From NCBI RefSeq assembly GCF_014836935.1, contig NZ_JACSPW010000018.1, positions 1 through 61,348 of the forward strand: a stretch of DNA of 61,348 nt, read 5' to 3'. Below the pieces are notes generated by a model, which did not search any database, was not told where the DNA came from, and saw only the letters and a program-made list of their open reading frames with translations. Origin of the DNA: Solibacillus merdavium (GTDB lineage Bacteria; Bacillota; Bacilli; Bacillales_A; Planococcaceae). Within the stretch, counting starts at the first letter, position 1. Every line of letters begins with the position of its first letter. Below are positions 1 through 61,348 of the stretch, piece by piece. A program made the position numbers and the translations under genes.

Positions 1-140
1 TTGATACTCAAGCATCATACAGGAGGGCTTTTTTGTTTTCAAGTCCCCGAAAATCCTTCTAACAGGAATGCTCCCTACTAATTTACCCAACCCAACATTA
101 ATGCTACGATACCGTTAATAACGTATTTCGGAGGCTTATT

Positions 141-974
141 ATGGAAGAAAAACTTTACTCAATTGGAGAAGTATCGAAATTGGCAAATATATCAATACAA
201 ACACTCCGTTACTATGATCAAATCGGTTTATTCAAACCTTCACATGTCGATCCTAAAACAAATTACCGGTACTACAAAGACGCACAACTATACTATTTGG
301 ACATTATTAAATCACTGAAATATATTGGAGTTTCTTTAGAAGAAATTAAAGCGGCACAAGCATTTACCCCTGCAGAGTTATTATCCTTTTTACAGCAGCA
401 GGAACACGTAATTGAAAAACAGATTAATCGTATGTATGAAATTAAGCAATCCTTATATAAAACAAAAAAACAGATGGAGGAGCAGCTTGCGATTGATATG
501 CTTGATACGGTTTATTTTAAAAATGAAGAAACAAACCGTATTTTATCGATCCATACAAACGAGCTAACACCATACTATATACCGAACACATACTACAGTT
601 TACTAATCAAAACACTGGAAGTCGAAAATAGTCTGTTGAGTAACCGATACGGATGTATTTATCCTTATCAGCCATATAATAGCTTAGATGAGCTACATTA
701 TAGTCATATATTTACTCCGCTTATTACAGACCGGTATATTACACACTTAACCGCTGATATGGAAGTTAAAACAATTCCTGCAGGTCGTTATGTATGTATT
801 GCTTTTATTTTCGAACAGGATACGTACCTCGTTCATTACCAAAAGTTATATCACTATATAGAAGAAAACGCATTAAATGTCGTACCCATCGTTTATGAAA
901 TTTTTATGCCCATTAATTACTCCCCTAATAAAGCAGACGAATTTATTGTGGAATTAAAAGTAAAAATTAAGTAA
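141..974 (+). CDS. MerR-family multidrug regulator (BmrR/BltR type)
   Basis: The first ~70 residues form a MerR winged helix (YSIGEVSKLANISIQTLRYY), followed by a dimerisation coiled coil at about 75-120. The ~150-residue C-terminal region resembles the GyrI-like ligand pocket of BmrR and BltR. Family members bind cationic drugs and twist an over-long promoter spacer so that polymerase can use it. The length, 277 aa, matches BmrR. The ATG follows GGAGG at a normal distance. The gene lies directly upstream of an MFS efflux pump, and a textbook MerR-type promoter sits between the two, so the pump is the likely target. The ligand cannot be told from sequence. Confidence 0.85.
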   Translation: MEEKLYSIGEVSKLANISIQTLRYYDQIGLFKPSHVDPKTNYRYYKDAQLYYLDIIKSLKYIGVSLEEIKAAQAFTPAELLSFLQQQEHVIEKQINRMYEIKQSLYKTKKQMEEQLAIDMLDTVYFKNEETNRILSIHTNELTPYYIPNTYYSLLIKTLEVENSLLSNRYGCIYPYQPYNSLDELHYSHIFTPLITDRYITHLTADMEVKTIPAGRYVCIAFIFEQDTYLVHYQKLYHYIEENALNVVPIVYEIFMPINYSPNKADEFIVELKVKIK

Positions 975-1006
975 TTAGTTTTTCACAATAATTTAAATCC
1001 GTTTTA

Positions 1007-1037
1007 TTGACTCTATAGCTACTATAGGGTTTATGTT
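1007..1037 (+). promoter_or_regulatory. MerR-type promoter with 19-bp spacer and operator dyad
   Basis: The -35 TTGACT (1007-1012) and -10 TATGTT (1032-1037) are separated by 19 bp instead of the usual 17. The spacer region holds an inverted repeat, ACTCTATAG (1010-1018) and CTATAGGGT (1022-1030), 9-bp arms with one mismatch. This is the known architecture of BmrR/BltR/MerR-controlled promoters. It lies 56 bp upstream of the MFS pump start and should be activated by the MerR protein encoded just before it. Confidence 0.8.
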
Positions 1038-1092
1038 AAATAGTGCGGATTATATTGCTAGAGTCATTTCAACTAAATAAGGAGCAACAACT

Positions 1093-2256
1093 ATGAGAGA
1101 ATATAAAGTAACGTTAGGGCTACTGTTATTAAACTTATTCATCGCTTTTTTAGGAATCGGTTTAGTTATTCCAGTACTCCCAACATTAATGAATGAACTG
1201 CAAATAAGCGGAACCGTTGTCGGATATTTAACTGCAGCGTTTGCTATTGCACAACTTATTGTTTCACCCCTCGCTGGTAAAGCAGTTGATAAATATGGAC
1301 GTAAAATTATGATTGTCCTTGGATTGTTTATTTTCGGTATTTCGGAATTTTTATTCGGGTTAGGGAAAACAATCGAAGTATTATTTATTTCCCGTGTATT
1401 AGGCGGGATTAGTGCCGCATTTATTATGCCTGCTGTTACAGCCTTTATCGCTGATATTACTACGATGGAAACACGTCCGAAAGCACTTGGATATATGAGT
1501 GCAGCGATTAGCACAGGGTTTATTATTGGTCCTGGCATCGGCGGATTTTTAGCAGATTTCGGTACTCGTGTGCCCTTCTACTTTGCGGGAGCGCTCGGTA
1601 CAACTGCTGCCATTCTATCGATTATTTTACTGCGCGAACCAGAGCGCAATGAAGCAAACACTGAAAATGCACCGAATCAAACATCTGGATTTAAACGTAT
1701 TTTGGAGCCAATGTACTTAATTGCCTTTATATTAATTTTTGTCGCATCATTTGGACTTGCGGCATTTGAATCGTTCTTCAGCCTATTCGTTGATCATAAA
1801 TTTGGTTTTACCCCTACAGATATCGCCGTCATCATTACAGGTGGCGCAATTGTTGGAGCTGTGGCACAAGTCGCATTGTTCGACCGTTTAGCACAAAAAT
1901 GGGGCGAAATTAAACTGATTCGCTATAGCTTAATATTATCGGGAATTTTAGTGTTTTTAATGACCGTTGTCAGCTCGTATTTTGCGATTTTACTCGTTAC
2001 TTGTATCGTATTTGTCGGATTTGATTTATTCCGCCCTGCGGTAACAAGCTATTTATCAAAAATTGCGGGCAACGAGCAAGGTTTCGTTGGCGGAATGAAC
2101 TCTATGTTTACGAGTTTAGCGAATATTTTCGGTCCTATTTTAGGCGGCATGCTATTTGATATTGATGTTAACTACCCATATTACTTTGCAACTGTTGTCA
2201 TCTTCTTTGGTATTCTGTTAACATTAATATGGAAGAAACCTGCATCGTATATGTAG
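1093..2256 (+). CDS. MFS multidrug:H+ antiporter (NorA/Bmr/Blt type, DHA1)
   Basis: A 387-aa protein with about 12 hydrophobic segments. It carries MFS motif A after TM2 (GKAVDKYGRK) and the drug:H+ antiporter motif C in TM5 (GFIIGPGIGG), which together place it in the 12-TM DHA1 drug-efflux family with Bmr, Blt and NorA. It would export hydrophobic cations across the cytoplasmic membrane in exchange for protons. The ATG follows AAGGAG. It pairs with the MerR gene upstream and is expected to be drug-inducible through the promoter at 1007-1037. The substrate range is unknown. Confidence 0.85.
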   Translation: MREYKVTLGLLLLNLFIAFLGIGLVIPVLPTLMNELQISGTVVGYLTAAFAIAQLIVSPLAGKAVDKYGRKIMIVLGLFIFGISEFLFGLGKTIEVLFISRVLGGISAAFIMPAVTAFIADITTMETRPKALGYMSAAISTGFIIGPGIGGFLADFGTRVPFYFAGALGTTAAILSIILLREPERNEANTENAPNQTSGFKRILEPMYLIAFILIFVASFGLAAFESFFSLFVDHKFGFTPTDIAVIITGGAIVGAVAQVALFDRLAQKWGEIKLIRYSLILSGILVFLMTVVSSYFAILLVTCIVFVGFDLFRPAVTSYLSKIAGNEQGFVGGMNSMFTSLANIFGPILGGMLFDIDVNYPYYFATVVIFFGILLTLIWKKPASYM

Positions 2257-2322
2257 ATTTTTCGTCTTATGTAATTGATTTCTCTGTTTAAAAAGTAAAA
2301 TTTGCTTAAGGAGGATTTCATC

Positions 2323-3519
2323 ATGACAACAAAATCAGAACAACTTATTTCAACTACAGAAAAATTCGGGGCGCATAATTACCATCCGCTGCCTATCGTT
2401 ATCGAAAAAGCAGAAGGTGCATGGGTAACAGACCCTGAAGGAAATCGCTACCTAGATATGCTTTCGGCGTATTCAGCCTTAAACCAAGGACATCGTCACC
2501 CTAAAATTATTCAAGCGTTAAAGGATCAGGCAGATGCGGTAACATTAACTTCCCGTGCATTCCATAGCGCGACTTTAGGAGAATGGTACGAGAAAATGTG
2601 CCAACTTACGGGAAAAAATATGGTGCTCCCGATGAACACTGGGGCTGAGGCCGTTGAAACAGCGATTAAAATGGCTCGTCGCTGGGGTTATGAAGTAAAA
2701 GATATCCCTGTAAATCAGGCCAAAATTATTGGCTGTAACGGCAATTTCCACGGCCGTACGATGGGTGCTGTATCGTTATCCTCAGAGGAAGAGTATAAAC
2801 GCGGCTTCGGTCCTATGCTGGAAGGCTTTACTTTAGTTCCATACGGTGATATTGAAGCTTTGAGAGCTACCATTACTCCCGATACAGTAGCATTTATTAT
2901 AGAGCCGATTCAGGGTGAAGCAGGTATCATCATCCCGACGGAAGGCTTTTTAAAAGCTGCCTATGAATTATGTAAAGCAAATAATGTTCTGTTTATAGCA
3001 GATGAAATTCAAACTGGTTTATCACGTACGGGAAAACTTTTTGCTTGTGAATGGGAAGACGTTATTCCAGATGTATATATTTTAGGTAAAGCCCTAGGCG
3101 GTGGTGTTTATCCAATTTCTGCAGTTGTTGCGAATGATGATATTCTTGGCGTATTCAATCCTGGCTCGCACGGCTCAACATTCGGTGGAAATCCATTAGC
3201 ATGTGCAGTTTCCATAGCTGCAATCGATGTTCTGTTGGATGAAAAATTGACGGAGCGTTCACTGGAGCTTGGCAATTACTTTAAAGAGCAACTACAGGCA
3301 ATTGACAATGCGGTGATAAGGGAAGTACGGGGGCGCGGTCTCTTCATTGGTGTGGAGCTTCATGAATCGGCTCGTCCATATTGCGAAATGCTTGCAGAAC
3401 GAAAAGTGCTGTGCAAAGAAACACATGACACAGTGATCCGTTTCGCCCCACCTTTAATCATTTCAAAAGAAGATTTAGACTGGGCCATCGAGCAAATTAA
3501 AGCTGTATTCAGTGAATAA
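2323..3519 (+). CDS. rocD: Ornithine aminotransferase
   Basis: Class III PLP-dependent aminotransferase of 398 aa, the usual RocD length. It transfers the delta-amino group of ornithine to 2-oxoglutarate, giving glutamate semialdehyde for arginine/ornithine catabolism. Visible signatures are the N-terminal [12 protein letters not shown] block, the GNFHGRT substrate motif, the [11 protein letters not shown] strand, the [11 protein letters not shown] segment and the PLP lysine in [10 protein letters not shown] start it at the ATG at 2323, behind AAGGAGG, rather than at the TTG seven codons upstream. No other roc genes are nearby. A terminator follows the stop directly. Confidence 0.93.
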
Positions 3520-3530
3520 ATAGGTTTTAA

Positions 3531-3569
3531 GGGCACTGTGAATGCATAGTGCCCCATTTTTATTTTTTT
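3531..3569 (+). terminator. Intrinsic terminator of rocD
   Basis: A 7-bp G+C-rich stem, GGGCACT (3531-3537) and AGTGCCC (3548-3554), is followed by a T-rich run. It begins 12 bp after the rocD stop and ends just before the ribosome binding site of the next gene. Confidence 0.85.
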
Positions 3570-3586
3570 CTAAGGAGCGATTTATA

Positions 3587-4144
3587 ATGAAATCACTTTA
3601 TATTACCGGGTACCGTCCACATGAGCTTGGCATTTTTAACGACAAGCATCCAGGTGTCCCTATTATTAAAGCTGCATTGGAAAACCAATTACGAACACTT
3701 ATAGAGGATGGACTGGAATGGGTTGTAATCAGCGGACAGCCAGGTGTTGAAACATGGGCGGCCGAGGTTGTACTGGAACTAAAAAAAGAATATGCCACAC
3801 TCAAATACTCAATTATAACCCCTTTTTTAGAGCAAGAGAAAAACTGGAATGAGCATAAACAAGCAGCCTATATGCAAATGGTAAATAATGCTGATTTTGT
3901 GACTAGCGTGACGAAGCGTCCATATGAAGCACCTTGGCAGTTTATCGAAAAGGATAAATTCATCATTGATAATACCGATGCGACATTGCTCGTTTATGAT
4001 GAAGAAAACGAAGGCTCCCCTAAATATGTGCTCCGACTCATTCAAAAGTATAAAGAACAGCATGATGAATATGAATTGTTCATGATCAATGCCTACGATT
4101 TGCAGATGGTGGCCGAGGAAATGCAGCAAGGTGATGATTGGTAA
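3587..4144 (+). CDS. ypsA: YpsA/DUF1273 family SLOG-superfamily protein
   Basis: A 185-aa soluble protein beginning MKSLYITGYRPHELGIF. The block SGQPGVETWAAEV is the glycine-rich nucleotide-binding segment of the YpsA branch of the SLOG (LOG/DprA-like Rossmann) superfamily. In Firmicutes YpsA is linked to cell-division control and is thought to bind a nucleotide-derived ligand; its biochemical reaction is not established. The start is the ATG at 3587 after AAGGAG. The B. subtilis neighbour gpsB is not adjacent here. Confidence 0.82.
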   Translation: MKSLYITGYRPHELGIFNDKHPGVPIIKAALENQLRTLIEDGLEWVVISGQPGVETWAAEVVLELKKEYATLKYSIITPFLEQEKNWNEHKQAAYMQMVNNADFVTSVTKRPYEAPWQFIEKDKFIIDNTDATLLVYDEENEGSPKYVLRLIQKYKEQHDEYELFMINAYDLQMVAEEMQQGDDW

Positions 4145-4254
4145 AGATTCTATTAATTTTCTAAATTGATTAAAGATTCAGATTATAAAACTCTCTTTTG
4201 CGGTATAATATATTAAAGGAACTTTTATATCGAATTTCAAGGAGGCGCAACATT

Positions 4255-4566
4255 ATGAATCAATTATCAATGATTAACGAAACAACACCAGTAAATATCC
4301 CACACCATACATATAAGCGTGAATGTCGTTATATGAGAGGTATAAATATCCCCCTTGGAGATATAGAAAAGATATTAAGTAAATTAGATTACGATGCACA
4401 TATTTATTTCGAATTCCATAATCTCGCAAAAGAAATTAAGCAAGGTACTTTATTAAATGGCTATGCCGGACTCGCAAGTGCTATTTCAGACTATTACAAG
4501 CGCGAAAGAAATACGGAAATTCCAGAGTTAACGAACGGACAAGATTTTTATGTAAAAATTGTTTAA
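4255..4566 (+). CDS. Small hypothetical protein
   Basis: A 103-aa soluble protein that I do not recognise. It starts at the ATG at 4255 after an excellent AAGGAGG, and a TATAAT hexamer lies at 4203-4208, so it probably has its own promoter. It has a basic patch (HTYKRECRYMRG), no signal peptide and no membrane segment. A strong terminator follows at 4608. The ribosome binding site, promoter and terminator together support a real single-gene unit. No function is proposed. Confidence 0.7.
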   Translation: MNQLSMINETTPVNIPHHTYKRECRYMRGINIPLGDIEKILSKLDYDAHIYFEFHNLAKEIKQGTLLNGYAGLASAISDYYKRERNTEIPELTNGQDFYVKIV

Positions 4567-4607
4567 CTACTATAAGGGGCTGACTCCTAAATGTATAACA
4601 CACATAG

Positions 4608-4655
4608 CAACGTCTAAAGTATCGAGCCTAATTGATGCTTTAGACGTTGTTTTAC
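4608..4655 (+). terminator. Intrinsic terminator (12-bp perfect stem)
   Basis: CAACGTCTAAAG (4608-4619) pairs perfectly with CTTTAGACGTTG (4638-4649), followed by TTTT. It closes the small gene at 4255-4566 and insulates the Fur-controlled promoter that starts about 50 bp downstream. Confidence 0.85.
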
Positions 4656-4702
4656 ATTTATCCGAATTAAATAATTTTTCTAAAAATTAATGAAGCAATC
4701 TA

Positions 4703-4731
4703 TTGACAATCTAATTGATAAAGATTATCAT
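4703..4731 (+). promoter_or_regulatory. Sigma-A promoter overlapped by a Fur box
   Basis: TTGACA (4703-4708), a 17-bp spacer and TATCAT (4726-4731) form a near-consensus promoter. The sequence TGATAAAGATTATCA (4716-4730) covers the spacer and -10. It matches the 7-1-7 Fur box TGATAATnATTATCA at all but one position. Fur with iron would block this promoter, so transcription should rise in iron limitation. The next annotated gene is fumC, but a terminator intervenes at 4853-4891. Confidence 0.8.
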
Positions 4732-4737
4732 TATCAT

Positions 4738-4892
4738 TGTAAGGCAGACAAGTTAGTTAAAGCATATTTTCGATACTGTTCCCCCCAGTTCAGATTCGAA
4801 ACTCATTAATCACTTTACTCATATTTTGAAAGGATCTTTATCTTTTCTCCTGAAAAAATGGCAAATCCCCTCACACGATTTGCCATTTTTTC
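4738..4892 (+). ncRNA. Candidate Fur-regulated small RNA (FsrA-like role)
   Basis: The Fur-boxed promoter should start transcription near 4738, and a perfect intrinsic terminator ends it near 4892, giving about 155 nt without a convincing reading frame. The transcript contains C/U-rich stretches: CCCCCC at 4781-4786, TCTTTTCTCC at 4841-4850 (anti-Shine-Dalgarno-like) and CCCTCACAC in the terminator loop. B. subtilis FsrA is a Fur-repressed RNA that uses C-rich single-stranded regions to pair with ribosome binding sites. I infer a similar role. Alternatively this is a leader with an attenuator for fumC. Confidence 0.55.
4853..4891 (+). terminator. Intrinsic terminator upstream of fumC
   Basis: A perfect 15-bp stem (4853-4867 with 4877-4891) closes a 9-nt loop, CCCTCACAC. 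The 5' arm begins with six A and the 3' arm ends with six T, so it can act on either strand. It lies 43 bp before the fumC start and between the Fur-box promoter and fumC. Confidence 0.88.
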
Positions 4893-4933
4893 ATCTAAAT
4901 TTGGGTATACATATATTAAAGGAGATGATTTAA

Positions 4934-6325
4934 TTGGAATTCCGTATTGAAAAAGACACTTTAGGTGAAATTCGTGTACCGGCAGATAAAATTTGGGGTG
5001 CGCAAACACAACGCAGTAAAGAAAATTTCCAAATTGGTACCGAAAGAATGCCCATTGAAGTTATCCGCGCCATGACAATTTTAAAAAAGGCAGCGGCACT
5101 CGCAAATAATAAATTAGGCAAGCTGTCTGATGTAAAAACAAAGGCTATTGTCGAAGCTGCAGACGAAATTCTGACAGGCAAATGGGATGATCACTTCCCT
5201 CTTGTTGTTTGGCAAACAGGCAGCGGAACACAGACAAACATGAATGTAAACGAAACAATCGCCTATTTAGCAAATAAAAAATTAGCTACCAGTGGTTCTG
5301 AAGAAAAAATCCATCCAAATGATGACGTGAATAAGTCACAAAGTTCAAATGATACTTTCCCTACTGCACTACATATTGCAGCAGTCGAAATTGTGGAAGG
5401 CTACTTAATGCCGCGCTTAAAATTACTACAGGCAACATTAAAAGAAAAAGCAATCGCATTCAACGATATTATTAAAATCGGCCGTACCCACTTACAGGAT
5501 GCAACACCATTAACGCTCGGTCAGGAAATCGGCGGCTGGCACCATATGCTTTTAAAATGTGAAAAAATGATTATGGTAAACACACAATTCATGAAGGAAC
5601 TGGCAATTGGGGGTACTGCAGTTGGTACCGGTATTAATGCTCATCCAGAATTCGGTGCACATACAGCAGCTGAAATCAGCAAGTTAACAGGCATTCATTT
5701 TACAACTGCTGAAAACAAATTCCATGCACTGACAAGTCATGATGAAATCGTTACAGCTCACGGTGCGCTAAAAGCATTGGCTGCAGATTTAATGAAAATC
5801 GCCAATGATGTTCGCTGGCTGGCAAGTGGTCCACGCTCTGGTATCGGTGAAATTACCATTCCAGAAAACGAACCGGGTTCATCCATTATGCCAGGTAAAG
5901 TAAACCCAACTCAAAGTGAAGCGATGACAATGGTCGTGACGCAAGTTGTAGGTAATGATGCAACAATTGCCTTTGCAGCATCACAAGGTAATTTCGAGCT
6001 GAATGTATTTAAACCCGTTATCATTTATAACTTCCTGCAATCAGCACGCTTATTGGCAGATTCGATGAAATCATTCAATGACAACTGTGCAATTGGCATT
6101 GAGCCGAATATGGAAGTATTGGAAGCGAACTTGAAAAATTCGTTAATGCTTGTCACGGCATTAAATCCGTATATTGGCTATGAAAATGCAGCCAAAATTG
6201 CTAAAACAGCTCATAAAGAAGGCTCAACATTAAAGGAAGCAGCGATTGCAACTGGTCTTTTAACTGAAGAAGAATTTGACCGTTATGTCGATCCAAAAAC
6301 GATGATTTACCCAAATGCTGAATAA
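4934..6325 (+). CDS. fumC: Class II fumarate hydratase
   Basis: A 463-aa member of the fumarase/aspartase superfamily that reversibly hydrates fumarate to malate in the TCA cycle, without an iron-sulfur cluster. The family signature [11 protein letters not shown] lies near residues 315-327. The [12 protein letters not shown] block and the TSHDEIV segment distinguish class II fumarase from aspartase. It starts with TTG at 4934, nine bases after AAAGGAG. It lies downstream of a Fur-box promoter, but a strong terminator separates them, so fumC may have another promoter or depend on read-through. An iron-free fumarase is a sensible neighbour for an iron-responsive element. Confidence 0.93.
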
Positions 6326-6412
6326 TTTTTAACTATCCTACACAACCTTCCAACAAGTTTAGTCAATTACTTTCATCAGGTAATAAACTAATGTTGAGGA
6401 GGTTGTTTTTTA

Positions 6413-6637
6413 TTGAAAAAAATCGAATTTATAAAGGATGGTTATGAAATCGTCGTAAATATTCTCAGGAATATACAGAACGAAAACACTAAATATGTTG
6501 AAGCAGATGCCTATTATAAAGACTTTGGCAAATACCGCATATTAGTTTTAGCAGATTCTGTGGATAAAGCGGTAGAACTAGCAACACATGAGCTACTGAC
6601 GAATCACCCATTTGAGAAAATTATAATAGATTATTAA
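6413..6637 (+). CDS. Small hypothetical protein
   Basis: A 74-aa soluble protein (MKKIEFIKDGYEIVVNILRN...) that I do not recognise. It starts with TTG at 6413, behind GAGGAGG, which is a strong site. The predicted alternation of strands and helices and the charged surface suggest a small globular protein. A terminator follows directly. It is not part of the pilus operon, which lies on the other strand. Confidence 0.6.
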   Translation: MKKIEFIKDGYEIVVNILRNIQNENTKYVEADAYYKDFGKYRILVLADSVDKAVELATHELLTNHPFEKIIIDY

Positions 6638-6649
6638 GTCATATTTAAA

Positions 6650-6690
6650 GGGATGCTCTAAAAATCGTATTAGAGCACCCCTTCTTTTTA
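6650..6690. terminator. Bidirectional terminator between unknown gene and pilD
   Basis: GGGATGCTCTAA (6650-6661) pairs with TTAGAGCACCCC (6670-6681), one mismatch, followed by CTTCTTTTT on the plus strand. It serves the small plus-strand gene and also lies immediately past the end of pilD, the last gene of the minus-strand pilus operon. Confidence 0.75.
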
Positions 6691-6692
6691 AT

Positions 6693-7448
6693 TTATAAAA
6701 GCAAATTTAAATACAAATCGATGATTTGCTCTCCGTAAAAGTACACGACAATCGAAGCAATTGCAATGGATGGTCCAAATGGAACCGGAGTTTTGCGCCC
6801 CTTACGTCGGACTTTTAAAATAACGATTCCAACAATCGTCCCAATAATAGACGCTAAAAATAATGTTAACAACGTATTGTAAGTTCCCAATACAAGACCG
6901 ATTAATAAAAACAGCTTTATATCTCCGCCACCCATCCCGCCTTTTGAAATGATGGCAATTAATAATAACAGCGAAAACCCTAGCACTGCCCCAACAATGC
7001 TATCCCACCAAGGCTCCAGTGGAGAAAGAATTCTTCCGACAATTAATAAGGGCAGGAAAAATAGTAAAATTTTATCCGGAATGAGCATGTATGCAATATC
7101 CGAAACATTGATAATAACCAATAGAGAAATAAATAGGAGCGCTACTGCAAGTTCCCATGTAATACCAAGCTGCCATGTTGCAAATGCGAGTAAAAGGCCT
7201 GTTACTAGCTCAGTAAATGCATAGATTGGAGATACTTTTACCCCGCATGTCCGACATTTACCTCGTAAAAATACATAGGAAAAAACAGGTATGAGTTCAA
7301 AAGCGCGTAAACGGCGATTACACTTTACACAATGGGAAGGTGGTGTAACGATTGATTCCTTTTTCGGAATACGTAAACCTACTACGTTGTAAAAAGAACC
7401 TAAAACAAGTCCAAAAATCCCCGCAAAAATTGTATACATTATGTCCAT
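6693..7448 (-). CDS. pilD: Prepilin leader peptidase/N-methyltransferase
   Basis: A 251-aa polytopic aspartic protease that removes the short leader of prepilins at the cytoplasmic face and N-methylates the new end. Near the N-terminus a four-cysteine zinc loop is visible (CVKC and CRTC), typical of the bifunctional PilD/ComC enzymes. The two catalytic aspartates lie in VSDIAYMLIPD and GGMGGGDIKLF. The ATG at 7448 follows AAGGAGCG. It is the last gene of the minus-strand pilus operon, 33 bp after pilO. Its substrates should be PilA and the minor pilins encoded at 16.2-19.0 kb. Confidence 0.93.
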   Translation of the reverse strand: MDIMYTIFAGIFGLVLGSFYNVVGLRIPKKESIVTPPSHCVKCNRRLRAFELIPVFSYVFLRGKCRTCGVKVSPIYAFTELVTGLLLAFATWQLGITWELAVALLFISLLVIINVSDIAYMLIPDKILLFFLPLLIVGRILSPLEPWWDSIVGAVLGFSLLLLIAIISKGGMGGGDIKLFLLIGLVLGTYNTLLTLFLASIIGTIVGIVILKVRRKGRKTPVPFGPSIAIASIVVYFYGEQIIDLYLNLLL

Positions 7449-7481
7449 GTTGAACGCTCCTTACTTTTACCTGCTTAATTA

Positions 7482-8222
7482 TTATTCGTAGTAGAATGTT
7501 GTAATTTGAATGTTGGCTGTAACGATTTCGGATGCCTCTTCTGTAAATTGGTCTTCTTCACCTGGAAGTTCATAATCAATAAGATCCATTCGCATTACAC
7601 GGTCTTTCTTTTCTATTTCTTCTATAAACTGCATCAAGCTAACATCATTTGGTGATGCCACATTTATATTGAATGTTATTAACTTTAATGAAGGTGGTAA
7701 TGTTTCTACTGCTATTGTAGAAACAGGCAATTCCTCCGGTGCATCTGTATCTTCAACTTGTTCCACGGATTCAGTAGCTTCCGTTTCAATGGACTCTGTT
7801 TGTTCCACTGGTTCCGTAGCTTGTCCTTCTTCTGTTCTAGAGTTGGCCGTTGGATCCTGTAAGCCTGAGCTCGATACGAGAGCATCATAGTTGTTGAAAT
7901 CAATACTTTGAATACGAGAGCCTGTTAAGTATTCAATTTCCTCAATTGAAAGAATCAACGCATCGATTTCTCGGTTAGCCGGCACTTTCTTGCGTAGTAC
8001 AAATTCATTTGCACTTGTTTGAGATAGCTGTGTATGGTGAAATGCGATTGTTTCCTCCAATGTCGAAATTTCCGTTTTCAAACTGCTCATTTCACTATGG
8101 ATCGCCAGTTCCTCATCCTGTTTTGGTTTGACGACATAGTAATAAACAGCAAATAACAATGCCATCGCTAAAGCAATCACTAATAAAAGTGTCCCATTTT
8201 TACTACTTGAGATGGAATTCAC
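7482..8222 (-). CDS. pilO: PilO-like type IV pilus alignment protein
   Basis: A 246-aa protein with one N-terminal membrane helix (about 14-30), a coiled coil (about 35-75) and a C-terminal alpha/beta domain. This is the PilO architecture, and it follows PilM and PilN in the standard order. PilO pairs with PilN outside the membrane and links the platform to the pilus machinery. Between about residues 120 and 170 lies an acidic, Thr/Glu/Val-rich stretch (TEPVEQTESIETEATESVEQ), a low-complexity linker unusual for PilO. Its start overlaps the stop of pilN by 1 bp. Identity rests mainly on topology and gene order. Confidence 0.75.
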   Translation of the reverse strand: MNSISSSKNGTLLLVIALAMALLFAVYYYVVKPKQDEELAIHSEMSSLKTEISTLEETIAFHHTQLSQTSANEFVLRKKVPANREIDALILSIEEIEYLTGSRIQSIDFNNYDALVSSSGLQDPTANSRTEEGQATEPVEQTESIETEATESVEQVEDTDAPEELPVSTIAVETLPPSLKLITFNINVASPNDVSLMQFIEEIEKKDRVMRMDLIDYELPGEEDQFTEEASEIVTANIQITTFYYE

Positions 8223-8812
8223 TACTCGTCACCTCCAGCAGCTACATGTAATTGATTTACTAATAACATAAGCTCTACACTATACCGTGGTACTTCGCTA
8301 AATTGCTGCTCTGCACTTAACTCTTCTCCGGAAGGATTTACATCAAAGTTTTGAATCGTGCCTAGCTGAACATCATTGAAGTACGGGCTTTTTTCAAGAT
8401 TACTCACATATGTTGAAATTGCATTTAACGTTTCAAAATCAACCGTCACTTGTACACCTGTTTCAGAAAATACATAAGCTCGCAAATATGTATTTAAAGG
8501 CAATAAATTTCGTGTTTCCTTAATAACCGGAGAAACTGGGAATGATACTCTTTCCACAAAAGCTACTGATTCTTCTAATGAGCCTTTATTCATCGTTTCA
8601 AATGAGGCGACTTCTGCACTCAATTGATCGCGCGTTAAAATTAATGAATCCCGCTCCGGTATTGCACTTGCGATTTCACTTTTCACACTGAAAAATGTCC
8701 ATGCCATAAGTCCAAGTGTTACCAAAGATAATATGCCAACCAAATAAAATGCGAAATTTAAACTAGCCTCACCCTTTTCAATTTTGGGCATGAGGTTAAT
8801 ATCTGGAATCAT
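8222..8812 (-). CDS. pilN: PilN-like type IV pilus alignment protein
   Basis: A 196-aa protein that opens with MIPDINLMPK, close to the conserved PilN N-terminal motif (INLLP) that docks into the groove of PilM. One transmembrane helix follows at about 20-42, then a coiled coil and a small extracytoplasmic domain. With PilM and PilO it forms the inner-membrane alignment complex. Its start overlaps the end of pilM by 4 bp, so the two are probably translationally coupled. Confidence 0.82.
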   Translation of the reverse strand: MIPDINLMPKIEKGEASLNFAFYLVGILSLVTLGLMAWTFFSVKSEIASAIPERDSLILTRDQLSAEVASFETMNKGSLEESVAFVERVSFPVSPVIKETRNLLPLNTYLRAYVFSETGVQVTVDFETLNAISTYVSNLEKSPYFNDVQLGTIQNFDVNPSGEELSAEQQFSEVPRYSVELMLLVNQLHVAAGGDE

Positions 8813-9786
8813 TCGTTAACCTCCTTTAGAGCAAGGCCTAACAATGTCGCATGCTTTGCTTTGCAGTTTGGAAAGTGCTCTTCTATAACAGCATCATCCA
8901 CAATACTTATCGGTGTCGGTAAATTGTCGCGTAACAGTGCCTCTATAAGATGAAGTAATGGATGATCTCCCATCACAATGATTTCATCGACAACTTTTTC
9001 CCCTTTGTGGAGCGAGAATTTAAAGAAGTTCATCATACGGTCGATTTCCAACACTTGGTCTGTAGTCGCTCTACGAAAATCATCCAAATCACCCGTATAA
9101 TGAAACTCAACTTCATCGTTTTCAAGAATATCTTGCTCCCATTTATCCGGGTCTGTATCAACTGTCTGGAAACGTAAAAACTCGACCTCTCCATTTGAAA
9201 AAATACAAATAGAAAATTCATTAATGGACCAATCAGTCACTAAATATGTACGATTTGAATCAATAAACTCAATATGCTCTAGCAAACGCAAATTACATAA
9301 TGCTCGAATATCGGCTATTTGTGGATTTAAATGATTATCTAATAATAGACCAATCATTTTCCCAACTTCATCAGGAGGTGCAGCAAACAACACCGCTTTC
9401 CCATCGCCTTCCACTGAATCATGAACATCAATAAGCGGTTCCTGGAACGGCAAATGAATAGAGTTCCCGAGCTCCATCTGCACAAATTCCTTTAGTTTTT
9501 TGCCGCTTACATCTGCAGGATGCTCAAAAGTTTTTAATAATACAGACGTATCCGGTACGAGGAAACGGACATTTTGCTTCTTGCCACCCCAGTTCGGGAT
9601 ATTTTCCTTTATTAATTCATATATCGCCATCTCGTCCATAATGGCGCCCTCGTGGACGGCATTTCTAGGTAATGGCGTTTCATAAATAACAGGTTGATCA
9701 AGTGTTGGCCCTTTGGAGACAAGTGCACGGATCACGTAGTCATTTAAGAGAATAGATGCATGTGATTTTCTTTTCATTGTAAACAT
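8809..9786 (-). CDS. pilM: PilM-like actin-fold type IV pilus protein
   Basis: A 325-aa cytoplasmic protein of the PilM/FtsA-like actin fold. Visible elements are the N-terminal strand followed by IRALVSKG, the MELGNSIHLPFQE segment typical of PilM, and the C-terminal EIIVMGDHPLLH region. PilM binds the N-terminal tail of PilN on the cytoplasmic side. I use the ATG at 9786, eight bases after AGGGGAGGG; an in-frame ATG three codons on is possible. It has its own upstream TATAAT (9847-9852) and follows a hairpin after pilA, so it may be transcribed apart from the pilin. Confidence 0.82.
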   Translation of the reverse strand: MFTMKRKSHASILLNDYVIRALVSKGPTLDQPVIYETPLPRNAVHEGAIMDEMAIYELIKENIPNWGGKKQNVRFLVPDTSVLLKTFEHPADVSGKKLKEFVQMELGNSIHLPFQEPLIDVHDSVEGDGKAVLFAAPPDEVGKMIGLLLDNHLNPQIADIRALCNLRLLEHIEFIDSNRTYLVTDWSINEFSICIFSNGEVEFLRFQTVDTDPDKWEQDILENDEVEFHYTGDLDDFRRATTDQVLEIDRMMNFFKFSLHKGEKVVDEIIVMGDHPLLHLIEALLRDNLPTPISIVDDAVIEEHFPNCKAKHATLLGLALKEVNE

Positions 9787-9846
9787 TTAGGGACCCTCCC
9801 CTTTATACTTTGCCTCTATTTTTAGGGCAAGCTCATCTTCAAAGCT

Positions 9847-9904
9847 ATTATACTAGCGAAATCATCGCCCAATGGAACACCCAATCGTTGTTGGGTTGGG
9901 TGTT
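9847..9904 (-). promoter_or_regulatory. Hairpin after pilA and internal pilM promoter element
   Basis: Reading the minus strand, the pilA stop is followed by a 9-bp inverted repeat (9896-9904 with 9876-9884, AACACCCAA/TTGGGTGTT, 11-nt loop). It is not followed by a U-run, so it is better read as an mRNA-stabilising or partial terminator hairpin. A perfect TATAAT (9847-9852) follows, 61 bp before the pilM start, with no clear -35. This would let the pilin be made in excess over PilMNOD. Confidence 0.5.
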
Positions 9905-9917
9905 CTTTGGGGGGTGA

Positions 9918-10385
9918 TTATGGATTAGTAACAGTATTCCCAACAGTCCAACTGTCCGTAATTGCGCTTCCCTTTTGCTTATCACCATTAATTAATGGGA
10001 TTGTTGCATTAGTAAAAACAGCCTTTTTAGTACCTGAAAATTCAATTGTTGCACTCACAATTTTATTTCCAGCTGTAGCTTTAGTAATAGTTATTGTAGA
10101 GGCATTTTTCTCAAATGATCCTGCATTTTCTAAATAACCCCCAGTTTTTAATGCGGTGATTGTAACATCAGCTTTTTCAGGATTATCAGTAAAATATATT
10201 TGTGCTCCACTTAATACATTCACGGCATCGGCCTTCACACCATTATAGCGTGAATTCTCAACGATGTTACCAATCGCTGGAATGGCAATTGCAGCTACAA
10301 TAGCTAAGATTACGATTACTGCTAAAAGTTCTACTAAAGATAAACCTTTTTCGTTTTTAATACGTTTTTTTAATGTGTTAAACAT
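9918..10385 (-). CDS. pilA: Major type IV prepilin
   Basis: A 155-residue prepilin with a class III leader: basic residues, then KG|LSLVELLAVIVILAI. PilD would cut after Gly. Glu5 of the mature protein is present, as needed for pilus assembly. A ~25-residue hydrophobic N-terminal helix is followed by a small Thr/Ala/Asn-rich globular domain without cysteines. The ATG at 10385 follows GAGGAGG; an upstream in-frame TTG start is unlikely. Its position between pilC and pilM, with its own promoter-like sequence, fits the structural subunit. It could instead be a ComGC-like subunit, but no com genes are nearby. Confidence 0.88.
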   Translation of the reverse strand: MFNTLKKRIKNEKGLSLVELLAVIVILAIVAAIAIPAIGNIVENSRYNGVKADAVNVLSGAQIYFTDNPEKADVTITALKTGGYLENAGSFEKNASTITITKATAGNKIVSATIEFSGTKKAVFTNATIPLINGDKQKGSAITDSWTVGNTVTNP

Positions 10386-10439
10386 ATTAAACCCTCCTCT
10401 TATTTTAGTTTTATATTTGGTATATTTCTGCACTGACGC

Positions 10440-10467
10440 TTTGTATTGCTTAGATGCCCCCTTGCAA
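10440..10467 (-). promoter_or_regulatory. Possible pilA promoter
   Basis: On the minus strand TTGCAA (10462-10467) and TACAAA (10440-10445) are separated by 16 bp and lie about 55 bp before the pilA start. The match is moderate (4/6 for the -10). It would explain separate, stronger expression of the major pilin inside the operon. Confidence 0.4.
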
Positions 10468-10490
10468 AACGTCCATTTATATTCCGTTTT

Positions 10491-11699
10491 TTACATTTGT
10501 TCATATAAACTGAACATTGGCAAGAATATTGCCGCTACGATAATACCCACCGCTCCAGCCAAGATCACAATCATTAACGGTTCTATCATAGATTTTAATG
10601 TATCAACATTGCGGTCAACTTCCTCTTCATAAAAGTCAGCAACTTTCTCAAGCATATAATCAAGTGACCCAGTGGATTCCCCTATTCTCGTCATACTCGT
10701 CACCATAGGCGGGAATATCCAGCTTTTTTCAAATGGTTCTGTTAATGTACTTCCTTTTTCAAGGCTAGCTCGAGCATCTAGTACTACTTTTCCTACAACA
10801 GGGTTACCGGAAACTTTTTGGGAAATTGTCAATGCCTGTAAAATTGGAACTGCACTGCTAAATAATGACGATAAATTACGCGTTAATCTCGCAATCGCTG
10901 TTTTTTGTAAAAGCTGTCCAAATATTGGCATCTTCAGAAGCATATAATGTACAGTGTAATGAAATTGCTCATTGTTCCTGTATAGATATTGGAAAACCAC
11001 CACACCTATGACAACAGCACCAACTGGCAACCACCAATATTGCCTTAACCATTCCCCTAACGCTACCGTTAATACTGTTAACATAGGAAGTTCTGCATCC
11101 ATCGATTCAAACGATTCGACAAATGTTGGTACAATAAAAATTAACATGAAAAACACGACTACCACGATTAATACTAATAACATTGCTGGATACGTTAATG
11201 TTGATTGCACTTTTTTCATTAATCGAAACGACTTTTCATATGAATTTGCTAACCGTTCTAATGTGTCATCGATATTCCCCGTTGCTTCACCTGATTTCAT
11301 CATATTGACGAATAGCTCAGGGAACACTTTTGGATGCTTTTGAACTGCATCCGAGAAGGGAATACCTGCTCGTACATCTTCTTCGACCTTCTCCAAAGCT
11401 TTCTTCAACGGCTTACTTGTCGCCTGTTTTGCTAAAATATTTGTTGCTTCAACGAGGGATACTCCGGCACGAATTAATGTGGCAAACTGACGGCAATAAA
11501 TTACAAAATCCTGCGTTTTAATTTTTCCGCTTCCAAGGCTAATATCCATGTGCAATATGCTTTTCGATTCTTCTATTTCACGAGGATTAATCCCCTTTTC
11601 CCGAAGCTTCGTAATTGCTGTGGCCTTATTTGCTGCATCAATCGTTCCTTTTTGGGTGACTCCCATCTTTGTTCGCCCTACATATTTAAATACAGTCAA
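10491..11699 (-). CDS. pilC: Type IV pilus platform protein
   Basis: A 402-aa polytopic membrane protein of the GspF/PilC family with its two repeated T2SSF domains. Each has a cytoplasmic helical bundle followed by membrane helices. Recognisable blocks are IYCRQFATLIRAGVSLVEA, SGEATGNIDDTLERLA and TRIGESTGSLDYMLEKVADFYEEEVD. PilC is the membrane platform turned by PilB and PilT during pilus growth and retraction. Its ATG overlaps the pilT stop by 4 bp. The length is normal for the family. Confidence 0.93.
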   Translation of the reverse strand: MTVFKYVGRTKMGVTQKGTIDAANKATAITKLREKGINPREIEESKSILHMDISLGSGKIKTQDFVIYCRQFATLIRAGVSLVEATNILAKQATSKPLKKALEKVEEDVRAGIPFSDAVQKHPKVFPELFVNMMKSGEATGNIDDTLERLANSYEKSFRLMKKVQSTLTYPAMLLVLIVVVVFFMLIFIVPTFVESFESMDAELPMLTVLTVALGEWLRQYWWLPVGAVVIGVVVFQYLYRNNEQFHYTVHYMLLKMPIFGQLLQKTAIARLTRNLSSLFSSAVPILQALTISQKVSGNPVVGKVVLDARASLEKGSTLTEPFEKSWIFPPMVTSMTRIGESTGSLDYMLEKVADFYEEEVDRNVDTLKSMIEPLMIVILAGAVGIIVAAIFLPMFSLYEQM

Positions 11700-12739
11700 C
11701 TGTAATCACCTACATTCAAATAAGTACGCACTTCCTCCACCGAAACTTCACCGGAAGAAACCAGTGCCTGTATTGATGTTTCCAATGTGTGCATTCCTAG
11801 CGCACGGCTTGTTTGCATGACACTTGGTATTTGATGTATTTTTTCATTTCGTATTAAGTTTGTTACAGCCGGAACACTTACTAAAATTTCAGTTGCTACA
11901 ACACGTCCTTCTTTATCTTTCCGAATGAACAGTCGCTGTGAAATAATTCCCTGTAATACATTCGCTAATTGGATACGAATTTGCCCTTGCTGATGTGGCG
12001 GAAAAACATCGATAATTCGGTCAATTGTCGTCGGTGCACTTGATGTATGAAGTGTTGCAAATACTAGGTGTCCTGTTTCCGCTGCAGTAATTGCTGTAGA
12101 AATTGTCTCTAAATCTCGCATCTCACCGACTAGAATAATATCCGGATCTTGGCGAAGTGATGCACGCAATCCATTTGCGAACGAGGCTGTATCGACACCG
12201 ATTTCCCTTTGATTAACCACTGACTTTTTATGAGAATGCAAATATTCAATCGGATCTTCGAGTGTAATAATATGCTTCGATTTTGTTTCATTAATATAAT
12301 CAATCATCGCCGCTAATGTAGTAGACTTCCCTGAGCCTGTTGGACCTGTTACTAAAATAAGCCCTTGAGGTTTTTCGGCTAAATCATACACTACTTTTGG
12401 CAAATTCAGCGATTCAATTGTAGGGATCTTGCTCGAAATTAAACGTGCTGCAATTACCCCTGCATTTCGTTGATGATACGTATTTACACGGAAACGACAT
12501 AGGCCTTTTAAGGAATAGTTAAAATCCGTTTCGCCCTTCTCCTCAAATTCCGCCACTTTATAGTCTGGTAGAAGATCTTGTACCATTTCGTTAACCATTT
12601 CTTCCGTAACGATAATATCGCCATACTGCTTCAATTGACCGTTTACACGGTAGACGGGAGGAATTCCGATTGTTACATGTAAGTCAGACGCTTTTTCATC
12701 ATATGCATGCTGCAATAAGTCTTGAATTTTTAGTGTCAT
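11696..12739 (-). CDS. pilT: Type IV pilus retraction ATPase
   Basis: A 347-aa hexameric secretion ATPase with Walker A GPTGSGKST (about 132-140), the Asp-box/Walker B DPDIILVGEMRD, and the PilT hallmark near the C-terminus (TNLIRNEKIHQIPSVMQT, matching AIRNLIREGK..Q). It powers pilus disassembly and so twitching motility. I start it at the ATG at 12739, six bases after GAGGGG and 13 bp past the pilB stop. Longer starts would run into pilB. Its presence separates this locus from competence pseudopili, which lack PilT. Confidence 0.93.
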   Translation of the reverse strand: MTLKIQDLLQHAYDEKASDLHVTIGIPPVYRVNGQLKQYGDIIVTEEMVNEMVQDLLPDYKVAEFEEKGETDFNYSLKGLCRFRVNTYHQRNAGVIAARLISSKIPTIESLNLPKVVYDLAEKPQGLILVTGPTGSGKSTTLAAMIDYINETKSKHIITLEDPIEYLHSHKKSVVNQREIGVDTASFANGLRASLRQDPDIILVGEMRDLETISTAITAAETGHLVFATLHTSSAPTTIDRIIDVFPPHQQGQIRIQLANVLQGIISQRLFIRKDKEGRVVATEILVSVPAVTNLIRNEKIHQIPSVMQTSRALGMHTLETSIQALVSSGEVSVEEVRTYLNVGDYS

Positions 12740-12752
12740 CTGCATCCCCTCA

Positions 12753-14417
12753 CTAGTCAATTGTTGCAACTCGCAATACCTCTTCAGTAGTTGTGACGCC
12801 ATTTATAACTTTTTGCAGACCATCTTGCAACAATGTGTAGTAGCCTGCTTTTTTCATATAGTCCCCAATTTCATTCCCGCTTGCCCGATTCAGAATTAAA
12901 TCCTTTAGCTCTCGATCAATCGGTAATAGTTCATGAATGGCAAGTCGTCCACGGTAACCGGTATTTCCACAAGCCGAACAGCCTCTACCTTTTCGTACCT
13001 TTTCAGCACTGAATCCATTATTTGCGAAGATTTCCTTTTCCCTGCTTGTAGGCTCAACTTCTCCACTACAATCTCGACAAATTTGACGTACAAGTCGCTG
13101 GGCTAAAATTCCCACAAGCGAAGACGAAATCAAGAATGGCTCGATGCCCATATCCTGCAGACGCGAAACAGATTCGATTGCACTATTTGTATGCAGTGTA
13201 CTTAATACAAGATGACCTGTCAGTGAAGCACGAATCGAAATCTGTGCTGTTTCTAAGTCCCGAATTTCCCCAATCATAATAATGTCCGGGTCTTGACGTA
13301 AAATCGAACGTAAACCTGCTGCAAATGTTAGCCCAACTTCTTCTTTCACCTGAATTTGATTTATGCCGTTTAGCTGATACTCGACCGGATCTTCCACCGT
13401 AATAATATTAACTTCCTCATCATTTAGATTTGAAAGTGCTGCATATAATGTAGAAGATTTGCCTGAACCAGTTGGGCCTGTTATTAGTACAATTCCGTTT
13501 GGTTTTTCAATCATCTTTTTGAACAAGACTTCATTTTTTTCAGTAAAACCTAGGTGTGCAATATCTGTTGCGGCATTGTTTACATCCAAAATACGCATAA
13601 CAATTTTTTCACCGTATACAGTCGGCAATGTAGAAAGTCGAATATCAATGCTTTTAAACTCGATATTAACTTTAATTCGGCCATCTTGTGGGATTCGATT
13701 TTCTGTAATATTAAGTCCACCTATAATTTTCACACGAGCGGTCATCATATTTTGCATATGTTTTGGCAGAGATCGCTCTGTTTTTAACACACCATCAACA
13801 CGGTAGCGCACTTTAAATTCAGTTTCCTGAGGATCAAAGTGAATATCAGAAGCACGTTGGGCTACCCCATTGGCAATAATCTGATTGACTAGACGGACAA
13901 TCGGCGAATCTTCATCAGTAATCTCCTGCTGGACTTCTGTTGTATTTGCTGCCATTTCGGACAATGCTGCGTCCATCGAAGCCTGCAAATCATAGTATTT
14001 TGTAATTGTTCTGTATAAATCATCTTTTGCTGCAATACTAGTTTCGATTTGACAACCTGTCGCCATCCGGACTTCTTCTATCGCAAAATAATCCATTGGG
14101 TCTGACATCGCGATTAATAGCTTATTTCTATCGCGACGTACCGGCATAATATTGGCACGCTTCGCCAATTCTCTTGGGACAAGCTGTAATAGTTCTGGGT
14201 CGATCGCATATTTATTTAATGTGATATGAGGAATACCTAACTGGAACTCCAATACCTCAATCAGCTGCTGTTCGGTGAGCACGTTTTCTTTTATTAAAAA
14301 ATCGCCCAGCTTTTCATCACGGCTTTTATTTTGTAGCGCATAATTCAACTGCTGATCATTAATTACTCCAGCTTCTACCAATAAGTCCCCTAAACGTTTT
14401 CTCGCATTTGCCTTCAT
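12753..14417 (-). CDS. pilB: Type IV pilus extension ATPase
   Basis: A 554-aa assembly ATPase of the GspE/PilB family. The N-terminal ~150 residues form a MshEN-like domain (two related helical stretches, RKRLGDLLVEAGVI and LGDFLIKENVLTEQQL), which in some PilB proteins binds c-di-GMP. Walker A is at about 314-321 (GPTGSGKS), Walker B at about 376-387 (DPDIIMIGEIRD). Four zinc cysteines lie at about 447, 450, 480 and 483. It drives pilus polymerisation. The ATG at 14417 follows AGGAGG. The gene is followed by pilT after 13 bp. Confidence 0.94.
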   Translation of the reverse strand: MKANARKRLGDLLVEAGVINDQQLNYALQNKSRDEKLGDFLIKENVLTEQQLIEVLEFQLGIPHITLNKYAIDPELLQLVPRELAKRANIMPVRRDRNKLLIAMSDPMDYFAIEEVRMATGCQIETSIAAKDDLYRTITKYYDLQASMDAALSEMAANTTEVQQEITDEDSPIVRLVNQIIANGVAQRASDIHFDPQETEFKVRYRVDGVLKTERSLPKHMQNMMTARVKIIGGLNITENRIPQDGRIKVNIEFKSIDIRLSTLPTVYGEKIVMRILDVNNAATDIAHLGFTEKNEVLFKKMIEKPNGIVLITGPTGSGKSSTLYAALSNLNDEEVNIITVEDPVEYQLNGINQIQVKEEVGLTFAAGLRSILRQDPDIIMIGEIRDLETAQISIRASLTGHLVLSTLHTNSAIESVSRLQDMGIEPFLISSSLVGILAQRLVRQICRDCSGEVEPTSREKEIFANNGFSAEKVRKGRGCSACGNTGYRGRLAIHELLPIDRELKDLILNRASGNEIGDYMKKAGYYTLLQDGLQKVINGVTTTEEVLRVATID

Positions 14418-14434
14418 GTTGTTATCCTCCTATT

Positions 14435-15793
14435 CTACGGAGTTATTAAATTTCCACCTTTATCGTAATAGCTGCCTGGTGGAAGATTATCCTTTGACCC
14501 TTCTTCAATTCGTGATTCACTACTTAATTCATTTGAATTTGTGTTTTGCTGATTATTAATTGGTGGGTTTCCTCCACTTCCATCTTCATCTGGGAAGCCG
14601 TCACCATCTAAATCGATTGAATCATCTGTTGCGTTGTTCACATCAACTACTGAATCTTGTATTACCGGTTGCTGAGACGATTTAACAATGACACGGTTTA
14701 CCGGTGGATAATAATCACGGCTCACAAGTTGCTGCTCTCCATACACTGTTCGATAAACCGAAATACGTAATCCCTCTACACCATCTTGCAATTGTTCTGT
14801 TTGTCCAATTGCCAAGTCCTCCGAGTAGCGTGTAATTGTACGTGGTTGAATTTCTTCATCGTTTGATACCGATACAGAAATCTCTATTTCCTTTGCAGGT
14901 GTATATACTTCTGTTTGCAGCTTTCCATCATTCATCGAAAGCTTTAATACAACCGGATTAGTGGATGTATTAATAAATTTTAAATCCTCGTTCGTTAAAA
15001 CATCTACCTTTGCCTCTAACCCAGGCTTTAAATAGGAAGGGCGTTCATTTTGCGAATGACGTTCCAAAATTTCAGCATTAATATTAAGTGCAGCGTTATA
15101 AATATTTGATGCGATAAAATTAATTGCCTCACGGTTTGCAAGATTAATTGTTTCTCCTAAGTTCTCCAACATTGAAAATGGCATTTGCGGTTCGATTACA
15201 ATGTCCTGCAATTCAAGGACAAGCTCATTCATACCCATCGCACCTTCAGGTATAGTTTCAACCAACAGCGAAATACGATCTATTTCCAGTATCGAAAAAT
15301 CATTTACAACAGCTTTAACTTCATCCGTTTTTAAATAGGAAGCATTCAACTGTACTTTTTCATAAGTTAAATCTGCGTCCCATGCAGAAATATTACTAAT
15401 CTCATTTTTAACAATATCACTTGGAAGAATATTCAAAGGAAGATGAACTGCTGCCTCATCTGCCCAAAATGCATACCATGGTTTGCGGTAATTATCTTCA
15501 AAGCTATTAACTGTGGCTTCAATATCAAATTGCAAGGTGGGAGAACTGACTTCAATTGAAGTCCCTCCGCCTGTAACAATTAGGTTTTTGGTATACCAGT
15601 CATTTACAGCATTCTGTAATCCTGCTTTTAATTCATCGCCCTTTAAATCCCCTACTTCCATTCCACCAATTGTGGAACCCCCTGAATTACCAGTAGGGGT
15701 TGCATTGGAACTTGCTATAAAATGTGGTACCCAAATAGCTAGTAACGCTACTATTAACACAAGAAGTGCAATTGACCTAAAGACTATTTTCAT
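14435..15793 (-). CDS. Membrane-anchored VanW/G5-like protein at head of pilus operon
   Basis: A 452-aa protein with an N-terminal signal-anchor helix (about 5-27) and an extracytoplasmic body. The region about 330-385 (VEGLRISVYRTVYG...YYPPVNRVIVKS) resembles the end of VanW domains or a G5 domain, both wall-associated. The C-terminus has an aspartate-rich loop (DLDGDGFPDEDG) like calcium-binding thrombospondin/EF-hand loops, then an Asn/Ser-rich tail. It is the first gene of the minus-strand operon, 17 bp before pilB. That position suggests help in passing the pilus through the wall, but this is inference. Confidence 0.65.
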   Translation of the reverse strand: MKIVFRSIALLVLIVALLAIWVPHFIASSNATPTGNSGGSTIGGMEVGDLKGDELKAGLQNAVNDWYTKNLIVTGGGTSIEVSSPTLQFDIEATVNSFEDNYRKPWYAFWADEAAVHLPLNILPSDIVKNEISNISAWDADLTYEKVQLNASYLKTDEVKAVVNDFSILEIDRISLLVETIPEGAMGMNELVLELQDIVIEPQMPFSMLENLGETINLANREAINFIASNIYNAALNINAEILERHSQNERPSYLKPGLEAKVDVLTNEDLKFINTSTNPVVLKLSMNDGKLQTEVYTPAKEIEISVSVSNDEEIQPRTITRYSEDLAIGQTEQLQDGVEGLRISVYRTVYGEQQLVSRDYYPPVNRVIVKSSQQPVIQDSVVDVNNATDDSIDLDGDGFPDEDGSGGNPPINNQQNTNSNELSSESRIEEGSKDNLPPGSYYDKGGNLITP

Positions 15794-16174
15794 ATATTCA
15801 CCCCACTAAATTCCTTTTATATCAAAATCTATTAATTCCAATTATCAGTAAACTATCAACTATACTATCTTTATTTCCTCAAATTAAGGCAATACTAAGC
15901 TCAAGTTACTAATTCCCCAACCTATTTCACTTAAAATGAGCAATAGTACTTAAATATATCCAAAAATATTTAAGTTTTACCATAATTAAACTTTATGTTA
16001 TTATCTATCATAATACACAAACGATTACTTTTTGACTATATATTTTATAAAACCAGAAAAACTTTTTTATCTTTAATTCATTTTACCTAACAAAATCCGA
16101 TAAAATAAGTTCTTTTTCGCTATTTTTCTACATTTTTCTTTAGATGTGTTTCTAAAACAAGGGGGGACTTTAAA
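15794..16174. promoter_or_regulatory. Divergent, AT-rich intergenic region of the pilus loci
   Basis: About 380 bp, roughly 75% A+T, between the minus-strand pilus operon and the plus-strand minor-pilin operon; it must hold both promoters. Candidate -10 elements are TAAAAT near 16102 (plus) and a GATATAAAA stretch in the minus strand about 20 bp before the VanW-like gene. Neither has a convincing -35. I see no ORF, RNA gene or long repeat. Confidence 0.4.
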
Positions 16175-16588
16175 ATGAAGGTCTTAAAAAAGGAGGAAGG
16201 TTTCACCTTAATAGAAGTAGTTAGTTCTATAGTAATTATCACAATTGTGCTTCTTAGTTTTTCACAACTGTTTATTCAATCGAATAAAACAGCTGCTTAT
16301 AATAATGAAAAACTTGTTGCGATTAATATGGCAGAAGCAGAGCTTGAACGCCTTAAACTAATGCCCTTCGCAGAATACCTCCCCTCTATAGATTCAACAA
16401 AGCTATATAATTTTGAAACAATATCTGACATCGAGAAGAAACTATACTCTGACGGTGATAATTACCGCTTAAACATCAAAGCAACACAAACTTCCGAGGA
16501 AAAAAACAGAAAGCTTATTAATATCGTAATAACGGTAAAGTATAGGAATTCAAAAAGCACTGTAGAGGGGTACATTAGATATGAATAA
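16175..16588 (+). CDS. PilV-like minor prepilin
   Basis: A 137-aa prepilin with leader KEEG|FTLIEVVSSIVIITIVLLSF. It has the classic Phe1 and Glu5 of the mature protein and a single N-terminal helix. The NMAEAELERLKLMPF segment after the helix is typical of PilV/GspI-type minor pilins. It is the first of three overlapping minor-pilin genes, transcribed away from the main pilus operon. The ATG follows GGGGGG at a normal spacing. Minor pilins of this kind form the initiating tip complex. Confidence 0.82.
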   Translation: MKVLKKEEGFTLIEVVSSIVIITIVLLSFSQLFIQSNKTAAYNNEKLVAINMAEAELERLKLMPFAEYLPSIDSTKLYNFETISDIEKKLYSDGDNYRLNIKATQTSEEKNRKLINIVITVKYRNSKSTVEGYIRYE

Positions 16589-17102
16589 TCAAAAAGGATT
16601 ATCTTTAGTAGAACTTCTGGCGGCGATTGTTATTTTTAGTCTTATAGCGATATTTGCAACTACAATTCTTTTAAGCTCCATAAAAACTTATGCAAAGATT
16701 AATTCAGATACAATCCTTCGAGATGAGGCAGATTTAGTAATGGCTAATTTAATTAAAGAAATATATATTTCTAAAGATTCAGAAATTATATTTACTGAAA
16801 ATACCTCTAATCATAATTATTATATTAAACCTAAAATTCCTCCTATAGTGGGAACATCATCAGAGACAGGTTTTAAGGATAATAATATTGTAATCAAAGG
16901 CAAAAAAATAACACTTAATAATAGTACACTTGAAGTTATATGGGATGAAACAAATATTAAGATTATTGAAGGAACAAATAGCGACCGATCTTACCATATT
17001 ACATTGACACTTAAAAATAAAAACAAAAATGTCAAAAAAACATTCAGATCGGAAGTACGTTCTATAAATGATCTAGAGAGAGAAGATGAAGAGGATGATT
17101 AA
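16581..17102 (+). CDS. PilW-like minor prepilin
   Basis: A 173-aa prepilin with a short leader, MNNQKG|LSLVELLAAIVIFSLIA. Glu5 is present. The motif after the helix (RDEADLVMANLIKEIYIS) resembles PilW/GspJ proteins. Its start overlaps the upstream minor pilin by 8 bp and its end overlaps the next gene by 17 bp, so the three are translationally coupled. The gene is distinctly more AT-rich than the pilB-pilD operon. Confidence 0.8.
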   Translation: MNNQKGLSLVELLAAIVIFSLIAIFATTILLSSIKTYAKINSDTILRDEADLVMANLIKEIYISKDSEIIFTENTSNHNYYIKPKIPPIVGTSSETGFKDNNIVIKGKKITLNNSTLEVIWDETNIKIIEGTNSDRSYHITLTLKNKNKNVKKTFRSEVRSINDLEREDEEDD

Positions 17103-19023
17103 TGTAATCAGGAAAACAATTCGAAACTCAAATGGTTATGCGTTATTGTTAACATTAGGCATACTTATTTTATTCACAGTTCTTGGACTATCTTTAATGA
17201 CTCTAACAATGAGCGGCACCGCCAAAAACAGTACTCGTGAAGACGATACACAGGCACTAAATCTAGCAGAAAAAGGGTTAGATTTTATACTTAATGAAAT
17301 TAATACACATTTAGCGGAATTCACAAAAGAGGGAAAATCCAGAGATGACTTTATAGGCGAGTTAGAAAAATTTAATCAAAATAATTTAAGATATAAATGT
17401 ACTTTTGACTCAAAAGGTATCCTAATTAAGGGGCTAAAAATTACAACAAGTAACAGTCAAAATGATACATCGTTAGCTTGTATCAAATCCGTTCATGAAG
17501 TGAATGATGCAAATGGATTAAATGACTTAAAGAAAAAGTTAGAAATAATCAGCTTCGGCGAAGTAGATGGTAAAAACAAACAATTAATTACTTTTCTTGA
17601 AATAGGAGCAGATCACATACCTGAACAACTCAAATATACATTAACTTCCAATGGGAACATTCATTTAAATGGAGCTGTGCAAATCACAGGCGATTTAAGA
17701 TATAAAGGTAATTTAACTACGTATAACAAAGCACATATTATTAAAGGAAGCCATTATTGGGTTGACAGCTTAAAACCCAGCATCAAGTCCACTAGTTCAC
17801 GGAGTAATCCAAGAATAGTAGTTAGTAGGAATAGTAATTTTTACCATGTAAAAGACTCAAGTAATGCTAGTTCTCTATACACAGGTATTCATAATTTGAA
17901 TACCTCTTATTTAACAATGGAAAGCGATATTTCAAAACTTTTTGATACGACTATTTTTGATAAAGTACCAACAGTTGTGACTACTGATTCTAATATTAAT
18001 ACAGTAGATGTGTCTGCTAAAAAAAATACTTACATCTTCACTAGAAATTCAGCTAATGATATTCTAACAAATAAAAATGAATACAGTATACCAAACGGTG
18101 TCTATAAAAATAGAAGTTTTTTAGTTCACTATTATAGCACTTGTAACAAATCCTCCTGTAATAAATACGATCCCGAAGATAAGAATAGCACCTTTGAGCT
18201 AAATGGAGATTATGAATTTGATCAGTTAGCGACTTCCGCAAGTTTAAAAATAACTAGTCAAAATAAGAGTACAACAAAAGTAAAAATAAAAAATACATTA
18301 TACGTAGAAGGAGATTTGATAATCGATGGGAATGTTGAACTCTCTGGAAGTATTTTTGTAAATGGCAGATTAAAGATCCATGAATCAAATTTAAAAACAA
18401 ACGCTTTAATTTATGTGAATAATCCCGACGGATATACTAGAAACGGTTGGGTTTATTATGAACCTGTGGACATTCAATATTCAACTATTAACAGTCTTCC
18501 TTACAAAAATGAAAAGAATGAAACTGCAAATGGAACGTTAGTTATTTTTTCTAGAGGAAAAGTAAAGTTATCTAATAACTCTACATCGAGCCTACACGAT
18601 AAACCTAGCGAAATATATGGCTTTTTCTACTCTGGAAAGGAGCTTGAAATTTATGGTTCAGGTTCTAATATGAAGATTCATGGCGGGGTATATGGAAGTA
18701 GAATAACATTACATGCTACTAGAGGTAATACGCAAGAGACCGCCCCTTCTCGTAGTGATGCTACTAGTTACAACAACTATAATGGTTTGTACGTTTTCAA
18801 AGAGACAATACAGGATGATATTACCACTAGAAGTTCAAATCAGTTAGTCGGTGATTCTCGTTGTAATTTCCCTACTAAAAGCAACCAAAAGAAATGCTAT
18901 GATTACCATTCACGATTACAAATTCATTATAACGAAGATGTAATTAACACTTATATTGAATTAAACAGAGAGGAAGAGTTAATTTATAAAGTCGATCCTC
19001 CTAAATTTGTAGAGAGAAATTAA
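17086..19023 (+). CDS. Large PilX/GspK-like minor pilin with extended surface domain
   Basis: A 645-aa protein. Its N-terminus (SNG|YALLLTLGILILFTVLG, then TREDDTQALNLAEKGLDF) matches the PilX N-terminal pattern, including a non-acidic residue at mature position 5. Most PilX proteins are under 250 aa. Here about 550 residues follow, rich in short strands and in turn motifs such as NGNIHLNGAVQITGD and VEGDLIIDGNVELSGSIFVNGRL, suggesting a beta-solenoid. Two cysteine pairs (CNKSSC; CNFPTKSNQKKC) could form disulfides. A tip adhesin is a reasonable inference. Codon use is AT-rich. Confidence 0.7.
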   Translation: MKRMINVIRKTIRNSNGYALLLTLGILILFTVLGLSLMTLTMSGTAKNSTREDDTQALNLAEKGLDFILNEINTHLAEFTKEGKSRDDFIGELEKFNQNNLRYKCTFDSKGILIKGLKITTSNSQNDTSLACIKSVHEVNDANGLNDLKKKLEIISFGEVDGKNKQLITFLEIGADHIPEQLKYTLTSNGNIHLNGAVQITGDLRYKGNLTTYNKAHIIKGSHYWVDSLKPSIKSTSSRSNPRIVVSRNSNFYHVKDSSNASSLYTGIHNLNTSYLTMESDISKLFDTTIFDKVPTVVTTDSNINTVDVSAKKNTYIFTRNSANDILTNKNEYSIPNGVYKNRSFLVHYYSTCNKSSCNKYDPEDKNSTFELNGDYEFDQLATSASLKITSQNKSTTKVKIKNTLYVEGDLIIDGNVELSGSIFVNGRLKIHESNLKTNALIYVNNPDGYTRNGWVYYEPVDIQYSTINSLPYKNEKNETANGTLVIFSRGKVKLSNNSTSSLHDKPSEIYGFFYSGKELEIYGSGSNMKIHGGVYGSRITLHATRGNTQETAPSRSDATSYNNYNGLYVFKETIQDDITTRSSNQLVGDSRCNFPTKSNQKKCYDYHSRLQIHYNEDVINTYIELNREEELIYKVDPPKFVERN

Positions 19024-19143
19024 CTAATAGATTTCTTTCTTGCACCAGGTCATAAACCTTCAACTTATACAGAGCTTCTACGTAACGAAGAAGAAGAATA
19101 TATTCAATCTCTTAGTGCACATGAAATAGTAGAACGCAAATAA
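19024..19143 (+). other. In-frame 39-codon open extension after the PilX-like stop
   Basis: Directly after the TAA of the 645-aa gene, the same frame stays open for 39 codons to a second TAA at 19141-19143. It would encode an acidic tail containing LAPGHKPSTYTELLRNEEEE and ending SAHEIVERK. It has no start codon of its own and looks protein-like, so the TAA at 19021 may be a recent nonsense change, or the tail a gene remnant. I do not call it a separate gene. Confidence 0.35.
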
Positions 19144-19170
19144 GACTTCTACTTACAATAAAATTCAAAA

Positions 19171-19213
19171 AAGCACCTATCCAATTTAATATTGTAATAG
19201 GTGCTTTATTTTA
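19171..19213. terminator. Bidirectional terminator, minor pilins / pbuX
   Basis: AAGCACCTAT (19171-19180) pairs with ATAGGTGCTT (19197-19206), flanked by A-rich and T-rich tracts. It lies between the convergent minor-pilin operon and pbuX and can stop transcription from both sides. Confidence 0.8.
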
Positions 19214-19229
19214 GAATAATCTCTTTACT

Positions 19230-20519
19230 CTATTCCATCACATGCATTGGATCTCTTCGCTTCGGCCCAATCATATTAAACAACACATTTAAGAAAATCG
19301 CCGTTACAGACCCCGCAACAATCCCATTAGAAGTCAAAATCGACATCCATGATGGAAGGTTTTCGAAGATACCTGGTACAGTTGCAACACCAATCCCTAA
19401 ACCAACACCAAGTGCTGCGACCATTGCGTTTTCCATTGATTTTTGGATTTCTGGTGCTAGCATTTTAACACCTTGTGTGATCACCATACCGAACATTGCA
19501 AGCATTGATGCACCAAGTACAGGTGTTGGGATGATTGTTGTTAATGCCGCAAGTTTTGGCAGGAATCCAAGTGCAACTAGCATACCGCCTGTAATGAAGA
19601 TTACTTTGCGGTCGCGTACGCCTGACATTTGAATTAATCCTACGTTTTGCGAGAATGTTGTGTACGGGAAGGCGTTGAAAATACCACCGATAATCGATGC
19701 TAATCCTTCTGCACGGTACCCTTTAGATAAATCTTTTGAAGTTAAATCTTTTTTAGTAATATCACTTAAAGCATAATAAACACCTGTTGATTCTACTAAT
19801 GATACCATTGCTACTAATGTCATTGTTAAAATGGCAGAAGCGTTAAATGTCGGTGTTGCTAAGTAAAATGGCTGCATAATGTGTAACCAAGAAGCATCGG
19901 CTACTGGTGCGAAATCGACTTTGCCCATAAAAATACCGATAATTGTTCCTGTCACCATTCCTAGTAAAATCGCAATGGCACGAACGAAGCCAACTGTGAA
20001 TCTATAAATCACTAAAATGATTAGTAACGTAATAAATGCTAAGGCTACGTTTGAACCTGATGCAAAGTCAGCTGCGCCTTGACCACCAGCCATATTATTG
20101 ATTGCTACCGGTATTAGGCTAATCCCGATAATTGTTACGACAGAACCTGTTACAACAGGAGGGAAAAACGGAATTAATTTACCGAAAAGACCACCGATTA
20201 ATACGATAATAATACCCGATGCGATAATCGCTCCATAAACATCGCCTAAACTGCCGCCAGAACCGATTGCAATAATCGGACTTACTGCTGTAAATGTACA
20301 ACCGAGTACAACCGGTAAACCGATTCCGATAACTTTACCCTTCCAAACTTGCAGAAGTGTTGCCACACCGCACATGAAAATATCGATTGCTACTAAATAT
20401 GTCATTTGTGCCGAACTGAACCCTAATGCCCCACCGATAATTAACGGTACTAAAATCGCTCCTGCATACATTGCCAGCAGATGCTGAATACCAAGCATCG
20501 TTGCTTTTGTGTTATTCAT
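19230..20519 (-). CDS. pbuX: Xanthine permease (NCS2 family)
   Basis: A 429-aa nucleobase:cation symporter with about 14 hydrophobic segments. It begins with the NCS2 motif LGIQHLLAMYAGAILVP and contains the substrate loop VESTGVYYAL and the FSQNVGLIQMSGV region of xanthine/uric acid permeases. It would import xanthine for salvage by Xpt, whose gene lies 74 bp upstream in the same operon. The ATG at 20519 follows GGAGG. Both genes should be controlled by the guanine riboswitch at 21193-21383. Confidence 0.92.
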   Translation of the reverse strand: MNNTKATMLGIQHLLAMYAGAILVPLIIGGALGFSSAQMTYLVAIDIFMCGVATLLQVWKGKVIGIGLPVVLGCTFTAVSPIIAIGSGGSLGDVYGAIIASGIIIVLIGGLFGKLIPFFPPVVTGSVVTIIGISLIPVAINNMAGGQGAADFASGSNVALAFITLLIILVIYRFTVGFVRAIAILLGMVTGTIIGIFMGKVDFAPVADASWLHIMQPFYLATPTFNASAILTMTLVAMVSLVESTGVYYALSDITKKDLTSKDLSKGYRAEGLASIIGGIFNAFPYTTFSQNVGLIQMSGVRDRKVIFITGGMLVALGFLPKLAALTTIIPTPVLGASMLAMFGMVITQGVKMLAPEIQKSMENAMVAALGVGLGIGVATVPGIFENLPSWMSILTSNGIVAGSVTAIFLNVLFNMIGPKRRDPMHVME

Positions 20520-20593
20520 AAAAAGTTTTCCTCCAATTATAGATGCACTCTTAATATGTTAATTACATGATTTGAACTGTATTGTTTTAATGC

Positions 20594-21383
<790 letters not shown>

Positions 21384-21414
21384 AAAGTTATTAAGTTTAA
21401 TATTGAATGTCCCA

Positions 21415-21443
21415 ATTATAATCATGTAAATCTTATATTGCAA
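21415..21443 (-). promoter_or_regulatory. Sigma-A promoter of xpt-pbuX
   Basis: On the minus strand TTGCAA (21438-21443), a 17-bp spacer and a perfect TATAAT (21415-21420) lie just upstream of the purine aptamer. Confidence 0.8.
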
Positions 21444-21523
21444 TAATCTCACAAAAGTAAAACTATTCTTATTTTTCGGAAATTTGAACAAAAAAGTGAT
21501 AATACCGAAGTGAATGTTCGGCT

Positions 21524-22255
21524 TTAGGCTTTTACCAATAAATTCTTGGCTAAATTTTCTTTGAATCGTTCGAAATTTTTCCCCTCAGAGCCAAAATAGC
21601 TCATACTACGTGTTACAAAAACGAGGGTCTTCTTTCCATTACCATAACTCACCTCAGCAATTGCACCCATTTCCTCCAGAACTTGCACTTTCATCTCATC
21701 TTCATTGAAAATAACAATATTCTCTGCATATAGAGTTTTAAATTGATTGAAGGTAGCTGACCCTTGTAAAATAATGATTTCCGGCTGAAACTCTTCCATT
21801 ACTTCTTTGAAAATTGTTTGCCCGCGTTCAAAATTAGCGGCATCTTCTTTTTTTGCATTTTTTGCATGATCTGTCAATTCTATTTGATACGTATTTAAAG
21901 AAGTATAAATAAGCGATTCGTTATAATGCTTTTTTAGCCATGCCTCAAATTGTAAAGAACCTTTAAATTCACGAGGGGCTCCCTTTATTTCACTCAAATA
22001 AAGCTCTTTTAAAAGCTCTCTATTTACTAATGACTCTGCAAAAATCTGTTCACTTCTATCTTCTACTTTAAAAAAGGGTACTGCGTTTGTGCTGATTAGG
22101 AAAATTCGTGATTTGTAGGGATTTCCATTTGTTAAAAACGGACGAAACGCTACAATTTTTCCATCTTCGCCCATTAACCATTGATGCATTTTCTTATATA
22201 AACCTGTTGAAATAGGCATTCCTAACACTTCCTTATAACTATAGAGATTTTTCAT
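21524..22255 (-). CDS. Hypothetical protein, possibly uracil-DNA-glycosylase fold
   Basis: A 243-aa soluble protein. The segments KSRIFLISTNAVPFF and PEIIILQGSATFNQF resemble strand-turn motifs near the start and end of uracil-DNA-glycosylase-superfamily domains. The catalytic Asp/Asn pattern is not clear, so activity is uncertain. It has no signal or membrane segment. It lies alone between the xpt promoter and a 21-bp-period repeat array, with AGAAGAA close to the ATG. The fold assignment is weak; treat it as unknown. Confidence 0.6.
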   Translation of the reverse strand: MKNLYSYKEVLGMPISTGLYKKMHQWLMGEDGKIVAFRPFLTNGNPYKSRIFLISTNAVPFFKVEDRSEQIFAESLVNRELLKELYLSEIKGAPREFKGSLQFEAWLKKHYNESLIYTSLNTYQIELTDHAKNAKKEDAANFERGQTIFKEVMEEFQPEIIILQGSATFNQFKTLYAENIVIFNEDEMKVQVLEEMGAIAEVSYGNGKKTLVFVTRSMSYFGSEGKNFERFKENLAKNLLVKA

Positions 22256-22336
22256 TTCTTCTATAATACCATTCCTTCCTTTTAAAGTATAAAAGTTAGG
22301 CTAAAGGGCATTTCATAATCGAGAGCAAAATTATTT

Positions 22337-22483
22337 TCACCGCTACATTTGCGATAATAGACACTTAAATACATATATTCGCCACCTACATGAACATTTT
22401 AGACACTCTGTTTCACTTAATAGACACTCTCCCTTACATATTCGTCACTTCGTTCTCCTTAATGTCCACTTTCAAAACTAATT
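22337..22483. repeat. 21-bp-period intergenic array (TAGACACT type)
   Basis: Related octamers recur at exactly 21-bp steps: TAGACACT at 22358, TCGCCACC at 22379, TAGACACT at 22400 and 22421, TCGTCACT at 22442 and TGTCCACT at 22463; a weaker copy (TCACCGCT) is at 22337. The ~13 bp between copies are unrelated. Units are too short and divergent for CRISPR. The array fills the gap between the lysP terminator and the start of the 243-aa gene. It resembles the TTAGAA arrays at 35.2, 41.5 and 52.5 kb. Confidence 0.75.
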
Positions 22484-22516
22484 AAATTAAACAGCACAAG
22501 CTCCATTCACTCCACA

Positions 22517-22556
22517 AAAAAAACGCAATGAAAGCTGATGCTAACATTACGTTTTA
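22517..22556 (-). terminator. Intrinsic terminator of lysP
   Basis: On the minus strand AAAACGTAATG pairs with CATTGCGTTTT (one U-G wobble; plus 22519-22530 and 22545-22555), followed by a U-run. It begins a few bases after the lysP stop. Confidence 0.75.
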
Positions 22557-22559
22557 ATC

Positions 22560-24017
22560 TTATTTATTTGATAAATCACAGTCCATTAAAGGAACGATTT
22601 TTGTTTTATGTTTTACCTTATAGAAAATCCATAATGAAGCAAATAACGGTAAGCCGATGTATGAAACAACAACGCCATACCAGTCAATTGTCCCGCCCAT
22701 AAAGGCCATATAGTTTTGACCAAGTACAACAATCATACATAATGCAAAGGCAAACAGCGGGCCGAATGGGAAGAATTTTGATACATATGGTAAATCACTT
22801 AATGACTTTCCTTGTGCGACATATGCGCGACGGAAGCGATAATGACTAATCGCAATACCGAGCCATGCAATAAAGCCGGACATACCTGAAGCGTTCAATA
22901 ACCAAATATATACGACACCATCGCCAAAGAATGAAGCTAAAAATGCTAGTGAACCTACTGCTAATGTAGCAAGTAAGGCATACATCGGAATGCCGCGCGT
23001 CGTTACTTTCATAAACAGTTTTGGTGCTTTGCCATCTACTGCTAATTGATAAAGCATACGACTTGCTGCATAAAGACCTGAGTTCCCTGCAGAAAGCATT
23101 GCTGTTAAAATAATCGCATTCATAACAGATGCTGCAAATGCGACACCTAAGTTTTCAAATACTAATGTAAATGGACTTGTCGCAATATCTTCTGATAAAA
23201 GGCGTGAATCTGTATATGGAATAAGTAATCCAATTGCGCCAATAGCGAAAATGTAAAACAGTAAAATACGCCAAAACACTGATTTTACCGCCTTTGGAAT
23301 GTTTTTTCCTGGGTCGTCTGTTTCACCTGCTGTTACACCAAGCATTTCCGTACCTTGGAATGAGAAACCAGCTGCCAAGAAAATACCGAATAGTGCCAGG
23401 AAGCCCCCGTTAAATGGTGCATCTCCTGCAAAAAAGTTCGTGAAGCCCACCGGGTCATTCCCACCTAAAATTCCGAAAATCATTAAAAAGCTGACAATGA
23501 TAAATACAATAACCGTTGCAACTTTAATCATCGCGAACCAATATTCTGCTTCACCAAAAGCTTTTACAGATAACAAGTTAAACGTTAATACGACCGCTAT
23601 AAATAAAAGCGTCCATACAATCGACGAGCTGTCCGGGAACCAATATTTCATAATTAATGAAACGGCAGCAATTTCCGCCGCAATCGTAATTGCCCAGTTG
23701 TACCAATAGTTCCAACCAAGCGCAAATCCTAATGCCGGGTCTACAAATTTCGTTGCATACGTACTAAACGAACCTGATGTCGGCATATAAGCAGCCATTT
23801 CACCTAATGACGTCATTAGGAAATATACCATAACCCCGATTAATGCATATGCGAGCAATGCCCCACCAGGACCTGCCTGTGCAATGGCACCACCTGATGC
23901 TAAAAATAGTCCTGTACCAATCGTTCCACCTAACGAAATCATCGTAACATGGCGGCTTTTTAATCCTCTTTTCAGCTCGTTTTTATTGCCGAGCTGATCT
24001 ATTTTAATTTCACTCAT
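22560..24017 (-). CDS. lysP: Lysine-specific APC-family permease
   Basis: A 485-aa amino acid permease of the APC superfamily with 12 predicted membrane helices. The N-terminal RGLKSRHVTMISLGGTIGTG and GPGGALLAYALIG motifs are those of the AAT subfamily (LysP, RocE, GabP). Lysine specificity is inferred from the lysine riboswitch in its leader, which is stronger evidence than the sequence alone. The ATG at 24017 follows AGGGAG; upstream in-frame codons lie in the leader. A terminator follows the stop. Confidence 0.85.
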   Translation of the reverse strand: MSEIKIDQLGNKNELKRGLKSRHVTMISLGGTIGTGLFLASGGAIAQAGPGGALLAYALIGVMVYFLMTSLGEMAAYMPTSGSFSTYATKFVDPALGFALGWNYWYNWAITIAAEIAAVSLIMKYWFPDSSSIVWTLLFIAVVLTFNLLSVKAFGEAEYWFAMIKVATVIVFIIVSFLMIFGILGGNDPVGFTNFFAGDAPFNGGFLALFGIFLAAGFSFQGTEMLGVTAGETDDPGKNIPKAVKSVFWRILLFYIFAIGAIGLLIPYTDSRLLSEDIATSPFTLVFENLGVAFAASVMNAIILTAMLSAGNSGLYAASRMLYQLAVDGKAPKLFMKVTTRGIPMYALLATLAVGSLAFLASFFGDGVVYIWLLNASGMSGFIAWLGIAISHYRFRRAYVAQGKSLSDLPYVSKFFPFGPLFAFALCMIVVLGQNYMAFMGGTIDWYGVVVSYIGLPLFASLWIFYKVKHKTKIVPLMDCDLSNK

Positions 24018-24054
24018 GATTATAAAACTCCCTTTTTGTTTTGTTCGGTGAAGT

Positions 24055-24290
24055 GTAAAAAGAAAAACCACCACAAGTTTTTGTGATGGTTATAATTACA
24101 CCTCATCAAACTTGAAAGATAGCTCAACACATGCTTACACATGTGACAGTTCTGTTCCTTATCGGAGACAGCCCCAGCGTTATATTTAAGAAGAAAAATA
24201 ACACTTCGGCAATCATTCCTTTCATAAAGCTTCACAGATTCTTCTCAATCTCCGCTATACTAATTTTAATGATTGCGACCTCTACCCCAT
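24055..24290 (-). promoter_or_regulatory. Lysine riboswitch (L-box) with terminator
   Basis: On the minus strand, from about 24290 to 24140, the conserved L-box landmarks appear in order: GGTAGAGGTCGCAATC, AGTATAG, GGAGA, ATTCTGTGAAG, GAAAGGAATGATTGCCGAAG, GCTGGGGCTGTC and AACAGAACTGTCAC. Downstream a perfect 11-bp stem with wobble pairs (plus 24066-24076 and 24081-24091) is followed by TTTTTCTTTTT, an intrinsic terminator. Lysine binding should favour termination before lysP. The match leaves little doubt about the class. Confidence 0.93.
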
Positions 24291-24333
24291 ACATTTACAT
24301 GAGGTAATATATTTAATTGAAATAATGATTATT

Positions 24334-24362
24334 AGTCTAACATAATATTTTTTTGATGGCAA
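24334..24362 (-). promoter_or_regulatory. Promoter of the lysP leader
   Basis: On the minus strand TTGCCA (24357-24362) and TAGACT (24334-24339) are separated by 17 bp and lie about 45 bp before the L-box aptamer. The -10 is a 4/6 match. Confidence 0.55.
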
Positions 24363-24438
24363 CGCGTTGATATTTTTCAGTTTTTTAAGATTATTCTCAC
24401 TATTCAACGGCGTTGTTGCAGGAAAAGGAGCCTCATTC

Positions 24439-25638
24439 ATGAATGAACAAAAAATAAACCAAAACAGCAAAAAAATACTATCGAATAAACCACTTCTCTT
24501 TTTTATGGTTGCTGTATTCCTATTCGCTACTACTTTACGTACACCAATTACTGTAGTAGGTCCAATCATTTCTTTTATTCGGGATGGCCTCGGCATCTCA
24601 AACGTTCTTGCAGGATTTTTAACAACTATTCCGTTAGTCGCGTTTGCTATTGTTTCTCCTTTTGCACCACGCATAGCACGTAAATGGGGTATGGAATGGA
24701 CTTTATTTTATTCAGTAATTTTACTTTGTATCGGAATATTACTACGTTCAGTAGGTGAAACAACACTTCTGATTGGAGGAACAATTCTTATAGGGATTGC
24801 CATCGCTTTTGGAAATGTTCTTATTCCGAGTTATTTCAAATGGAAATTCCCGCTGCATATCGGCTTGTTAACAGGGGTGTATTCCGTATCGATGAATATT
24901 TCTTCCGGACTTGCAGCTGGCTTTAGTTTTCCGATTGCCACAAATGCAGGCTGGCAAATGGCTTTAGGCTTTTCGATTGTTTTAGGTGTTCTGACATTAG
25001 TTATATGGATACCGATTTTGCGAACACCAAAAGTGGACTTGCATATGTCGACATCACAGACAATGAAAACGCAGATGTGGAAATCACCGCTCGCTTGGGC
25101 AGTTGCAGGAGCAATGGGCTTTCAATCTTTTTTATTTTACTGCTCTTCTGCATGGCTGCCAGAAATTTTTGTTAGCCAAGGTTTGGATGCTACCGCGGCC
25201 GGTTGGATGGTTTCTGTTATGCAATTTGCACAAATTCCGATGACGTTTGTTATTCCAATTATTGCAGGGAAGCTCATTTCACAGCGTCCAATCGTCATTT
25301 TCTTTACGATTTGCTACTTAATTGGCTTTACTGGTGTGTTGATGGAATGGACAAGCCTTGCGATTTTATGGATGATCTTTTTAGGTTTTGCAGGCGGAGC
25401 TTCATTTGGTTTAGTATTGATGCTGTTTTCACTACGTACAGAAACTGCTTACGATGCAGCCGAGCTCTCCGGCTTTGCGCAATCAATTGGCTATTTAGTC
25501 GCAGCTGTCGGGCCTGTTCTATTCGGTTATGTACATGATTTGACGAATAGTTGGTCCATGCCTCTTCTGTTATTTATTTTGATTTCAGTTTTGTTATTTT
25601 TTGCTTCATTTATAAGCGCAAAGAATCAAACAATCTAG
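24439..25638 (+). CDS. MFS transporter, CynX/NimT (cyanate permease-like) family
   Basis: A 399-aa, 12-TM major facilitator. LRTPITVVGPIISFIRDGLG near the N-terminus and the GNVLIPSYFKWKFP segment in the middle are typical of the CynX/NimT branch, whose members carry cyanate, 2-nitroimidazole or other small organic compounds. I begin at the ATG at 24439, behind AAAGGAG; the upstream in-frame TTG-type extension lies over the lysP promoter. There is no cyanase gene nearby, so the substrate is unknown. Confidence 0.8.
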   Translation: MNEQKINQNSKKILSNKPLLFFMVAVFLFATTLRTPITVVGPIISFIRDGLGISNVLAGFLTTIPLVAFAIVSPFAPRIARKWGMEWTLFYSVILLCIGILLRSVGETTLLIGGTILIGIAIAFGNVLIPSYFKWKFPLHIGLLTGVYSVSMNISSGLAAGFSFPIATNAGWQMALGFSIVLGVLTLVIWIPILRTPKVDLHMSTSQTMKTQMWKSPLAWAVAGAMGFQSFLFYCSSAWLPEIFVSQGLDATAAGWMVSVMQFAQIPMTFVIPIIAGKLISQRPIVIFFTICYLIGFTGVLMEWTSLAILWMIFLGFAGGASFGLVLMLFSLRTETAYDAAELSGFAQSIGYLVAAVGPVLFGYVHDLTNSWSMPLLLFILISVLLFFASFISAKNQTI

Positions 25639-25699
25639 CCAAACGTATGTACCCTTTTATGCTATAATAAGGTGAGTAAATAAAAGGAGTACTGAACTA

Positions 25700-26254
25700 T
25701 TGCGTAAAAAAAGAAGACGAAATAAAAAAAGGCTGCCGATTATTCCGTTATTTTTCATTACCTTAGCTGCTGCAGTTGGTTTTAATGCAACGAAAACTTT
25801 AGAAGGTATGGGTATTGGAATTATCACTTATTTCGTACTCTATATCGGTTTTATAATTTGGCTGAAAACACGAAAAATAAGAAAGTTACGGAAATCCGGT
25901 ATTCGAGAAGTCGACCAAATGAGCGGTGAAGATTTCGAAAAGTTTTTAGGAGAATTGTTTAAACGCCGCGGTTTTAAAGTGAGCTATACTGCAACGAGTG
26001 GCGATTATGGTGCGGACCTCATTTTGAAGGATGGGAAAGACATCATTGCCGTGCAGGCAAAACGGTATTCCAGCACGGTCGGTGTAAAGGCTGTACAGGA
26101 GATTATCGGTGCGGTGAAAATGTATGAGGCAACAGAAGCATGGGTTGTAACAAACAGTCATTTTACCCGGCAGGCCGAAAAACTTGCAGACATTAATGAC
26201 GTTTATTTAATCGATCGTGATGAATTAATTCAAATCATCTTAAATAAAAGATAG
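25700..26254 (+). CDS. Membrane-anchored Mrr-type PD-(D/E)XK endonuclease
   Basis: A 184-aa protein with a very basic N-terminus (MRKKRRRNKKR), two membrane helices (about 12-30 and 37-56) and a C-terminal Mrr_cat restriction-endonuclease domain. The catalytic residues read E77 (GEDFE), D106 (DYGADLIL) and Q119-x-K121 (VQAKRY), matching Mrr/DUF2034 nucleases. Mrr enzymes cut modified DNA; this two-helix short form may act on DNA at the membrane. The TTG start follows AAAAGGAG, and a TATAAT lies about 35 bp upstream. No methylase or partner subunit is adjacent. Confidence 0.82.
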   Translation: MRKKRRRNKKRLPIIPLFFITLAAAVGFNATKTLEGMGIGIITYFVLYIGFIIWLKTRKIRKLRKSGIREVDQMSGEDFEKFLGELFKRRGFKVSYTATSGDYGADLILKDGKDIIAVQAKRYSSTVGVKAVQEIIGAVKMYEATEAWVVTNSHFTRQAEKLADINDVYLIDRDELIQIILNKR

Positions 26255-26256
26255 AA

Positions 26257-26301
26257 GGGTTGTGTTCAGAGTCAATTTGATTTTGAACATAACCCTTTTT
26301 T
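26257..26301. terminator. Bidirectional terminator, Mrr-like gene / nos
   Basis: GGGTTGTGTTCA (26257-26268) pairs with TGAACATAACCC (26284-26295) with one G-U, then TTTTTT. It lies between two convergent genes. Confidence 0.85.
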
Positions 26302-26315
26302 GTAGTGCCGTCCCA

Positions 26316-27371
26316 TTAATATGGCTGCAATTGATAAAAGTAATTTGGCTTTTTGATCGTATTCGCAATCGGCTCGTGATAAATGTCCGTTGTCGCCGGT
26401 GATAATGGTGGGATGAGCCATACCCAGTTTCCTGTTACATCACGGCCGCTTGTTTTTTCTTGCTGGCTAAAAAGTTGAAACTGCTGTGCTGCCGTATGAT
26501 GATCAACTATACTCACTCCAGCAGTTTTATAAGAATGGAGTACCGCGATATTTAATTCTACGAGTGCCCGGTCTTTCCAAAGAGAGACATTTAGTGCTGT
26601 ATCCAAATCCATTGCCTCGGCGATTTTCGGCAAGAAATTATAACGGTCCGTATCAGCCAAATTACGTGCTCCAATTTCTGTACCCATATACCATCCATTG
26701 AATGGCGCAGCTTGGTAGTCTTCTCCTGCAATATTAAAACGCATGCTCGAAATGATTGGGACTGCATACCATTGCATGTTTAGCCTAGAAAAATCATAGT
26801 CTGGATGTGTAATAGGCACCTCAAGCACTATTTCTTTTGGTAAATCAAAGAATATTGGCTCGCGGTCATCTACTTGAACTACAAGCGGTAATACATCATA
26901 ATTTGTTTTTGCACCTTTCCAGCCGAGACTTTCGCAAGTTTTCGTAAACTTTATAGACGTGGAATCCCCAATTACTCCTTCATCTGTTTCATATCCTGCA
27001 TAGCGAATGAGCTGATGATTCCAAATCCGTACACGATTCGGGTCAAATAAAGTGATTGCTGGCCGAATCTTACCGTTGTTTGTGGCAAATTCAATATGCT
27101 TTACAAGTGCTTCGTATATTTCGTATTCATTTAGCAATTGACGCTGATCAAAAACGGTTAAGCTATTCCAAAAAAGCCGGCCGATACACTTATTACTGTT
27201 GCGCCATGCAACTCGCGCACCATAAGTAAGTTCCTCGGTCGTTAAAATAAATGCCGGATGCTTAGCTTCCTCTATACGTAACTTTAGCCAGTCATCCGAT
27301 TGCTTCGTTTCTTGTTTATATAAAGTGAGAAATTCAATTCGTTCTTGTAATTCCTTCGTTGTAGTTGTCAT
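26316..27371 (-). CDS. nos: Bacterial nitric oxide synthase oxygenase
   Basis: A 351-aa NOS oxygenase domain without a reductase domain, as in Bacillus and Staphylococcus. The heme-thiolate cysteine is C62 in WRNSNKCIGRLFW. The substrate segment around WYAVPIISSMRF and FNGWYMGTEIGARN contains the arginine-binding glutamate, and the C-terminal WVWLIPPLSP region borders the pterin site. It oxidises L-arginine to citrulline and NO with electrons from a general flavodoxin reductase. NO protects Gram-positive cells from oxidative damage and some antibiotics. The ATG at 27371 follows GGGAGATG. It is a single gene with its own terminator. Confidence 0.95.
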   Translation of the reverse strand: MTTTTKELQERIEFLTLYKQETKQSDDWLKLRIEEAKHPAFILTTEELTYGARVAWRNSNKCIGRLFWNSLTVFDQRQLLNEYEIYEALVKHIEFATNNGKIRPAITLFDPNRVRIWNHQLIRYAGYETDEGVIGDSTSIKFTKTCESLGWKGAKTNYDVLPLVVQVDDREPIFFDLPKEIVLEVPITHPDYDFSRLNMQWYAVPIISSMRFNIAGEDYQAAPFNGWYMGTEIGARNLADTDRYNFLPKIAEAMDLDTALNVSLWKDRALVELNIAVLHSYKTAGVSIVDHHTAAQQFQLFSQQEKTSGRDVTGNWVWLIPPLSPATTDIYHEPIANTIKKPNYFYQLQPY

Positions 27372-27559
27372 CAGTTCATCTCCCTATTCCTTCATTTTGG
27401 CCCTTAAAATAAGGAAACTCAATGAAACAACAACTGATTAAAACATGTATTTTTCATACATGACTAAAAGTGTTCATAATGTCGAGTGTAGGATTATTAA
27501 AATCTATTTTATCCGCTCAACAACAGGAGCTAAGCGAGCAGGGTCTTCATTACGAGTTA
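27372..27559. promoter_or_regulatory. nos upstream region with inverted repeat
   Basis: This gap should hold the nos promoter. A perfect inverted repeat, CATGTAT (27444-27450) and ATACATG (27456-27462), lies 73-91 bp before the nos start and could be an operator. No clear -35/-10 pair is seen. On the plus strand a 31-codon frame (27479-27574) lacks a ribosome binding site and is not called. Confidence 0.35.
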
Positions 27560-27561
27560 TT

Positions 27562-27593
27562 TAAAATAAAATAGCCGCCCAAATTCGGACGGC
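27562..27593 (-). terminator. Intrinsic terminator of the tctCBA operon
   Basis: On the minus strand GCCGTCC pairs with GGGCGGC (plus 27587-27593 and 27574-27580; one wobble), followed by TATTTTATTTT. It lies about 43 bp after the tctA stop. Confidence 0.75.
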
Positions 27594-27635
27594 AACTTTT
27601 TATTTAAACACGAAATATACTCTAGTAGCTATAGC

Positions 27636-29162
27636 TCATCCTTCTTCATTAATAATTACATTTTTACCGCGCAACTTCATGAGAATCGGAATTAATATCC
27701 ATAAAACGGCAATAACTAAAAAGATTAATGAGAGTGGTTTTGCTATGAAAATACTGAATTCCCCATTTGAAATCGTTAAAGCGCGACGCATGTTATTCTC
27801 AATCATTGGACCTAATACAAGCGCTAAAACTAAAGGAGCAACAGGAAAATCATTTTTTGCAAAGAAATAGCCTGCAATCCCGCAACCTAATAATAAGAAT
27901 AAATCAAATGTCGTATATTGAACTGCGTATACACCGAAGATTGAAATAGCAATAATGATAGGTAACAAAAATCTTTTCGGTGTTTGAATAATTTTTGCGA
28001 AAACACGAACCAGTGGCATGTTTAATATAAGCAGCATTAAGTTTCCAAGGAACATACTGGCAATTAGGCCCCACGCTACGTCTGGGTGTTCCTCAAACAA
28101 TAATGGACCCGGCTGAATGTTGTACATGATGAACGCACCCATTAAAATAGCTGTCGTCCCTGATCCCGGGATACCTAATGTTAGTAGTGGAATCATCGCA
28201 CCACCCGATGCTGCATTATTTGCAGATTCCGGAGAAGCAACTCCGGCAATATTTCCTTTACCGAAAGATTCTGGATTTTTGCTAATCTTCTTTTCTGTAA
28301 TATACGCAAAGAATGAAGCAAGTGTCGCTCCCGCACCTGGTAGTACCCCTAAGAAGAAGCCAAGGAATGAGCCACGTGCGATTGGTGCTGCACTGTCTTT
28401 TAAATCCTTTTTCGTGGGTAAAATACGATCAATTTTTGCGATAGGTTCATCGGCCCCATCCTTCTCAAAAATAGTTTTAAAAACTTCACCTAATGCAAAT
28501 AAACCTACAGCGACTGTTAAGAACTCAATTCCACTAAATAAAACTGGCTGGTCATATGTAAATCGTGCAATTCCAGAAACGGCATCTATTCCAATCGTTC
28601 CTAATAATAAACCGAGAACCGTCATTATTAATGCCTTCGTAATTGATTTACCTGCTAAACCGCTTACCGCTGCCAATCCTAATAGCATAAGCGAAAAATA
28701 TTCTGCAGGACCAAAATTTATTGCTACTTTAGATAATGGCCTAGCCAATAAAACCAATCCGATTAATGCAATAATGCCTGCAATAAACGAGCCGATTGCC
28801 GCAATGGATAAGGCTGCTCCAGCCCTTCCTTGCCTTGCCATTTGATACCCGTCTAACGTCGTAACAACTGAAGAAGATTCACCTGGCGTATTTAATAAAA
28901 TAGATGTTGTAGATCCACCATACATTGCACCATAATATACTCCCGCTAGTAAGATGATTGAACTAGTTGCAGCCATCTCTATTGGTAACCCTGATGTTAA
29001 TGTAGCCGTAACAGGAATTAATAGAGCGACCCCACTCATCGGGCCAATTCCCGGCAACACACCTACAGCTGTCCCAATAATTACACCTAATAATGCGAAT
29101 AAAATATTATGCCATTGAAAAGCAATCGCAAATCCATCTAATAAGTACTGTATCGTTGACAA
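27636..29162 (-). CDS. tctA: Tripartite tricarboxylate transporter, large membrane subunit
   Basis: A 508-aa TctA-family permease with about 12 membrane helices. It contains the family hallmark GVLPGIGPMSGVALLIP near the N-terminus and a related GVLPGAGATLASF after the middle. TctA forms the transport channel for citrate-like substrates with TctB and the binding protein TctC. It begins with TTG at 29162 behind AAAGGAGG, 19 bp after tctB. The substrate is inferred from family and the CitA-type sensor upstream. Confidence 0.92.
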   Translation of the reverse strand: MSTIQYLLDGFAIAFQWHNILFALLGVIIGTAVGVLPGIGPMSGVALLIPVTATLTSGLPIEMAATSSIILLAGVYYGAMYGGSTTSILLNTPGESSSVVTTLDGYQMARQGRAGAALSIAAIGSFIAGIIALIGLVLLARPLSKVAINFGPAEYFSLMLLGLAAVSGLAGKSITKALIMTVLGLLLGTIGIDAVSGIARFTYDQPVLFSGIEFLTVAVGLFALGEVFKTIFEKDGADEPIAKIDRILPTKKDLKDSAAPIARGSFLGFFLGVLPGAGATLASFFAYITEKKISKNPESFGKGNIAGVASPESANNAASGGAMIPLLTLGIPGSGTTAILMGAFIMYNIQPGPLLFEEHPDVAWGLIASMFLGNLMLLILNMPLVRVFAKIIQTPKRFLLPIIIAISIFGVYAVQYTTFDLFLLLGCGIAGYFFAKNDFPVAPLVLALVLGPMIENNMRRALTISNGEFSIFIAKPLSLIFLVIAVLWILIPILMKLRGKNVIINEEG

Positions 29163-29181
29163 ATCAGCTCCTCCTTTCTAT

Positions 29182-29646
29182 TTAGAGTGGGAATTTAGGT
29201 AATGATCCGCCTAACACATTGACGAAGCCGAAGTAAATAATTGCCGAAAATGCTGCTGCCACTATGATAGAGCTAACCCATTTTCCTCGTTCAAGGGTTT
29301 GAAAAGAGATTAATAAAAATGCAAAGGTTGTAATTAAGTAACCTAGTTTTTCGAGCAAAAATGCATAAGCAACCGCTGAAATGAAAATAATTAGGAATCG
29401 CTTAAAGTTAGAGGATTTGCCCCCTTCTTTCTCTTGAACGATTTTGTACATCGCCTGATGACGAATTGTTTCGAAAAATAGTAAAATACTTAATCCAATT
29501 AAAACAATCCCTAATACAAAAGGAAATGTACTCGGGCCAATTTGAGAGCCGTACGCACTTTCAGAAATTTTTTGGGATTCGATAATAATTAGTATTCCTA
29601 GCACTAAAAATACAATACTCGCAACACGGTCAAATTTTAAATTCAT
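29182..29646 (-). CDS. tctB: Tripartite tricarboxylate transporter, small membrane subunit
   Basis: A 154-aa TctB-family protein with four membrane helices, beginning MNLKFDRVASIVFLVLGILI. TctB stabilises the TctA channel. I start it at the ATG at 29646 behind AGGAGG. Between it and tctC lies about 230 bp containing a transposase-like remnant. Confidence 0.87.
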   Translation of the reverse strand: MNLKFDRVASIVFLVLGILIIIESQKISESAYGSQIGPSTFPFVLGIVLIGLSILLFFETIRHQAMYKIVQEKEGGKSSNFKRFLIIFISAVAYAFLLEKLGYLITTFAFLLISFQTLERGKWVSSIIVAAAFSAIIYFGFVNVLGGSLPKFPL

Positions 29647-29667
29647 TCGTTGTACACCTCCTATCAA

Positions 29668-29826
29668 CTACACCTCGGAGTAATTGAGGCTAGATTCCAT
29701 TTTAGGCCCATATGATGTGGACCAATCAGTCGCTGTCGTACTATAAGATACTTTTAAGTACTCCTCTATCGAATCCGTGACATCCGCCAGGGCTTTATAT
29801 TCATTAAACCGGAGTTTGGATTCCCG
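29668..29826 (-). pseudogene. Remnant of an IS3-type transposase C-terminus (tentative)
   Basis: The minus strand between tctC and tctB has a 52-codon open stretch without a start, ending at a TAG at 29668. Its translation includes RFNEYKALADVTDSIEEYL, then SYGPKMESSLNYSEV. The pattern F-x-x-Y, SI-x-EYL, GP-x-x-x-E resembles the tail of IS3-family integrases (F..Y..I..YI..YN..R.H...GY.SP). Base composition is richer in G+C than ordinary spacer here. I read it as the scar of an insertion inside the tct operon; homology is not verified. Confidence 0.4.
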
Positions 29827-29877
29827 CTAAAGGAAGGAAAAGAAATGTAGGCAAATAAATGCCCACATCATGTAAAA

Positions 29878-30897
29878 TTATTTTTTCATACCTAAAGCTG
29901 TTAAAATTTCAGTAATTGTACCTTCTTGTTCTTCAAGGAATTTTGTGAAATCATCACCTGCACGGAAGTCTTGTGCCCAGCCGTTACGATCTAATTCTGC
30001 CTTCCACTCCTCTTTTTCATTTAACTCTGTTAACTTTTCAACCCAATATTCCTTAGCTGTATCGGACATATCTTTCGGTCCAAAAATACCACGCCAAATA
30101 GTAAACTCTGATTCAATGCCTAAATCATATAATGTTGGAATTTCTTCTAAGCCTTCAATAGTTAATTTCTCTGGTGCTGTAACTGCTAAAACTCGAACGT
30201 CTCCGCTTTTTACATAAGCCGTTACAGTTGAAATATCTGTTCCGATCGCATCCGCGTTATTCCCTAATAATGCTGCCATCGCTTCTCCGCCGCCATCATA
30301 AGAAACGTATTTTACTGCTTTTGGATCAATGCCGTACTCGAATGCAGGTAAGATTGTAACTAAATGATCCATTGAACCTGGAGCAGAACCGCCAGCCATT
30401 GTAAGCGCTGTTGGATCTGCTTTAACAGCGTCTAATAAATCAGTTAACGATTCGTAAGGAGAGTCAGCACGAACAACGATAGCACCAAAATCCTTCGTTA
30501 ACTGAGCTAAGGGTGTTGTATCTTTATATCCGTAAGGGCTGTTCCCTTCTGCCTTTAAGTTATTAATTAAAATTGGTGGTGATTTTACCATTAACATATA
30601 ATCGTTTTTAGCTTCTTTTGTTGCGTATGTTGCCATGAATACGGCACCACCACCACCTGGTTTGTTTTCTACTGTTATTGGTTTTTCGATTAATTTTGTT
30701 TCATTCATAACTTTTGCAATCGAACGAGATGTTAAATCCCATCCCCCGCCAGCCCCTGATGGTGCTACGATTGTTAAGTTACTTGTTGGATAGTCTTTGT
30801 CGCCTGATGATGTCTCCTCACTATCATTACAAGCTGCTAATGTAAGTGTTAACGCTGCTGCTGAAAATAAAGTTAGTAGCTTTTTTTTCATTGTCAT
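29878..30897 (-). CDS. tctC: Tripartite tricarboxylate transporter binding lipoprotein
   Basis: A 339-aa extracytoplasmic binding protein (TctC/Bug family). A lipoprotein signal peptide ends in the lipobox LAAC (Cys at about 23). The family segments IVAPSGAGGGWDLTSR and NKPGGGGAVFMATY follow. It captures the carboxylate and delivers it to TctAB. It is the first gene of the operon, behind GGGGG at 9 bp from the ATG. Upstream lie a cre site and a tandem 9-bp repeat, so both carbon catabolite repression and the neighbouring response regulator probably control it. Confidence 0.92.
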   Translation of the reverse strand: MTMKKKLLTLFSAAALTLTLAACNDSEETSSGDKDYPTSNLTIVAPSGAGGGWDLTSRSIAKVMNETKLIEKPITVENKPGGGGAVFMATYATKEAKNDYMLMVKSPPILINNLKAEGNSPYGYKDTTPLAQLTKDFGAIVVRADSPYESLTDLLDAVKADPTALTMAGGSAPGSMDHLVTILPAFEYGIDPKAVKYVSYDGGGEAMAALLGNNADAIGTDISTVTAYVKSGDVRVLAVTAPEKLTIEGLEEIPTLYDLGIESEFTIWRGIFGPKDMSDTAKEYWVEKLTELNEKEEWKAELDRNGWAQDFRAGDDFTKFLEEQEGTITEILTALGMKK

Positions 30898-30928
30898 AAA
30901 AATAGTCCCCCTTCTGTTTCACGCGTTA

Positions 30929-30942
30929 TGTAAGCGTTATCT
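30929..30942. promoter_or_regulatory. cre site (CcpA operator) upstream of tctC
   Basis: TGTAAGCGTTATCT matches the cre consensus TGWAANCGNTNWCA at all but the last position. It lies 32-45 bp before the tctC start, a suitable place for CcpA roadblock or repression when preferred sugars are present. Confidence 0.65.
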
Positions 30943-31010
30943 TAATTAAAAAGGATATTTTGTCTTTTTTATATATAACGTAACTATTATCTTTTATTTT
31001 CATAGAGTCC

Positions 31011-31028
31011 ATATTGTTCATATTGTTC
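31011..31028. repeat. Tandem 9-bp repeat, candidate response-regulator site
   Basis: ATATTGTTC occurs twice in direct tandem (31011-31019, 31020-31028), 114-131 bp upstream of the tctC start and between the terminator of the regulator gene and the tctC promoter region. Direct repeats at this distance are typical activator sites, so the CitB/DctR-type regulator encoded next door is the obvious candidate. Confidence 0.5.
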
Positions 31029-31035
31029 ACGACAT

Positions 31036-31068
31036 AAAAAAAGAGCATGTCAACAATACGACATACTC
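31036..31068 (-). terminator. Terminator of the two-component operon
   Basis: On the minus strand GAGTATGTC pairs with GACATGCTC (plus 31060-31068 and 31043-31051, one wobble), followed by seven T. It lies 9 bp after the response regulator stop and separates it from tctC. Confidence 0.85.
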
Positions 31069-31076
31069 CAGTTCGT

Positions 31077-31766
31077 TTATTTTTTTATAAAGTATCTGCG
31101 CTCGGGTCTGCCAACGTAACCGTAAATATGTTCAACAAAGATTACTTTTTCATGCATTAGATGCTCCAAATAACGCCTTGCCGTTGTTCTGCTTATCCCT
31201 ATTTCATTGCCCAGCTTTTCAGCAGTAATTCCTTCATCGCAATTTTGAATATAGGTTACCACTTTTTCTTTTGTAACAGAATCAATGCCTTTAGGGTTGC
31301 TTCCCTTTTCCAGTTCACCAGCGTATGTAAGGTTATTCCACAGTTTTTTTATATCCTCAGCCTGTAAGCGATCGGTTGAGTTCAATATTGTTTTTTTCTC
31401 TTTGTATTTGAGAAGGCATTCGTTAAAACGCTGTAATGTTAAAGGTTTTAATAAAAAATCAATAACACCGCTCGCATATGCCTTCTTTACAATTTCAACC
31501 TCCGCTGCTGCCGTGATTAAAATAATATCGGTATCCATATCCTTCTTCCTAATATAATCAATTAGTTCTGTCCCCAAATTATCGGCAAAGTAAATATCCA
31601 GCAAAATCAAATCTGGTTTTATTGTATCCAGCCAAATTTTTGCTTCTTCAATTGTATGGGACATTCCTATCGTTTTAAAACCTTCAATTTGCTCTAAAAA
31701 CTTTTCATGTATTTGAGCAATCCGCATATCATCTTCAACGATCAATACTTCAATTGTATTCCCCAT
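31077..31766 (-). CDS. Response regulator, CitB/DcuR/DctR family
   Basis: A 229-aa protein with a receiver domain (about 1-120). Acidic pocket residues are EDD near the start, the phospho-acceptor Asp sits in PDLILLDIYF, and the lysine in LLKPL. A C-terminal helix-turn-helix (ITAEKLGNEIGISRTTARRYLEHL) is of the CitB family. These regulators answer C4- and tricarboxylate sensors. The ATG follows GAGGGGTGAG, six bases after the sensor gene. The likely target is tctCBA, directly downstream. Confidence 0.9.
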   Translation of the reverse strand: MGNTIEVLIVEDDMRIAQIHEKFLEQIEGFKTIGMSHTIEEAKIWLDTIKPDLILLDIYFADNLGTELIDYIRKKDMDTDIILITAAAEVEIVKKAYASGVIDFLLKPLTLQRFNECLLKYKEKKTILNSTDRLQAEDIKKLWNNLTYAGELEKGSNPKGIDSVTKEKVVTYIQNCDEGITAEKLGNEIGISRTTARRYLEHLMHEKVIFVEHIYGYVGRPERRYFIKK

Positions 31767-31772
31767 ACGGAC

Positions 31773-33356
31773 TCACCCCTCTTTTGGAATTGAAAAAATG
31801 AATAGTGCCCCACCCAATTCTCCACTTTCAATTGCAATTGAACCATTTAGTTTTTTAAGGTTTTCATTGACAATATACAAGCCATAACCCCGAAGTTCTT
31901 TGTCTTTTGTTGATTGCTTTTTTTCAAATATACTGTTGATTACTTGTTGATCGATACCATTCCCTGAATCTTCAATTTCACAAACGACCTCTTTTTCATC
32001 TTCGTAAATATAAATTCGCACAATACGTTCTTCTTCATCTAAATGCTCCACTGCTTCAAAGGCATTCGTTACTAAATTCCCCAAAATCGAAATTAGTAGA
32101 TGCTTTTCAATATGCTGTCCTAATTTCCCGCAAAAACTATCTTCATCTAGTAATAACGTAACCTTCAATTCCTTTGCTCTATTATAAAAACCAATGATTA
32201 GACCACAAATAAACGTATCTTGAATTTTTTCGTTTAAAAATGAGATTAATGCGTGATTCCCAAGCCTCTCAGAATGAATCAAGTAGAGAGCTTCATCATA
32301 CTCCTTCAGTTGAATCAACCCTGAAATTGTATATAAAAAGTTATTGTATTCATGTGTTTGAGCTCGTAACGATTCTATATATTGCTTTACTTGTGACAGC
32401 TCATTTGCCACTAAATCTATTTCCTCAAATGGCCTGAAACTTGACACAGCACCGGTTACTTCGCCCTTATTAACAATCGGAACACGGTTTACTAATGTTT
32501 TAACGCCATTAATGGTCATCATTCGATCTAATTGTTCATGACCGGAATCCATCACTTTGATTAAGTGGGTATTCGGAATAACTTCACTAATATTCTTGCC
32601 TATTTCAGATTCCCCGCTCCTTAAAATTGCTTTCGCAGAGTGATTAATCAATGTAACGGTGCCCTCTCGATCAACCATGATAATTCCTTCTCGAATCGAT
32701 TCTAATATAGCATTTCGCTCGGACAATATTTTAACGATTTCCTGAGGTTCGTAATCCAATAATTGTGCTTTTGTTTTATTGGAGAAATACTTAGAAAGAA
32801 TAATTGATAAAACAATCGTAATGGCAAATATTATTATCAAATACTTGGAATAAACGATATTCGCCGAAAAGATATCGGAAAATAAAAAGCCGACTGAAAC
32901 GACACCAATGATCTCCCCATTCTCATCCTTTACGGGGGCCTTGCCGCGCAACGCTTTACCTAATGTCCCCTCCGCATTTGAAATGTAAGCTTCCCCATCA
33001 CTAAGCGCTTTGGCATTATCGTCCCCGACCATTTTTTCACCGATTCGTTCTTTTACTGGATGAGCATACCTAACTTCATTCTCATCTCCAACAACCACAT
33101 ATTCGGCATTAATACTCTGTTGAATTTGCAGAGCAATTTTTTGAATTTCCTCAGTTGTTGAAGGTTGCTTCAGTCCCTCTATAATTACTGGGTGCTCCGA
33201 AGCGACTTGTGCAGCACCGAGTGCACGCTCACCAATTTCCTTTTCTACGATTTCCCCAATAACAAAATAAGATGAAGCTAAACTTATTACTAAAATCATT
33301 ACAGCCAGAATGGTATTATACTTGAAAAAACGAAAATTTAATGAGCTTCTTTCCAT
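31773..33356 (-). CDS. Sensor histidine kinase, CitA/DcuS family
   Basis: A 527-aa kinase. Two membrane helices (about 11-31 and 172-190) flank an extracytoplasmic sensor of the CitA/DcuS PAS-like type (KERIGEKMVGDDNAKALSDGE). A cytoplasmic PAS domain follows (about 210-310), then the CitA-type phospho-acceptor region LRAQTHEYNNFLYTISGLIQL. The ATPase domain has its N-box (NLVTNAFEAVEHL), G1 (EDSGNGI) and G2 (GYGLYIV). It probably senses an external citrate-like acid and phosphorylates the regulator encoded next. Confidence 0.92.
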   Translation of the reverse strand: MERSSLNFRFFKYNTILAVMILVISLASSYFVIGEIVEKEIGERALGAAQVASEHPVIIEGLKQPSTTEEIQKIALQIQQSINAEYVVVGDENEVRYAHPVKERIGEKMVGDDNAKALSDGEAYISNAEGTLGKALRGKAPVKDENGEIIGVVSVGFLFSDIFSANIVYSKYLIIIFAITIVLSIILSKYFSNKTKAQLLDYEPQEIVKILSERNAILESIREGIIMVDREGTVTLINHSAKAILRSGESEIGKNISEVIPNTHLIKVMDSGHEQLDRMMTINGVKTLVNRVPIVNKGEVTGAVSSFRPFEEIDLVANELSQVKQYIESLRAQTHEYNNFLYTISGLIQLKEYDEALYLIHSERLGNHALISFLNEKIQDTFICGLIIGFYNRAKELKVTLLLDEDSFCGKLGQHIEKHLLISILGNLVTNAFEAVEHLDEEERIVRIYIYEDEKEVVCEIEDSGNGIDQQVINSIFEKKQSTKDKELRGYGLYIVNENLKKLNGSIAIESGELGGALFIFSIPKEG

Positions 33357-33588
33357 ATGCTATTACCCCTATTTTTGGCAATTATTACTTTAGATGATTA
33401 TAGCATAAGAATTTTCCCTCAATTCTAATAATTCAACAACCCCACTGCAATTTATGCTAATGAGCTTAGCAGGATGCTTCCGAAAATGAATCAGCCGCTT
33501 AGCGCTGAATAATAAGCGGCACCAAGTGGCTAAATTGTCTTTTTTTGAAGTTATCTATTTAATAGAGTACGGCTTAATGCCCAGCCCA
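33357..33588. other. Intergenic region between rtcB and the sensor kinase
   Basis: This holds the promoter for the sensor kinase. It also contains a 7-bp hairpin (CCGCTTA 33493-33499 with TAAGCGG near 33512) without a U-run, possibly a weak end signal for rtcB. No gene or array is seen. Confidence 0.3.
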
Positions 33589-34788
33589 TTATCTCTTCCA
33601 TTTATCACTCGCTTTGAAATTATAAACAGGTGTTACACGCTTCTGTATTGTCACCGTTTCACCGATTTGCTCCACGATTTCCTGCATCGGCTTGTAGGCC
33701 ATTGGTGCTTCATCCAATGTTTCCTCACTGACAGAGGTTGTCCAAATGCCTTTCATCGTTTCCTTGAAATCATCCATTGATAAATTTTTCATCGCTGCAG
33801 TTCTTGAATAAATACGACCTGCTCCATGTGGGGCAGATTCATTCCAATCAGCATTGCCTTTACCGATACAAATTAACGAGCCATCTCGCATATTCATTGG
33901 GATGACGAGCTTTTCATCCTTTGCAGCACGCACAGCTCCTTTACGCAAAATCATTGCATCAGTATCTATATAATTGTGTACAGAATCAAACTGCTCTGCA
34001 AAATCCCACTTCATATGCTCAGCGATCGTTTTCGCAATATGAATACGGTTTTCATTTGCAAAACGCTGTGCCAATTTCATGTCGGCAATGTAATCATCGA
34101 ATTGATCCCCTTCCAGATAAGCTAAATCTTTTGGGACGAAGGGGTTTTCCTTCTTATACGCTTCTATCATTTTTTGAATTTCTTTGTACTGTCCCGCTTC
34201 TTTTAAAGCTTTAATTTTTTCTGTTAAATCTTCGCGCTGTAACGATTCAAATGCGCGCTTTTGATGCCAGTTTGCTACTTTTGCCCCGACATAGCGAGAA
34301 CCTGTATGAATAAGTAAATAATAGATACCTTCATTATCTTTTGCCAGCTCAATAAAGTGATTACCCCCGCCTAATGTGCCAAGAGATCGGTTCGTATAAT
34401 CATTTTGTAAGCCGCGTGCAATAAAGTTTTCGTTTGCAAAAAGCTCGTGACTTTCTGGAGTATCATCATGAATTTCATTGCCACTTGGAACGAAATGTCT
34501 AATCGTTGCATCGAGCTTGTTAAAGTCCACTGCCCCTGAACCAATTTCAGAAACGAGTACACCACATCCAACATCTACCCCGACCAAATTCGGTACGACA
34601 TGTTTCTTCAGCTGTATCGTTGTACCGATTACGCAACCTTTACCCGCATGATAATCAGGCATAATACGTACTTTCGTTCCTTCCATAAACGATTGATTGA
34701 CGAGCTCATTAATTTGCTGGATCGCTGTTTCTTGTGGTGTATTAGTATATATTTTTGCGTTCGTAAATTTCCCGGTAACTTCGATCAA
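33589..34788 (-). CDS. rtcB: RtcB-family RNA ligase
   Basis: A 399-aa short-form RtcB. Metal- and GTP-site motifs are visible in order: MPDYHAGKG, VGVDVGCGV, SLGTLGGGNHFIE, LIHTGSR, and APHGAGRIYSRT with the guanylylated histidine region; the C-terminal DEAPMAYKPM block is also present. RtcB joins 2',3'-cyclic phosphate or 3'-phosphate ends to 5'-OH ends and is used in RNA repair. No RtcA or archease gene is near. It overlaps the upstream small membrane-protein gene by 4 bp, so the two are co-translated. Confidence 0.92.
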   Translation of the reverse strand: MIEVTGKFTNAKIYTNTPQETAIQQINELVNQSFMEGTKVRIMPDYHAGKGCVIGTTIQLKKHVVPNLVGVDVGCGVLVSEIGSGAVDFNKLDATIRHFVPSGNEIHDDTPESHELFANENFIARGLQNDYTNRSLGTLGGGNHFIELAKDNEGIYYLLIHTGSRYVGAKVANWHQKRAFESLQREDLTEKIKALKEAGQYKEIQKMIEAYKKENPFVPKDLAYLEGDQFDDYIADMKLAQRFANENRIHIAKTIAEHMKWDFAEQFDSVHNYIDTDAMILRKGAVRAAKDEKLVIPMNMRDGSLICIGKGNADWNESAPHGAGRIYSRTAAMKNLSMDDFKETMKGIWTTSVSEETLDEAPMAYKPMQEIVEQIGETVTIQKRVTPVYNFKASDKWKR

Positions 34789-35048
34789 TTCTGTTCACGC
34801 CTTTCTTTTTTCAACATCAATAGAGCAAATAATATAAGTGTTACTAGCATATAGATTCCGATTAACATGATAGGCGACACCTGTATAATGAAACCGAATG
34901 CAACTTCAGATTGTAAAACGAAATCATCTGGCGCGAATTGAGGCCGGTATAAAAAAGTTTGAATAAGACCAAATATAAGTTGAGCTAGAATATAAAGAAT
35001 AAATAGAAGTAACGCACCTAGTAATGCGGAAATAAATTTACGTTTCAA
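34785..35048 (-). CDS. Small two-helix membrane protein coupled to rtcB
   Basis: An 87-aa protein with two hydrophobic segments (about 8-32 and 50-78) and basic ends (KKERREQN). It is not recognised. The ATG at 35048 follows AAGGGGG, and the stop overlaps the rtcB start (ATGA), which implies a functional or at least regulatory link with the RNA ligase. Whether it anchors RtcB to the membrane is speculation. Confidence 0.65.
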   Translation of the reverse strand: MKRKFISALLGALLLFILYILAQLIFGLIQTFLYRPQFAPDDFVLQSEVAFGFIIQVSPIMLIGIYMLVTLILFALLMLKKERREQN

Positions 35049-35173
35049 GATACCACCCCCTTTTTATGAAACAATTGGTAGTATTTACGTGCTGAGAAGA
35101 TAATAAGTTTCGTTAAACTTTAATGGTGAGGAAAATTTTACCTGTTCAATTTATTCTAAGTAATTGAGCGATA

Positions 35174-35293
35174 TTAGAACTTTTTGGCTGATATTAGAAG
35201 GTTCGAAGCACATTTTAGAAGTTCGAGCACTGATATTAGAAAGTTTCAGAGGTTTTTACTATGAAGCATTTATTAGAAAGCATAGCCGAACTC
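35174..35293. repeat. 20-21-bp-period intergenic array (TTAGAA type)
   Basis: TTAGAA occurs at 35174, 35194, 35215, 35236 and 35273, each preceded by AT or TT. Steps are 20, 21, 21 and 37 bp (the last about two units with a degenerate copy). The spacers are unrelated, except that GAGCGATATTAGAA and GTTTCAGAGGTTTTT recur in the array at 41.5 kb. It lies in the divergent gap between the rtcB operon and the LysR-domain gene. Confidence 0.75.
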
Positions 35294-35375
35294 GGCATAA
35301 AGTTCAGAATACTCAATTATACCCTTGCCAATAAACCCACTATTCTTATAGACTTTATAAAAGGGGCGGGTAAAT

Positions 35376-35633
35376 TTGAATATAGATCATATTGAGTCTT
35401 TTATATACGTGGTGGAGTACAAAAGTGTCCATAAAGCTGCGAATGTATTGTTTCTTTCACAACCTACTATTTCGGCACGTATCAAATCACTTGAAGAAAG
35501 TCTAAATGTGAAATTGTTTATTCGTTCTGGACGTAGTTTAACCTTATCAAAAGAAGGAAAGCACTTTTTACCTTACGCCCGAGAAATTGTTTCACTTTAC
35601 CGTAAAAGCCAAATAGAAATTCAGAAACTTTAA
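35376..35633 (+). CDS. Stand-alone LysR-type DNA-binding domain (YtlI-like position)
   Basis: An 85-aa protein consisting only of the LysR winged helix (MNIDHIESFIYVVEYKSVHK, then AANVLFLSQPTISARIKSLEE) and the start of the linker helix. The ~200-residue effector domain is missing. The TTG start follows AAGGGGCGGG, and a terminator comes straight after the stop, so it is not an obvious recent frameshift. In B. subtilis the LysR regulator YtlI precedes the equivalent sulfur operon. This may be a reduced form that still binds DNA, or a decayed gene. Confidence 0.75.
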   Translation: MNIDHIESFIYVVEYKSVHKAANVLFLSQPTISARIKSLEESLNVKLFIRSGRSLTLSKEGKHFLPYAREIVSLYRKSQIEIQKL

Positions 35634-35640
35634 CTTTTAA

Positions 35641-35667
35641 ACATCATTTTTTAAATGGTGTTTTTTA
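35641..35667 (+). terminator. Terminator after the LysR-domain gene
   Basis: ACATCATTT (35641-35649) pairs with AAATGGTGT (35653-35661, one wobble), followed by TTTTTATT, eight bases after the stop codon. Confidence 0.75.
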
Positions 35668-35707
35668 TTGGCCTAAAAATCCCTCCATGCACCAGTATGT
35701 TCCTATT

Positions 35708-35732
35708 TACTGATAGAATTTTTCTATCAGTA
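35708..35732. promoter_or_regulatory. Perfect 10-5-10 inverted repeat before the sulfur operon
   Basis: TACTGATAGA (35708-35717) and TCTATCAGTA (35723-35732) form a perfect dyad 85 bp before the first monooxygenase gene. It is followed by CCCCC, not T, so it is not a terminator. LysR-family sites are interrupted dyads of this size (T-N11-A type), making it a candidate operator for the LysR-domain protein or another sulfur regulator. Confidence 0.5.
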
Positions 35733-35816
35733 CCCCCTTGTAATAATTATCTGAATAATGTTACGATTCATTCATCAAATACAAGTAATTCAATAGGAAT
35801 TAAAGGAGATGGCGTC

Positions 35817-37142
35817 ATGGTGAAGAAACAGGTACATTTCGGTGCAATGATACATGGTGTAGGAGGCCATATTTCAAGCTGGCGACATCCTGAAGTAAAT
35901 CCAAAGCAAAGTGTTGACCTACAATTTTATACACAACAAGCTCAAATTGCAGAACGAGGAAAGTTTGATGTTGTCTTTATCGCAGATGGGCTTTTTATAA
36001 ATGAAAAATCTATTCCACATTTCTTAAATCGTTTTGAACCGGTAACTATCTTATCAGCGCTTGCTGCAGTTACAAATCAGGTTGGTTTAGTTGGAACAAT
36101 TTCAACTTCCTACAGTGAACCTTTCAATGTCGCTCGACAGCTTGCATCACTTGATTTGATTAGTAACGGGCGTGCTGGATGGAATGTCGTAACTACTCCA
36201 CTTGAAAGTACGGCACTAAATTTCAATAAAAAAATTGAGGATCACCCATCACATCCTGAGCGATATGAGATTGCGAAGGAATATTTGGATGTTGTAAAAG
36301 GACTCTGGGATTCTTGGGAAGACGATGCTTTTATTACAGATATTGAAAAGGATTTGTTTTTCGATAAAGAAAAGCTTCATGTGCTTGACTACAAAGGGAA
36401 ATACTTCAACGTTCGTGGTCCTTTGAATATTCAGCGTTCTATCCAAGGTCAACCTGTTATTTTCCAGGCTGGTTCATCTCCTGCAGGAATTGAGCTTGCA
36501 GCACGTGATGCAGATGCCGTATTTTCAGCACCTAAATCACTTGAAGAAAGCCAGCAATTCAAACAAAAACTAGCAGATGCTTCTTTAAATGTAGGGCGTA
36601 ATACGGAGCTGAAGCTGTTCCCGGGCATCTCCCCTATTGTTGGAGATACAGCCGAAGAGGCGGAAAAGCGTTATTGGGAAGTTGCCGAGCTTGTATCGGA
36701 TGAAAAAGCACTTGCCTATTTAGGTCGCTATTTCGATCATCATGACTTCAGTCAATATAATATTGATGCCCCGTTCCCTGAACTTGGTGACCTAGGACGA
36801 AACAGTTTCCAGGCGTTTACGGATCGCATTAAGCAATATGCAAAAGAAGAAAAACTAACATTGCGTGAAGTCGCACTTCGTGAAGCTACACCGCGCTCGA
36901 ATTTCATTGGTACACCGGAGCATATTGCAGATGAGATCATTCGCTGGATTGATGCAGATGCTGCAGACGGCTTTATTATTACAACGGTTGCACCACATAC
37001 ATTGGAAGATTTCGTTGAAAAAGTTGTACCAATTCTACAAGAAAAGGGTTATTACCGTGAAGACTACCCTGCTTCGACTTTACGTGAGAACTTAGGATTA
37101 CCAATTAAAGAAAACCGTTATTCGAAGCAGCTTATTAAATAA
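35817..37142 (+). CDS. ytnJ: FMN-dependent LLM monooxygenase (NtaA/SnaA/DszA family, YtnJ-like)
   Basis: A 441-aa flavin-dependent monooxygenase. The N-terminal [14 protein letters not shown], the FIADGLF strand, the [12 protein letters not shown] segment and the [14 protein letters not shown] block are those of the NtaA/DszA/YtnJ group. It oxidises a small sulfur or amine compound using reduced FMN. I begin at the ATG at 35817 behind AAAGGAG; the long upstream extension would cover the operator. It leads an operon resembling B. subtilis ytmI-tcyJKLMN-ytmO-ytnIJ, so breakdown of modified cysteine derivatives is likely. Confidence 0.85.
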
Positions 37143-37161
37143 CTTAAGGAGGAGCCACCAA

Positions 37162-37914
37162 ATGATCAAGCTAGAAAATATTCATAAAAGCTTTGGCAAA
37201 ATGGACGTTTTAAAAGGGATTGACCTTGAAGTAAACAAGGGAGATATTATTTCAATTCTTGGTCCAAGTGGCTCAGGAAAAACAACGTTACTCCGTTGCA
37301 TCAACTTTTTGGAAAAGGCAAATGAAGGAACTATCACAATTGATAATCTATCGCTCAATGTGAAAACTGCAGCTAAAAAGGACATTATTGCATTACGCAA
37401 AAAGACAGCGATGGTTTTCCAGAGCTATAACCTCTTTCAGCATAAAACGGTTTTGCAAAATATAACTGAAGGCTTGCTCGTTGTTCAAAAGAAACCTGTG
37501 AAGGAAGCAAAAGAAATTGCATTAGAGCTATTAAAAAAAGTAGGTCTTGAACATAAAGCGGATGCTTACCCAAGCGAGTTATCAGGGGGTCAACAGCAGC
37601 GAGTCGGTATTGCGAGAGCATTGGCGTTAAATCCCGAGGTCATTTTATTTGATGAGCCGACTTCTGCTTTAGATCCGGAGCTTGTCGGTGAAGTGCTGGA
37701 TGTCATTCGGAAAATCGCAAAATCAGGTATTACGATGATTATTGTCACACATGAAATGAATTTTGCCCGAGAAGTATCAAGCCGTATTGTGTTTATGGAT
37801 GGTGGCGTTGTGTTGGAAGAAGCAGAACCTCAGATCATTTTTAATACGCCAAAACATGAGCGGACAAAACAATTTTTAAAACGGTTAACGCCAGAGCTTA
37901 CATTTGATATTTAA
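37162..37914 (+). CDS. tcyN: Cystine/amino acid ABC transporter ATP-binding protein
   Basis: A 250-aa polar amino-acid-type ABC ATPase with Walker [10 protein letters not shown], signature [15 protein letters not shown] and Walker [15 protein letters not shown]. It energises the two permeases encoded 3 kb downstream in the same operon. The ATG follows AAGGAGG, 19 bp after the monooxygenase gene. Confidence 0.9.
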
Positions 37915-37926
37915 GGAGAGAAAAAA

Positions 37927-38928
37927 ATGGGTTATCACTTATCTATTTTAGATCAGGCTCCTGTTATAGAAGACGCTTCAAACGCGCTAACCCTTCAACG
38001 AACAGTAGAGCTTGCCCAGCTTGCAGAACAGCTAGGGTATAAACGATTTTGGGTTTCTGAACATCATCATTCACATGAAGTAGCGAGCTCCTCTCCAGAA
38101 GTGCTCGTCAGTTATATTCTTGCTAAAACAAATAAGATTCGGGTAGGTTCTGGTGGTGTAATGCTTTCTCACTATAGCCCTTATAAAGTGGCCGAGAACT
38201 TTCAAGTTTTAACGAACTTGGCAGGAGATCGTGTGGACCTCGGTGTTGGGAAAGCACCAGGTGGACTTCCTTTAGCTACGGCAGCTTTACAATATGGCGT
38301 AGCTGAAGCAAGTAACGATTTCAATGAACGTCTACGTTTACTAAAGGGTTTTATTGAAAACAAGCTTCCTGAGGACGATCCTTTTGCAAAGCTGGAAGTA
38401 ACGCCAACTAGTGAAGTCGCTCCAGAGATCATTTTACTGGGTGGTAGTGTTGCAAGTGCCGAATATGCTGGTCAGTTAGGGTTTACTTATGTGTTTGCCC
38501 AATTTATTAATAGCGATAAGCAAGTGCTTATTGATGCAATTGCTGCATATAAAAAGCATTCTCCAAACGGGAAATTCGGCGTCGCATTTGCTGTTATTGC
38601 AGCGAAGAATGAGGCAACTGCACACGCTTATGCAGAAGGTCATGAAATTTATAAAGTGCATTTAGCAAGTGGCCGTACACTCACACTTCATACAAAAGAA
38701 GCTGCAGAAGAATTCGGGCAGCAATCCGGTGAATCGTATGAGGTCAAACGGTATGAAGCAAACATTTTAAGCGGTACACCCGAACAAATTAAAGAAACAC
38801 TTGATCAATATTATGCATTAGGTGTAACAGAATTCATTTTTCATACACCCATTAAAAATCACGAAGCACGTCGCACATCTTATGAGCTACTTAGTCCAAA
38901 ACATTTGCTTGCGGCAGTGACGGTATAA
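37927..38928 (+). CDS. ytmO: LLM-class flavin-dependent oxidoreductase (YtmO-like)
   Basis: A 333-aa luciferase-like monooxygenase. It has the bacterial-luciferase-like KRFWVSEHHH motif and GSGGVMLSHYSPYKVAENFQ near residue 85. It differs from the upstream NtaA-type enzyme, giving the operon two distinct flavin monooxygenases, as in B. subtilis. The substrate is probably an S-substituted cysteine product. The ATG follows AAGGAGAG, 12 bp after tcyN. Confidence 0.87.
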   Translation: MGYHLSILDQAPVIEDASNALTLQRTVELAQLAEQLGYKRFWVSEHHHSHEVASSSPEVLVSYILAKTNKIRVGSGGVMLSHYSPYKVAENFQVLTNLAGDRVDLGVGKAPGGLPLATAALQYGVAEASNDFNERLRLLKGFIENKLPEDDPFAKLEVTPTSEVAPEIILLGGSVASAEYAGQLGFTYVFAQFINSDKQVLIDAIAAYKKHSPNGKFGVAFAVIAAKNEATAHAYAEGHEIYKVHLASGRTLTLHTKEAAEEFGQQSGESYEVKRYEANILSGTPEQIKETLDQYYALGVTEFIFHTPIKNHEARRTSYELLSPKHLLAAVTV

Positions 38929-38944
38929 ATAGGAGGAAAAAGAA

Positions 38945-39208
38945 ATGACACAAGTAATTGTTTGGTCTAAAGATGGTTGTTCTTATTGTGAGGAAGTAAA
39001 AACGTATTTACAGCAAAACCAAATTGACTATCGCGTAGTCGATGTGACAAATAATGATTCCTACCGGGATATTTTAGATATTAAATATGGTATTCGCTAT
39101 GTACCGGTTGTTGAAATCGGTCAGGATAATTCATATGTAGGGGTTACAGAGCTTGGAATTGAGCATTTAGAAAAAGCATTGAAAGCATATGAAGAGGTGA
39201 AAGCATAA
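38945..39208 (+). CDS. ytnI: Glutaredoxin-like redox protein (YtnI-like)
   Basis: An 87-aa glutaredoxin-fold protein with a CxxC active site in DGCSYCEEV and the cis-proline segment YVPVVEIG. It probably reduces disulfides of imported cystine-type compounds. It begins after GGAGG and its stop overlaps the start of the next gene (TAATG). The gene content matches ytnI of the B. subtilis operon. Confidence 0.87.
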   Translation: MTQVIVWSKDGCSYCEEVKTYLQQNQIDYRVVDVTNNDSYRDILDIKYGIRYVPVVEIGQDNSYVGVTELGIEHLEKALKAYEEVKA

Positions 39209-40017
39209 TGAAAAAACGATTACTATCTGCTATTTTATTGGCCGGAGCATTACTATCAGCATGTGGCAGTGATTCGGATGTAGCTTCAACGAATGCAAAT
39301 AACAATGAGGATGCAAAAAAGGTTGTTATCGGTACTGGGTCCCAGTTTATTAATATTTGTTTTTATGATGAGGATGGCAATTTAACTGGATATGATATCG
39401 AATTGTTAAAGGAAATCGATCAGCGCCTGCCACAATATGAATTTGATTTTGAGGTAATGGATTTCTCGAATTTACTTCTTAGTTTAGAGACGAAGAAAAT
39501 TGATGTAATCGCACATAATATGGCTAAAAACCCTGAGCGTGAGGAAAAGTTCCTATTCAATTCACAGCCATATAATGCAGTACCTACTCATGTCGTTGTT
39601 AATGAAAAAAATACTGATATTCAATCAATTGATGATTTAAACGGGAAAACAGTTGGTCTTGCACCAACAAGTAATGCGGCACTCTTTGTTGAAGATTACG
39701 TAGCGAAAAACAACATGGATACTAAGCTAACGTACATTACATCTACACCGGATATTTTAAATCAATTAAAAACAGATCGCATTCAGGCGATTTTCCAGTT
39801 CCCCTTCTCAGTGGAAATATTTAACCGTGAATCTGATGCACAGTTGAAATTAGTTGGCGAGCCACTAATCTTCTCTGAAATCTTCTTCATGCTAAATAAG
39901 CAAGATGAACAATTAGCTGCAGATATCGATGAAGTATTAGTCGAGTTGATTGACGATGGTACTGTTAAGGAATTAAGTGAAAAATGGCTTGGTGCCGACT
40001 TCTCGGTTGAACTATAA
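39208..40017 (+). CDS. tcyK: Amino acid ABC transporter substrate-binding lipoprotein
   Basis: A 269-aa family 3 solute-binding protein. A lipoprotein signal ends in LLSAC (Cys19). The segments GYDIELLKEIDQRL, AHNMAKNPEREEKFLFN and GKTVGLAPTSNAALF mark the bilobed fold. It should bind cystine or a related sulfur amino acid. B. subtilis has two such proteins here (TcyJ and TcyK); this operon has one, so the assignment between the two is arbitrary. Confidence 0.85.
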   Translation: MKKRLLSAILLAGALLSACGSDSDVASTNANNNEDAKKVVIGTGSQFINICFYDEDGNLTGYDIELLKEIDQRLPQYEFDFEVMDFSNLLLSLETKKIDVIAHNMAKNPEREEKFLFNSQPYNAVPTHVVVNEKNTDIQSIDDLNGKTVGLAPTSNAALFVEDYVAKNNMDTKLTYITSTPDILNQLKTDRIQAIFQFPFSVEIFNRESDAQLKLVGEPLIFSEIFFMLNKQDEQLAADIDEVLVELIDDGTVKELSEKWLGADFSVEL

Positions 40018-40034
40018 AAAGGAGGTAATGATGC

Positions 40035-40733
40035 ATGTCGAGCTTCTTCGATATTGGCTATGTATTTGAAGCCATTCCAAAACTACTAAGCTATTTACAC
40101 ATAACAATCGAAATATTAGTGTTATCGATTTTCTTTGGGCTCATTCTGGGCATCATCATTGCCGTTCCACGCCTTTATAAAATCCCTATCCTTAAACAAA
40201 TCGCTACACTTTATATTTCATTTATTCGTGGGACACCAATTTTAATTCAATTATTTTTAATTTTTTATGGGCTACCGTTTATTGTAGGGATGGTCGGGAT
40301 TGATATTACGCGAATGGATGCTTTCATCTTTGTCGTTATTACATATACACTCAGCAATGCAGCAGCTTTTGCAGAAATATTCCGTGCAGCAATTCAATCG
40401 GTTGATTACGGGCAAGCTGAAGCTGCTCAATCAATCGGTATGACAAGTTGGCAAACTTTCTCGCGTATTGTGTTTCCACAAGCATTGCGCGTAGCTTTCC
40501 CAAACATTGCGAGCACGTCCATTAGCTCATTAAAAGATACCTCGCTTGCCTTCTCAATCGGAGTAATGGATATGATGGGGCGAGGCGATACACTCATTAC
40601 AGCTACGATGAATGCGCTCGAAGTATATGTAGCACTCGCTATTATTTATTATGTTATTGTTCTGCTGCTGGAGTACGGCTATAAATTTATTGAACGTTAT
40701 TTAAATCGCTATCTTGTAAAAGAGGCAATATAG
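40035..40733 (+). CDS. tcyL: Amino acid ABC transporter permease
   Basis: A 232-aa HisM/GlnP-type permease with five membrane helices and the EAA loop (EAAQSIGMTSWQTFSRIVFPQALR) that docks the ATPase. FIRGTPILIQLFLIFYGLP marks the polar amino acid group. It pairs with the next permease to form the channel. GGAGG lies shortly before the ATG. Confidence 0.88.
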   Translation: MSSFFDIGYVFEAIPKLLSYLHITIEILVLSIFFGLILGIIIAVPRLYKIPILKQIATLYISFIRGTPILIQLFLIFYGLPFIVGMVGIDITRMDAFIFVVITYTLSNAAAFAEIFRAAIQSVDYGQAEAAQSIGMTSWQTFSRIVFPQALRVAFPNIASTSISSLKDTSLAFSIGVMDMMGRGDTLITATMNALEVYVALAIIYYVIVLLLEYGYKFIERYLNRYLVKEAI

Positions 40734-40743
40734 GGGGAATACG

Positions 40744-41448
40744 ATGCAGTTGGATTTCAATTTTATTATGTATGCGCTAAAAGAACTCAGCAAAGTCATT
40801 CCTTTTACATTGTTTTTAGCCTTTACCCCAATTATTTTAGGGTTTGTAATTGGTCTAATCGTTGCCTTTATTCGCATGAGTGATTTAAAAATTATAAAAG
40901 CATGTGCAAACTTCTATGTTTCCTTTTACCGTGGAACCCCAGTAATTATGCATATTTTCATTATTTATTTCGGTTTTACAAATTTGGCCCAGGAAGTGCT
41001 CAACGTATCCCTTAATGGCATCCCTCTTTATGTGTTCGTATTAATTGCGTTAACTTTAAATGCAGGAGCATTTTTATCTGAAATTATACGTAGTGGTATT
41101 TTAAGTGTTTCAAAGGGGCAGATTGAAGCAGCCCAATCCATTGGAATGACGATGAGCCAAACATTTAGACGTATCATTTTTCCACAGGCAATTGTTGCGG
41201 CGATCCCTAATTTAACAAATATATGTACTGCATTTTTACATGCCACATCGATCGCCTTTTTAATTTCTGTGACTGAAATAACAGGTACAGCCAATATTAT
41301 TGCGGCAAGCAATTTAAAATTTTTGGAAGCCTTTATCGCGGCGGCGGTTATTTATTGGGTCATTTCCATTTTAATCGAAGTTCTTTCGGCAAAAATTGAA
41401 AAGAAAGTTACAAAGCATATCCGAAGTGGCGTTGTACAAAATACATGA
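40744..41448 (+). CDS. tcyM: Amino acid ABC transporter permease
   Basis: A 234-aa permease of the same family, with FYRGTPVIMHIFIIYFGF and the EAA loop EAAQSIGMTMSQTFRRIIF. It ends the sulfur operon, 10 bp after tcyL, and is followed by a terminator. The two permeases are clearly related but diverged, as expected for a heterodimer. Confidence 0.88.
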   Translation: MQLDFNFIMYALKELSKVIPFTLFLAFTPIILGFVIGLIVAFIRMSDLKIIKACANFYVSFYRGTPVIMHIFIIYFGFTNLAQEVLNVSLNGIPLYVFVLIALTLNAGAFLSEIIRSGILSVSKGQIEAAQSIGMTMSQTFRRIIFPQAIVAAIPNLTNICTAFLHATSIAFLISVTEITGTANIIAASNLKFLEAFIAAAVIYWVISILIEVLSAKIEKKVTKHIRSGVVQNT

Positions 41449-41452
41449 AATG

Positions 41453-41480
41453 AAGCGTTCCTATTTGGGACGCTTTTTTA
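41453..41480 (+). terminator. Terminator of the tcy operon
   Basis: AAGCGTTCC (41453-41461) pairs with GGGACGCTT (41467-41475; one wobble), then TTTTTTATT. Confidence 0.88.
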
Positions 41481-41481
41481 T

Positions 41482-41560
41482 TTAAGAAATCGAGCGATAT
41501 TAGAAGTTTCAGAGGTTTTTTAGAAACTCCTCATACTTATTAGAAAACCAAAGTTGTTCC
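41482..41560. repeat. 20-bp-period intergenic array (TTAGAA type)
   Basis: TTAGAA at 41500, 41520 and 41540, exactly 20 bp apart, with a degenerate TTAAGAA at 41482. The block is bounded by the terminators of two convergent operons (tcy and hut). The stretches GAGCGATATTAGAA and GTTTCAGAGGTTTTT are shared with the 35.2-kb array. Confidence 0.7.
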
Positions 41561-41573
41561 GGTTCAGCGGATA

Positions 41574-41614
41574 CAAAAAACCGAATTTCCCCATCTATGA
41601 AAGGAAATTCGGTT
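41574..41614 (-). terminator. Terminator of the hut operon
   Basis: AACCGAATTTCC and GGAAATTCGGTT (41579-41590, 41603-41614) form a perfect 12-bp stem; on the minus strand it is followed by TTTTTT. Confidence 0.9.
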
Positions 41615-41619
41615 AATCT

Positions 41620-42588
41620 TCATTTCAAATGCACAAACCGCGAGACCATCATCGTTAAAAATGCATAGGCTCCCGCTTTTACTGTTTGGAGTTCACTTGT
41701 ATCTCGGTGCGGATCTAAACATACGAAGTCCATACCGCGGACGATCTCGTACTTCCCTACTTCATGCAGCAAATCAAAAAGCTCATCTGTTCGCATTCCG
41801 CCTGGTGTTGAAGCAGGTACTCCGGGTGCGTATGCAATATCGAGTACATCCATATCGACAGTCACGTAAACAAGATCCACTTTTTCAGCAAGCTGCTGCA
41901 TGACATCCGTTATAACTGTAGCCGCTCCATGACGCCGGAAATCCTTTAATGTAATACGGTTTACCCCATAGTGATCAGCAGCACGGATAAGGCTTGAGGC
42001 ATTGTAAAAGCCGTGCAGTCCGATATTGTAAACATCTTCACCACGCACAACACCCGCATCTAGTAGCTGGCGAATCGGTGTACCATTTGTCGGGCCATCA
42101 GAATCCGTTGCACGTAAATCAAGGTGGGTATCAAATTGCAAAATGCCAATACGCTTCCCTGAATGCTTTGCAAATGCTCGGACAATGGGTGCTGTAATCG
42201 AGTGATCGCCGCCGATTTGCACGTAAAAGCTATTCGGGCAACCTTCCATTACATCCGTCATCGCCTGTTCAATATTTTCATGACACTGCAAAATATTTGT
42301 CCCGTGCAATTTTACATCGCCTAAATCGGCAACACGGAGCGCTCGGAAGTCAACGTTTTCATCAATTGAATATGTCGTGAAATAATTCCAGCTTTTACGG
42401 AAATAATCGGGATACTCCGAAGCTGCAGATGCACTAATCGAAGAACGAGATAACGGAACGCCTGTTATGACTACATCATAATCATCTGAACATTCCCCGT
42501 AGCTTGGTTCAATCCAGTCCTTCACCTTCATATCTTCATGCTCAGTACGATTCCAAGTAGTGGCTGGGCTTACTAATAACGATTTCAC
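41620..42588 (-). CDS. hutG: Formimidoylglutamase (arginase family)
   Basis: A 322-aa ureohydrolase that hydrolyses N-formimino-glutamate to glutamate and formamide, the last histidine-degradation step in Bacillus. Binuclear manganese ligands are visible in IGGDHSIT, DTHLDLR and VDMDVLDIAYAPG. The GTG start overlaps the hutI stop by 4 bp (GTGA), behind AAAGGTGG. Position in the hut operon separates it from agmatinase or arginase. Confidence 0.9.
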   Translation of the reverse strand: MKSLLVSPATTWNRTEHEDMKVKDWIEPSYGECSDDYDVVITGVPLSRSSISASAASEYPDYFRKSWNYFTTYSIDENVDFRALRVADLGDVKLHGTNILQCHENIEQAMTDVMEGCPNSFYVQIGGDHSITAPIVRAFAKHSGKRIGILQFDTHLDLRATDSDGPTNGTPIRQLLDAGVVRGEDVYNIGLHGFYNASSLIRAADHYGVNRITLKDFRRHGAATVITDVMQQLAEKVDLVYVTVDMDVLDIAYAPGVPASTPGGMRTDELFDLLHEVGKYEIVRGMDFVCLDPHRDTSELQTVKAGAYAFLTMMVSRFVHLK

Positions 42589-43853
42589 AGTAAGCTGCCA
42601 CCTTTCACGACTACTTTCCCTGCTTTAATAACGGTATCCGTATGATTCATACCATAGAAATATTGAAGTTGCTTATAGTTTGGCACGTCCAAAATAAGGA
42701 CATCTGCCAGCTTCCCTTTTTCAAGCGTCCCAACATTATCAGCTCGATTAATTGCATGAGCCGCATTAATTGTAGTTGCACAAAGCACTTCTTCCATCGT
42801 CATCCCCATGTTCATACATGCCAGATTTTGAATAAATGGTAGGCTAATTGTGGGAGATGAACCCGGATTAAAGTCTGTGGAAATCGCTACCGGCACTCCG
42901 CTATCCACCATCAGACGCCCTCTTGCATAAGGGGCACGCAAGAAAAAGGCTGTTCCCGGTAATAGCACTGCAATCGTTCCTGCTTTTGCCATAGCAGCAA
43001 TCCCTTCATCAGATGCAACAAGTAAATGTTCCGCTGAAATGGCACCAACTTCCGCAGCAAGCTCGGCTCCTTCGTATGGTTCAATTTCATCTGCGTGAAT
43101 TTTCGGTGTTAGCCCATAAGCTTTCCCTGCTTCTAAAATTAGGCGAGACTGTGCAGGCGTGAATACGCCTTTCTCGCAAAATACATCATTAAATTCAGCA
43201 AGTCCAAGCTCAGCCACCTTTGGAATCATTTGCTCAATAATTATTTTCACAAATTCATCCTCATTACCCTTATATTCTTTTGGAACGGCATGAGCACCCA
43301 TAAAGGTCGAAACAACATCCACTTGATGATTTTCCTGTATTTTTTTCGTTACATACAGTTGCTTCAGTTCGGTCTCCATGTCTAATCCGTAACCTGATTT
43401 AGCCTCCACCGTCGTAATACCATGACGTAAAAAATTATTTAAATGCTCATATGTTTTATCATATAGTTCGTCAAAGGACGCTTCACGCGTTTTTGTCGTC
43501 GTGTAATGAATACCGCCCCCGGCATTCATAATATCCATATATGATTTGCCGGCAAGGCGCATATTGAGTTCATGCTCCCTTGTTCCACCATGCACTAAAT
43601 GTGTGTGGCAGTCGACTAGGCCTGGCATGACAATTTTGCCGCGCGCATCAATGACATCTGCGTTATTTACCAAATGCGGAAACTCGTTCTTAATCTCTTC
43701 AAGAGGGGCAATCATTGCGATACGATCGCCCTCAATTAGAATACTCACTTCTTTTTTTAAACCTAGCTCGCTCATCTGTTCACGGCGGCGAGGCAATTTT
43801 ACCTCGCTCGCCAATGTTAATACTTCATTTGCATTGTTTATTAAAATAGCCAA
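42585..43853 (-). CDS. hutI: Imidazolonepropionase
   Basis: A 422-aa amidohydrolase that opens the imidazolone ring to formiminoglutamate. The metal site HTHLVHGG (after MPGLVDC), the KIHADEIEPY strand and the AISTDFNPGSSPT region are characteristic. It begins with TTG at 43853, behind AAAGGATG, six bases after hutU. Confidence 0.93.
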   Translation of the reverse strand: MAILINNANEVLTLASEVKLPRRREQMSELGLKKEVSILIEGDRIAMIAPLEEIKNEFPHLVNNADVIDARGKIVMPGLVDCHTHLVHGGTREHELNMRLAGKSYMDIMNAGGGIHYTTTKTREASFDELYDKTYEHLNNFLRHGITTVEAKSGYGLDMETELKQLYVTKKIQENHQVDVVSTFMGAHAVPKEYKGNEDEFVKIIIEQMIPKVAELGLAEFNDVFCEKGVFTPAQSRLILEAGKAYGLTPKIHADEIEPYEGAELAAEVGAISAEHLLVASDEGIAAMAKAGTIAVLLPGTAFFLRAPYARGRLMVDSGVPVAISTDFNPGSSPTISLPFIQNLACMNMGMTMEEVLCATTINAAHAINRADNVGTLEKGKLADVLILDVPNYKQLQYFYGMNHTDTVIKAGKVVVKGGSLL

Positions 43854-43859
43854 AGTTCA

Positions 43860-45521
43860 TCATCCTTTTAGCATCGGCATGTTAATACCTTTTTGTTTTG
43901 CTGTGCTGATTGCAATGTCATATCCTGCATCCGCATGACGTACAACACCCATTCCCGGGTCTGAAATAAGCACGCGGTTAATTTTATCTGCTGCGAGCTG
44001 TGTTCCGTCTGCTACCAATACTTGACCTGAATGCTGTGAATAGCCCATACCTACGCCTCCACCATGATGTAAGCTTACCCAGCTTGCGCCACCTGCTGTA
44101 TTGACTAATGCATTCAGCAATGGCCAGTCGGATACTGCATCCGATCCATCCTTCATACCTTCTGTTTCGCGGTTTGGCGATGCCACAGAGCCTGAATCTA
44201 AATGGTCACGGCCAAATACGATTGGTGCTTTTAATTCACCGTTGGCCACCATTTCGTTAACGCGTAGTGCAAAGCGGTGGCGATTTCCATAGCCTAACCA
44301 GCAAATTCGTGCCGGCAAGCCCTGCCATTTCACCATTTTTTGCGCCATATTAATCCAGTTTACTAATGCCGCATCTTCTGCGAACATTTCCTTTGCTAAT
44401 GCATCTGTTTTATAAATATCTTCAGGATCGCCTGACAATGCCGCCCATCGGAACGGTCCTTTTCCTTCACAGAATAACGGACGAATATAGGCTGGTACAA
44501 ACCCTGGGAAATCAAATGCATTTTCCACACCCATTTCCTTTGCATAGGCACGGATATTATTACCGTAATCAAATGTCTCTGCACCCGCTTGTTGGAATTC
44601 AAGCATTGTCCGTACATGTTCTGCCATTGTTTCCTTTGCACGACGCTCATATGTTTTGACATCCGTTTTACGTAATTGCAGCGCTTCAGCTAAAGTCATG
44701 CCGTTGGGAACATAGCCATTTACCGGGTCATGAGCAGATGTTTGGTCTGTCACAAAATCCGGAATGATGCCACGGTTTAACAGTTCACGGTTCACGTCCG
44801 CACAGTTTCCTACTAAACCGATTGATGCAGGCTCGTTAGCAGCAGTTAATTTGTTCACTAGCTCCATTGCCTCATCCACTGACTCGACAAGGTAATCACA
44901 GTAGCCTTCGTTTATTTTGCGTTCGATACGTGCACGATCTACCTCAACAACTAAAATTACCGCACCCGCCATTTTTCCTGCTAGCGGCTGGGCACCACTC
45001 ATGCCGCCCATACCTCCAGTTAATATCCACTTACCACGAAGGTCGGCTGTTCCAAACTTCTTTTTTCCCGCTTCAACAAAACTTAAGTACGTTCCTTGTA
45101 AAATTCCTTGTGCCCCGATATAAATCCAAGATCCTGCTGTCATCTGTCCATACATCATTAAATTGCGTTCTTCCAATTCATAAAAGTGGTCCCAGTTTGC
45201 CCATCCAGGAACTAAGTTGGAATTTGCAATCAATACTCGCGGGGCATTTTCATGTGTTTTGAAAACAGCAACCGGTTTTCCTGATTGCACAATCATCGTC
45301 TCATCATTTTCTAATTCCTTTAATGTTGCGATTAATTTATCATAGCTTTCCCAATCACGCGCTGCCTTTCCGATACCACCATAAACTACAAGCTCATCTG
45401 GATTCTCTGCCACTTCCGGATCCAAATTGTTCATAAGCATGCGCATTGCCGCTTCTTGTGTCCACCCTTTACATGAAAGTTCCGAACCACGTGGTGCGCG
45501 AATATTTGTTTTGAATACCAT
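43860..45521 (-). CDS. hutU: Urocanate hydratase
   Basis: A 553-aa NAD-dependent urocanase that hydrates urocanate to imidazolonepropionate. [14 protein letters not shown] marks the NAD-binding region, and [18 protein letters not shown] with [18 protein letters not shown] are urocanase hallmarks. The ATG follows AGGGAGCG. In this operon it is the first enzyme; histidine ammonia-lyase (hutH), which makes its substrate, is not present in the window. Confidence 0.95.
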
Positions 45522-45552
45522 AAAAAATCGCTCCCTTTATTTTTAATATTAT

Positions 45553-46887
45553 TTAGAAGAAGAAAAATGCTATTGGTGTTACTAAAATTAGTGTTAATAC
45601 AACTCGCTCAAACCAAATAATGATCATTTGGCGAATTGTTAGCGGAATGTCTGTCGATAAAATAACCGGAATTACCGCTGAGAAGAATAAAATAGCCGAA
45701 ATCGATACAACTGCCACGATAAATTTCGTTATCATTGCAGCTTCTGTAACAATCATTGCCGGTAAAAACATTTCGGCAATCGATAAGGACAATGCTTTAG
45801 CCGTCAGCATAGGGTCTGGAATTTGCAGTAAATACGTAAATGGCGCAAAGATGTATGCCAACCAATCAAATAAGGGTGTATAAATCGCCAGTACCATACC
45901 TAATAACCCGATTGATAAAATCGACGGTATGACACCCATCGCCATGATAAAGCCATCCTTTAAATGAATATATAAATTTTTCGGTAAGGAAGGATTCTGC
46001 TTTGTAGCTTCAACTGCTTCCGCCCATGCCACTTGAAGACGATCCTTCTTTACAATCTTTTCGGGCTGGGGAGTAGAACCTTCATAATACTCATCCTTAA
46101 TCTTATTTAGTGGATAAATCCGCGCCGTAATCGCTGTTACAACGAATGTCACGACTAATGTCACCCAGAAAAATAAGTTCCAGTATTCCATTAAATCCAA
46201 TGTTTTTGCCACTATTACCATAAATGTAGCCGATACCGTTGAGAACCCTGTTGCAATGATGGCTGATTCTCTTGCTGTATACTTTCCTTCTCTATATACA
46301 CGGTTCGTCAATATTAAGCCAACTGAATAGCTACCAACAAACGAAGCTACCGCATCAACCGCTGACCTCCCCGGTGTTTTAAAAACAGGCTTCATGATTG
46401 GTTGCATGAACACCCCTATAAATTCAAGCAAACCATAGCAAACGAGTAATGCTAAAAAAATTGATCCTATTGGAATGACCAAACCAACTGGCTTAATAAG
46501 TTTCTCTAATAAAAATGGACCGATATCCGGGTTAAATAACCATGCAGGACCAAAACCAAAAATCAGCATGACACCTGCCACTAATCCGCCTAGTTTAAAA
46601 ACTGATAGCACCATATTCACTTTTGATGTTTTCCACTTTTTCGTAACAAATGGATAAAATGCGCCGAGCACTAAAAGAATCAACACATATCCATTTACCA
46701 GTGTAGGAGCATATGCAGTAAGCGCACTAACTACATGGTCGACTAATATCGATGATTTCCCATTCCATTCAAATGACACGAAAAAGCTGAAAATACCGAT
46801 TAAACTACAAATAATCATTTTAGTAAAAATGCCTAATTCAAACTGATTTGTTTTTGGAATTTCCTGCTCTTGTTGATACTTTGTCAT
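45553..46887 (-). CDS. YjiH-family Gate-domain membrane protein, probable hut transporter
   Basis: A 444-aa membrane protein with about 11 helices and the nucleoside-recognition (Gate) domain (SVGLILTNRVYREGKYTARESAIIATGFSTVSATFMVI). YjiH-family proteins have no settled substrate. As first gene of the hut operon, 31 bp before hutU, import of histidine or urocanate is a good inference; classic HutM is not of this family. The ATG follows GGGGTGG, and a TATAAT lies about 75 bp upstream. Confidence 0.78.
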   Translation of the reverse strand: MTKYQQEQEIPKTNQFELGIFTKMIICSLIGIFSFFVSFEWNGKSSILVDHVVSALTAYAPTLVNGYVLILLVLGAFYPFVTKKWKTSKVNMVLSVFKLGGLVAGVMLIFGFGPAWLFNPDIGPFLLEKLIKPVGLVIPIGSIFLALLVCYGLLEFIGVFMQPIMKPVFKTPGRSAVDAVASFVGSYSVGLILTNRVYREGKYTARESAIIATGFSTVSATFMVIVAKTLDLMEYWNLFFWVTLVVTFVVTAITARIYPLNKIKDEYYEGSTPQPEKIVKKDRLQVAWAEAVEATKQNPSLPKNLYIHLKDGFIMAMGVIPSILSIGLLGMVLAIYTPLFDWLAYIFAPFTYLLQIPDPMLTAKALSLSIAEMFLPAMIVTEAAMITKFIVAVVSISAILFFSAVIPVILSTDIPLTIRQMIIIWFERVVLTLILVTPIAFFFF

Positions 46888-47050
46888 TTCACCACCCCTT
46901 TGTTATACAAACTATAAATCTCTTTATATTCTGAATAAATAGAATAAAAAACTACATTATAGTAAAATTTAAATAAAATAAAATTAATCTAATTTAAAAG
47001 TAGAATTTATATAAGAAATAGCATTTATATAAGGCAAGGTGATTTGTTCA

Positions 47051-48523
47051 GTGAAAATTTTAATTGTAGAGCGGGATATGGAAGAAATTAAAGGAATTGA
47101 ATGGTATTTAAAAAACTACTTTATGAGCGATATTGAAGTAATTCGAATGATGGATAGCAGTAAAATAATTGAGGATTTTCAACGTATTCAGCCAGATGTA
47201 CTTTTAATGGAAATGGAACTGGCGTCATCTTCTGTCGAACAGTTTTTGCGTAAACAGAAGATTCCCATTATCGGGGTCACAGCAGAGCCTATTTTCCAGC
47301 AAGCAATGAAGGCCATTCGCTTAAAGGCTATTGACCTCTTTGTGAAGCCAATTCCATTGGAGCAGCTAAAGTCCACCCTATTGCAAATTCCTTTACCAAA
47401 GCAAAAGACCCTTACAAGCAGTGCCTTTCCAATCGAAACATCATTGTATTCGGATTTATATTTAAATAAGCCGGATATTTTCACTTTAAAGGGGCGGGGA
47501 TTCTTTTTAATTGAATGTGCCGACTACGAAGACAATTTAATGCTATACGAGTGGCTAATTGAATTGCCCATTTTTCAGAATCTCATTGCCCTTCCGCTAC
47601 AGAAACGGGTTATTTGCATCACTGAAACGGATGATTTTCCCATGCTATTGAAACAACTTAGAATTATGAGCCAGGAATGGGAGAAATTCAGTGGGGATGC
47701 GCTGAATATTGCTGTTTATGATGGCAAGGAAACAACCCTTCTGAAGATGTACCGGGCATGTAAAAAAACATTAACCCAGCGTTTTTATAAAGGGTACTCC
47801 CATATTTTCAGAAGCTCGCAAACGCTATATGTGAAAAGGCTTGAACCCCTACTGACACCAGAGGAGCAGCATCTGTGGATTACCAGTCTTGAAAATGGAG
47901 ATTTGAAAGCGATCAAAGCTTTTTTATATAAACTCACACATCCTTCATCCTATTATCACCAGGATGATGTCCGAATTCATTTAACGAGTATTTTAGCGCA
48001 AATTCGCCGGTTCATGATGAAGTACCACCTTCAACAGCAGGCAAAATTGGAAGAACAGTATCGCGCGTTGTTCCATTTTATTTTAGAACATCCGATTTTA
48101 TATGCGATTGTGCAGGAATTTATTTTGTTTACGCAGCTATTAATCGAAGCAAGAAAAAATATGCAACAACAACAGATTGCGGATTATACAGAAATAGCCG
48201 TTGAAATGATTGAACGCAACTATAAAAACCCTGAACTCACATTACAAGTCGTTGCAAATGAGTTAAATATAAGTGCCAACTACTTAAGCAATATATTCTC
48301 AAAAAAACGAGGTATTCCGTTTCGAAAGTTTATGCAGCAGCACCGAATCCAACAGGCAGAAAAATTATTAATAGAGACTAACGTGGAGATTGGAACAGTT
48401 GCAGAAATGGTCGGCTTTACGGACAGTAATTATTTCACAAAAGTATTTCGTGAATATTATCATTTAACGCCCTACCGCTATCGGGTGCAGGTTAGGAAAA
48501 CGGATGGAAACGTAAATCCATAA
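47051..48523 (+). CDS. AraC-type regulator with degenerate receiver domain
   Basis: About 490 aa. The first ~115 residues form a response-regulator receiver (KILIVERD; lysine in FVKPIPLEQL), but the phospho-acceptor position (PDVLLMEMEL) holds Glu54 instead of Asp. A helical middle (about 240-390) precedes a C-terminal AraC domain (ANELNISANYLSNIFSKKRG; GFTDSNYFTKVFREYYHLTPY). I start at the GTG at 47051, nine bases after AAGGTGA. No histidine kinase is nearby. Divergent from the hut operon, it is the best local candidate for its control, probably independent of phosphorylation. Confidence 0.82.
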   Translation: MKILIVERDMEEIKGIEWYLKNYFMSDIEVIRMMDSSKIIEDFQRIQPDVLLMEMELASSSVEQFLRKQKIPIIGVTAEPIFQQAMKAIRLKAIDLFVKPIPLEQLKSTLLQIPLPKQKTLTSSAFPIETSLYSDLYLNKPDIFTLKGRGFFLIECADYEDNLMLYEWLIELPIFQNLIALPLQKRVICITETDDFPMLLKQLRIMSQEWEKFSGDALNIAVYDGKETTLLKMYRACKKTLTQRFYKGYSHIFRSSQTLYVKRLEPLLTPEEQHLWITSLENGDLKAIKAFLYKLTHPSSYYHQDDVRIHLTSILAQIRRFMMKYHLQQQAKLEEQYRALFHFILEHPILYAIVQEFILFTQLLIEARKNMQQQQIADYTEIAVEMIERNYKNPELTLQVVANELNISANYLSNIFSKKRGIPFRKFMQQHRIQQAEKLLIETNVEIGTVAEMVGFTDSNYFTKVFREYYHLTPYRYRVQVRKTDGNVNP

Positions 48524-48581
48524 TACCGAGATGAAGAAAGTGTACGGCGGAATCTATTTCGCTATTTATTACAAATAAAAG

Positions 48582-48618
48582 GGCTGAGTTAAAAGTCCAT
48601 TTACCTTTTAACACAGCC
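48582..48618. terminator. Terminator between AraC-type gene and SLC13 gene
   Basis: GGCTGAGTTAAAAG and CTTTTAACACAGCC (48582-48595, 48605-48618) pair with one mismatch. On the minus strand it is followed by CTTTTATTT, so it fits the SLC13 gene best. Confidence 0.6.
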
Positions 48619-48659
48619 TGTTAATAAATTTATTTAGCTTGTTTATCACTTTATACCCG

Positions 48660-50507
48660 TCAAAACGGAAACAGCAAAGGCACGGCAATCATCATGACAA
48701 TAAACATAATGACCTGCAAAGGTACACCGATTCGAACAAAATCCATAAATTTATAGCCGCCCGCCGTTAAAACGAGTGAGTTCGTTGGGGAGGCAATTGG
48801 TGTAGCAAACGCCATACTTGCAGCAGTTGCCACAGCAATCATGAATGTATACGGATTTGCATCCATGGCAAGTGCTGCTGCAATGGCAATAGGAGAAAAC
48901 AATACAGCAGTGGCCGTATTGCTGACAAATTGTCCAAAAACAACAGTTAGTAAATAAATACCCATTAGTACACCGTAGGGACCGAAATCACCTAGAACAT
49001 TAATAATCCCTTCGGCCAATATAGTCATCCCGCCTGTTTTTTCAAGTGCGGTCGCCATTGGCAGCATCGCCGCAACAAGTACGATACTTTCGAAGTTCAT
49101 CTTACTGTACGCATCATCCATATTGCGTAGACAGCCAGTTATTATCATGAGGACAGCGCCTATTAGTACTGCAATAACGGCATCAAACACTTCAAAAACC
49201 ATCAATGCAATCATAAGCAACATAATCGCTCCGGCAATAGGTGCTTTACCATTTGCGGCAATCGTTCCTGCCTGCTCACGTGGCTGCCCTACTATAACAA
49301 CATCATGCGTTTCACGGGATAGGAGCTCAATCTCATCCCATGTCCCCTGCACTAAAATCGCATCCCCGAACCGCAGCTTTTGATCCGCCATATTGTTAAG
49401 TAAGTAGTCACCCTTCCGATTAATCCCTAAAATATTTAAATTATACTTTTCACGAAAACCTATTTTACTTACTGTTTCCCCAATTAAACGAGATTGCGGC
49501 GTCAATAAAACTTCGGCTACTCCTATTTTTTTTGACACGAGATCTTCGGCATTGTCTTCAATAGGCTGAATGGTTAACGCAAAATCATGAGCAAAACGCT
49601 CAACATCATCCGATAAACCTTGAACATAAAGCTCATCGCCAGCATGTATGACACTCGTCGGACCAGCTAGCTCTTGATAAGTCATCGGGCGTAAATTAAT
49701 ACCTTCTTGTGCAGCACCGCGCTTAATTTTCATAATGTAAATTTGATAGGTTGCAGGGAGCTTTAAATCGACCAGTTTTTGCTCCAAGATTGTTGACTGT
49801 TCACTTACTACAACCCGGAATAACTTGTCATGTAGATCATATTCCTGTGCAATTTTCTGTGGAGATAATTTATACCCTGCACTTGATTGCGAACGGCTTT
49901 TTTCATTTGGTAGCAATTTATTGCGGACGAGAACTAAATAAATAATAACGGTAATTGTCGCGATAATGCCAATTGGTGTGATTGTAAAGAAGCCTAGTTT
50001 TTCAAATCCATGGTCCACAAGTGTTTGGGAAGCTATTAAATTGGTCGGCGAAGCAATGAGTGTCATTAACCCCGACATACTTGCGATATAGGAAAGCGGC
50101 ATTAAAAACTTTGATGGACTAACCTTGATGCTAATCGCAATTGAGACAACAATCGGTAGCATGAGCGCCACTGTCCCTGTATTACTCATAAATGCCCCTA
50201 CAATTGCTACAATGACGAGCAATAATACAAAGAGACGAAGCTCATTATCACCGGACCATTTCAATAGAAGGTTCCCCGCCATTCCTGCAAGACCGGTTCT
50301 TAAAATCCCTGCACCTACAACAAATAGTCCTGCAATCATAATTACTACAGAATTTGAAAAACCTGCGAGTGCTTCAGCCGGAGTCAAAATATTTAAAATA
50401 ACAAATGACAATAACGCCATCATTGCTACTAGATCCGCACGAATTCTATTTGTCGTAAATAAAAGGATTGTAACTGCCAAAATAATAAATGTTAACGTGA
50501 GTTGCAT
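48660..50507 (-). CDS. SLC13/DASS-type anion transporter with two RCK_C domains
   Basis: A 615-aa transporter. Two halves of membrane helices carry the SLC13 hairpin signatures SNTGTVALMLPIV (first half) and SNTATAVLFSPIAIA (second half), plus paired SPTNLIA and SPTNSLV motifs that bind sodium and substrate. Between them, about residues 200-400, lie two TrkA-C/RCK_C domains. This layout matches sulfate/dicarboxylate transporters such as YbiR- and CysZ-independent sulfate permeases. I start at the ATG at 50507 behind AAAGGAAAAGG; an upstream ATG overlaps the TATAAT. Sulfate or C4-acid uptake is possible. Confidence 0.82.
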   Translation of the reverse strand: MQLTLTFIILAVTILLFTTNRIRADLVAMMALLSFVILNILTPAEALAGFSNSVVIMIAGLFVVGAGILRTGLAGMAGNLLLKWSGDNELRLFVLLLVIVAIVGAFMSNTGTVALMLPIVVSIAISIKVSPSKFLMPLSYIASMSGLMTLIASPTNLIASQTLVDHGFEKLGFFTITPIGIIATITVIIYLVLVRNKLLPNEKSRSQSSAGYKLSPQKIAQEYDLHDKLFRVVVSEQSTILEQKLVDLKLPATYQIYIMKIKRGAAQEGINLRPMTYQELAGPTSVIHAGDELYVQGLSDDVERFAHDFALTIQPIEDNAEDLVSKKIGVAEVLLTPQSRLIGETVSKIGFREKYNLNILGINRKGDYLLNNMADQKLRFGDAILVQGTWDEIELLSRETHDVVIVGQPREQAGTIAANGKAPIAGAIMLLMIALMVFEVFDAVIAVLIGAVLMIITGCLRNMDDAYSKMNFESIVLVAAMLPMATALEKTGGMTILAEGIINVLGDFGPYGVLMGIYLLTVVFGQFVSNTATAVLFSPIAIAAALAMDANPYTFMIAVATAASMAFATPIASPTNSLVLTAGGYKFMDFVRIGVPLQVIMFIVMMIAVPLLFPF

Positions 50508-50538
50508 AACCTTTTCCTTTCCAATTGTACTATCACCC

Positions 50539-50544
50539 ATTATA
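50539..50544 (-). promoter_or_regulatory. -10 element of the SLC13 gene
   Basis: A perfect TATAAT on the minus strand lies 32 bp before the chosen ATG. No clear -35 is seen. Its position excludes the longer start at 50540. Confidence 0.55.
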
Positions 50545-50748
50545 TAAGAAAAAAACTAACAACCACCCTCAATTTTGTCATTAAAGTGAAATCACGCCAA
50601 TATTGACGAGAATTATGATGCAATATTTGTAATTTTTTCCTATAAGTACGTTATAATTTAAATATAGATTTATAGTTAGAATTTTCAAATAAAAGTGCCC
50701 TGTACCTACTTTAGGGATAATTAATATTTTAATATAAAGATTCCTTAA

Positions 50749-50763
50749 AAAGAATTATTATAA
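50749..50763. promoter_or_regulatory. PerR-like box upstream of katA
   Basis: AAAGAATTATTATAA matches 7/7 in the right half and 4/7 in the left half of the PerR consensus TTATAATTATTATAA, about 80 bp before katA. Bacillus katA is PerR-controlled, so the position is right, but the region is AT-rich and chance similarity is possible. Confidence 0.35.
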
Positions 50764-50840
50764 TCTAGTAGAAATTATGATTTACATTTGTTATATTATA
50801 AAAGAAGCAGTTTTCAAATTCATTTTAGGGGGAACTACAC

Positions 50841-52328
50841 ATGACAAACGAACGTTTAACAACAATTACTGGTGCTCCAGTAGTATCAAACGATGATTCA
50901 CAAACAGCTGGTCGTCGTGGTCCAATTTTATTACAAGATGTATTTCTAATTGAGAAATTAGCAAACTTTAACCGTGAAGTAATTCCTGAGCGTCGTATGC
51001 ACGCAAAAGGTTCTGGTGCATTCGGTACATTCACTGTAACTCATGACATCACAAAATATACAAAAGCAAAAATTTTCTCTGAAGTTGGTAAGAAAACAGA
51101 AATGTTCGCACGATTCTCAACTGTAGCAGGTGAGCGTGGTGCGGCTGATGCTGAACGTGATATTCGCGGTTTTGCATTAAAATTCTACACTGAAGAAGGT
51201 AACTGGGATATGGTTGGTAACAACACACCTGTATTCTTCTTCCGTGATCCTTTACACTTCCCAGACTTAAACCACGTTGTTAAGCGTGATCCAAAAACAA
51301 ACATGCACAACGGTAACTCAAACTGGGATTTCTGGACTTCATTACCAGAAGCATTACACCAAGTAACAATCGTAATGTCTGACCGTGGTATTCCAAACGG
51401 TTACCGCAAAATGCACGGATTCGGTTCTCATACTTACTCAATGATTAACGAAGGTGGCGAACGCGTATACGTGAAATTCCACTTCCGTTCTCAACAAGGT
51501 ATCGAAAACTTAACAGGTGCAGAAGCTGCTGAAATTATCGGTAAAGACCGCGAATCTTCACAGCGTGACCTATTCGAGTCAATCGAAAAAGGCGATTTCC
51601 CGAAATGGAAAATGTACATCCAAGTGATGACAGAAGAGCAAGCACGCAATTCTAAGGACAACCCATTCGACTTAACAAAAGTTTGGTACAAATCTGAGTA
51701 CCCACTAATAGAAGTTGGGGAATTCGAATTAAACCGTAACCCGGAAAACTACTTTGCTGATGTTGAGCAGGCTGCATTCGCTCCATCAAACGTAGTACCT
51801 GGTATTTCATTCTCACCAGACCGCATGTTACAAGCTCGTTTATTCGCATACCAAGATGCAACTCGTTACCGTTTAGGCGTTAACCACCACCAAATTCCAG
51901 TAAACACACCAAAATGCCCATTCATGGTTTACCACCGCGATGGCGTAGGTCGTGCTGATGGAAACCGTGGTGCAGCTATTACTTACTATCCAAATAGCTA
52001 CGGTGCATTACAAGGTCAATCACAATACAAAGATCCTGCATTAGCTCTTGATGGTCCAGCTGATATCTACGACTTCCGTGAAGATGACAACAACTACTTC
52101 GAGCAACCAGGTAAGTTATTCCGTCTTCAAACGCCGGAACAACAACAACGTCTATTCGAAACAACTGCTGCTGAAATGAACGGTGTTGAAGAATTCATCA
52201 AACGCCGCCACATTTTACACTGCTACTTAGCTGATCCAGCTTATGGTGAAGGTGTAGCGAAGGCAATGGGTCTTTCATTAGATGGTATGGACCTGTCTAA
52301 TCCATACGTTATGCATTCGCATAGTTAA
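50841..52328 (+). CDS. katA: Clade-3-type monofunctional heme catalase
   Basis: A 495-aa catalase degrading hydrogen peroxide to water and oxygen. The distal histidine lies in [14 protein letters not shown] (about residue 54), the essential Asn in [11 protein letters not shown], and the heme-ligand tyrosine in [14 protein letters not shown]. The length matches small-subunit bacterial KatA. The ATG follows TAGGGGGAAC. Its codon use is strongly biased, as expected of a highly expressed gene. A perfect terminator follows. Confidence 0.96.
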
Positions 52329-52437
52329 TTATGAATTTAGCTTCTTGCTCAGAGTCCTAAATTCAAAAGCTTTTCATTGATTTAGTTTTACTAGATTACG
52401 AAAGCGTTATTGATATCCAAACTATAATCGCTTACGG

Positions 52438-52473
52438 CCGCAAGTATCTTATTCAGATACTTGCGGTTTTTTT
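52438..52473 (+). terminator. Terminator of katA
   Basis: CCGCAAGTATCT (52438-52449) and AGATACTTGCGG (52455-52466) form a perfect 12-bp stem with a 5-nt loop, followed by seven T. It lies 110 bp after the katA stop; the sequence between shows no gene. Confidence 0.9.
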
Positions 52474-52489
52474 GAGCTGCTTTTAGTTA

Positions 52490-52674
52490 TTAGAAGATTT
52501 TTTGATTTTTTAGAAGCTTTGAGGGTGATTTTAGCACTTTCGACGGGGATATTAGCACCTTAAACATTCATTTTAGAAGACTTGAATGATATATTAGAAA
52601 GTCACAATTTTATTAGCACTTCTTTCATTTTATTAGAACATTCAGGTCACATTTTAGAACATCCATCCCCCACA
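52490..52674. repeat. Nine-unit 21-bp-period array (TTAGAA/TTAGCA type)
   Basis: TTAGAA or TTAGCA begins at 52490, 52510, 52531, 52552, 52573, 52594, 52613, 52633 and 52654. Steps are 20, 21, 21, 21, 21, 19, 20 and 21 bp. Each copy is preceded by AT, TA or TT, and the ~13-bp spacers are unrelated. The array exactly fills the space between the katA terminator and that of the convergent AEC gene. It is the longest of the four arrays in the window. Confidence 0.85.
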
Positions 52675-52682
52675 CAACCCAT

Positions 52683-52716
52683 AAAAAAAACCATGAAAAG
52701 AAATCTCTCTTCATGG
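52683..52716 (-). terminator. Terminator of the AEC permease gene
   Basis: On the minus strand CCATGAA and TTCATGG (52710-52716, 52691-52697) pair, followed by eight T. It lies 7 bp after the stop. Confidence 0.8.
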
Positions 52717-52722
52717 ACAATT

Positions 52723-53652
52723 TTATACAAATAAAATAGTTGATATATAAATAACAATGGTTACCGTTAAACAGCTAATAATGGTTGAAAATAAGACTGT
52801 CTGCGCAGCTGTTGCCGACTCAATATCATATTCAAGCGCTAAGCTGGAACTGTTCCGGGATGTCGGAAACGCACTGGCGATAAAGAGCGACTGTGCAACA
52901 ACACCGTCTAAGCCTAATGCGAAAATAATGAGTAATGCTACGGCTGGGCCGATGACTAACCTTGTGAAGCAGCTGACAAAAATTGTTTTATTGAACATTG
53001 TACGCATTTCAATCGTTGAAAGCTGTGCTCCTAACGTAATAAGGGCCACTGCTACAAAGCCATCTGCAATATGTTCGAGCGGTATGCTGAACGTCTCTGG
53101 GATGGGTACACTAAAATAATTCAATGCAGCACCTAGTATAAGTGCGTGCACTATGGGCATTTTCAAAAAGTCCCGTACAATTGCCAATCCTGACTTTGTA
53201 GAAGAAATTAGATTATACAGTCCGTAAGTATACGTCGTCATATTTTGAAAAATTACGAGAATGACTTGTATCGCTACTCCGATTGGCTGTGTCGCAAAAA
53301 TCATCTGAGCGACTGGAATTCCGTAGTTACCTGAGTTAATAAGAACCACACTATTTTTGAAAACAGCAGACTCTTTTTTATCGAGCTTTAATAGCCTTGC
53401 CAGTAGCTGACTAAGCAGCATTTGAGAGCCAATAAATAAAATAATGAAAATCGTAATTTGCCCGAGAACACTCATTTCAATAGAAGTTTCATATATATTG
53501 ATAAAAACGGCCGCGGGCATGAAGCAGTATGTAATAAGGTGTGATAATGCTTTTAAATTAAATTGAAACTTGCGCTGTAAGATAGCGCCGATGATAAGCA
53601 ATACTAAAATAGGTGCGACAATCTTGAAGAAAATCATCGATAAATAGACCAT
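52723..53652 (-). CDS. AEC-family (auxin efflux carrier-like) transporter
   Basis: A 309-aa membrane protein with ten helices in two five-helix halves, the AEC layout. The NSGNYGIPVAQMIFA segment in the first half is the most conserved family motif. Bacterial AEC proteins carry malate, other organic acids or amino acids; the substrate here is unknown. The ATG at 53652 follows AAGGAGTG. Confidence 0.82.
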   Translation of the reverse strand: MVYLSMIFFKIVAPILVLLIIGAILQRKFQFNLKALSHLITYCFMPAAVFINIYETSIEMSVLGQITIFIILFIGSQMLLSQLLARLLKLDKKESAVFKNSVVLINSGNYGIPVAQMIFATQPIGVAIQVILVIFQNMTTYTYGLYNLISSTKSGLAIVRDFLKMPIVHALILGAALNYFSVPIPETFSIPLEHIADGFVAVALITLGAQLSTIEMRTMFNKTIFVSCFTRLVIGPAVALLIIFALGLDGVVAQSLFIASAFPTSRNSSSLALEYDIESATAAQTVLFSTIISCLTVTIVIYISTILFV

Positions 53653-53743
53653 GAGAGCACTCCTTCTGTGTCTAGTTACTTTAGTATTTTATTATAGCTC
53701 ATTTTTATGAGGATAGGTTAAAGGGCTATTAAAATCCAATTAA

Positions 53744-53773
53744 AAACGTCCCTAATTTAAATTAGAGACGTTT
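53744..53773 (-). terminator. Terminator of the large SLH gene
   Basis: AAACGTCCCTAATTT and its near-perfect complement (53744-53758, 53759-53773) form a 15-bp dyad; on the minus strand TTTTTAATT follows. It starts 6 bp after the SLH gene stop. Confidence 0.75.
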
Positions 53774-53778
53774 CCTTT

Positions 53779-56700
53779 TTATAAGTAATCAATTGCGCTT
53801 AATGCTTTATAAAATAGCTCAGCAAATTCACCACGTGATAGTGTTTGTGTTGGATTGAATGCACCCGTTCCATCCACTACACCGAATTGCTCTAAAATAG
53901 AGATGCTTTGACGTGCTTCAAATGATAGGTTTGCTATATCACGATAATTTGATGTTAAATCATTATACCCCTTTGATAAATCTTGATTTAAATAGCGGTA
54001 TATGTTTGCAATAATAATGGCAGCTTCCTGCTTTGTAATAGGGGCAGTTGGGTTAAAGCGTGAAGATGTAGCTCCACTCATAATTCCCGCCTCTAATAAT
54101 CCTTGTGCGAGCTGTGATTGCTTTGTATTTTCTAAGTCTAGATATTCTGATTTTGAGTTGCCTGATAAATCAAGTGCCGAAGCAATCATTGTCATAGCAT
54201 CCAGCTTGTTTACTTGTTTATAGCTTTCAACAAGACGGTTTGTCGTATTGAATGTAATACCGCGCTTGGCCAATTCACGAATTGCATTACCTTGTGCGGT
54301 GTTTTGAATATCTGTATATCGAATATCGCTTGTAGTCGACTTAAAAGTACCACCCGATGTTGTACGAATGATGAAATTCGAACCATCTACTTTAAATGAG
54401 GCAGGAGACGTACCAGTTGCTGTAACACGCTCAATTATTTGAGAAGCGTTCGCCTTTAATGTGCTTATCGGAACACGAATTTCAACATAGCTTGAGAAGG
54501 TTTTTGCATGATTACCTTCTGTAAATTGAATGTTTAACTGATTATTAGTAATATTTAAAGCTACTCCTATTGCAGCAGTAGATGCTTGAATTTCTGATGT
54601 CGGAATAATAATTTCAACATCGCCAGCTTTTAGGCGCATATTGCGATCGGCTATATTTTTCACTTGTGTTGACGTAATTTGCGTTGTATAGCGACCATTT
54701 TGATACGTCATTGTTTCATATTGTGTCCAATTCGCTGTTTTAGGAACTTTTGTTGCCATGGAACTTGGTGTTCGGATAGAATCATCTGGAATGTAGAGTG
54801 GGTCATATGTTGGTTTTTCGACCACAATCGCACCTGGTTTTACTGCATGGACATAATCTGGATAATATGTGTATACAAGTTCAAGATATTGTGGGTCATT
54901 CCACATAGTTTCAAGACGTACAAGCTTTTCTAAAGTTGTGACATGTCTTTTCGCTTCGGCTGCTAAATTATTATATAGCGAACGCGCTCTTGCAATTTCC
55001 TGCGTTGTTGAATTGCGGGTAATCGTATCCATATATAAATCAAATGCATTTGCATCAAGCTTAGCCTGCTTCACAACTGTATTCTGATAAATTACCTGGT
55101 TTTCAGCATCAATTAATAGATACAAGTTTGTGACAAGTGATTTTGCAAGATCGCTTAGCGCATTGTACGCCATACGAATACTTTTGATTTGTGCTTCTGT
55201 ATATTTTGTTTTGTCGATACGGTTGATACGATCCATTACTGTTTTTGCTTCTTTTTCGGCTTGTTCTGTTTGGGTTGCTAATAAAGACTCGAAATACACT
55301 AAATTTTGTAAAACTCGTTCATTTATTAACTTTTTACCCTCTTCAGTTAATGCTTCATAAGCAGCCCGAGCAGCTTTAATCTCTCCAGATGTTGATTCAT
55401 TATTTAGGACTTGAATCATTTCGATTACTCTTTCAGATGCTGCTTTGTTTGTAAGTTCTACTTCTAACTCCTCTAAAGCGAATAAAAGGATATCAAGTTT
55501 ACCGTAATTGTTAATTTTTTCTTGTTGGTCCTGTGAAAGACTATTATAAGCTTCCCGAACCTTTTCAATGTCCTCTTTAGTGGATTGGTTATTTAATGCT
55601 TCAATTGCTTTATTCACATCATCAATAGCTTTTTGGAAGACTGCTTCGTCATTTGATACCTTTTCCCATAAAGCAATTAAGTCCTCTTTGTTATTTACAA
55701 GATTCTTAGCCTCTGCCGTTAGGGCTTGATACTCCTGATAAACAGATTGCACCTCCATATAGGAAGACTGTTCAGTTAATTCCTTAATTTTATTGATAAC
55801 TGTCTGAGCATCTTTAGCATACCCATCTTCCATTATCCGCGCTTCTTGTTCAACTAAATTTTTTAGTTCTTCGGTAAAGAACATCTCAAATCTGTTATCT
55901 GTAGCTAGTAAATCCGTATATCGCTGTCTTATTTCTTGAATAACCACTGCCATAGATCCGTTATGAAGTGCTGCCATATCTTTTAATAGTGGCTGACCAA
56001 GCGTAGTAGCTAAGTTTTTTAATTTACGGTATTCAAGTAATTTCTCTCTAACCTCTGCTGATAATAAAGCAAGTACTTGTTCAACTGTAATATTTAATTT
56101 TGTAGCCACTACACTAACTGAATCTGCGGAAGTTATTTGACTAACCAAACTGTCTAATGAACCCATATTGGCAAAATCAAGATTTGTTATGGACGTTATT
56201 AATGCATTTAATGCTGTGTCTTCAGAAAGCCCGTTTAAACGGTTTATAAGCGTTGTAAATTTATTAGTATTTTCTACTGAAATAGCGGCTTTTTGGGATT
56301 GCTTCATTTCATCATAGACTTTTTTTGCTTCTCGTACTTTTTCAACCAATTCTTCAGTTACCTGCTCGGAAGTCGTAAGATCATCCATTAATAGATTAAA
56401 GCGCTCGATTTGATTATTCATAGATTGCATTAAAGCTAGCTTATCTCTAACTATATTTCCGTCTGTGCTGCTCATGAGGTGTTTTTGACTGATTAAAAGA
56501 TCATCGTACTGGATTTGGATATCCTTCATACTTGTTAGAAAGTCTGTGGCACTTTCATCTATTATTTTTACTGCATGAATGAAATCCTGGGCCTCTCCAC
56601 GAAGTTCCTCTGTACGTTGGCGGTACGCCTCAATATCTCCTAACCCTTGAATACCAAAACGAATTGATGGTAAGTAGCCATCATATTTCTTTAAAAAATC

Positions 56701-58485
56701 TTCAACAAATACAATAAATTCTGGAATTTCCTCAAATGGATCACCGTTTTTCACGCCTTCTACTTTCGTATCTAAATCCTTTTTCAGTTTACGAGCTGCC
56801 TCTACTTTTTTTACTGCCTCTTGAAGTATAGGGTAATTATAAACAGCGCTTTTATTATTAAGAGTGTTATAACCACTTAAGGCATCATCTACTTTTTTTA
56901 CATACTCTGCACTCATCTCATCTAAATCATTAATAAGATCAATAATTACAGAGCTATTTACATCTCCTAGCGAAAATGATTTCTCAATTTTTTGCAGTTC
57001 AAAATAATTGGTCACTAGTAATTGCTGTTGTTCAGTTAACTCCATATAATGTTGGCGTGCAACCATTACAGCATTTTTAAACGAAGGTGTTGTTTGATTT
57101 GCTGTGTCTATCAATTTTTGAATTTCAATAATAACTTTATTTGCTTTCTCTTCGTTTAAATCATTCATACGTGCCAATGGTAAGAAGCCAGGAGAGCCCT
57201 CTACTGGGGTATAAGTTAAAATATTTGTACCTAACTTAATCGACTGCAACTGCTCCTTCAACACTAATTCAGGTTTTTTTGATGAATCAAGATCATAACG
57301 ATATAAATACTTTCCTTGACTATCATTTATAAAGTAAAGGTATTTTCCTACAGTTTCAATATTTGCAGAGTCACCAGAAGTTTGCTCGTAATATACGATT
57401 CGACCTGTTCCTGTTGTTGCATCTATACGATCAATAGCTAATGGTGTTGCTGTAAGTGAAGCTAAATCTAATTGATAAATTTCGCCAGATGAATGCGCAT
57501 TAGGATAATAAATATGTGTGCTTGATTGTGCTTGGTTATCAATTGTTTTGAAGTGATTGTATGTAGTAGACGTAATTGTTAACCCTTCTGCTCCATTTGC
57601 AATACGACGCTCATTTGGTGTGTTTGTTAAAAAATAGCGGTATTGAATAAGCTTGTCACTTTTTATTGCTGTATCATTACTGCCTGCATCTAGGTGATAC
57701 AATTGTGTACCGATTTTCACCACATTCCATGAGCGGTATTCACCATTCACAATTCCATATACATACTTAACATCAATGGAAGGTACCTGCTTTAATAACG
57801 TGTACATCCACAAAGCATATGCATGAGAAGATAAACCGCTTGTCGGAATTAAATGATGATTTCCCTCTACATAATTTGTATTATGAACTACGTAATCATG
57901 AATAATTTTAATTTTAGCAACGTCATTTGGTGCTGCCTCTACCTTCGTTTTAATATCATCATATTTAGCTTTTGCAGCATTCAGATTCTTTGGTTGATTA
58001 TTTGTAATAGTATCGTAATAATTTAAAGAGAACTCTAATTTTACAGAAGTTGCATCATCTGCTTTCGTTTCGGTCGCTTTCATTCGCATATTATTAAAGA
58101 GGCCATATATTTCTGTTACATCAAATGTTGCTGTGTCATTGGATGTTGTAGTCACAGTTTTTTGGGTATTTAAACTGTTCGTCAACTCCGCCATTAGCTG
58201 CTCTATTAATATTTCATATGATGCAATTTTTGGACCTGTATACATTACTGTAAAACCTTTATTAAATTTAGACATTTCAATAAGAATTTGATTTTTTAAA
58301 TCTTCTTCATCATTGATTAAGAATAATTTGGTACTTGACTGAGTTAAAATAGTTGAGCTACCAGTAAAAATATTTTGTATGTCGAACGTTTGTGTAATTG
58401 TTACTTCTTCAGCTTGCACTTCCCCTGCCACAACAACACTCGCAGGAATGGCAACTAACGCTGCTAGTATTTTTTTTGATTTCAT
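53779..58485 (-). CDS. Giant SLH-anchored surface protein with degenerate transglutaminase domain
   Basis: About 1,568 aa. A signal peptide (cut after VQA, about 25) leads to a transglutaminase-like domain at about 190-275, then a 57-72 kDa-size helical region of repeated ~70-residue units (about 440-1210; for example LNNQSTKEDIEKVREAYNSL), and three C-terminal SLH repeats (about 1400-1568; for example FNPTAPITKQEAAIIIANIY) that bind pyruvylated wall polymer. In the transglutaminase part the catalytic Cys and His positions read Ser (GLSSHAYA, YRSWNVV), so it is probably inactive. The ATG at 58485 follows AAGGAGAAG. It is likely an S-layer-associated protein. Confidence 0.85.
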   Translation of the reverse strand: MKSKKILAALVAIPASVVVAGEVQAEEVTITQTFDIQNIFTGSSTILTQSSTKLFLINDEEDLKNQILIEMSKFNKGFTVMYTGPKIASYEILIEQLMAELTNSLNTQKTVTTTSNDTATFDVTEIYGLFNNMRMKATETKADDATSVKLEFSLNYYDTITNNQPKNLNAAKAKYDDIKTKVEAAPNDVAKIKIIHDYVVHNTNYVEGNHHLIPTSGLSSHAYALWMYTLLKQVPSIDVKYVYGIVNGEYRSWNVVKIGTQLYHLDAGSNDTAIKSDKLIQYRYFLTNTPNERRIANGAEGLTITSTTYNHFKTIDNQAQSSTHIYYPNAHSSGEIYQLDLASLTATPLAIDRIDATTGTGRIVYYEQTSGDSANIETVGKYLYFINDSQGKYLYRYDLDSSKKPELVLKEQLQSIKLGTNILTYTPVEGSPGFLPLARMNDLNEEKANKVIIEIQKLIDTANQTTPSFKNAVMVARQHYMELTEQQQLLVTNYFELQKIEKSFSLGDVNSSVIIDLINDLDEMSAEYVKKVDDALSGYNTLNNKSAVYNYPILQEAVKKVEAARKLKKDLDTKVEGVKNGDPFEEIPEFIVFVEDFLKKYDGYLPSIRFGIQGLGDIEAYRQRTEELRGEAQDFIHAVKIIDESATDFLTSMKDIQIQYDDLLISQKHLMSSTDGNIVRDKLALMQSMNNQIERFNLLMDDLTTSEQVTEELVEKVREAKKVYDEMKQSQKAAISVENTNKFTTLINRLNGLSEDTALNALITSITNLDFANMGSLDSLVSQITSADSVSVVATKLNITVEQVLALLSAEVREKLLEYRKLKNLATTLGQPLLKDMAALHNGSMAVVIQEIRQRYTDLLATDNRFEMFFTEELKNLVEQEARIMEDGYAKDAQTVINKIKELTEQSSYMEVQSVYQEYQALTAEAKNLVNNKEDLIALWEKVSNDEAVFQKAIDDVNKAIEALNNQSTKEDIEKVREAYNSLSQDQQEKINNYGKLDILLFALEELEVELTNKAASERVIEMIQVLNNESTSGEIKAARAAYEALTEEGKKLINERVLQNLVYFESLLATQTEQAEKEAKTVMDRINRIDKTKYTEAQIKSIRMAYNALSDLAKSLVTNLYLLIDAENQVIYQNTVVKQAKLDANAFDLYMDTITRNSTTQEIARARSLYNNLAAEAKRHVTTLEKLVRLETMWNDPQYLELVYTYYPDYVHAVKPGAIVVEKPTYDPLYIPDDSIRTPSSMATKVPKTANWTQYETMTYQNGRYTTQITSTQVKNIADRNMRLKAGDVEIIIPTSEIQASTAAIGVALNITNNQLNIQFTEGNHAKTFSSYVEIRVPISTLKANASQIIERVTATGTSPASFKVDGSNFIIRTTSGGTFKSTTSDIRYTDIQNTAQGNAIRELAKRGITFNTTNRLVESYKQVNKLDAMTMIASALDLSGNSKSEYLDLENTKQSQLAQGLLEAGIMSGATSSRFNPTAPITKQEAAIIIANIYRYLNQDLSKGYNDLTSNYRDIANLSFEARQSISILEQFGVVDGTGAFNPTQTLSRGEFAELFYKALSAIDYL

Positions 58486-58664
58486 ATATGACACTTCTCC
58501 TTCTCGCCTCTATTTATGTATAAAAATCTATTACTTTTTATATCGGTTCATATACCATATTTTAGAACAAAAATAGGTAACATATCATAAAATATAGGAT
58601 ATTTACTATTGTGTAGCTAGATTCCATAAATAGTCATGCCATACCCTTTTCATAATTTATCAAT

Positions 58665-58693
58665 TTGCACGAACTGGAGAGACATGCTACAGT
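58665..58693 (+). promoter_or_regulatory. Promoter of the 354-aa SLH gene
   Basis: TTGCAC (58665-58670) and TACAGT (58688-58693), 17 bp apart, lie 35 bp before the ATG. The region 58486-58727 must also hold the divergent promoter of the large SLH gene, for which no convincing pair is seen. Confidence 0.5.
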
Positions 58694-58727
58694 CAAATTA
58701 ATCCAATTATAAAAGGGGGTTCCTTTC

Positions 58728-59792
58728 ATGAAGCTTTTCTTAAAGGCTTTCATATTGATAGCTGGGATTTTTATTTGCTTTGCATTCCCATCCGAAATGG
58801 AGGCAAAGCAAGTTTTTAAAGATGTCCCGACTAACCATTATGCGTACGATGCAATTAAATGGGCGTATGACTTTAATATAGTAAACGGCTATGCAAACGG
58901 TACCTTCCGTCCAAATCAACCTGTAACTGAGCAGCAGTTTGCAAGTATTTTAGTCGGTTATTTTGATTTAGAGCCCGTGACAGAAGCGCTTGAAAAGTTT
59001 ACGCCTAACGAAATTCCGTCTGATGGTAATTACAATACACTTGCTGCCTATGGGGTGCCGCTAAATGGCTACTTCCAAAATACTATTCGAGGTTCTGCAG
59101 TAAAGCGTGGAACTGTTGCACAAGCGATTGCTTATGTAGCAGATGGACAGACGACATTAAATAAGGCTATCCAGTTTCTGCTCGACCATGATATTTCGAA
59201 TGGGCAAAACCCAAAGTATGAGCAAATCAACGTGCAACGCTTTTTCGGGGCTTCGAATAATTTAACGCGTGCCCAGCTCGTTTCCCTATTCTACAAAATG
59301 CAAAGTAAAAACTTTTTCTATAGGTCACAAATAGCAGAAGGAAGCTATGCGGATATAGGGGCCCATCCCCTCTATAAAAGGGCAAATGAAGCAAGGAACA
59401 TGCTCGACCGTTCGTTACAAAGCGGACGAAACTGGGCTCCTGCAGCAAATAAACCGAAGAAAACGTGGGATGGAGAATATACGTACTTTTATACGTATGG
59501 AAAAGGGGATTTAGATTCTCGGGGCCGTGTACTTACAATATCAAAGAGCACGAAGGAAAACTTTAATGTTACTTACTATACGTTTGATGGCTGGTCTTCT
59601 GGTACGATTGAAGGAACAGCAACTCTAATATCTGATACGAAAGCAAGAATGTCCAAAACAGCTGAGGGAGAACGATGCGTCATTGAATTTGAACGTGGAT
59701 TAAATGACACAATCAAAACAACTGAGTTTTATTGTGAGGCAGGTCGTGAACGGGGTACGGATTATAACGGCAATCTTACATTGGAAAAATAA
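58728..59792 (+). CDS. Exported SLH-domain protein
   Basis: A 354-aa protein with a signal peptide (MKLFLKAFILIAGIFICFAF, cut near EMEAKQ) and an N-terminal SLH repeat (FKDVPTNHYAYDAIKWAY...GYANGTFRPNQPVTEQQFASIL, about 30-85). Two weaker SLH-like repeats follow to about 210. The C-terminal ~120 residues (WDGEYTYFYTYGKGDLDSRG onward) form a beta-rich domain I do not recognise. Two cysteines (RCVIEF, FYCEAG) may pair. It would be wall-bound by its N-terminus with the unknown domain exposed. The ATG follows AAAGGGGG. Confidence 0.82.
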   Translation: MKLFLKAFILIAGIFICFAFPSEMEAKQVFKDVPTNHYAYDAIKWAYDFNIVNGYANGTFRPNQPVTEQQFASILVGYFDLEPVTEALEKFTPNEIPSDGNYNTLAAYGVPLNGYFQNTIRGSAVKRGTVAQAIAYVADGQTTLNKAIQFLLDHDISNGQNPKYEQINVQRFFGASNNLTRAQLVSLFYKMQSKNFFYRSQIAEGSYADIGAHPLYKRANEARNMLDRSLQSGRNWAPAANKPKKTWDGEYTYFYTYGKGDLDSRGRVLTISKSTKENFNVTYYTFDGWSSGTIEGTATLISDTKARMSKTAEGERCVIEFERGLNDTIKTTEFYCEAGRERGTDYNGNLTLEK

Positions 59793-59795
59793 ATT

Positions 59796-59828
59796 GGGAG
59801 CTGCCTGAAATTACATTCCGGCGCTCCC
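59796..59828. terminator. Bidirectional terminator, SLH gene / MBL gene
   Basis: GGGAGC (59796-59801) and GCTCCC (59823-59828) pair, with an inner GCC/GGC extension, between two convergent genes. The T-run is weak on both sides. Confidence 0.6.
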
Positions 59829-59836
59829 ATTTATCA

Positions 59837-60823
59837 TTAGCTTTCCTTTAATTGAAAGATCCATTGACCACCTTGCCAATGGCGTTCAACTATTCCACGC
59901 TCCTGTGCAAGTAGTGTTAAGCCTATTATTTCTGAGATTATAAAAATAAAGTGCTTTGCAAATCGAGGACCGTAAATTGCTTCACCAATAGCCCGCGCCG
60001 TATGATGACCCTCTCTAATTTTCTTTACGAGCTTTTGCAGTTTATATTCCGTCTTACTTAAACTTTTTTCAATGACTTCATCTAAATTTTGAAAAACAGC
60101 TTCATGACCTGCAAAAACATATTCAATAGAAAAGGACTTTACTTTTTTAATTGAATCAATATATTGCATTAGAGGATTTATTACTTCCCCTGCTTCATCA
60201 TGATCGATTAATGCATTTGTCATCCCAGAAGCCAATAAAAAATCACCCGCAAATAGCCAACCGTTTTCTTTATCCCAAAACCCAATTGAATCCGGTGAGT
60301 GCCCCGGAACAGCTATTATTTGCAGACCTCCAATTTGCTGGCCCTCTTCTAGCCGATGTATAGTTGGTAGCAATATTACTTTTTCCTTATTATGAAGGGT
60401 GTTTTCCATTTTAGCCAACCGCTCAATTGCATACTCCATAACCCCATATTGATTATATAATTCTTGGTAAAAAGTAAGCTTCTTTTGTAAATAGTCCCCT
60501 TCACATTTTAAACGGGTAATGGCAATTTGACTTGCATATACAGGAATCGAGTAATCCTTTGCAAGCTTATTAACTAGTCCAGTATGGTCTTCATGAAAGT
60601 GAGTAAGTATAATGCGGTTAATTTGTTTAATTTCAATACTATAGTCACTTAATTTCCGGTAAAAAAACTGTTCAAATTCTTCCCCTTTTATGCCTGCATC
60701 TATGAGTGTATACTCGTTTCCATTCTGGTATATATAACAATTAATGCTACCCATATTACTATAATTCACTGGAAAAATAATGGGATAAACTGTTTTTCCA
60801 TCTGTTCGTATAATTTCATCCAT
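59837..60823 (-). CDS. Metallo-beta-lactamase-fold hydrolase
   Basis: A 328-aa MBL-fold protein. The zinc motif HFHEDH is at residues 75-80, a further His lies in AVPGHSPDSIG, the bridging Asp in LFAGDFLL and a last His in YVFAGHE. A ~60-residue C-terminal helical domain (SLSKTEYKLQKLVKKIREGH) follows, as in MBL-fold thioesterase-like proteins. The reaction is unknown; glyoxalase II- or thioesterase-like activity is possible. I use the ATG at 60823 behind GGGAGAAG; the start at 60859 lacks a ribosome binding site. Confidence 0.85.
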   Translation of the reverse strand: MDEIIRTDGKTVYPIIFPVNYSNMGSINCYIYQNGNEYTLIDAGIKGEEFEQFFYRKLSDYSIEIKQINRIILTHFHEDHTGLVNKLAKDYSIPVYASQIAITRLKCEGDYLQKKLTFYQELYNQYGVMEYAIERLAKMENTLHNKEKVILLPTIHRLEEGQQIGGLQIIAVPGHSPDSIGFWDKENGWLFAGDFLLASGMTNALIDHDEAGEVINPLMQYIDSIKKVKSFSIEYVFAGHEAVFQNLDEVIEKSLSKTEYKLQKLVKKIREGHHTARAIGEAIYGPRFAKHFIFIISEIIGLTLLAQERGIVERHWQGGQWIFQLKES

Positions 60824-61152
60824 ATATATCTTCTCCCTACCTAAATGTTCTTTCATCAATTTGTGGGTGACTTCTGTTTCTGGAATTTCGGTTGAATATG
60901 TAAAAGTTAAAATAGCGGAAAGTTTCCAGTTATATTTAGAGTGGTCCTAATTTGAGATAAAATAAAGGGAATTTTTCCAGCTATTGATTAAAAATTAGTC
61001 TATTTTTGGTTTTTTAGTGAGATAGACAGAATTTCTCTGTCTATTTTTATAATGAATTAAATTTCTAGTATATTCCAACATTTATTATAAATCCATTCTA
61101 TAATACAAACACATTTCTACAATACTAGAAAACATATAATTTTCTAAATGCA
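60824..61152. other. AT-rich intergenic region with isolated hairpin
   Basis: About 330 bp between the MBL gene and the tRNA terminator. It must hold the MBL promoter. A perfect dyad ATAGACAGA/TCTGTCTAT (61022-61030, 61036-61044) is followed by TTTTT on the plus strand, like a terminator with no gene before it. Nothing else is seen. Confidence 0.35.
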
Positions 61153-61184
61153 AAAAACACATTGCAAAATTGCAATGTGTTTTT
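61153..61184 (-). terminator. Terminator of the tRNA operon
   Basis: A near-perfect 13- to 15-bp stem (AACACATTGCA/TGCAATGTGTT with A- and T-runs on its flanks) lies 15 bp after the tRNA-Glu 3' end and ends in TTTTTT on the minus strand. Confidence 0.88.
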
Positions 61185-61198
61185 CTCATGTGCATATA

Positions 61199-61270
61199 TG
61201 ACCCGTACGGGATTCGAACCCGTGTTACCGCCGTGAAAGGGCGGTGTCTTAACCACTTGACCAACGGGCC
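61199..61270 (-). tRNA. tRNA-Glu (anticodon TTC)
   Basis: A 72-nt cloverleaf on the minus strand. The acceptor stem GGCCCGT/ACGGGTC (one G-U) pairs, the D-arm reads TCAAGTGGTTAAGA, the anticodon loop CTTTCAC gives TTC, and the T-loop GGTTCGAATCC is canonical. CCA is not encoded. It lies 2 bp after tRNA-Asn and is followed by a terminator, so it is the last gene of a tRNA operon. Confidence 0.96.
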
Positions 61271-61272
61271 TA

Positions 61273-61348
61273 TGGCTCCGAAGGCAGGACTCGAACCTGC
61301 GACCTGCCGGTTAACAGCCGGATGCTCTACCAACTGAGCTACTTCGGA
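61273..61348 (-). tRNA. tRNA-Asn (anticodon GTT)
   Basis: A complete cloverleaf whose first base is the last base of the window. The acceptor TCCGAAG/CTTCGGA, the D-arm AGCTCAGTTGGTAGAGC, the anticodon loop CTGTTAA giving GTT and the T-arm GCAGGTTCGAGTCCTGC are canonical. The 3' CCA is encoded (61273-61275). More tRNA or rRNA genes probably lie beyond the window edge. Confidence 0.96.

Follow-up and report, generated by a model that had tools for sequence, protein, structure and literature searches.

Plasmid iterons and partition centromeres (pSK41 parC, tubC) are made of direct repeats spaced at one or two helical turns, with an oligomeric protein along one face of the DNA; they are single loci beside their own gene, and their repeats are near-identical. 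REP/BIME elements are lineage-specific repeats dispersed outside genes, at gene 3' ends, the REPs being GC-rich palindromes, and CRISPR arrays combine near-identical repeats of 23–50 bp with unrelated spacers. DNA uptake sequences are short motifs, single or paired, which have lineage-specific variants and occur in many copies per genome, often at terminators. Dialects of these sequences are the subject of a study of Neisseriaceae (PMC3630211). The arrays reported here, one of which lies in a 61,348-nucleotide stretch of a Solibacillus genome (the window, i.e. the whole stretch of DNA that was analysed), resemble several of these systems in part. As in iterons and partition centromeres, they consist of tandem direct repeats at whole helical turns (steps of 19–21 bp, and of 20–22 bp only in the de novo search below), but they occupy many dispersed chromosomal loci, their spacers drift, and no reader gene was recognised among the array neighbours scanned (20 of 42). 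They share with DNA uptake sequences a short motif, lineage-specific variants and many copies per genome, and differ from them in being phased at 21 bp. Like REP/BIME, they are dispersed, extragenic, lineage-specific and found at gene 3' ends; unlike REPs, they are direct repeats of an AT-rich core, with neither covariation nor a palindromic, hairpin-forming unit. No description of such phased arrays was found in the accessible part of the open-licence literature.

The window array and its surroundings are given in Table 1. The first-pass annotation of this DNA had placed nine copies of TTAG(A/C)A on the + strand, and every one of its positions proved exact; the step order is 20,21,21,21,21,19,20,21. 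It had also described a conserved core of 6–8 bp, which is indeed kept but is better written WTWTTAGMA: a T two bases before TTAGMA is found at each unit start in 20 of 20 elements and is unchanged in 96 of 96 orthologous units. Lone TTAGMA is not enriched in the window (97 copies, 110 expected); the phasing alone is, with 13 pairs of cores 19–21 bp apart, eight of them in the nine-core array, against a mean of 0.25 and a largest value of 2 in 100 dinucleotide shuffles. The proposal that all cores face one side of the helix is not exact: the recurrent 19- and 20-bp steps rotate the last three cores by about 70–140 degrees (by arithmetic, at 10.5 bp per turn). Terminator-like hairpins end at 52468 and, more weakly, at 52480 on the + strand and at 52691 on the - strand, so that the array does lie between convergent terminators; to say that it exactly fills the gap between them was slightly too strong, since some 10–20 bp are spare upstream and 30 bp downstream.

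Table 1. Phased arrays of the window and the features that surround the nine-core array (window positions)
Feature	Position	Strand	Details
Nine-core phased array	52490..52659	+	cores at 52490, 52510, 52531, 52552, 52573, 52594, 52613, 52633, 52654
Short 19-bp sixth interval, cores 6–7	52594..52618	+	TTAGAAAGTCACAATTTTATTAGCA
Intrinsic terminator-like hairpins with T-run, 3' of the catalase gene, directly 5' of the array	52436..52480	+	
Intrinsic terminator-like hairpin of the convergent gene, directly 3' of the array	52691..52716	-	
Catalase gene, upstream, directed at the array	50841..52328	+	PF00199, E 3.4e-187
Membrane transport protein gene, convergent, directed at the array	52723..53652	-	PF03547, E 5.1e-25
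Shorter array with the same core	35174..35241	+	four copies, steps 20,21,21
Remnant or minimal array with the same core	41500..41545	+	three copies, steps 20,20

A genome-wide excess of phased copies, on which the annotation had made its reading depend, was found: phased TTAGMA triplets number 108 (by contig, 26 forward and 82 reverse), whereas the reversed pattern, used as the control instead of shuffled intergenic DNA, gives 2. This Solibacillus genome holds at least 26 separate TTAGMA arrays. Within the genus, a stricter phased pattern matches 11 of 16 genomes, densely in eight (28–145 matches, this genome included) and with 7–9 matches in three; the other five have zero. Some weak matches to a looser pattern in the genus are coding. 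Two of the weak matches, one in G002 and one in G015, we take by eye to be XseB, and the uniform arrays of these two genomes read by eye as open Leu-Glu heptads. For the TTAGMA arrays themselves, coding and CRISPR had rightly been dismissed: steps of 19 and 20 bp break the frame, and the conservation is not codon-like; repeated cores and variable spacers are reminiscent of CRISPR, but the cores measure 6–9 bp and the spacers, of about 12 bp, diverge between orthologues through point mutations. When 84,980 species genomes, from which records close to the window's own may have been left out, were scanned for the step order 21,19,20 of the design, 11 stretches matched; ten belong to S. faecavium, the remaining one to an uncultured Aquimarina. 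The pattern search of plasmids was without match, and at least 120 stretches of viral contigs matched the looser pattern, the ones read by eye resembling coding heptad repeats. A sample of 342 kb from other genera (one contig for each of 20 genomes, up to its first 20 kb) contained no array; it was too small, as family-wide pattern searches afterwards found arrays. At 43 places inspected by eye in G001, no strand bias by replication polarity was evident.

Most of the arrays of this genome follow one design. A chain finder that imposed no step order, run on stretches fetched from this genome, gave 26 chains, 19 of which combine nine cores and dissimilar spacers with a sixth step of 19 bp; one of the 19 has an additional core in front. 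The usual order is 21 or 20, then 21,21,21,21,19,20, then 20 or 21. The nine-core design is also present in G005, G007 and G012, as well as in G001, where it was fetched by its 21,19 part. G007 and some other genomes have a longer form with a 4-core block, which mostly starts 144–145 bp upstream, and with a middle stretch similar from paralogue to paralogue. Across 46 non-redundant, diverged nine-core elements from four genomes the step vector recurs, with a mean identity of 57.5%, cores included; their spacers have little common sequence except for the sixth (AAATCG..ATTT) and a mild position-specific composition. Individual loci depart from the design. L047 (G000:C53:769-1141, G000 being this genome) is a composite TTAGMA array of greater length, in which segments of about 102–123 bp are internally duplicated; L308, 3' of enolase in G006, consists of several tandem blocks of the 4-core type with a repeated middle stretch between them, which suggests local amplification; and L307, 3' of enolase in G012, is a shortened TTAGMA array with few cores that is apparently decaying by unit loss.

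The strongest result is the contrast between cores and spacers in orthologous arrays. Between G000 and G005, 22 arrays were examined and 17 paired; five unequal or shorter pairs were dropped and 12 nine-core pairs counted, with substitutions at 21/648 core positions (3.2%) and 200/1107 spacer positions (18%). The 200-bp flanks of the same comparison have 1012/4572 substitutions (20–24%), and their 1825 gap columns are inflated by unequal flank lengths. For the other intact pairs, core and spacer substitutions are 12/270 and 205/461 between G000 and G001 (five pairs, with 222/435 in the 50-bp flanks), 14/270 and 171/462 between G000 and G007 (five pairs), 8/108 and 62/181 between G000 and G012 (two pairs), 18/485 and 199/830 between G012 and G001 (nine pairs), and 16/426 and 164/721 between G007 and G001 (eight pairs); G007 and G012 gave zero array pairs. 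Over six comparisons of intact arrays with 50-bp flanks, cores differ by 3.7–7.4%, spacers by 17–45% and flanks by 25–52%, and in arrays intact in both species core change is 4–10 times below spacer change. The spacing is kept too. Gap columns inside the arrays and in their 50-bp flanks number 42 vs 156 (G012–G001), 22 vs 220 (G007–G001), 36 vs 167 (G000–G005), 3 vs 130 (G000–G001), 3 vs 32 (G000–G012) and 2 vs 140 (G000–G007), which makes them, per aligned base, some 7–140 times rarer within arrays, and exact step vectors are identical in 7/9, 7/8, 7/13, 3/5, 0/2 and 3/5 pairs of the six comparisons.

Intact-pair comparisons take only arrays that can be chained in both genomes and hence favour conserved cores. 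A further comparison required no core in the second genome, the loci still being mostly fetched by pattern matches; core and spacer changes were then 36/762 (4.7%) and 247/1299 (19%) in 15 pairs with G005, 21/258 (8.1%) and 173/441 (39%) in five pairs with G001, and 17/324 (5.2%) and 200/554 (36%) in six pairs with G007, and the core value for G012 was 35/182 because two of its four regions are empty or half lost. A stricter count, which left the three best cores out of every pair and scored gaps as changes, to offset the fetch bias, gave core changes of 75/540 (G005), 33/180 (G001), 64/144 (G012) and 17/216 (G007), below the spacer change in three of the four comparisons. Seven of the 15 G000–G005 pairs are gap-free inside, four have one or two gap columns, and four have larger gaps, where stretches were lost or gained. 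From these stretches and the empty regions it follows that arrays are lost and are remodelled by whole units, standing arrays keeping their cores and spacing, and, as arrays come and go, that no single array is indispensable. In the comparison with related genomes, which the first-pass annotation had called for, orthologous arrays differ by 3–8% in cores and 17–45% in spacers. We infer purifying selection on cores and unit spacing, both being conserved across species as the spacers diverge, and the contrast speaks for a function of the arrays at their present sites.

The arrays adjoin gene ends. For the 22 arrays of at least six cores in this genome, considered with ORFs of at least 100 aa, both neighbours are directed at the array in ten, only the 5'-side gene in eight (one at a contig end), only the 3'-side gene in two and neither in two. 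In a set of 86 arrays from four genomes, orthologues included, 34 are arranged +A+, 33 +A-, 14 -A- and four -A+, with one undecided. With a loose detector, positive in 187 of 400 random windows, a terminator-like hairpin was found in the 5' flank of 68 of 81 arrays in sense orientation, against 31 in antisense; a convergent one lies 3' of 56 arrays, against 29, and 46 have both. The neighbour proteins scanned, 20 of 42, include enzymes, transporters, a chemoreceptor and Rho, among others, two of them without any family, and have no common function; no recurrent DNA-binding family was found among these 20.

Other cores occupy the 21-bp scaffold elsewhere in the family, namely AATAGYCA, ATGAGY, YGAGTA, GGACAAA and TCGCAAAT. 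At the end of the enolase gene some species have TTAGMA arrays and others 21-bp arrays of a different core: ATAATAGYCA at L316 (G013), TTATGAGYG at L315 (G011) and AAAGGACAAA at L321 (G014). When 400 kb from eight species were searched de novo, in stretches that were not random (six at catalase, six at enolase), six matches appeared at steps of 20–22 bp and none at any of nine further step ranges; two of the six (G013 and G014, at enolase) were known beforehand and two (G003) lie in one composite array. Family-wide, phased triplets of ATGAGY occur in 34 of 200 genomes and of AATAGYCA in 8, with tens to hundreds in few genomes and one or two in many, which may be chance or coding. One of the control patterns turned out to be a further core, YGAGTA, dense in G020, G064, G077 and G185, and TATGAGC was found in 4 of 250 genomes of a class sample, three of them within this family. 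Outside the TTAGMA clade the steps are mostly plain 21 bp, and the TCGCAAATA array of G013 steps by 20. An array of G003 with the core AATAGCCA matches TTAGMA arrays in its step order, 21x5,19, and in its 19-bp spacer, AAATCGCGATTT; judging from this one array, the scaffold stayed and the core changed. In G185 (G185:C1:1352812-1353718) and G077 (G077:C19:11131-11745), long 21-bp tandem arrays with the core CGAGTA have partly near-identical units and look minisatellite-like.

On balance we consider it probable that the arrays are a dispersed chromosomal element made of phased, putative protein-binding sites on double-stranded DNA. The best reading of the sequences is that they would be two-turn-phased sites for a putative oligomeric DNA-binding protein, placed at transcription-unit boundaries and written in lineage-specific core dialects. 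The binding platform suggested by the first-pass annotation is therefore the reading best supported by the conservation of cores and unit spacing amid drifting spacers, the protein itself being putative. In each unit a sequence-specific DNA-binding protein would contact about 9–13 bp; protomers on adjacent units, separated by two helical turns, would touch each other, and the array stretch would be coated or folded into one complex. As arrays adjoin gene ends, often between terminators, this complex might in addition act as a transcription-unit boundary, whether as a roadblock to read-through, a supercoil insulator or a chromosome-organising point. The specificity of the protein may shift between lineages, and the 21-bp scaffold would thus be shared by related species whose core dialects differ. 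More tentatively, the arrays could represent a new class of chromosomal element in Planococcaceae/Caryophanaceae, with a putative fast-evolving reader, in which the cores of an array or genome switch dialect in concert and the geometry, including the 19-bp sixth step, stays constant. If this were true, a chromosome-wide, co-evolving code would exist at transcription-unit ends. Kept cores and spacing, drifting spacers, many copies and lineage-specific cores are together a strong genomic sign of a putative DNA-organising protein at gene ends; finding the reader would reveal the way in which a bacterial family marks the limits of its transcription units, and also how specificity can change jointly in a protein and dozens of target sites.

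Among the alternatives, a non-autonomous mobile element survives best, although we regard it as unlikely. Copies would spread, and the cores, as binding sites of a transposase or recombinase, would persist because a copy must be readable in order to move. In three G007 paralogues the similarity sets in at the first core of a 4-core block and stops shortly after the final core, with unrelated sequence on either side, as expected of a discrete unit. Some spacer pairs exceed the similarity reached by column shuffling, the best within one genome standing at 0.70 against a largest value of 0.62 in 50 column shuffles; the mean identity, which such shuffling leaves unchanged, is uninformative in this comparison. 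Presence and absence at orthologous loci, as in a MITE or transposon, were also found: at the window locus, aligned in ten relatives (five further genus members were left out), G005 has an orthologous array and G001, G002, G004, G006, G007, G008, G009, G012 and G015 have none, the catalase terminator hairpin being kept in eight of these nine and different in G009. However, clear inverted ends were found neither at the window locus nor, by eye, at the ends of the G007 paralogues. Apart from the two terminators, the only inverted repeat there is a weak pair spanning the array (24 nt, 71% complementary), which lies away from the array ends; by eye no target duplication is evident at the empty sites, which are too rearranged to serve as a clean comparison, the remaining intergenic DNA having changed as well. 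Orthologous copies, which stay put, keep their cores while their spacers reach a difference of 36–45%, where a dead copy should decay. In G012 and G008, the interval between catalase and the convergent gene contains a common hairpin, CCCAAAAACCCATTTTTCTC...GAGAAAAATGGGTTTTT, at the place of the G000 array; it may be a further dispersed repeat of the terminator-like kind.

Protein-binding sites on double-stranded DNA also account for the data better than an element acting as RNA, either through UUAGMA sites for an RNA-binding protein in read-through transcripts or as a structured RNA, which we judge improbable. The arrays do tend to follow the direction of the preceding gene (+A+ over -A-, as counted above), and the + strand of the window array folds well against shuffles (z -3.7, against -0.5 for the - strand), but the orientation is not strict, the upstream terminators should stop most transcripts, and a spacing fixed at two turns would be difficult to account for in single-stranded RNA. 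The 46 elements are without covariation (z from -4.2 to 3.6 for pairs of variable columns at least 4 apart), and no Rfam family matches at the window array. Structured RNA was thus rejected as the main reading despite the good single-sequence fold, which is read as local given the absent covariation, the lack of an Rfam match and a curvature that is not raised. Intrinsic curvature was itself rejected as a candidate, with a mean z of -0.27 in the 46 elements relative to dinucleotide-shuffled sequence, as predicted from wedge parameters.

We give equally little credence to an architectural role of the arrays, in which gyrase or another conserved enzyme would wrap about 170 bp at transcription-unit ends, comparable to the role of REP/BIME in enterobacteria: the array length is near that of the gyrase wrap and the location at gene ends fits, but the cores vary between lineages, unlike the target of a conserved enzyme, and the DNA lacks intrinsic curvature. 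A degenerate minisatellite, in which slippage yields tandem 21-bp repeats that then decay, is very improbable and, as the sole explanation, largely refuted, because the period is 20–22 bp only and the cores of intact arrays change so much less than their spacers, even though the near-identical arrays of G077 and G185 and the internal duplications and lost units of TTAGMA arrays speak for it and slippage may explain how arrays lengthen or shorten.

Elsewhere in the window, on the - strand, there are a purine riboswitch (21300-21401), a lysine riboswitch (24112-24292) and, beyond the convergent gene, a 1571-aa ORF (53779-58494), the C-terminal part of which resembles S-layer homology repeats by eye.
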